DNA from: Gemmataceae bacterium
GTDB lineage: Bacteria > Planctomycetota > Planctomycetia > Gemmatales > Gemmataceae
Direction of reading: 5' to 3'
Length of the DNA: 20,953 nt
Assembly (NCBI GenBank): GCA_026418875.1
Contig: JAOAAM010000747.1
Coordinates: 1 to 20,953, forward strand
This document shows, in pieces, positions 1 to 20,953 of this stretch; the first letter of the stretch is position 1, and each line of letters opens with the position of its first letter. The notes under the pieces are model-generated. The model made no database searches. It was not told the DNA's origin and saw only the letters and a list, made by a program, of their open reading frames with translations. The position numbers were made by a program, and so were the translations under genes.

Positions 1-609
1 CGTGGGAGCCGCAAACCCAGAGTTCGCTCCCACGACGCAGAATGCTCCCAAGGTTGATCTCGCCATCCCCCCAACGGATCCAAGCCACGCAGCAAGCCTC
101 GCCGTGGAGGAATCGATTCGCATCGAACGCCGCCAACTTCCGGTTGAATCGTTGACCAGCATGAACATCGTCGATCGAGACGACTTCGCTCTCCTCGCGG
201 TCTCGTGATTCAACGCTTGCCGTTGCCTCCAGATCGCGGCAAACATCCGGCACGAGTGGAGGCGTCGTCATCTCGGGAGCCTCGGTTGGGACGTCGGCTG
301 CCCCCGGAGCGACAACCCAAACCGACTCGGCACACCCCGAGGGATTCACGACGGGGGGTTCGAGCCGAAACAGCCCCAACTCGCTCGTGAAACTGTAGCA
401 TTCTCGCCACCAAGGTGCGGGTCGCGGCAACCAACGTGGCAGGGCGGGCACCCGGCGAAACGGACGACTCGCCGATCGGCCCCCGCTCGACTCCCTCGGC
501 TTCCATGGCAGGACAAACATCCCACGGGCCTCGAAATCGCTAGGGTGGTTTGTGCTGTCGCCCAAGGGTACTTCGATCGCCGGAAACGGGCAAGGTCAAC
601 GCGGGGCCC

Positions 610-629
610 ATCGGACCTGGAGGTCCGAT
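610..629. promoter_or_regulatory. Perfect 8-bp hairpin / inverted repeat
   Basis: ATCGGACC (610-617) and GGTCCGAT (622-629) are exact reverse complements around a 4-base TGGA centre. No T-run follows it on the plus strand, so a canonical intrinsic terminator is unlikely. It lies about 290 bases upstream of the cytochrome start and could be a protein-binding site or a structured leader element. Function is not determined. Confidence 0.35.
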
Positions 630-685
630 TCTCAAGTCCACGGAACGGCGGGTATCGAGTTCCAAATGCCATTAGAACGATGGAT

Positions 686-719
686 TGCGGAGTCTAATGC
701 GGAGTCTAATGCGGAGTCG
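686..719 (+). repeat. 12-bp tandem repeat, about 2.8 copies
   Basis: The unit TGCGGAGTCTAA occurs perfectly at 686-697 and 698-709, followed by a partial third copy (TGCGGAGTCG) at 710-719. The unit is a multiple of three, and in the frame that runs into the cytochrome it would read as repeated Asn-Ala-Glu-Ser. The segment lies upstream of the preferred start codon, so it is probably non-coding and reflects replication slippage. Confidence 0.7.
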
Positions 720-917
720 AAGCTGCCTTTCAAGTGTCGGTTCGGCGTCGATCGGCGATGTCCGCAGCGACTTCCAAATGCGCCCCGAGTGACCTTCGCG
801 ACTACGAGACCTCGAACACCGGACGCCCCACGTCCAGGCAAATCGCTCTCGCCGGGGAGGAAAAATTCGGTTATCGTGGCATTGTCCACCCCCGGGGTTT
901 GTCGAGCGAGGAAGGCC

Positions 918-2648
918 ATGGTTCCGCACACTGCAAGGATGAATCGCGTGTTGCTCTGGCTGCTGCTGACGATCGCGGCGGCGGGTTCCGCCGGGATCCT
1001 GTTGGCACGGCGAGGGGCCGAGGAGCGAGCCTCGAACGTCGCCCCGGCGGTCGCGGCCATCCTGCCGGACACCTTCGACGAATTCACCCAGCGGCACCTG
1101 CCCGCGTGGAAGGGTGAAAAACCCGAATTGGCGATCCTCGTCACCGGCCAGCAGCACAACTACGAAGCTCCCTGCGGCTGCACCGAACCGCAGTATGGCG
1201 GACTGGAACGCCGCTACAACTTCATCACGCAACTTCGCTCTTACGGCATCCCGACCGTGGCGCTGGACCTGGGCGACATGTACGCCTCGGGCCGGATCGT
1301 CGAGCAATCGCGGTTGAAATACCGCGTGTCCATGAAAGCTCTCGCCTTGATGGGTTACGACGCCATCAACGTTGGGCCGAATGAATTTCACTATCCGCTG
1401 ATCGACGCCCTGGCGGAGACCATTTTGAATGCCAAGGTCCCGTATCAGATCCTCGCCGCCAATATCCCGAATAAGGACGACTACCCCGGCGAAGACGGAT
1501 CGATGCTCAAGGACTTCCGAGTCATCCATCCACGAGGGACCAAAGTTCGGGTCGGTGTGGTGGGCACCTTGGGTAAGTCCGTCGTCGATGCGATCGTCAA
1601 AAGGAACTCGACCGCGCCGTTCGCCCGGAACATCGATGCGATTCCAGCCGCCCTGCGGGCGCTACAAGCCGAACGTCCCGACGTGAAAGTGCTGTTGTAC
1701 CAGGGGTCGAGCGACGAGGCCCGGGTTTTGGCTCAGCAATTGGATGAATTCGACGTCATTGTTTGCCGCAGCGAGGAATCCGAGCCGCGCACGATGGAGT
1801 TGGTGCCGCCGGCCCGGGGCCAGACCAAACGCCCCAAGGCCCGAATCGTCTACGTGGGGCACAAAGGCCGGTACATCGGGGCGCTGGGCGTGTTTCGCAC
1901 GGCGTCCGGCGAATGGGACCTGCGCTGGGAGCCGGTTCGGTTGTCTCCAGAGTTGAAGACCCCTCCCGAAAAACAGGAGCAGCACCCCATCGTCCAGCTG
2001 CTCGAGGATTACACCCGAAAGTTGAAGGACGAGGACTTCGTCGGCAAGATTATCCCGGCACAACACCCGGTGCAGGCGCGTTTCAACGGCAAGCTGGTGC
2101 GCTACGTCGGCTCCGAGGCGTGCAAGGACTGCCACCAGGCGGAGTACGAATCTTGGGACGAATCGCGCCATGCCGGAGCCTATCCCACGCTTTGGGAGCA
2201 CCCGAAATCCAAGCCGCCGCACAACCGCGAGTTTGATCCGGAGTGCGTGATTTGCCACACCGTCGGTTACGGTTACATGACCGGTTTTCGAGATAACAAG
2301 AGCGGCTACACCGATGTCGAAAAGTCGAAGCACTTGCTGGGTGTCGGGTGCGAGACCTGTCACGGCCCCGGCGGTCTGCACGTCGAACGACCCAACGACA
2401 AGGAAATCGCGCTTGCCCTCAGCCCTTGGAAAGAGCAACCCGACGATTACCTCACCCCGCTCGCGATCAAGGACAACAAATCGCCCGAAGAGCAAAAGCA
2501 GGTATCCACACGGGAACAAACGGTCGCGGATCGGGTCTTCCGCATGTGCTTCCAATGTCATGACACCGACAACGATCACAATTTTCACTTGGGCAAATGG
2601 CTGAGCATTGCCCACGGAAAGGGGCCGACGGTCAAAAAGAAGAAGTGA
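918..2648 (+). CDS. UshA-like domain fused to tetraheme cytochrome c
   Basis: This 576-residue protein probably acts outside the cytoplasmic membrane in electron transfer. After a basic start, residues 9-28 form a hydrophobic signal/anchor (LLWLLLTIAAAGSAGILLA). Residues about 65-370 resemble the 5'-nucleotidase UshA/SoxB superfamily: YGGLERRYNFI, LDLGDMY and INVGPNEFHYP match its blocks. The family GNHEF signature is GPNEF here and no DxH is seen, so phosphoesterase activity is doubtful. A CGC motif sits at 86-88. The C-terminal part has four CxxCH heme sites at residues 402-406, 443-447, 478-482 and 544-548, in cytochrome c554-like arrangement. The start at 918 is chosen because a purine-rich GCGAGGAAGG precedes it and the signal follows; 939 is a possible alternative. 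The CFA-synthase-like gene follows after 38 bases. Confidence 0.85.
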   Translation: MVPHTARMNRVLLWLLLTIAAAGSAGILLARRGAEERASNVAPAVAAILPDTFDEFTQRHLPAWKGEKPELAILVTGQQHNYEAPCGCTEPQYGGLERRYNFITQLRSYGIPTVALDLGDMYASGRIVEQSRLKYRVSMKALALMGYDAINVGPNEFHYPLIDALAETILNAKVPYQILAANIPNKDDYPGEDGSMLKDFRVIHPRGTKVRVGVVGTLGKSVVDAIVKRNSTAPFARNIDAIPAALRALQAERPDVKVLLYQGSSDEARVLAQQLDEFDVIVCRSEESEPRTMELVPPARGQTKRPKARIVYVGHKGRYIGALGVFRTASGEWDLRWEPVRLSPELKTPPEKQEQHPIVQLLEDYTRKLKDEDFVGKIIPAQHPVQARFNGKLVRYVGSEACKDCHQAEYESWDESRHAGAYPTLWEHPKSKPPHNREFDPECVICHTVGYGYMTGFRDNKSGYTDVEKSKHLLGVGCETCHGPGGLHVERPNDKEIALALSPWKEQPDDYLTPLAIKDNKSPEEQKQVSTREQTVADRVFRMCFQCHDTDNDHNFHLGKWLSIAHGKGPTVKKKK

Positions 2649-2686
2649 CGCTGTGATCCTCTCCCCGTCATCAGGCCGTCCCGGAC

Positions 2687-3706
2687 ATGAGAATCTTCCG
2701 CCTGGCGCGAGATGCGTTTTTTCACGGCACGGCCTACGCCGTGCTGAATGACCTCATCCATCGCCCCGCGCCGTTAGATGAGGAAAAAACCTGGTCGTTC
2801 ATCACCGGCCCCGAACCGTCTTGGCGCCGCTGGGTCCGCGAAGCCTGGCCCCCGCAGTGGCTACGGCGGCTCGTCCTCCGTCGCTGGCAGTTTCAGCCCG
2901 CCGAGCGCGGCATCCAAGCTCATTACGACGTCTCCAATGACTTCTACAAGCTCTTCCTCGACCGGAAGTTCATGTTTTACTCGTGCGCCGACCACATCCG
3001 CGGCGATGAGACCCTGGAGGAAGCGCAAACCAACAAGGCCAACCACCTTCTCAGCCTGATTGATCCGAAGCCCGGCGAGCGAATCGTCGAACTTGGCTGC
3101 GGTTGGGCCTCCATGATGCGCTATATCGAACAACACACCGGCGACCGAGAGAACCTCGAAGGTTTCACCCTTTCGCGTGAGCAAGCAGCCTTCATCCGTC
3201 AGAATTTCGGCTACAAGGTGCGCTTGGAGAACTTTGTCGAAGCCGAATACCCCAAGGGCTACTACGACAAGGTCTACTCGATCGCTGCCTGGGAGGCGAT
3301 CCGCCGACATGAAGTCGACGTCATCATGAAAAAAATCTACGACGCGCTAAAACCAGGCGGCCGCTTCGTCCTGCACTTTTTCTGCCGACTGCAAGACCGA
3401 CTCCCCTCATCCATCTCCGTCGGGCAACTCTTTTTCCCTGGTCATGTCGCCCTCTCGTACCGGGAACACGTCCAGGCGATGGAGCGAGCCGGCTTCCGCA
3501 TCACGCAGCAGACCTGCCATGACTATCGGCGGACTCTCCGGCAGTGGTTCGATAACCTCGTCGCGCACAAGAACGAGGCATTGAAGCTCGTCGACGTGAG
3601 GACCTACAACCGGTACGTGGTATTTTTCGCCGCTTCTTACAAGTATTTCGACGACCGAATGGGCGTGTTGTTCCGCTTTCTGCTGCGGAAGCCGCCGATC
3701 ACTTGA
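2687..3706 (+). CDS. Cyclopropane-fatty-acyl-phospholipid synthase-like methyltransferase
   Basis: This 339-residue SAM-dependent methyltransferase belongs to the CFA synthase family, which adds a methylene group from SAM across double bonds of membrane phospholipid acyl chains. Family blocks in order are HYDVSNDFYKLFLD (79-92), YSC with the conserved Cys at 100, the SAM-binding ELGCGW (135-140), GFTLSREQ (159-166), a catalytic-region Glu203, LHFF with His230, and DYRRTLRQW starting at 279. In E. coli Cfa the corresponding Cys, Glu and His are active-site residues. The usual FEHVG block reads WEAIR here, so the exact substrate or reaction could differ. It is somewhat shorter than E. coli Cfa. 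No signal peptide is seen, consistent with a cytoplasmic, membrane-peripheral enzyme. It lies 38 bases behind the cytochrome gene and may be cotranscribed with it. Confidence 0.85.
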   Translation: MRIFRLARDAFFHGTAYAVLNDLIHRPAPLDEEKTWSFITGPEPSWRRWVREAWPPQWLRRLVLRRWQFQPAERGIQAHYDVSNDFYKLFLDRKFMFYSCADHIRGDETLEEAQTNKANHLLSLIDPKPGERIVELGCGWASMMRYIEQHTGDRENLEGFTLSREQAAFIRQNFGYKVRLENFVEAEYPKGYYDKVYSIAAWEAIRRHEVDVIMKKIYDALKPGGRFVLHFFCRLQDRLPSSISVGQLFFPGHVALSYREHVQAMERAGFRITQQTCHDYRRTLRQWFDNLVAHKNEALKLVDVRTYNRYVVFFAASYKYFDDRMGVLFRFLLRKPPIT

Positions 3707-3730
3707 GAGAAAGCCCTGCGCCCGGCGAAT

Positions 3731-3772
3731 AAAAAACCGAGGACGCCCGACCCACGCAGCCGAGCGCCTCGG
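3731..3772 (-). terminator. Minus-facing intrinsic terminator candidate
   Basis: Read on the minus strand, CCGAGG-CGC pairs with GCG-CCTCGG (plus-strand arms 3737-3746 and 3764-3772, with one bulged base at 3743), giving nine pairs closed by a roughly 17-base loop. It is followed at once by TTTTTT (complement of 3731-3736). The plus strand has no T-run after the stem, so as a Rho-independent terminator it works best for transcription coming from the right. No minus-strand gene is visible to its right before 4126. Confidence 0.45.
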
Positions 3773-4112
3773 GAACTCTTGGGGAAGAGTTGGTGCCCAA
3801 ACGGAAATTTGAGAGTCGGAGCCGGATCGAGCCTCCTCGGGCGGACTCGCGCCAGGTCAAAAGCTGAGAGGGAGGCCCGACCAACGGCTCCATCTAGAGA
3901 ACGCCCCAAGCTGCCCAACTTGCGCAACGAGCGGGGATTTTCGCATCCGTCTTGGCGCCGTCGGCGGTTTTTTGCTTAATAGGGACTCGCCCAATACAGG
4001 GAACTCTCCCACGGAACCTCGATGAGCGTGTCCCAGATGGAACTCGCTGGAACTTCGGTCTGGTTCGATTGGTACCTTTAGGAAACGACGTTCGATTAAC
4101 TGACCTATTCTC

Positions 4113-4117
4113 AGGAG
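4113..4117 (+). promoter_or_regulatory. Shine-Dalgarno of the secreted protein
   Basis: AGGAG lies 8 bases before the ATG at 4126 and fixes the start. It is one of the clearest ribosome binding sites in the window. Confidence 0.8.
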
Positions 4118-4125
4118 AATGATTC

Positions 4126-5322
4126 ATGCCATCGCGATGGATTGTTGGGCTGGTGCTTTGCACGGCCTTCGCCATTCCGGGAAACGTCCGGGCGGACGCC
4201 CCCCCGTCTTTGGTCGTCAAGCTGAAATCGATCGACGGTCTTCTCGAGGATGTGAAGTACCTCGCCGAGTTGGCCGGGGCCGGCGAGGAGATCCAACAGA
4301 TCAACGAACTGTTGAACTCCTTCAAGTCTGACCAGGGTCTCGGGGGAATCGACACGAGCAAGCCGTGGGGACTTTACGGCAGCCTCTCCGACGACGTGCA
4401 GAACAGCCCGCTGTTGGTGCTCTTGCCGATCAAGGACGAGAAGGCCTTCCTGGAGTTCCTGGGCAATTTTGAGATCCGGCCAGAGAAGGACAAAGAAGGC
4501 GTCTACACGATTGAGAACATTCCGAATGCCCCTCTCCCGGTCACGCTGTATTTCCGCTTCGCCAACCAGTATTGCTACATCGCCATCAACGAGAAATCGA
4601 ACCTTGCCAAGGATAAGCTCCCGGATCCGAAAAAGGCCCTTCCCGCGGATGACTCGGTCATCTCGATCAGTGCCCGCATCGCCGAGTTGCCCGACCTTGC
4701 CAAGCAATTGTTGGTGACGAATTTGGAGAACATGCTCGGCGAGTTGAAGGAGAAGCAGAGCGACGACGAAGCGGAATCTGTGACCAAGTTGAAAGAGAAG
4801 GTTGCCGATTTCCTGACAGCGCGAGTGCAAATGCTCCTCACGGATGGCGAAACGCTGACGCTGCGCCTGGCGATGGATTCCAAGAAAGATGACATGTTTG
4901 TCGAGGCGGCCTTCAAAGCGAAAAGCGGTTCGGCGCTGGCCAAGGAAATGATCGAAGCGGGCAAGTCTCTGTTGAAGTCCGGGAAGATCGATGCGGCAAT
5001 GACCATGCGTGGCCCTGACACGAACGGCCATTACACCGCAATGATCGGCTTGCGCGTGCAGGATGGCATGGGGATCCCCGTGCTGAGCTTGAATGCCTCG
5101 ATGTCTCGCGCCGTTGGGTTGAGCAAGGCGGATCCCGAAACGGCGAAGATGATTGAAATTGCCAAGGATGTGTTCGGGAAGGATCCCGCCGGGACCGACC
5201 TGATCAGCATCTCCGGTGAGATGACCGACACCCTTCGGCTTCGCATCGGCATGAAGGCGAAACTCATCAAGTTCTTTGCCAAGTCCGCCGAAGCAGGAAT
5301 CGGTGGTGGCGAGGACAAGTAA
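4126..5322 (+). CDS. Secreted protein of unknown function
   Basis: I do not recognise the family of this 398-residue protein. Residues 1-23 form a typical Sec signal peptide (basic MPSR, hydrophobic IVGLVLCTAFAI, cleavage likely after VRA), so the mature protein should be periplasmic or exported. The rest is soluble and Lys/Asp/Glu-rich, with alternating helical and strand-like segments. Examples are LLVLLPIKDEKAFLEFL near residue 95, a Lys/Glu-rich probably helical or coiled-coil stretch near 200-225, and a C-terminal segment ending GIGGGEDK. No catalytic motif, heme site or membrane segment beyond the signal is visible. It is a stand-alone unit with its own strong Shine-Dalgarno and a terminator directly after it. 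Confidence 0.85.
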   Translation: MPSRWIVGLVLCTAFAIPGNVRADAPPSLVVKLKSIDGLLEDVKYLAELAGAGEEIQQINELLNSFKSDQGLGGIDTSKPWGLYGSLSDDVQNSPLLVLLPIKDEKAFLEFLGNFEIRPEKDKEGVYTIENIPNAPLPVTLYFRFANQYCYIAINEKSNLAKDKLPDPKKALPADDSVISISARIAELPDLAKQLLVTNLENMLGELKEKQSDDEAESVTKLKEKVADFLTARVQMLLTDGETLTLRLAMDSKKDDMFVEAAFKAKSGSALAKEMIEAGKSLLKSGKIDAAMTMRGPDTNGHYTAMIGLRVQDGMGIPVLSLNASMSRAVGLSKADPETAKMIEIAKDVFGKDPAGTDLISISGEMTDTLRLRIGMKAKLIKFFAKSAEAGIGGGEDK

Positions 5323-5364
5323 CGGGAACGCCCAGGTCCAAACGACCTGAGTCGCAACTGTTTG

Positions 5365-5402
5365 GAACCGCCGGGGGTCTGACCTCGGCGGTTCGCGTTT
5401 TT
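5365..5402 (+). terminator. Rho-independent terminator after secreted protein
   Basis: GAACCGCCG (5365-5373) pairs perfectly with CGGCGGTTC (5386-5394) across a 12-base loop, followed by GCG and a run of five T residues. It begins 42 bases after the stop of the secreted protein gene and should separate that gene from the acyltransferase cluster. Confidence 0.85.
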
Positions 5403-5443
5403 GGATCGTCTCCCAACGTAGCCCACCAAAAAAACGTCATAGT

Positions 5444-7159
5444 ATGTCGATGATGCCTCCCCCAACGGACCCAAGCAGCAATCGCCTGCCGATGAAGCCG
5501 ACACTCTGTCTTGTGGCTGGCACGACCGCCCACGCCGTGACGATGTTCGGAGTCGGTGGAATCTTGGCCCGAGCCGATGCCGCCCCCTCATCGTTTGTGG
5601 GAATCTTGTATTGGCTTGCCGTCCTTAGCCTGCTGATCCTTCTGCGGGCGAGGGTATTTTCGCAACTGCCCGGCTTGGTGCGACACGGGGGTTGGATGCT
5701 GATGCGCCCGCTTATCCTGTGGGAAGTGGTGGGGTGGGCGAGCCTGATTGCGGGTGCCGGCAGCACCCTGTCGATGGGATGGGCCGTCTCGCTGGCGCTC
5801 CTGGGTGGACTGGGATCACTCGGCTGGGCTTACCGACTTGTGCCATCCGAAGCGATGCCATTTCCCGTCATCGACCGGGGGTTTTTCCTGTGGGCACGGG
5901 GGCATTTCGACGATTGGTCGGCTCGTCGGCACGTGTTGGCTCACGTGATCTTCGCCGGGCTAACTGCTGCTGGGTTACTCACGATGCTCCGAACATCACC
6001 GGTGGAATACCCAGGGTCGGTGCCCCAGCGAGTGAGCCTGTTTCTGACCGCGGCTGCGGTGGCAATGCTGGTCCCGTTGCTGCAAGTGAATCCACAGCGT
6101 GGTATCTGCTTCATTCACTTCGGCACGCTGGGGCTGTTGATCGCCACGACAGCCCACGCGATCGACCCGTCGGCAGATTGGCCCGCGGCTGTCTTGGGTG
6201 CCGCCTTCGCCCTGCCGTTTCCCGGTTTGAGCACAGCCCTGCTGATGCATGTCGCGCCCCGGCAGCGATTCGTGGCAATCGCGGTGGCTGAAGGACTTGC
6301 CCTCGTCGCTGCCACGGCTGCCCTGGCGATCCGATGGCTTCCCGGCGAGGCGGCTCGCTGGTTGCTCGTGACGGGAGCGGTCAGTGCTTTGGGAGGCTTG
6401 TTACGCCTCTATTTCCGCGAGTGCGTCGAAATCGTGATGGAGATCCTGTTCTGGCCGATGTATCGATTCCGTGTCGTCGGCCCCGGGTTGATCGACGTAC
6501 CCTGGCGGGGTCCGGTGCTGGTCATCGCCAATCACGCCGCTTATTTCGATCCGCTATTCTTGGGGAAATACCTGCCCTTGCGGCTGCGAGCGCTCATGAT
6601 CTCCACCATGTTCGACAAGCCGTTTTTGAAATGGCTCGCCGGCGACGTGTATGGGGCCATCCGCGTGCCGGACCGCCCCGGTTTTCGCCGGACTATGCCG
6701 GAACTGGATGAAGCCGTGGCTGTACTCAAAAACGGCGAGAACCTCATTATTTTCCCCGAGGGATGGCTTCGTCGACGTGAGGACACACCGCTGCACCGTT
6801 TCGCCCAAGGGATTTACCGCATCCTCCTGCAACTGCCGAATACCCCCGTGTTGCCGTGCTGGATCGAAACCAGTTGGGGCAGTTATCTCTCGTACAAGAA
6901 CGGTCCTCCTGCGAAGAACAAACCCTTCGACTGGTTCTACAAAATCGTCATTGCTTACGGACCGCCGGAGATTGTGCCGCCGGAGATGCTCATCGATCAC
7001 AAGACGGCCCGACGCTACCTGATGGAGCGAGTGCTCCAGGCACGCACTTATCTCGGGCTTCCTGCCTACCCGGTCCCGGGGCTGACTAGCGTGGAGCCGG
7101 AGCCAACGGAGACGACGGCCGATGCCAAAGGGGTCGTCGGAGCCCCGCCTGAAAATTGA
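5444..7159 (+). CDS. Multi-spanning membrane protein with C-terminal PlsC acyltransferase domain
   Basis: This 571-residue protein probably transfers an acyl group at the membrane, as in lysophosphatidic acid or related lipid acylation. Residues about 20-330 are strongly hydrophobic, with perhaps eight to ten membrane segments. Residues about 335-540 form a PlsC-type domain with the catalytic NHxxxxD motif as NHAAYFD (363-369) and the FPEG motif (437-440, within IIFPEGW). The tail is Glu/Thr-rich and probably disordered. The fusion of a polytopic N-terminal half to PlsC is longer than stand-alone PlsC enzymes (about 240 residues), so its acyl acceptor is uncertain. The start is uncertain: 5444, 5453 and 5492 are all ATG in frame, without a strong Shine-Dalgarno. 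The kinase gene follows after 74 bases. Confidence 0.85.
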   Translation: MSMMPPPTDPSSNRLPMKPTLCLVAGTTAHAVTMFGVGGILARADAAPSSFVGILYWLAVLSLLILLRARVFSQLPGLVRHGGWMLMRPLILWEVVGWASLIAGAGSTLSMGWAVSLALLGGLGSLGWAYRLVPSEAMPFPVIDRGFFLWARGHFDDWSARRHVLAHVIFAGLTAAGLLTMLRTSPVEYPGSVPQRVSLFLTAAAVAMLVPLLQVNPQRGICFIHFGTLGLLIATTAHAIDPSADWPAAVLGAAFALPFPGLSTALLMHVAPRQRFVAIAVAEGLALVAATAALAIRWLPGEAARWLLVTGAVSALGGLLRLYFRECVEIVMEILFWPMYRFRVVGPGLIDVPWRGPVLVIANHAAYFDPLFLGKYLPLRLRALMISTMFDKPFLKWLAGDVYGAIRVPDRPGFRRTMPELDEAVAVLKNGENLIIFPEGWLRRREDTPLHRFAQGIYRILLQLPNTPVLPCWIETSWGSYLSYKNGPPAKNKPFDWFYKIVIAYGPPEIVPPEMLIDHKTARRYLMERVLQARTYLGLPAYPVPGLTSVEPEPTETTADAKGVVGAPPEN

Positions 7160-7215
7160 TCCGCCGTCGGCCGACTTGAATCTTTCTGGCGAAATCGTCA
7201 AACGCTTGACTGAAA

Positions 7216-7233
7216 ATCGACGATAATGTCGAT
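7216..7233. promoter_or_regulatory. 6-bp inverted repeat abutting the kinase start codon
   Basis: ATCGAC (7216-7221) and GTCGAT (7228-7233) are exact reverse complements with a 6-base centre. The right arm ends immediately before the ATG at 7234, in the place where a Shine-Dalgarno would normally lie, and no GGAG-like site is seen. It could be an operator or a weak translation-control hairpin. Confidence 0.3.
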
Positions 7234-8076
7234 ATGGACAACCCGCCGCGAATTCCGGGCTACGAGTTGATTCACCTGCTCGGGGGTGGTCCGTTCTCCC
7301 AAGTCTACAGCGCGTTGGAGTACCGAACCGGTGAGACGGTCGCGGTCAAGTTACCCCGACTTGTCGGTCTGATGGCTCCCACGGCGTTGACGTTGCTGCG
7401 GCGGGAGGCAGAGGCCGGTTCTGCCGTCAAGCATCCACACTTGGTTCGTGTCCGCCGCCAGCACACCGATTTCGCCCCGTATTATCTCGTCATGGACCTT
7501 GTCGAGGGCGAGTCGGTCCGGTTGAAACTCCAGCGTCACCGCGTCTTGCATCCCGGCTTGGCCGTCTGGATTGCTCGGCAAATCGCGGAGGCACTCGCCG
7601 CCCTGCATCGTGCCGGATTCGTCCATGGCGACGTCAAACCGGAGAACATCCTTGTCACTGATTCCAAAACCGCCATCCTGATCGACCTCGGGTATGCCCA
7701 TCGCCCCGGGGCCAATGCTTCCTTCATTCGCAGTGGGCTGGTGTTGGGCACGGCCAACTACCTCGCTCCCGAGTTGTGTGCCCGCCAGCTGGATGCCGAT
7801 GGCAAAGCGGACATTTACAGTCTCGGGGTGACGCTGTTTGAAATGCTGACCGGCGTCTTGCCCTATCCTGTCGGCACGCCGCTGCGGACGGTGGATGCTC
7901 ATCTCACCCGCCCCGCCGACGACTTGCGTCAGCATCCCGGCAATTGGCCCCGCGGTCTGCCGGCCCTGCTCCTACGCATGATGGCCCGAAGCCCGTGCAA
8001 CCGTCCCCCGGCCGAGCGGCTTGTCTCCGATTTGGTTGCCCTGGAAATCGACATCCTCAAGCAGCAACCCGCTTGA
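7234..8076 (+). CDS. Small soluble Hanks-type Ser/Thr protein kinase
   Basis: This 280-residue protein is almost only a kinase catalytic domain and should phosphorylate Ser/Thr in a cytoplasmic partner. The glycine-rich loop is GGGPFSQVY (17-25), the ATP-binding Lys is K39 in VAVKLPR, and a candidate helix-C Glu is E58. The catalytic loop is HGDVKPEN (131-138), the metal-binding motif is DLG (151-153) and APE is at 178-180. All key catalytic residues are present. Two positions are atypical: HGD instead of HRD (a non-RD kinase) and DLG instead of DFG. There is no transmembrane segment or sensor domain, unlike most bacterial receptor kinases and the kinase at the right end of this window. It sits between the acyltransferase and the RraA-family gene on the same strand, but the target is unknown. 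Confidence 0.9.
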   Translation: MDNPPRIPGYELIHLLGGGPFSQVYSALEYRTGETVAVKLPRLVGLMAPTALTLLRREAEAGSAVKHPHLVRVRRQHTDFAPYYLVMDLVEGESVRLKLQRHRVLHPGLAVWIARQIAEALAALHRAGFVHGDVKPENILVTDSKTAILIDLGYAHRPGANASFIRSGLVLGTANYLAPELCARQLDADGKADIYSLGVTLFEMLTGVLPYPVGTPLRTVDAHLTRPADDLRQHPGNWPRGLPALLLRMMARSPCNRPPAERLVSDLVALEIDILKQQPA

Positions 8077-8162
8077 CCCGGCAGAACGTCGATGAGCGAC
8101 GCGCCATCCCGGCTTGCCGGTCGACGACGTACAATCTCCCCATGCCGTCCTGAGGTTGTCCC

Positions 8163-8903
8163 ATGGCCGTCACCGTTCACTCTCCCGAGGTGCTCGATCA
8201 ACTTCGCCGCTACGACACCCCCACGGTTTGCAACGTGATCGAGTTATTCGATCGTCGGCCTCGGACGAGCGGCTACATGGATCGGCGCATTCGGGCCTGT
8301 TTCCCGCACCTTCCGCCGATGGTGGGCTACGCCGCGACGGCCACGTTCCGCGCTTCCGAGCCGCCTCGAACCGGGGAAGCCTATGCCGGGCTGGTCGAGC
8401 AAGTGGCCTCGTTTGCCGAGCTGCCGACGCCCATTGTCGTCGTTTTCCAAGACTTGGACGACCCGCCCGTGGCAGCGACTTTTGGCGAAGTGATGTGCTC
8501 GACGTACAAGGCATTCGGGGCGGCCGGGCTAATTACCAGCGGGGCCGGCCGCGACTTGGAGCAGGTGCAAGCCTTGGACTTTCCCTGTTTCTCCGATGGC
8601 ACGATGGCGGCTCACGGCTATTGCCACATCGAGCGGATCAACGTGCCTGTCCGCGTGGGCGGAGTCGTCATCCACCCGGGTGATTTGATCCACGGCGATC
8701 GGAATGGCATCACGACGATTCCGCACGATCTGGTCGAGGCGGTTGCCGAAGCGTGCGGTGAGTTTGTCGCGGCCGAGGCAGTGGTCTTGAAATATGTGAA
8801 GTCCGGCGCGGTCGACGCTGCGGGCTTCGCCGCCGCGTATCACGAAACCCGCCGCCGCCTCGACGACCTCGCGAAGAAATTACGGTCCCGCTCTTTCAGG
8901 TAA
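8163..8903 (+). CDS. RraA / HMG-aldolase family protein
   Basis: This 246-residue protein belongs to the RraA-like superfamily, which includes RNase E inhibitors and class II 4-hydroxy-4-methyl-2-oxoglutarate/oxaloacetate aldolases. Family features are the N-terminal DTPTVCNVIE block (18-27), FGEVMCSTYKAFGAAGLITSG (107-127) leading to GRD with the metal-binding region Asp131, and HPGDLIHGDRNGITTIP (171-187). It is longer than E. coli RraA (161 residues) and closer to the aldolase-type members often annotated as dimethylmenaquinone methyltransferase, a name not supported biochemically. No signal peptide is seen, so it is cytoplasmic. The start is supported by GAGG at 8152-8155, seven bases before the ATG. 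The kinase stop lies 86 bases upstream. Confidence 0.85.
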   Translation: MAVTVHSPEVLDQLRRYDTPTVCNVIELFDRRPRTSGYMDRRIRACFPHLPPMVGYAATATFRASEPPRTGEAYAGLVEQVASFAELPTPIVVVFQDLDDPPVAATFGEVMCSTYKAFGAAGLITSGAGRDLEQVQALDFPCFSDGTMAAHGYCHIERINVPVRVGGVVIHPGDLIHGDRNGITTIPHDLVEAVAEACGEFVAAEAVVLKYVKSGAVDAAGFAAAYHETRRRLDDLAKKLRSRSFR

Positions 8904-9535
8904 ACAAAGCGATTCCGTGATTCTATTAATGAACTTGGCTTGTAAGAATTTCAGAAACCCATTAAATCGTCGGGATGAGCCTATCTTGTATTGTTCCTAT
9001 CATAACTCCGCAAGAAAACATTCCGAGGGAGCATTATCGATTCGTCCCTCATGTAAACGCTTGCGTGGCATAGCTCAACAACTGGCAAGATTCATTCGTT
9101 TAATCGTAAAAGATTGACAAATAAACAGAGCGATGTCGTTCTCAAAGACAGCCACCACTCGACCTGCGTGCTCAATTCATCAAGGCAAAAGAATTAGAAA
9201 TCATGAGAGCTGCGGTACAAAAATATATGACATTTGTCGCCACTTGATCGGTCGATGACCGACAGAAGGGATCGAAAAGAATCTTGATCGTTACGAGCCT
9301 CGGATGCAGACGGAGAGGATTTATAGAAAACCCCTTAGTCACTCGATGATCGAAATATTATCACTCTCACGGATTTTAAGTAGTAGGGACTGATGTTCAA
9401 GAAAGTTCGAATTCACACGGTGATGGTAACGGTGCCTTCACGTGTTTGACATCCGCGAGAAATCGAGTGGCGGCTTGTTGACTCGCTAGCTTGGGAATTC
9501 CTAGGTCGCGAGAGGGGTTGGAGTATTTTTTCCTC
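8904..9535. other. A+T-rich gene-free stretch
   Basis: Base composition drops sharply after the RraA-family stop. For example 8941-9000 and 9181-9240 each contain only 22 G+C in 60, against 39 in 60 at 8641-8700. Frames on both strands are broken by stops, and the longest (8917-9117 plus) has no Shine-Dalgarno or recognisable motif. Small hairpins occur at 9248-9262 (TCGGTC/GACCGA) and 9482-9512. It could be a decayed mobile or foreign segment or a non-coding RNA locus, but I found no transposase relic or terminal repeats. Confidence 0.6.
9482..9531 (+). terminator. Hairpin followed by T-run (possible terminator)
   Basis: CTCGC (9482-9486) pairs with GCGAG (9508-9512), and inside it CTTGGG (9490-9495) pairs with CCTAGG (9500-9505) with two wobbles around an AATT loop. 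A run of six T residues follows at 9526-9531. The 13-base gap between stem and T-run is longer than usual, so a terminator is only possible. If real, it would end a transcript crossing the A+T-rich gap. Confidence 0.25.
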
Positions 9536-9565
9536 TTGGGCGAGGCGCGGCGGATGCGTTATCAT
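9536..9565 (+). promoter_or_regulatory. Candidate sigma70-type promoter of the TGA-containing gene
   Basis: TTGGGC (9536-9541) and TATCAT (9560-9565) are separated by 18 bases, with the -10 box one mismatch from TATAAT. The match is modest and the -35 is weak. Position is sensible: about 70 bases upstream of the ATG at 9634. Confidence 0.3.
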
Positions 9566-9583
9566 GACCGGAGGCATCCGGTC
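9566..9583. promoter_or_regulatory. Perfect 7-bp inverted repeat at the predicted transcription start
   Basis: GACCGGA (9566-9572) and TCCGGTC (9577-9583) are exact reverse complements with a GGCA centre, directly downstream of the candidate -10 box. This position is typical of a repressor operator or a 5' leader hairpin. There is no T-run, so it is not a terminator. Confidence 0.4.
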
Positions 9584-9633
9584 GGAACAAAACGCAGGTC
9601 TCCAAGGTGTGGGAAGTGAAGGATGGGCTCCGC

Positions 9634-10839
9634 ATGATCCGCGTCATCGGTCTTTTCATGCTCGTGTTGGGTGTCGTCGGCGCTGTTTACGGGGACGAAC
9701 CGCGGGCTGTTTCGTCGGATAAGTTTGCGGCAATTCATCGCATGATCAAGCGTCAACCGGGCGAGTGGCCGTGGGCGGAGTTACCGTGGACCATTGATTT
9801 TGCCGATGCACAGCGGAAAGCAATTTCTGCGGGCAAGCCGATCTTCGTGGCCTTGGCGGCGCAAGGGAGCCCTGTGGGTTGTCTCTGAAACGGTTTTTTT
9901 GAGAGCCGTGCGCTCCAACTGACCGACCCGGAAAACCTCGCCGCGATCGAACGAGATTTCGTGCCCTACGCTCACTGTGGCTTCCCTGGGACCAATAAGT
10001 ACATGGTGGTCACCGGGACGGGAAAGGTACTGGCCGAGCATGATCGATACCCCGCCGAGGTCATCCGCGAGGGGCTGCGGGCCTGGGATCAATTGCCCGA
10101 GGCGGAGAGGCGCCCCCGGCGAGTCTCCGGCGTGCCCCGCATCACGGCATTTCCCAAGCCACCTGAACCGCCCCCGGGATCGATCATTCTCCGTGCTTAT
10201 ATTCGTGCCTTGGAGCGACATCCCGATGGAGACCTGACCTGGACCGGGCCGATTGCCGTCGCCGCCGACGATTACAACTTTGCCCCCGAACCGCAACTCG
10301 ACCACGTCTGGATCACCGAAGCGGAATGGAAATCGATGATTCCCGTCGATCCGCAGGTCGGCGATGTCGTGCGTGTCCGGTCTGGCGTGGCGCATCGCAT
10401 CGCGAGGTTCCACCTGATCGACAAAGCTCTCGGATGCGGCGTGTTTCTCTGGGAAAAGGCCCGTGCCGAGATTCGACTCAAGGTCACGGCAGTTAGCGAT
10501 CGCTCGATCCAAATGGATCTGCTCGGAAACGCATGGATCGGCAAAAACGGGGATTATCCCGTCAACCTCCAGGGGCGTCTCACGGTGGACCGAAGCCGTG
10601 GGGAGTTCACTCGTTTCGACATGATTGCCCTCGGCAAGGATGACGGCGACTTCCGCACACCGGAAGAGCGAATGCAGCGGAACAGTTTTTGGTATCGTGT
10701 CGGTCCCCAAAGCAAGGTCGTCATGGCGATCGCGTTTGAGCTGATTCCAGGGACCAAGCCCATCGATCGCGTTCCTCCCTATGCCTTGATGTTTGATAGT
10801 GAGAGGAATTATGGGCAGCCATATTTCGACGCGAGATAA
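9634..10839 (+). CDS. Candidate secreted selenoprotein with in-frame TGA (Sec85)
   Basis: A single frame runs from ATG 9634 to TAA 10837-10839, interrupted only by TGA at 9886-9888. If that TGA is read as selenocysteine the product has 401 residues. Residues 1-20 are a signal peptide (MIRVIGLFMLVLGVVGAVYG), so it is exported. Residues about 55-120 look thioredoxin-like: a helix (DFADAQRKAISAG), strand KPIFVAL, then Cys83-Leu84-TGA85 at the position of a redox motif, followed by NGFFESRAL and a later FVPYAHCGF. The C-terminal 280 residues are unrecognised. AAGGA at 9618-9622 supports the start. Coding character and frame continue unchanged across the TGA, with no frameshift, and hairpin-forming sequence lies directly 3' of it. 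The downstream part has no independent Shine-Dalgarno or signal. The alternative is a fresh nonsense mutation. No Sec machinery lies in the window. Confidence 0.7.
9889..9916 (+). promoter_or_regulatory. Candidate bacterial SECIS element
   Basis: Two mutually exclusive folds start right after the TGA. In one, ACGGTTTT (9890-9897) pairs with AGAGCCGT (9902-9909), including two G-U pairs, around a TTTG loop. In the other, GAGC (9903-9906) pairs with GCTC (9912-9915) around a CGTGC loop that begins 19 bases after the TGA. In bacteria the SelB-binding hairpin must lie in this interval and usually has G or GU in the loop, so the second fold is the better positional match. Neither is diagnostic by eye. 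Confidence 0.4.
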
Positions 10840-10848
10840 TAAAACATC

Positions 10849-11733
10849 TCAAGCTCTCACCCAAATTTGCACGAGAACGATCACCAACAGGCCGATGCTG
10901 ATGATGCCATTGACCTGGAAAAAGGCCTGATTGACTCGGGTGAGATCGTTCGGTCGAACTAACCAATGTTCATAAGCCAGAAGTAATGCGATCCCGAAGA
11001 TGCCGAGCAAGTATACGTTTCCTAACATCGGTGATACGAAATAGAGTGCCAGCAGAGAGAGCAACATCATCAGGTGGCAGACCAGGGCAATTTTCAGACT
11101 GGCCCGGATGCCAAAGCGAGCCGGCACGCTGTGAAGTCGGGCTTTGCGGTCGAAATCGGCATCCTGGGTAGCGTAAAGGATGTCGAATCCGGCCACCCAA
11201 AACAAGACGGCACAACCCAGAAGCAGCGGAGTTTGTAATTCAGTCAATCCGCGGGTGGCGATCCATGAGGCGAGTGGAGCCAACATGAGCGATGCGCCCA
11301 GCCAGAAATGGGCCAAGAAGGTGAATCGCTTCGTGTACGAGTAAGCCAGAATAAAGAGCAAAACGGGAACCGCCAAGCGCAACGGCCAGGGATTGGGCGG
11401 ATCGTTGAGCAGAAAGATCGCCGTCGAGGCAATGAATCCCAGCGAGCAGGCGAGGGTGAATAGGGTGACGGCCCGGACCGTCAACCGGCCTGTGACCAGG
11501 TGACGATTCGCCGTGCGTGGGTTGGCGGCGTCGAGGTGACGGTCGGCCAAGCGATTGAAGCCCATCGCGGCGGAGCGGGCCAAGACCATCCCCAGTAGAA
11601 TCCCGACCAAGTGTGGCCATTGAAAGGGCACGGCTTGCCACGCTAGGACGGCACTTGCCAATGCAAATGGCAGCGCGAAGATCGTGTGGCTGAAACGAAC
11701 CATGCCAAGAAAATCGACCACCGCCCGAAACAT
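10849..11733 (-). CDS. UbiA-family aromatic prenyltransferase (MqnP/UbiA-like)
   Basis: This 294-residue integral membrane enzyme should attach a polyprenyl chain to an aromatic ring in quinone biosynthesis. It has both Asp-rich motifs of the UbiA superfamily: NRLADRHLDA (60-69) and DILYATQDADFD (184-195), which bind Mg-diphosphate. About eight to nine hydrophobic segments are spread over the length. Planctomycetes usually make menaquinone by the futalosine route, so MqnP-type function is a reasonable inference, but 4-hydroxybenzoate polyprenyltransferase activity cannot be excluded. The start at 11733 is chosen because AAAGGAG (minus strand) lies just upstream; the frame is open to 11880 but that extension looks non-coding. 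It converges on the TGA-containing gene with only 9 bases between stop codons and no obvious terminator. Confidence 0.88.
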   Translation of the reverse strand: MFRAVVDFLGMVRFSHTIFALPFALASAVLAWQAVPFQWPHLVGILLGMVLARSAAMGFNRLADRHLDAANPRTANRHLVTGRLTVRAVTLFTLACSLGFIASTAIFLLNDPPNPWPLRLAVPVLLFILAYSYTKRFTFLAHFWLGASLMLAPLASWIATRGLTELQTPLLLGCAVLFWVAGFDILYATQDADFDRKARLHSVPARFGIRASLKIALVCHLMMLLSLLALYFVSPMLGNVYLLGIFGIALLLAYEHWLVRPNDLTRVNQAFFQVNGIISIGLLVIVLVQIWVRA

Positions 11734-11923
11734 GTCGCTCCTTTGACAACTTGGGGGAAAAACTCTTGCCCTGAGTTCAACCGTCGGATCGCTCAAAAAT
11801 GAACGTGCCTTACCGACGCACCTCGTTCTGCGGAATGAGCGGAGTGGATTCAAGGGTTGGCACCCGCCGCCGACTCCCAATGGTCGGTTCGGCGGAATTG
11901 ATGGAACTGACGTGGCAACATGA

Positions 11924-12559
11924 TCACGATTTGGCGTTGGGCGATTTCATTCCCGTCGTGGCTTGCTTCAAGCATGTCGGGCACATGGCGTGGGTCACGC
12001 GCAGTTCCGTGTGCTTTCGCAAATAGTCCTCGACGGAGTGCCAAAAGTCTTGATCATCGCGCACCCTCTTGCACCAGGCACACATCGGTAGCAAGCCCTG
12101 CAACGTGCGGATCTCTGCCAACGCTTGTTGCAACTCGGCGATCAGCTTTTCTCGGGCTTGCTCGATCTGCTTCCGCTCGGTGATGTCGCGGAAGATGCCG
12201 CGGGTGTGGATCGGGAAACCCGGCTCCGCGCACAACGTGGCGCAACCTTCGAGATAGATCGGTTGCCCCGCCTTGGTCTGGTAGATCACTTGCACGTTCC
12301 CGAGTGGTTCACCAGCTATCACCTTTTGAAACGCCTCCCCGCAGTGCGGCCGACACTCAGGCGAAATGACGTCCCAAATCACCAGTTCCGAAACCTCCTC
12401 CGGCGAATAGCCGAGCGTTTCCCGCCAGGCTCGGTTCACATAAAGCAACCGCCCGTCGATCCCCACGCATTGAATCAAATCATAAGCGTTTTCGCAAAAG
12501 TCGATAAACCAGGAGATATTCAAGTTCGCGTTCGACGCCGAGACTGTGGCCACGGACAT
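11924..12559 (-). CDS. PAS-domain sensor protein with C-terminal Cys-pair module
   Basis: This 211-residue soluble protein has a PAS domain (about 15-125; WFIDFCENAYDLIQCVGIDG, LLYVNRAWRETLGYS, then GIFRDITERK, the usual PAC ending). A helical linker (128-155, ITERKQIEQAREKLIAEL) probably forms a coiled coil. The C-terminus LLPMCAWCKRVRDD...HAMCPTCLK has Cys pairs at 160/163 and 193/196 and could bind a metal. This tail recurs at the C-terminus of many bacterial PAS proteins and response regulators. No histidine kinase, GGDEF or other output domain is present, so the signal presumably passes through interaction with a partner. The start at 12559 is preferred since AGAGGGGG lies upstream on the minus strand; the frame is open to 12721. 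The RND pump gene ends 186 bases upstream. Confidence 0.85.
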   Translation of the reverse strand: MSVATVSASNANLNISWFIDFCENAYDLIQCVGIDGRLLYVNRAWRETLGYSPEEVSELVIWDVISPECRPHCGEAFQKVIAGEPLGNVQVIYQTKAGQPIYLEGCATLCAEPGFPIHTRGIFRDITERKQIEQAREKLIAELQQALAEIRTLQGLLPMCAWCKRVRDDQDFWHSVEDYLRKHTELRVTHAMCPTCLKQATTGMKSPNAKS

Positions 12560-12745
12560 TGTGTTCCCCCTCTGTCGTCCACCGGACACCCCAACCTGAC
12601 CGCCAGGCCGACTCTCTCCGTGACTCCAGACCGGATCCTCGCGGAGAATGCCCATGAAGTTCGGCGAATCTCTGCGATCGGCTCGGTGGGCAAGCATCGC
12701 GATGGGGCAAGCCGTACTCAAAGATGGTTTGAAAACGGCTGCGAG

Positions 12746-15700
12746 TCAACCGGCCGAAGTACCGGTCAACACCGCCGGAGACGGTTCCCCGTTGTCTGTC
12801 GCAGTGCCGCCTTCGACCGGCGTCGGTGGCAGCGGGGCGGAGGAGTTGCCCGCCGGGTTCGCTGTTCTCTTGGAAAACCAGCGAACCAGATCATCCCACA
12901 GCGAATAGGCCACTGGCGTCACGAGAAGGGTCAGCAGCAACGAAAGGGTCTGCCCGCCGAGGATCACTTTCGCCATGCCGGCGCGAGAGGCCGCCCCCGG
13001 CCCCTTGCCCAAAGCCATGGGCACCATCGCCGCCACCAGCATCACCGTGGTCATCAGGATCGGCCTCAACCGAGTTCGATTCGCTTGCAGGATGGCCTCA
13101 TCACGCTCCATGCCCTGGGAACGTAACACGTTCGTGTAGTCCACCTGCAAAATCCCGTTCTTCTTGACAATGCCAAACAGCATAAACAACCCGAACATGG
13201 CATAAATGTCCAGGCTGGTTCGCAACATCAATAGCGACAACAGTGAGAACGGGATGGTCAACGGTAAGGCCAACAAGATGGTGATCGGGTGAACAAAGCT
13301 CTCGAACTGAGCGGCCAGGATCATGTACATGAAGATGAAGCTCAGAATGAAGGCGATCAGAAAATTCTGATTCGACTCGGCAAGCAGTTTGGCGCGGCCG
13401 ACGAATTCCCAGCGATAGTCGGCCGGAAAGTCGATCGTGCGGAGGTACTTGCTCAGGTCGTTGACCGCGTCGCCAATCGCTTTCCCCTCGAGATTTGCCG
13501 AGATGACCACCTGTCGCTGTCGTGCAAAGCGATCGATGCTGTTGGCCCCCTCCGCCGCCTGGAAGTGCACGACGTTGTTGAGTCGAACGACGCCGACTTC
13601 TTCCTTCGTCGAGGGGACAGTCATTTCGGCGATCGTCTCGGCATCCACTCGATAACGAGGATCGGCCCGCAGCCAGACGTCGTATTGCTCATCTTGCTCC
13701 TTGTAACGGGTGACGGGTTCGCCGCCGACCAGCACGTTCACCGTCGAGGCGAGCACTTGGATAGAGACGCCCAAGTCGGAGGCACGGTCGCGCAGGGGTT
13801 CGAGCCGCAACTCGGGCTTCCGCAGCGACAGGCTCGTATCCACATCCACGAAGTAGCCTTGTTGACGCATCCAATCGGTGATTTGCTGCGAATACCGCTC
13901 GAGTTTTCCCATGTCCGGACCGCGCAAGTTCAGATCAATCATCACCTGGCGAAAGCCGGTCGCCTGAAAGGCCGAGACGTCTTGCACGGCAGCGCGGAAG
14001 TCGGGGTAGTCGGCGAGGATTTCGCGGGCCGCGGCCATGACATCGAATTGGGAGTAGTCCCGCTCGTGCAGGTCCAACAAACGAACATAGATGGTCCCGG
14101 TTGTGACGTCGCCTTGGCCTTTCGTGCTGCGGCCGGTCGTATCGCCGATCACGGTGAAGGTATGGGTCACTCCGCGGAGTTTTTGCAGTCGGGCCTCGAT
14201 CTCGCGGAAGGCCGCATCGGCACGGGTCAGTGAGTAACCCTCGGGCAGGGTGATCGCTACCTCGAACTCGCTCTGGTCGTCCCGCGGGACGAATTCCATG
14301 CCCACCAGGCTGAAGAGGACAGGCGTGGAGATGAGCGTGAGTACCGCGGCCAGGACGATGGCCCCGCGATGCCGCAGCGACCAACCCAAGATCGCCGCGT
14401 AGCTTCCCTCGATGAGTCGCCACACAAAGCCGGATTTGCTGTTCTTGTGGGAGCTTTCCAGCTTCAAGAAGCGAGCGCACAGCATGGGTGTCATCGTGAA
14501 CGAGACACCCATACTCAGAAGGATGGCAAAACCGACGACCACGCCAAAGCTGTTGAAGAATCGTCCGACCCGGCCGCCCATGAAGGCGACCGGAATGAAA
14601 ATCACTAGCAACGACAACGTGGTCGCGACGACGGCCAAGGCGATCTCTCGGGTCGCCGTCGAGGCTGCCTCCCAGGCCGATCGCCGATACTCCTCCATGT
14701 GCCTGAAGATGTTTTCGTGCACCACCACCGCATCATCGATCACGATGCCGATCGCCAGAATCAGACCCAACATCGTGATGTTGTTCAACGTGTAACCCAT
14801 GTAATCCATCAGGGCGAACGTGGCGATGATGGACGTGGGGATCGCCAGCGTGGCAATGATGGTCGTACGCCAATCGCGGATGAATAGCAGGATCGTCAGG
14901 CTGACGAGGATGGCGGCAAGCACGAGGTGCACTTTGACTTCGTCGATCGAGTTCTTGATGAAACGGGATTGGTCACGAATGATTTCGTAGCGGATGTCAC
15001 CCGGCAACAACGGGGTTAGCTGCTCGAGGCGATTTCGGACTCGATCGACGACCTGGACGGTGTTGGTGCCCGACTGCTTCTGGACGATGAGGCTCACGGC
15101 ATTGTCGCCGGCTTGGTTCGCGGTATCGTCACCGGATTTCACCCAGAGACGGCTGAGACCGCGCGGCTCCTCATACGAATCTTCGACCCAGCCGATGTCT
15201 TCGATGCGGATGGGCTGTCCATTGCGATTGGCCACGATCAGACGGGCGAAATCCGCGGGATTCTCAATGCGCCCCATCACCCGCACCACTTCCTCGCGTG
15301 GACCGCGGGTCACGCGGCCGCCAGGCTGCTCCTGATTCTCGCGGATCAGCGCCCGACGGACGTCTTCGATCGATAGTTTGTCGTACTTCAGCAGCTTGTT
15401 TGGTTCGACATAAACATTGATCGCGCGTTGGCGGCCTCCGACCATCACCACGGCCCCGACTCCGGGAAGCGTCTCCAGGTCCTCCTTAATCAATTTCTTG
15501 GCAATCTCGGTGACTTCCCGAAGGTCTCGCTTGCCCGAGATGGCGATCGTCATGATCGGCGACGCATCCAAGTCGAACCGGTCGATGATCGGCGGGTCGG
15601 TGCCAATCGGCAATTGACTCAAGATCGTGCGAACTTTACTCTCCACCTCCTGCGCCGCGACGGCACCATCCTTCTCCAAAACGAACTGAATCACCACCTG

Positions 15701-16015
15701 CGAAAAACCTTCTTTCGTCGTCGAACGCAACTCGTCGATGCCGGAAATCGAATTGACGATCTCCTCGATCGGCTTCGTCACGCTCGTCTCCATCTCCTCC
15801 ACACTCGCACCGCGCAATGTGGTGGTGACGGTGACGACTGGCAGATCGACGCTAGGAAATAGATCCACACCCAAACGAGTGTAGGAAACCAAACCTAACA
15901 CGATCGGTGCACAAACCAACATCACGGTGAAGACGGGACGACGGATGCAAATGTCCCAAATCGTCATGCGCGAAGTTTCGCTCATCGGTGATTCCGTCTT
16001 GACGTCAGACACCAT
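12746..16015 (-). CDS. RND efflux pump, inner-membrane subunit (AcrB/MexB-like, HAE1 type)
   Basis: This 1089-residue proton-driven exporter is the pump subunit of a tripartite efflux system and is about the usual length for AcrB homologues. The N-terminus MTIWDICIRRPVFTVMLV is the first membrane helix, followed by the periplasmic porter region (FPSVDLPVVTVTTTLRGAS and onward) and twelve predicted helices. The proton-relay residues are present: adjacent Asp427/Asp428 in GIVIDDAVVVHEN (TM4) and Lys952 in FGIVKKNGILQVDY (TM10), matching Asp407/408 and Lys940 of AcrB. This argues for a drug/amphiphile pump rather than a heavy-metal CzcA type, but the substrate is unknown. The C-terminal tail is Pro/Thr/Ser-rich. 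The start at 16015 is uncertain; Met11 (15985) is an alternative. It follows the membrane-fusion gene by 21 bases. No outer-membrane channel gene is adjacent. Confidence 0.95.
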   Translation of the reverse strand: MVSDVKTESPMSETSRMTIWDICIRRPVFTVMLVCAPIVLGLVSYTRLGVDLFPSVDLPVVTVTTTLRGASVEEMETSVTKPIEEIVNSISGIDELRSTTKEGFSQVVIQFVLEKDGAVAAQEVESKVRTILSQLPIGTDPPIIDRFDLDASPIMTIAISGKRDLREVTEIAKKLIKEDLETLPGVGAVVMVGGRQRAINVYVEPNKLLKYDKLSIEDVRRALIRENQEQPGGRVTRGPREEVVRVMGRIENPADFARLIVANRNGQPIRIEDIGWVEDSYEEPRGLSRLWVKSGDDTANQAGDNAVSLIVQKQSGTNTVQVVDRVRNRLEQLTPLLPGDIRYEIIRDQSRFIKNSIDEVKVHLVLAAILVSLTILLFIRDWRTTIIATLAIPTSIIATFALMDYMGYTLNNITMLGLILAIGIVIDDAVVVHENIFRHMEEYRRSAWEAASTATREIALAVVATTLSLLVIFIPVAFMGGRVGRFFNSFGVVVGFAILLSMGVSFTMTPMLCARFLKLESSHKNSKSGFVWRLIEGSYAAILGWSLRHRGAIVLAAVLTLISTPVLFSLVGMEFVPRDDQSEFEVAITLPEGYSLTRADAAFREIEARLQKLRGVTHTFTVIGDTTGRSTKGQGDVTTGTIYVRLLDLHERDYSQFDVMAAAREILADYPDFRAAVQDVSAFQATGFRQVMIDLNLRGPDMGKLERYSQQITDWMRQQGYFVDVDTSLSLRKPELRLEPLRDRASDLGVSIQVLASTVNVLVGGEPVTRYKEQDEQYDVWLRADPRYRVDAETIAEMTVPSTKEEVGVVRLNNVVHFQAAEGANSIDRFARQRQVVISANLEGKAIGDAVNDLSKYLRTIDFPADYRWEFVGRAKLLAESNQNFLIAFILSFIFMYMILAAQFESFVHPITILLALPLTIPFSLLSLLMLRTSLDIYAMFGLFMLFGIVKKNGILQVDYTNVLRSQGMERDEAILQANRTRLRPILMTTVMLVAAMVPMALGKGPGAASRAGMAKVILGGQTLSLLLTLLVTPVAYSLWDDLVRWFSKRTANPAGNSSAPLPPTPVEGGTATDNGEPSPAVLTGTSAG

Positions 16016-16036
16016 CTCTCACCCGCCTCGGGCGCA

Positions 16037-17386
16037 TTAGCGCCGGACCTGAACCGGAGTGTCGGCGACCAGCTTGGTCTGCCCCGTCGTCACCACCAGG
16101 TCGCCGGCGGACAGCGCGCCGGTTACCTCGACCCAATTCTCCGCCTGATCGCCGCTGCCCACGGTGATCCGGGATTGCACTCGAACCTCGACCGGGGATG
16201 CCTTGCCATCGCGGACGACGAACACCTTGGTCACGCCGGCGAATCGGACCAGGGCCTCTTCGGGGACGGTCAGGGCTTCGGTCTGACTCGCGGTGATGAT
16301 GGTGACATCGGCGAAACCGCCCGCTTTGAGTCGTCGGTCCAGGTTTGGCACGAGGATTTCGAGCCAGAGCGTTCGACTGGTTCGGTCGACGATGGGGGTG
16401 ATTCGAGAGACTCGTCCGACGAAAATCTCGTTCGGGTACGCTTCGACTTGCAGCCGGGCGGTCTGCCCGACCTTGACCTCGGCAAGGTAGCGCTCCGGGA
16501 CACTGGTGATCAGTTTCAGGGCCTGATCGATGACCAGTTTGTAAGCCGGTACGGATGGGAATGCGCGGATCATTTCGCCTTCGGTGACCAGTCGCTGGGC
16601 GACGAAGAATTTCGGTGAGATGTCTTCCGGCAGCGAGACGAGCGGTGCGAAGGCAGCGCGGGCGGCTTCGATCTGTTCTTTCGAAAGAACCGGAGCGCGG
16701 ACTTTTGTTTCCTCTAACTTCTGCCGGGCCGTCTCCAAAGTCGCATGTCGATACCGTGCCGCCGCCAAAGTGGTCTGTGCCTCGAGGACGGCCTGATCGC
16801 GAGCGGCCGTCGCCACTTCATAGTCGCGCTGGGCTCGGTCCATCTCCTCTTGCGACAGCGCCTTCGAGTTGTACAGACTTTTGGCCCGACGATAACGTTG
16901 CTCCGCCTCGTTCAAGTCGCTGCGTGCCCGGACGACCATGGGGACGACATCGACGTTCCACTCGCTTTCCGGGAGGTTCTTCAAACCCAATTTGGCCAGT
17001 TCCAGCTCCAGAGCGCGTTCGGCTTCTTGCACCGCAAGGCGGTAATAGGTGTCTTCAATTTCCATCAAGACTCCGTTTTGCTCGACTTCGTCGCCGACGT
17101 CGCGGAGGACTTTGGTGACGACGCCCTCGATTTTCGGAGTGACGGTGATTTCCGCGATGCCGTAAAGGCTTCCGACGGCATGGATGGATCGCTCCACGAG
17201 GCGGGCGGTCACGGGAGCGACGGTGACGGGAACCGGCACCGAGGCGGTGGCTGCTGCCGCGGACGCGCTCTGGGAGGGGCGGTCGCCTGCCAAGCTCAGA
17301 AGTCCGGCCCCGACGAGGATGGCGACCACCGTCGCCGCGATCCCGATCCCGGCCCACAGACGTTTGCTCCAACTTCGGGCAGTCAT
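16037..17386 (-). CDS. RND membrane-fusion (periplasmic adaptor) protein, HlyD/AcrA family
   Basis: This 449-residue adaptor links the RND pump to an outer-membrane channel. Residues 10-32 form an uncleaved or signal-type hydrophobic segment (no lipobox Cys). The first lipoyl half-motif is near 72-112 (GSLYGIAEITVTPKIEGVV, GDEVEQNGVLMEIED). A long alpha-hairpin/coiled coil covers about 115-228, followed by the beta-barrel and membrane-proximal regions (SRITPIVDRTSRTLWLEI, KAGGFADVTI, TVPEEALVR). An unusual insertion of about 30 residues (230-262, APVLSKEQIEAARAAFAPLV and on) interrupts the second lipoyl half, between the VRAP block and LVTEGE. It overlaps nothing but lies only 6 bases after the TetR stop and 21 before the pump start, so the three genes form one operon. 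Confidence 0.93.
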   Translation of the reverse strand: MTARSWSKRLWAGIGIAATVVAILVGAGLLSLAGDRPSQSASAAAATASVPVPVTVAPVTARLVERSIHAVGSLYGIAEITVTPKIEGVVTKVLRDVGDEVEQNGVLMEIEDTYYRLAVQEAERALELELAKLGLKNLPESEWNVDVVPMVVRARSDLNEAEQRYRRAKSLYNSKALSQEEMDRAQRDYEVATAARDQAVLEAQTTLAAARYRHATLETARQKLEETKVRAPVLSKEQIEAARAAFAPLVSLPEDISPKFFVAQRLVTEGEMIRAFPSVPAYKLVIDQALKLITSVPERYLAEVKVGQTARLQVEAYPNEIFVGRVSRITPIVDRTSRTLWLEILVPNLDRRLKAGGFADVTIITASQTEALTVPEEALVRFAGVTKVFVVRDGKASPVEVRVQSRITVGSGDQAENWVEVTGALSAGDLVVTTGQTKLVADTPVQVRR

Positions 17387-17392
17387 CCCGAT

Positions 17393-18103
17393 TCACCCCC
17401 GTTTCTGTCGCCCACGGACCGCGGCGGCATCTCTCGATCGTGTCGAACGCTCCTGATCGCTGAGGATGCCGAAAAACGCGATGTCCAGAATGTCCGCCGC
17501 CTGGGTCCGAAACGACGACCGCCGGCGTGTGAAATAATTCGTAAACATGGTTCCGTACAGCAGATCGCTGATCACCGTGATGATGCGTTCAACGGGCATG
17601 GCACGAATGCGACCTTGGGCAATCAGCTCTTGCAGTAATTGCCGCCAAGGCCCAATATTCACGTCTCGATACTCGAAGTAGGTTGGCTGACTTCGATCTT
17701 TGAACTGCGCTCGCTCCTGGATCAGCAACTCAACAAGCAGAGAGTTTTTGGCGAAAAATTCGAGATAGGCCCGAATCGCCCCGGCGATGCGTTCCATCGG
17801 ATCGTCGATCCCCTCGATCCGCGAATCGACGGCGGACTTGAGCCGACGGACGACACGATCCACCGCGGCGAGAAAAAGCTCTTCCTTCCGTGCGAAATAG
17901 CGATACACCGTGCCCTTGCCGACGCCCAATTCGTCAGCGACCGCCTGGACATCCACCTGGTGGTAGCCCTGCTCGGCGAAGAGCCGAGCCGCGACGTCGA
18001 GGATCTCGTCCCGCCGCCGCTCCTGCAGCGAGGGGTTTCTTGGCCGACCGACCTGCCGCGGTTGGACGGCTGTTTTCGTGTGTTCCTCGATCGGCAAGTG
18101 CAT
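17393..18103 (-). CDS. TetR-family transcriptional repressor of the RND operon
   Basis: This 236-residue DNA-binding regulator has a classical TetR N-terminal domain (residues 28-75). LDVAARLFAEQGYHQVDVQA precedes the helix-turn-helix VADELGVGKGTVYRYFARKEELF, which is very close to the family consensus. The C-terminal ligand-binding part is helical (MERIAGAIRAYLEFFAKNSL and onward) and, as usual, poorly conserved. Position at the head of an MFP-RND operon, with a palindrome at the predicted promoter, suggests local autorepression relieved by a pump substrate. A GAGGA just upstream of the ATG (minus strand) supports the start. The tail after about 215 is Arg-rich. Substrate or inducer cannot be read from sequence. 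Confidence 0.93.
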   Translation of the reverse strand: MHLPIEEHTKTAVQPRQVGRPRNPSLQERRRDEILDVAARLFAEQGYHQVDVQAVADELGVGKGTVYRYFARKEELFLAAVDRVVRRLKSAVDSRIEGIDDPMERIAGAIRAYLEFFAKNSLLVELLIQERAQFKDRSQPTYFEYRDVNIGPWRQLLQELIAQGRIRAMPVERIITVISDLLYGTMFTNYFTRRRSSFRTQAADILDIAFFGILSDQERSTRSRDAAAVRGRQKRG

Positions 18104-18142
18104 TTGTCCTCACCCAAGGTGGCAGCGGCCAGCGCATTTGCG

Positions 18143-18158
18143 GACGGACCGGTCCGTC
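18143..18158. promoter_or_regulatory. TetR-type operator: perfect 16-bp palindrome
   Basis: GACGGACC (18143-18150) is followed without spacer by its exact reverse complement GGTCCGTC (18151-18158). Its near edge is 39 bases upstream of the tetR ATG and it starts 6 bases downstream of the predicted -10 box, so a bound dimer would block transcription initiation. Length and symmetry are typical for TetR-family operators. Assignment to this TetR is inferred from position. Confidence 0.75.
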
Positions 18159-18164
18159 ATGTAA

Positions 18165-18193
18165 TTGATAGCCTGACTCCTGACGCAAGACAA
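18165..18193 (-). promoter_or_regulatory. Candidate promoter of the tetR-MFP-RND operon
   Basis: On the minus strand TTGTCT (complement of 18188-18193) and TATCAA (complement of 18165-18170) are separated by exactly 17 bases, each matching the sigma70 consensus at four of six positions. The palindromic operator begins right after the -10 box. Confidence 0.45.
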
Positions 18194-18380
18194 GTCGATC
18201 CCATGCAGCCTCGAAGCCGATCCGTTCACCCGCTGAACAGTCAGACACGACCTATCGAGGGCACGCCGGAGAAACCTCGATAAAACGCCGATGTCCCAGC
18301 TTGGCATTGGCTTCCGTCGTGCCGTGCGGGCTGACCCCGGCATGACGACTGAGAGGAGGCCACCCGGAAAATTGGCCGGC

Positions 18381-20894
18381 TTACTTGCTCAGTAATTTTT
18401 CGACTTGGGCCAGCGTATCCTCGAAAGTCTTCCGCAGCCGATGTCCGGCGGGGAGTTGCTCGATCAATGGTTTGGCCGACTTCAGCAAGTCGAGCGCTTC
18501 ACCGGCTCGCTCTTCCCCTTGCAGGGCGAGGCAGGCCGCGAAATTGTGCTTGAACGCGGCGATGATGGGATGGTCTTCGGGAAAAGCCTTGGGTGCTCGG
18601 CGGAGCAGTTCCCGATAAACTTCTTCCGCAGCGACGAGATCACCCTGTTTCAGCAAGTGGTTGGCCCGGAGGTTGAGAGCGTCCACGGCGGAGGGGCTGA
18701 AAGGACCGTGGACGCTCTCATAAGTTCGCTGCAATTGCTGAAGGCGCTTCTCGGTTTCTTCGTACCGATCCGTCTCGCTCATTTTTCGAGCGATCGTCCG
18801 CAGTGTTTCTAGAGTGTCCCGGTGATGCGGTCCGAGCAGTCTCACCTGCTTCTCGTAGATGGCATCAAGTCTCTCGAACAGGTCCGCAATCTCGGGGCTT
18901 TCGCGTGATTGCAGCACCAGCAACAAATGCTGTGCCCGGAGGGATTGTTGCGTCTCGTCCTCAGATTGAAGCTGTGCAAGCTGAATCACCCTTTCGAAAC
19001 AGGAGATGCCCTCCGCGACTCGGTCGGCGCTGAAATGGACTTCGCCGAGATGGAAAAGCGCGTTGATCGTATCGGGGTGATTGGGACCTTGGATGTGCCG
19101 TCGGATCTCCAGGGCGCGGCGTGCGTGGTGATCCGCCACTTGGAGCTTCCCTAAGAACAGATACGCTCTCACCAACGTCAATCGGAGCGCGGCCTCGACG
19201 AGCGGTTGATCGGCCAATTGGCCCGAATCGATCTGCTTCGAGGCTCGATCGAGGACCGTCACCAGAGAAACATTCGGATCCGAGGGCAAGCCGCCGACCA
19301 CTTGCTCGGTCGTATCGATCTTCTCGAACAGATCCTCACCGATGAATCGGGCCAGGGCGCGATGTACTGCCGCTTCGGCTTGGGCCTCGCGCTCGGCCCG
19401 AATGGCTCGGACCCAGCCCGTGATACTGATGATGAGACTGAGCAACAATAACACGAGGAATAGCAGTGCCGTGGCCACCTTCCCATAATGGCGATGCATG
19501 AACTTCTTCAGGCGATACACCGCGGAGGGGGGGCCGGCCTTGACGGGCAAATCGTTGAGGTAAGCTTCCAAATCCGCGGCCAACTCGGTCACGCTGGCGT
19601 AGCGGCGATCGCGTTCCTTCTCCAGGCATTTCATCACGATCCAATCCAACTCGCTGCTGACGGATCGTTTTAGTTGAACGCGCGATCTGGTAGCTCCAGA
19701 TTTGTTCCGTTTTTCGGCCTCGGAGATGCGATGACTCGGCCGCTTAGGGACGACCTCGCGAATGGTGCGGGCCACTTCGTCCAACGAGCCGCGCAACTCG
19801 CTATGCCGCGAGAGAGGTAACTCGCCGCAAATCAATTGGTACAAAATCACGCCCAAGCTATAAACATCGGCGCGAACGTCGATGTCGATGTGACCGGAAA
19901 TGACTTGTTCCGGTGCGACGTACTCCAACGTTCCAATCATAACGTGTTGGGCCGTGTAAACGGTCTCGTCGATCAGACCGTGGATGAGAGCTTTCGCTAC
20001 GCCAAAGTCGATGACCTTGGGGACGGCTTGGCCGTCCAGGATCGTCACAAGAACATTGGATGGCTTAAGGTCTCGATGGATGATCCCCTTTTGATGAGCG
20101 TGTTGGACGCCTTGGCAAACCTGGATGAATAATTGCACACGCTGGCGAATGTCAAAATTTTCACGGTCGCAGAACTCGGTGATGGGCAAGCCACGCACGA
20201 ATTCCATGACGAAGAAGGGCCGACCGCTCCCGGTCAGGCCGCCGTCATAAACCTTGGCGATGTTGGGATGGTCCATCAATCCCAACACTTGGCGTTCCTG
20301 GGCGAATCGGGCAATGATTTGCTGCGAATCCATGCCCGGCTTGATCACCTTGAGAGCGACGCGACGGCGAACCGGCTCCCGCTGTTCCGCAACGAAGACC
20401 ATCCCCATACCACCCACGGCCAGACGCTCGAGGATGTGATAACGCCCAGCGATGGTATCACCGACATGGATGGTGCCGTCATCCTCTGTATCCTGGTCCT
20501 CCTTTCGCAATTGCGGGCGAGCCGGTGCAAGTGGGGGATTCGCCTTCGCTCCAGCATCTGTTTTTGGTTCGGCATTCGCCAAGCGTCCGGAATTGGCATT
20601 GGCGTTGGCGTTGGCGTTGGCGTTGGCGTTGGCGTTGGCGTTGGCGTTGGCCGCAGCGTTCACCTTCACTTGAGCGTTGGCTTTGTCTTCTCCATTCGCG
20701 TTGGCTTCTGTGTTGGATTTGTCGACGGCTTGGTCTGAGACGTTCAAACGCAGCGTGGTTAATTCTCGAACCAATCGTTCCAGCTCAGGCTGAAGGTCGG
20801 GATGTTGACGGCAGAATTCTTCAAAAACTCGATCCGCGTCGCTTTCGGTCAGCAGTCGGCGACGCGCATCGGCCAGAATATCATGATTGGACAT
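18381..20894 (-). CDS. Receptor-type Ser/Thr protein kinase with TPR-like C-terminal region
   Basis: This 837-residue transmembrane kinase has a planctomycete-typical layout. Residues 1-50 form a small helical domain (ILADARRRLLTESDADRVFEEF-type). Residues 51-140 are a disordered Ala/Asn/Lys linker with (Ala-Asn)10 at 82-101. The kinase domain (about 150-450) is canonical: glycine loop LAVGGMGMVF (158-167), Lys182, HRDLKPSN (273-280), DFG (296-298), APE (327-329). One membrane helix lies near 473-496, and residues about 560-837 carry TPR-like helical repeats (AALRLTLVRAYLFLGKLQVA, NALFHLGEVHFSADRVAEGI) predicted outside the cytoplasm. It probably senses through protein-protein contact and phosphorylates an intracellular target. 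ATG 20894 is preferred, with GGGAG 12 bases upstream; an in-frame TTG at 20912 is possible. The stop lies 277 bases from tetR. Confidence 0.92.
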   Translation of the reverse strand: MSNHDILADARRRLLTESDADRVFEEFCRQHPDLQPELERLVRELTTLRLNVSDQAVDKSNTEANANGEDKANAQVKVNAAANANANANANANANANANANSGRLANAEPKTDAGAKANPPLAPARPQLRKEDQDTEDDGTIHVGDTIAGRYHILERLAVGGMGMVFVAEQREPVRRRVALKVIKPGMDSQQIIARFAQERQVLGLMDHPNIAKVYDGGLTGSGRPFFVMEFVRGLPITEFCDRENFDIRQRVQLFIQVCQGVQHAHQKGIIHRDLKPSNVLVTILDGQAVPKVIDFGVAKALIHGLIDETVYTAQHVMIGTLEYVAPEQVISGHIDIDVRADVYSLGVILYQLICGELPLSRHSELRGSLDEVARTIREVVPKRPSHRISEAEKRNKSGATRSRVQLKRSVSSELDWIVMKCLEKERDRRYASVTELAADLEAYLNDLPVKAGPPSAVYRLKKFMHRHYGKVATALLFLVLLLLSLIISITGWVRAIRAEREAQAEAAVHRALARFIGEDLFEKIDTTEQVVGGLPSDPNVSLVTVLDRASKQIDSGQLADQPLVEAALRLTLVRAYLFLGKLQVADHHARRALEIRRHIQGPNHPDTINALFHLGEVHFSADRVAEGISCFERVIQLAQLQSEDETQQSLRAQHLLLVLQSRESPEIADLFERLDAIYEKQVRLLGPHHRDTLETLRTIARKMSETDRYEETEKRLQQLQRTYESVHGPFSPSAVDALNLRANHLLKQGDLVAAEEVYRELLRRAPKAFPEDHPIIAAFKHNFAACLALQGEERAGEALDLLKSAKPLIEQLPAGHRLRKTFEDTLAQVEKLLSK
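20593..20652. repeat. Hexanucleotide tandem repeat (TTGGCG), 10 units
   Basis: Ten consecutive 6-base units occur; the eight from 20599 to 20646 are identical TTGGCG, flanked by TTGGCA (20593) and TTGGCC (20647). On the minus strand it encodes (Ala-Asn)10 in the linker of the receptor kinase. Because the unit is six bases, copy-number change keeps the frame and only alters linker length. Confidence 0.95.
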
Positions 20895-20953
20895 GGCGCA
20901 CCGCACTCCCAATGAGCCGAGCCGCTCTGAAGCGAGCGGCGATCGTTATCGAA

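Follow-up and report, generated by a model that had tools for sequence, protein, structure and literature searches.

Does the single TGA that interrupts an otherwise open frame end the protein, or does it encode selenocysteine (Sec)? The question is raised by a gene in the window, the whole analysed stretch of 20,953 nucleotides of Gemmataceae DNA. Its frame runs on the forward strand from ATG 9634 to TAA 10839, and its only in-frame TGA, at 9886–9888, is codon 85. As discussed below, sequence comparisons make it very probable that the gene encodes an exported selenoprotein of 401 residues (9634–10839), in which UGA 85 would be read as Sec through SelB and tRNA-Sec with the help of a downstream hairpin.

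The gene is laid out as follows, all on the forward strand. A GAAGGA sequence at 9618–9623, noted by eye 5′ of the ATG, is a possible ribosome-binding site. Residues 1–20 (9634–9693) look like a signal peptide by eye and contain a helix at residues 3–18 in the predicted structure; the protein is therefore probably exported. A predicted thioredoxin-fold domain covers residues 46–155 (9769–10098) and includes the motif Cys83-Leu84-Sec85 (CxU; 9880–9888), with the TGA directly after Cys83-Leu84 as first annotated. A predicted bacterial Sec insertion hairpin (bSECIS) follows at 9899–9918, with the loop CGUGC at 9907–9911, and a β-rich C-terminal domain common to the family spans approximately residues 181–385 (10174–10788). 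Elsewhere in the window, inspection by eye identified a cytochrome-c-like protein whose first half resembles a phosphoesterase and which contains several CxxCH motifs (552–2648, forward strand), and a serine/threonine-kinase-like protein in which a long Asn-Ala repeat precedes the kinase-like part (18381–20912, reverse strand).

The initial annotation proposed that the frame is broken by the TGA alone and is coding on both sides. Each side on its own matches the family profile: the part 5′ of the TGA at profile positions 1–115 (E 2.5e-29), and the part 3′ of it with an E value of 7.9e-71. As the window protein is itself one of the 46 rows of this profile, the independent test is the search with the plain protein, in which relatives were matched over both parts, and this bears the proposal out. 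The GC content by codon position is also similar 5′ and 3′ of the TGA.

The joined window protein was used in a six-frame search of 99 genomes, its own included, and 34 genomes matched. From all 34, 59 loci (30 returned by the search and 29 fetched by place, leaving out a short C-terminal fragment in G004) gave 60 family frames, one of which (L098) is unaligned at the motif. The codon-85 column holds TGA in 55 of the 59 family genes, counting the window gene and some near-identical copies from sister species; the other four have Cys (L031), Ser (L022), Asp (L092), and Arg (L093). In the 46-row alignment, the relatives are 22–34% identical to the window protein, and a TGA column kept at such distances lies far beyond chance. 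The family thus shows a conserved in-frame UGA at one site with coding sequence on both sides. Several genomes carry more than one Sec paralogue (five in G005 and four each in G004, G020, and G031); two family genes are adjacent at L094, and one contig (G139, C42) has at least three family matches with TGA.

Named genomes gave a similar picture. A scan with the window protein as query found no relative among them. A second scan used only two patterns, one with Cys codons in place of Sec, and is thereby limited to one subfamily. It confirmed 79 loci, titled almost throughout Planctomycetota or Verrucomicrobiota, and within this subfamily TGA occupies the column in 80 of 80 family frames, with no Cys form among them. 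This set overlaps the first one (e.g., L134 and L088 match at 100% and their contigs are equally long). One member (L208) comes from the named strain Limnoglobus roseus PX52, in a record titled complete genome. Family genes also occur in assemblies titled Candidatus Kuenenia stuttgartiensis (L146), Akkermansia muciniphila (L174), and Rhodobacteraceae (L210), which are likely binning or naming errors. When 392 genomes from the phylum were searched with the family profile, 224 had a match at E ≤ 0.001; many of the matches were weak and may be other thioredoxin-like proteins. Among the matches listed, 118 span profile positions ≤60 to ≥300, of which 109 contain TGA (one also TAG) and nine do not; at the column, these nine have Ser (six), Asp (two), or Pro (one). 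Where the column was checked, in 30 returned loci, TGA was present in 31 of 31 family genes.

These data bear on the simplest alternative, i.e., that the TGA is a true stop in a broken gene, a product of sequencing error, or the boundary between two separate proteins. Database proteins might seem to favor it, as 63 of 66 homologues (P0002–P0067, from the best 8000 candidates scored plus a further search) consist of the C-terminal part alone, and the set of Sec machinery genes in the host assembly is incomplete (see below). Aligned to the profile, where Sec is position 85, these 63 start after the Sec column, and P0048 and P0060 end at positions 83 and 84, just before it; P0031 alone spans it, with Gly. 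P0002 is the fragment of the window gene itself. Such starts are what is expected if gene callers cut at real Sec codons, and they agree with the earlier prediction that standard callers would miss the join; from these truncated starts we infer that the closest homologues, P0003–P0014, carry TGA as well. A true stop is, moreover, hard to reconcile with a TGA that keeps its column in 55 of 59 and in 80 of 80 cases, Limnoglobus roseus PX52 included, and with coding that continues in frame into a conserved domain. We give it a very slight chance.

A second alternative is that a reassigned code or a suppressor tRNA inserts an ordinary amino acid at the TGA. It draws on the members without Sec, in which Ser and Asp are commoner than Cys at the column. 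Among 57 family genes with their stop in the fetched stretch, however, TGA is the stop in 25 (TAA in 18, TAG in 14), which means that TGA is not globally reassigned, and a genome-wide code change was rejected on this ground. TGA likewise ends eight of the 12 other gene-like open reading frames listed in the window, TAA the remaining four. The family also tracks the Sec machinery, and a hairpin with a loop G at a fixed distance from the UGA is conserved, both discussed below; decoding as an ordinary amino acid has scarcely any probability. The preferred reading, Sec at codon 85, makes specific predictions for the RNA and for the host genome, to which we now turn.

The hairpin is numbered from the U of UGA as nt 1, which places the apical loop at nt 22–26. 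In the window it lies within the coding sequence, starting ten bases downstream of the UGA, with a GAGC/GCUC stem, a single bulged A at 9902 (nt 17), and then UUG/CAA; in the loop, nt 23 is G9908 and nt 24 is T9909. The bSECIS model, as given in the available text of PMC13188914, has a loop of 3–9 nt with G in one of its first two positions, an upper stem of 4–16 bp, a UGA-to-loop distance of 16–37 nt, and a folding energy at or below −7.5. The window hairpin agrees with this model in having G second in the loop, a spacing of 18 nt, and a 4-bp stem followed by the bulge and 3 bp; a 42-nt segment folds at −12.4 kcal/mol. Of the sites U17, G23, and U24 noted for the E. coli fdhF SECIS in the part of PMC8659212 that was available, G at nt 23, mostly U at nt 24, and the placement in a coding-sequence hairpin loop after the UGA are shared, whereas the bulged U17 is not general in the family and is replaced by a bulged A at nt 17 in the window fold.

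Across the family, 135 genes were reduced to 99 once near-identical sequences were removed. G is found at nt 23 in 96 of these 99 nonredundant genes and in register in 93; in L011, L089, and L094, it is present while an inserted codon shifts the sequence that follows, and in L099, L101, and L102, which do not have G at nt 23, a hairpin is seen by eye slightly further on. Codon choice at the loop follows the same pattern. In the first set, 52 genes have an Arg codon in the loop and 44 of them use CGU, compared with 13.0% of 1417 downstream Arg codons; in the nonredundant genes not titled Verrucomicrobiota, CGU accounts for 56 of the 62 loop Arg codons. In Verrucomicrobiota, it is AGG that prevails (20 of 31 loop-site Arg codons versus 11.0% of 780 other Arg codons in the frames), giving the loop AGGUU, so that G at nt 23 is kept. 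CGU is barely enriched at the loop site in Verrucomicrobiota alone (9 of 31, P 0.048), and P values are overstated because related genes are not independent.

Pairing in the stem points in the same direction. In the 73 genes with CGN at nt 22–24, 94.9% of the cells for the four inner stem positions hold a formed pair, compared with 22–60% when the partner is slid by one to three positions, and the outer three of the four positions are each filled by several pair types. In the 20 AGG genes, each of the same four pairs is formed in 20 of 20. Relative to synonymous resampling, a 24-nt window over the hairpin has a mean z of −1.34 in 55 genes, with 17 at a quantile of ≤0.05, while 306 control windows have a mean z of 0.09, with 13 at a quantile of 0.05 or lower. 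The corresponding test on 48 nt is weak (mean z −0.35 versus −0.04 in controls).

If codon 85 is read as Sec, the genomes that carry the family would be expected to have the Sec machinery. The markers used were SelA (at about 396 bits or more), SelB over its cut-off, and tRNA-Sec. At least one of them is present in 33 of 34 family-bearing genomes versus 38 of 65 others (Fisher P 1.4e-5), and all three in 25 of the 34, the genome of the window counted among the family-bearing ones; in one family-bearing genome (G057, 88% complete), none was detected. SelB in many genomes of family f1 matches, among the matches listed, over only about positions 2–350 of the 581-position model, in frames of about 550–840 residues (e.g., G056:C180, G017:C30, and G038:C7); the C-terminal SECIS-binding part may be divergent in these relatives or appear as a separate weak match. 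One genome (G036) has two tRNA-Sec matches (C322 and C15).

In the host itself, the check proposed in the initial annotation was a search for selA, selB, selD, and tRNA-Sec. SelA is a clear equivalog (557.8 bits versus a cut-off of 267.9), while selB, selD, and tRNA-Sec were not found in the assembly, which is 83% complete and in 816 contigs. A genome lacking these genes had been named in the initial annotation as evidence against Sec. Several candidates were set aside. The host matches to the tRNA-Sec model are tRNA-Ser, -Leu, -Val, -Arg, and -His according to ARAGORN and so are no evidence for tRNA-Sec; the SelB-like match G000:C418 is IF-2. A typed tRNA-Sec pattern that allowed two mismatches gave one host match, with two mismatches, and scattered ones in six other genomes, and the sole match to a relative's tRNA-Sec stretch used as a DNA query was 44 bases long and lay outside the tRNA. 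The best host match to the SelB profile has an E value of 2.6e-14, while values of 1e-20 or better are seen in 97 of the 99 genomes, presumably owing to EF-Tu-like proteins where SelB is absent. With a host match this low, an EF-Tu-like gene seems to be missing from the assembly too, and we read the missing selB, selD, and tRNA-Sec as assembly incompleteness. On the assumption of independent gaps, the absence of three or more of the four genes at 17% each would have a probability of about 2%, which counts against the preferred reading.

The same observations could mean that the gene is a selenoprotein gene by descent, that selB and tRNA-Sec have been lost in the genus, and that the window copy now yields only fragments. 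Finding only selA out of the four host genes fits such a loss, as does a second genome of the genus (G001), which has SelA and SelD and in which SelB, tRNA-Sec, and a family match all went undetected. Yet the two assemblies are only 83% and 75% complete, the host selA is intact, the hairpin and its CGU loop codon are intact in the window, and close homologues keep the protein downstream of Sec at 49–84% identity. Loss in the genus is therefore improbable, with a small chance of being correct. Collectively, TGA conservation, the downstream hairpin, and the association with the Sec machinery support the original proposal of one 401-residue protein with Sec85.

What would a Sec residue do at this position? 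The proposal of a thioredoxin-like protein is supported by the predicted structure, in which residues 46–155 form a thioredoxin fold around the active site. Foldseek searches against the PDB with the whole model and with the C-terminal domain gave no match at E ≤ 0.001. In a weak match to 3ira (E 0.004), the Sec column faces the first Cys of a CHWC motif. The motif among the 55 TGA genes is CxU in 25, CU in 25, and UxxC in two, and five have no Cys at −1 or −2. In the window it is CLU followed by NGF, which departs from the classical CxxC or UxxC active site, and the second Cys position of CxxC is mostly Gly in the family. The first Cys of a thioredoxin active site is the nucleophile. The most likely mechanism is that UGA 85 is read as Sec by SelB and tRNA-Sec, directed by the hairpin; that this Sec replaces the first Cys of the active site, the second Cys of CxxC being lost; and that the Cys one or two residues before Sec probably pairs with it as a selenenylsulfide. 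The protein may then be an extracytoplasmic thiol/selenol oxidoreductase or peroxidase, and the β-rich domain may bind a substrate or partner. The C-terminal region had been described as novel; it is common to the whole family rather than peculiar to the window gene. Neighboring genes are common only to small groups of the 79 named loci (at most 13), and the example from the largest group looks like a spurious frame. A frame resembling a methionine sulfoxide reductase (MsrB/MsrA) was noted by eye near the family gene at seven of these 79 loci (L156, L188, L192, L195, L199, L203, and L207).

To follow the Sec column through the family, a midpoint-rooted FastTree phylogeny was built from 113 members, comprising all 14 non-Sec members found and sampled Sec members. 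Parsimony places Sec at the root and requires eight changes between Sec and non-Sec (mean of 13.5 with shuffled labels). The 14 non-Sec members have Ser (seven), Asp (three), Arg, Gly, and Cys (one each), and Pro or Asn depending on the alignment (one). With TGA in nearly all homologues and Sec at the root of the tree, residue 85 behaves as expected for a Sec position. The initial annotation had named Gly or Arg at this position as evidence against Sec; homologues with these residues do exist, as rare derived members among Sec-containing ones. Exchange between Cys and Sec has been described for many families, according to the available part of PMC13188914, and with Cys in only one of the 14, change to Cys is rare here, unlike in many of those families. 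There is perhaps an even chance that the family ranks among the most widespread and most duplicated selenoprotein families of bacteria, was already present in the ancestors of much of Planctomycetota, occurs in Verrucomicrobiota as well, and has a Sec that Cys essentially cannot replace. On that reading, lineages that lose Sec would turn to Ser, Asp, or another residue, since a thiol could not perform the chemistry, or a selenium role outside that of thioredoxins.

The gene had also been assigned to an unrecognised family. A scan of 46 + 10 + 10 proteins (61 distinct, 10 from Verrucomicrobiota) against NCBIfam release 20 is in line with this assignment, as no model reached its cut-off in any of the 61. 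The closest candidates are two (seleno)protein models. NF041383 (VPGUxxT) shares a thioredoxin-like N-terminal core, which nine of 46 members match weakly, but the best of them scores 23.5 bits against a cut-off of 275, covers profile positions 5–75 of 287, and has a different motif; the window protein has no match to it. NF041199 (Trx7/PDZ) has, by its name, a Thioredoxin_7-type domain with Sec, but the best member scores 16.3 bits against a cut-off of 300, the motif here is CxU or CU rather than CxxU (Table 1 of PMC13188914), and no PDZ match in Pfam was found among 46 members at E 0.1. Filing the family under either model was rejected, with scores so far below the cut-offs. The CxU motif in a thioredoxin-like protein recalls Sec.1 (PF13192; CxU according to Table 1 of PMC13188914), but PF13192 matched none of the 46 members at E 0.1, which sets the two apart by Pfam model only.

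Pfam Thioredoxin_7 gave weak matches in 13 of the 46 members and none for the window protein. Thioredoxin_7 (PF13899), DUF255/DsbH (PF03190), and DsbD-γ-like (3f9u) domains use CxxC; in the present family the first Cys is Sec, the second is mostly Gly, and the partner Cys lies upstream of Sec. The planctomycetes P1 and P2 also use Sec and have Sec-insertion genes, but the selenoproteins named for them in the available text of PMC4807772 are FdhA and FmdB, not the present family. Compared by name, none of the families that the 2026 review PMC13188914 lists in its Table 1 fits, and a description of the family was not found in open-licence papers. With no NCBIfam release 20 model passed and no match by name in that table, the exported thioredoxin-like selenoprotein family appears to be new.

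The family adds selenoproteins that are cut short by gene callers and that reach four or five Sec paralogues in certain genomes, and it may partly account for the retention of selA, selB, and tRNA-Sec in its hosts. Many cultured planctomycetes are aerobic. According to the review PMC13188914, aerobic bacteria rarely retain selenoproteins, and if the hosts of this family are aerobic, it would bear on that statement. Moreover, with Cys forms as scarce as one in the 14 non-Sec members found, the family would be a natural test of what selenium, rather than sulfur, does.
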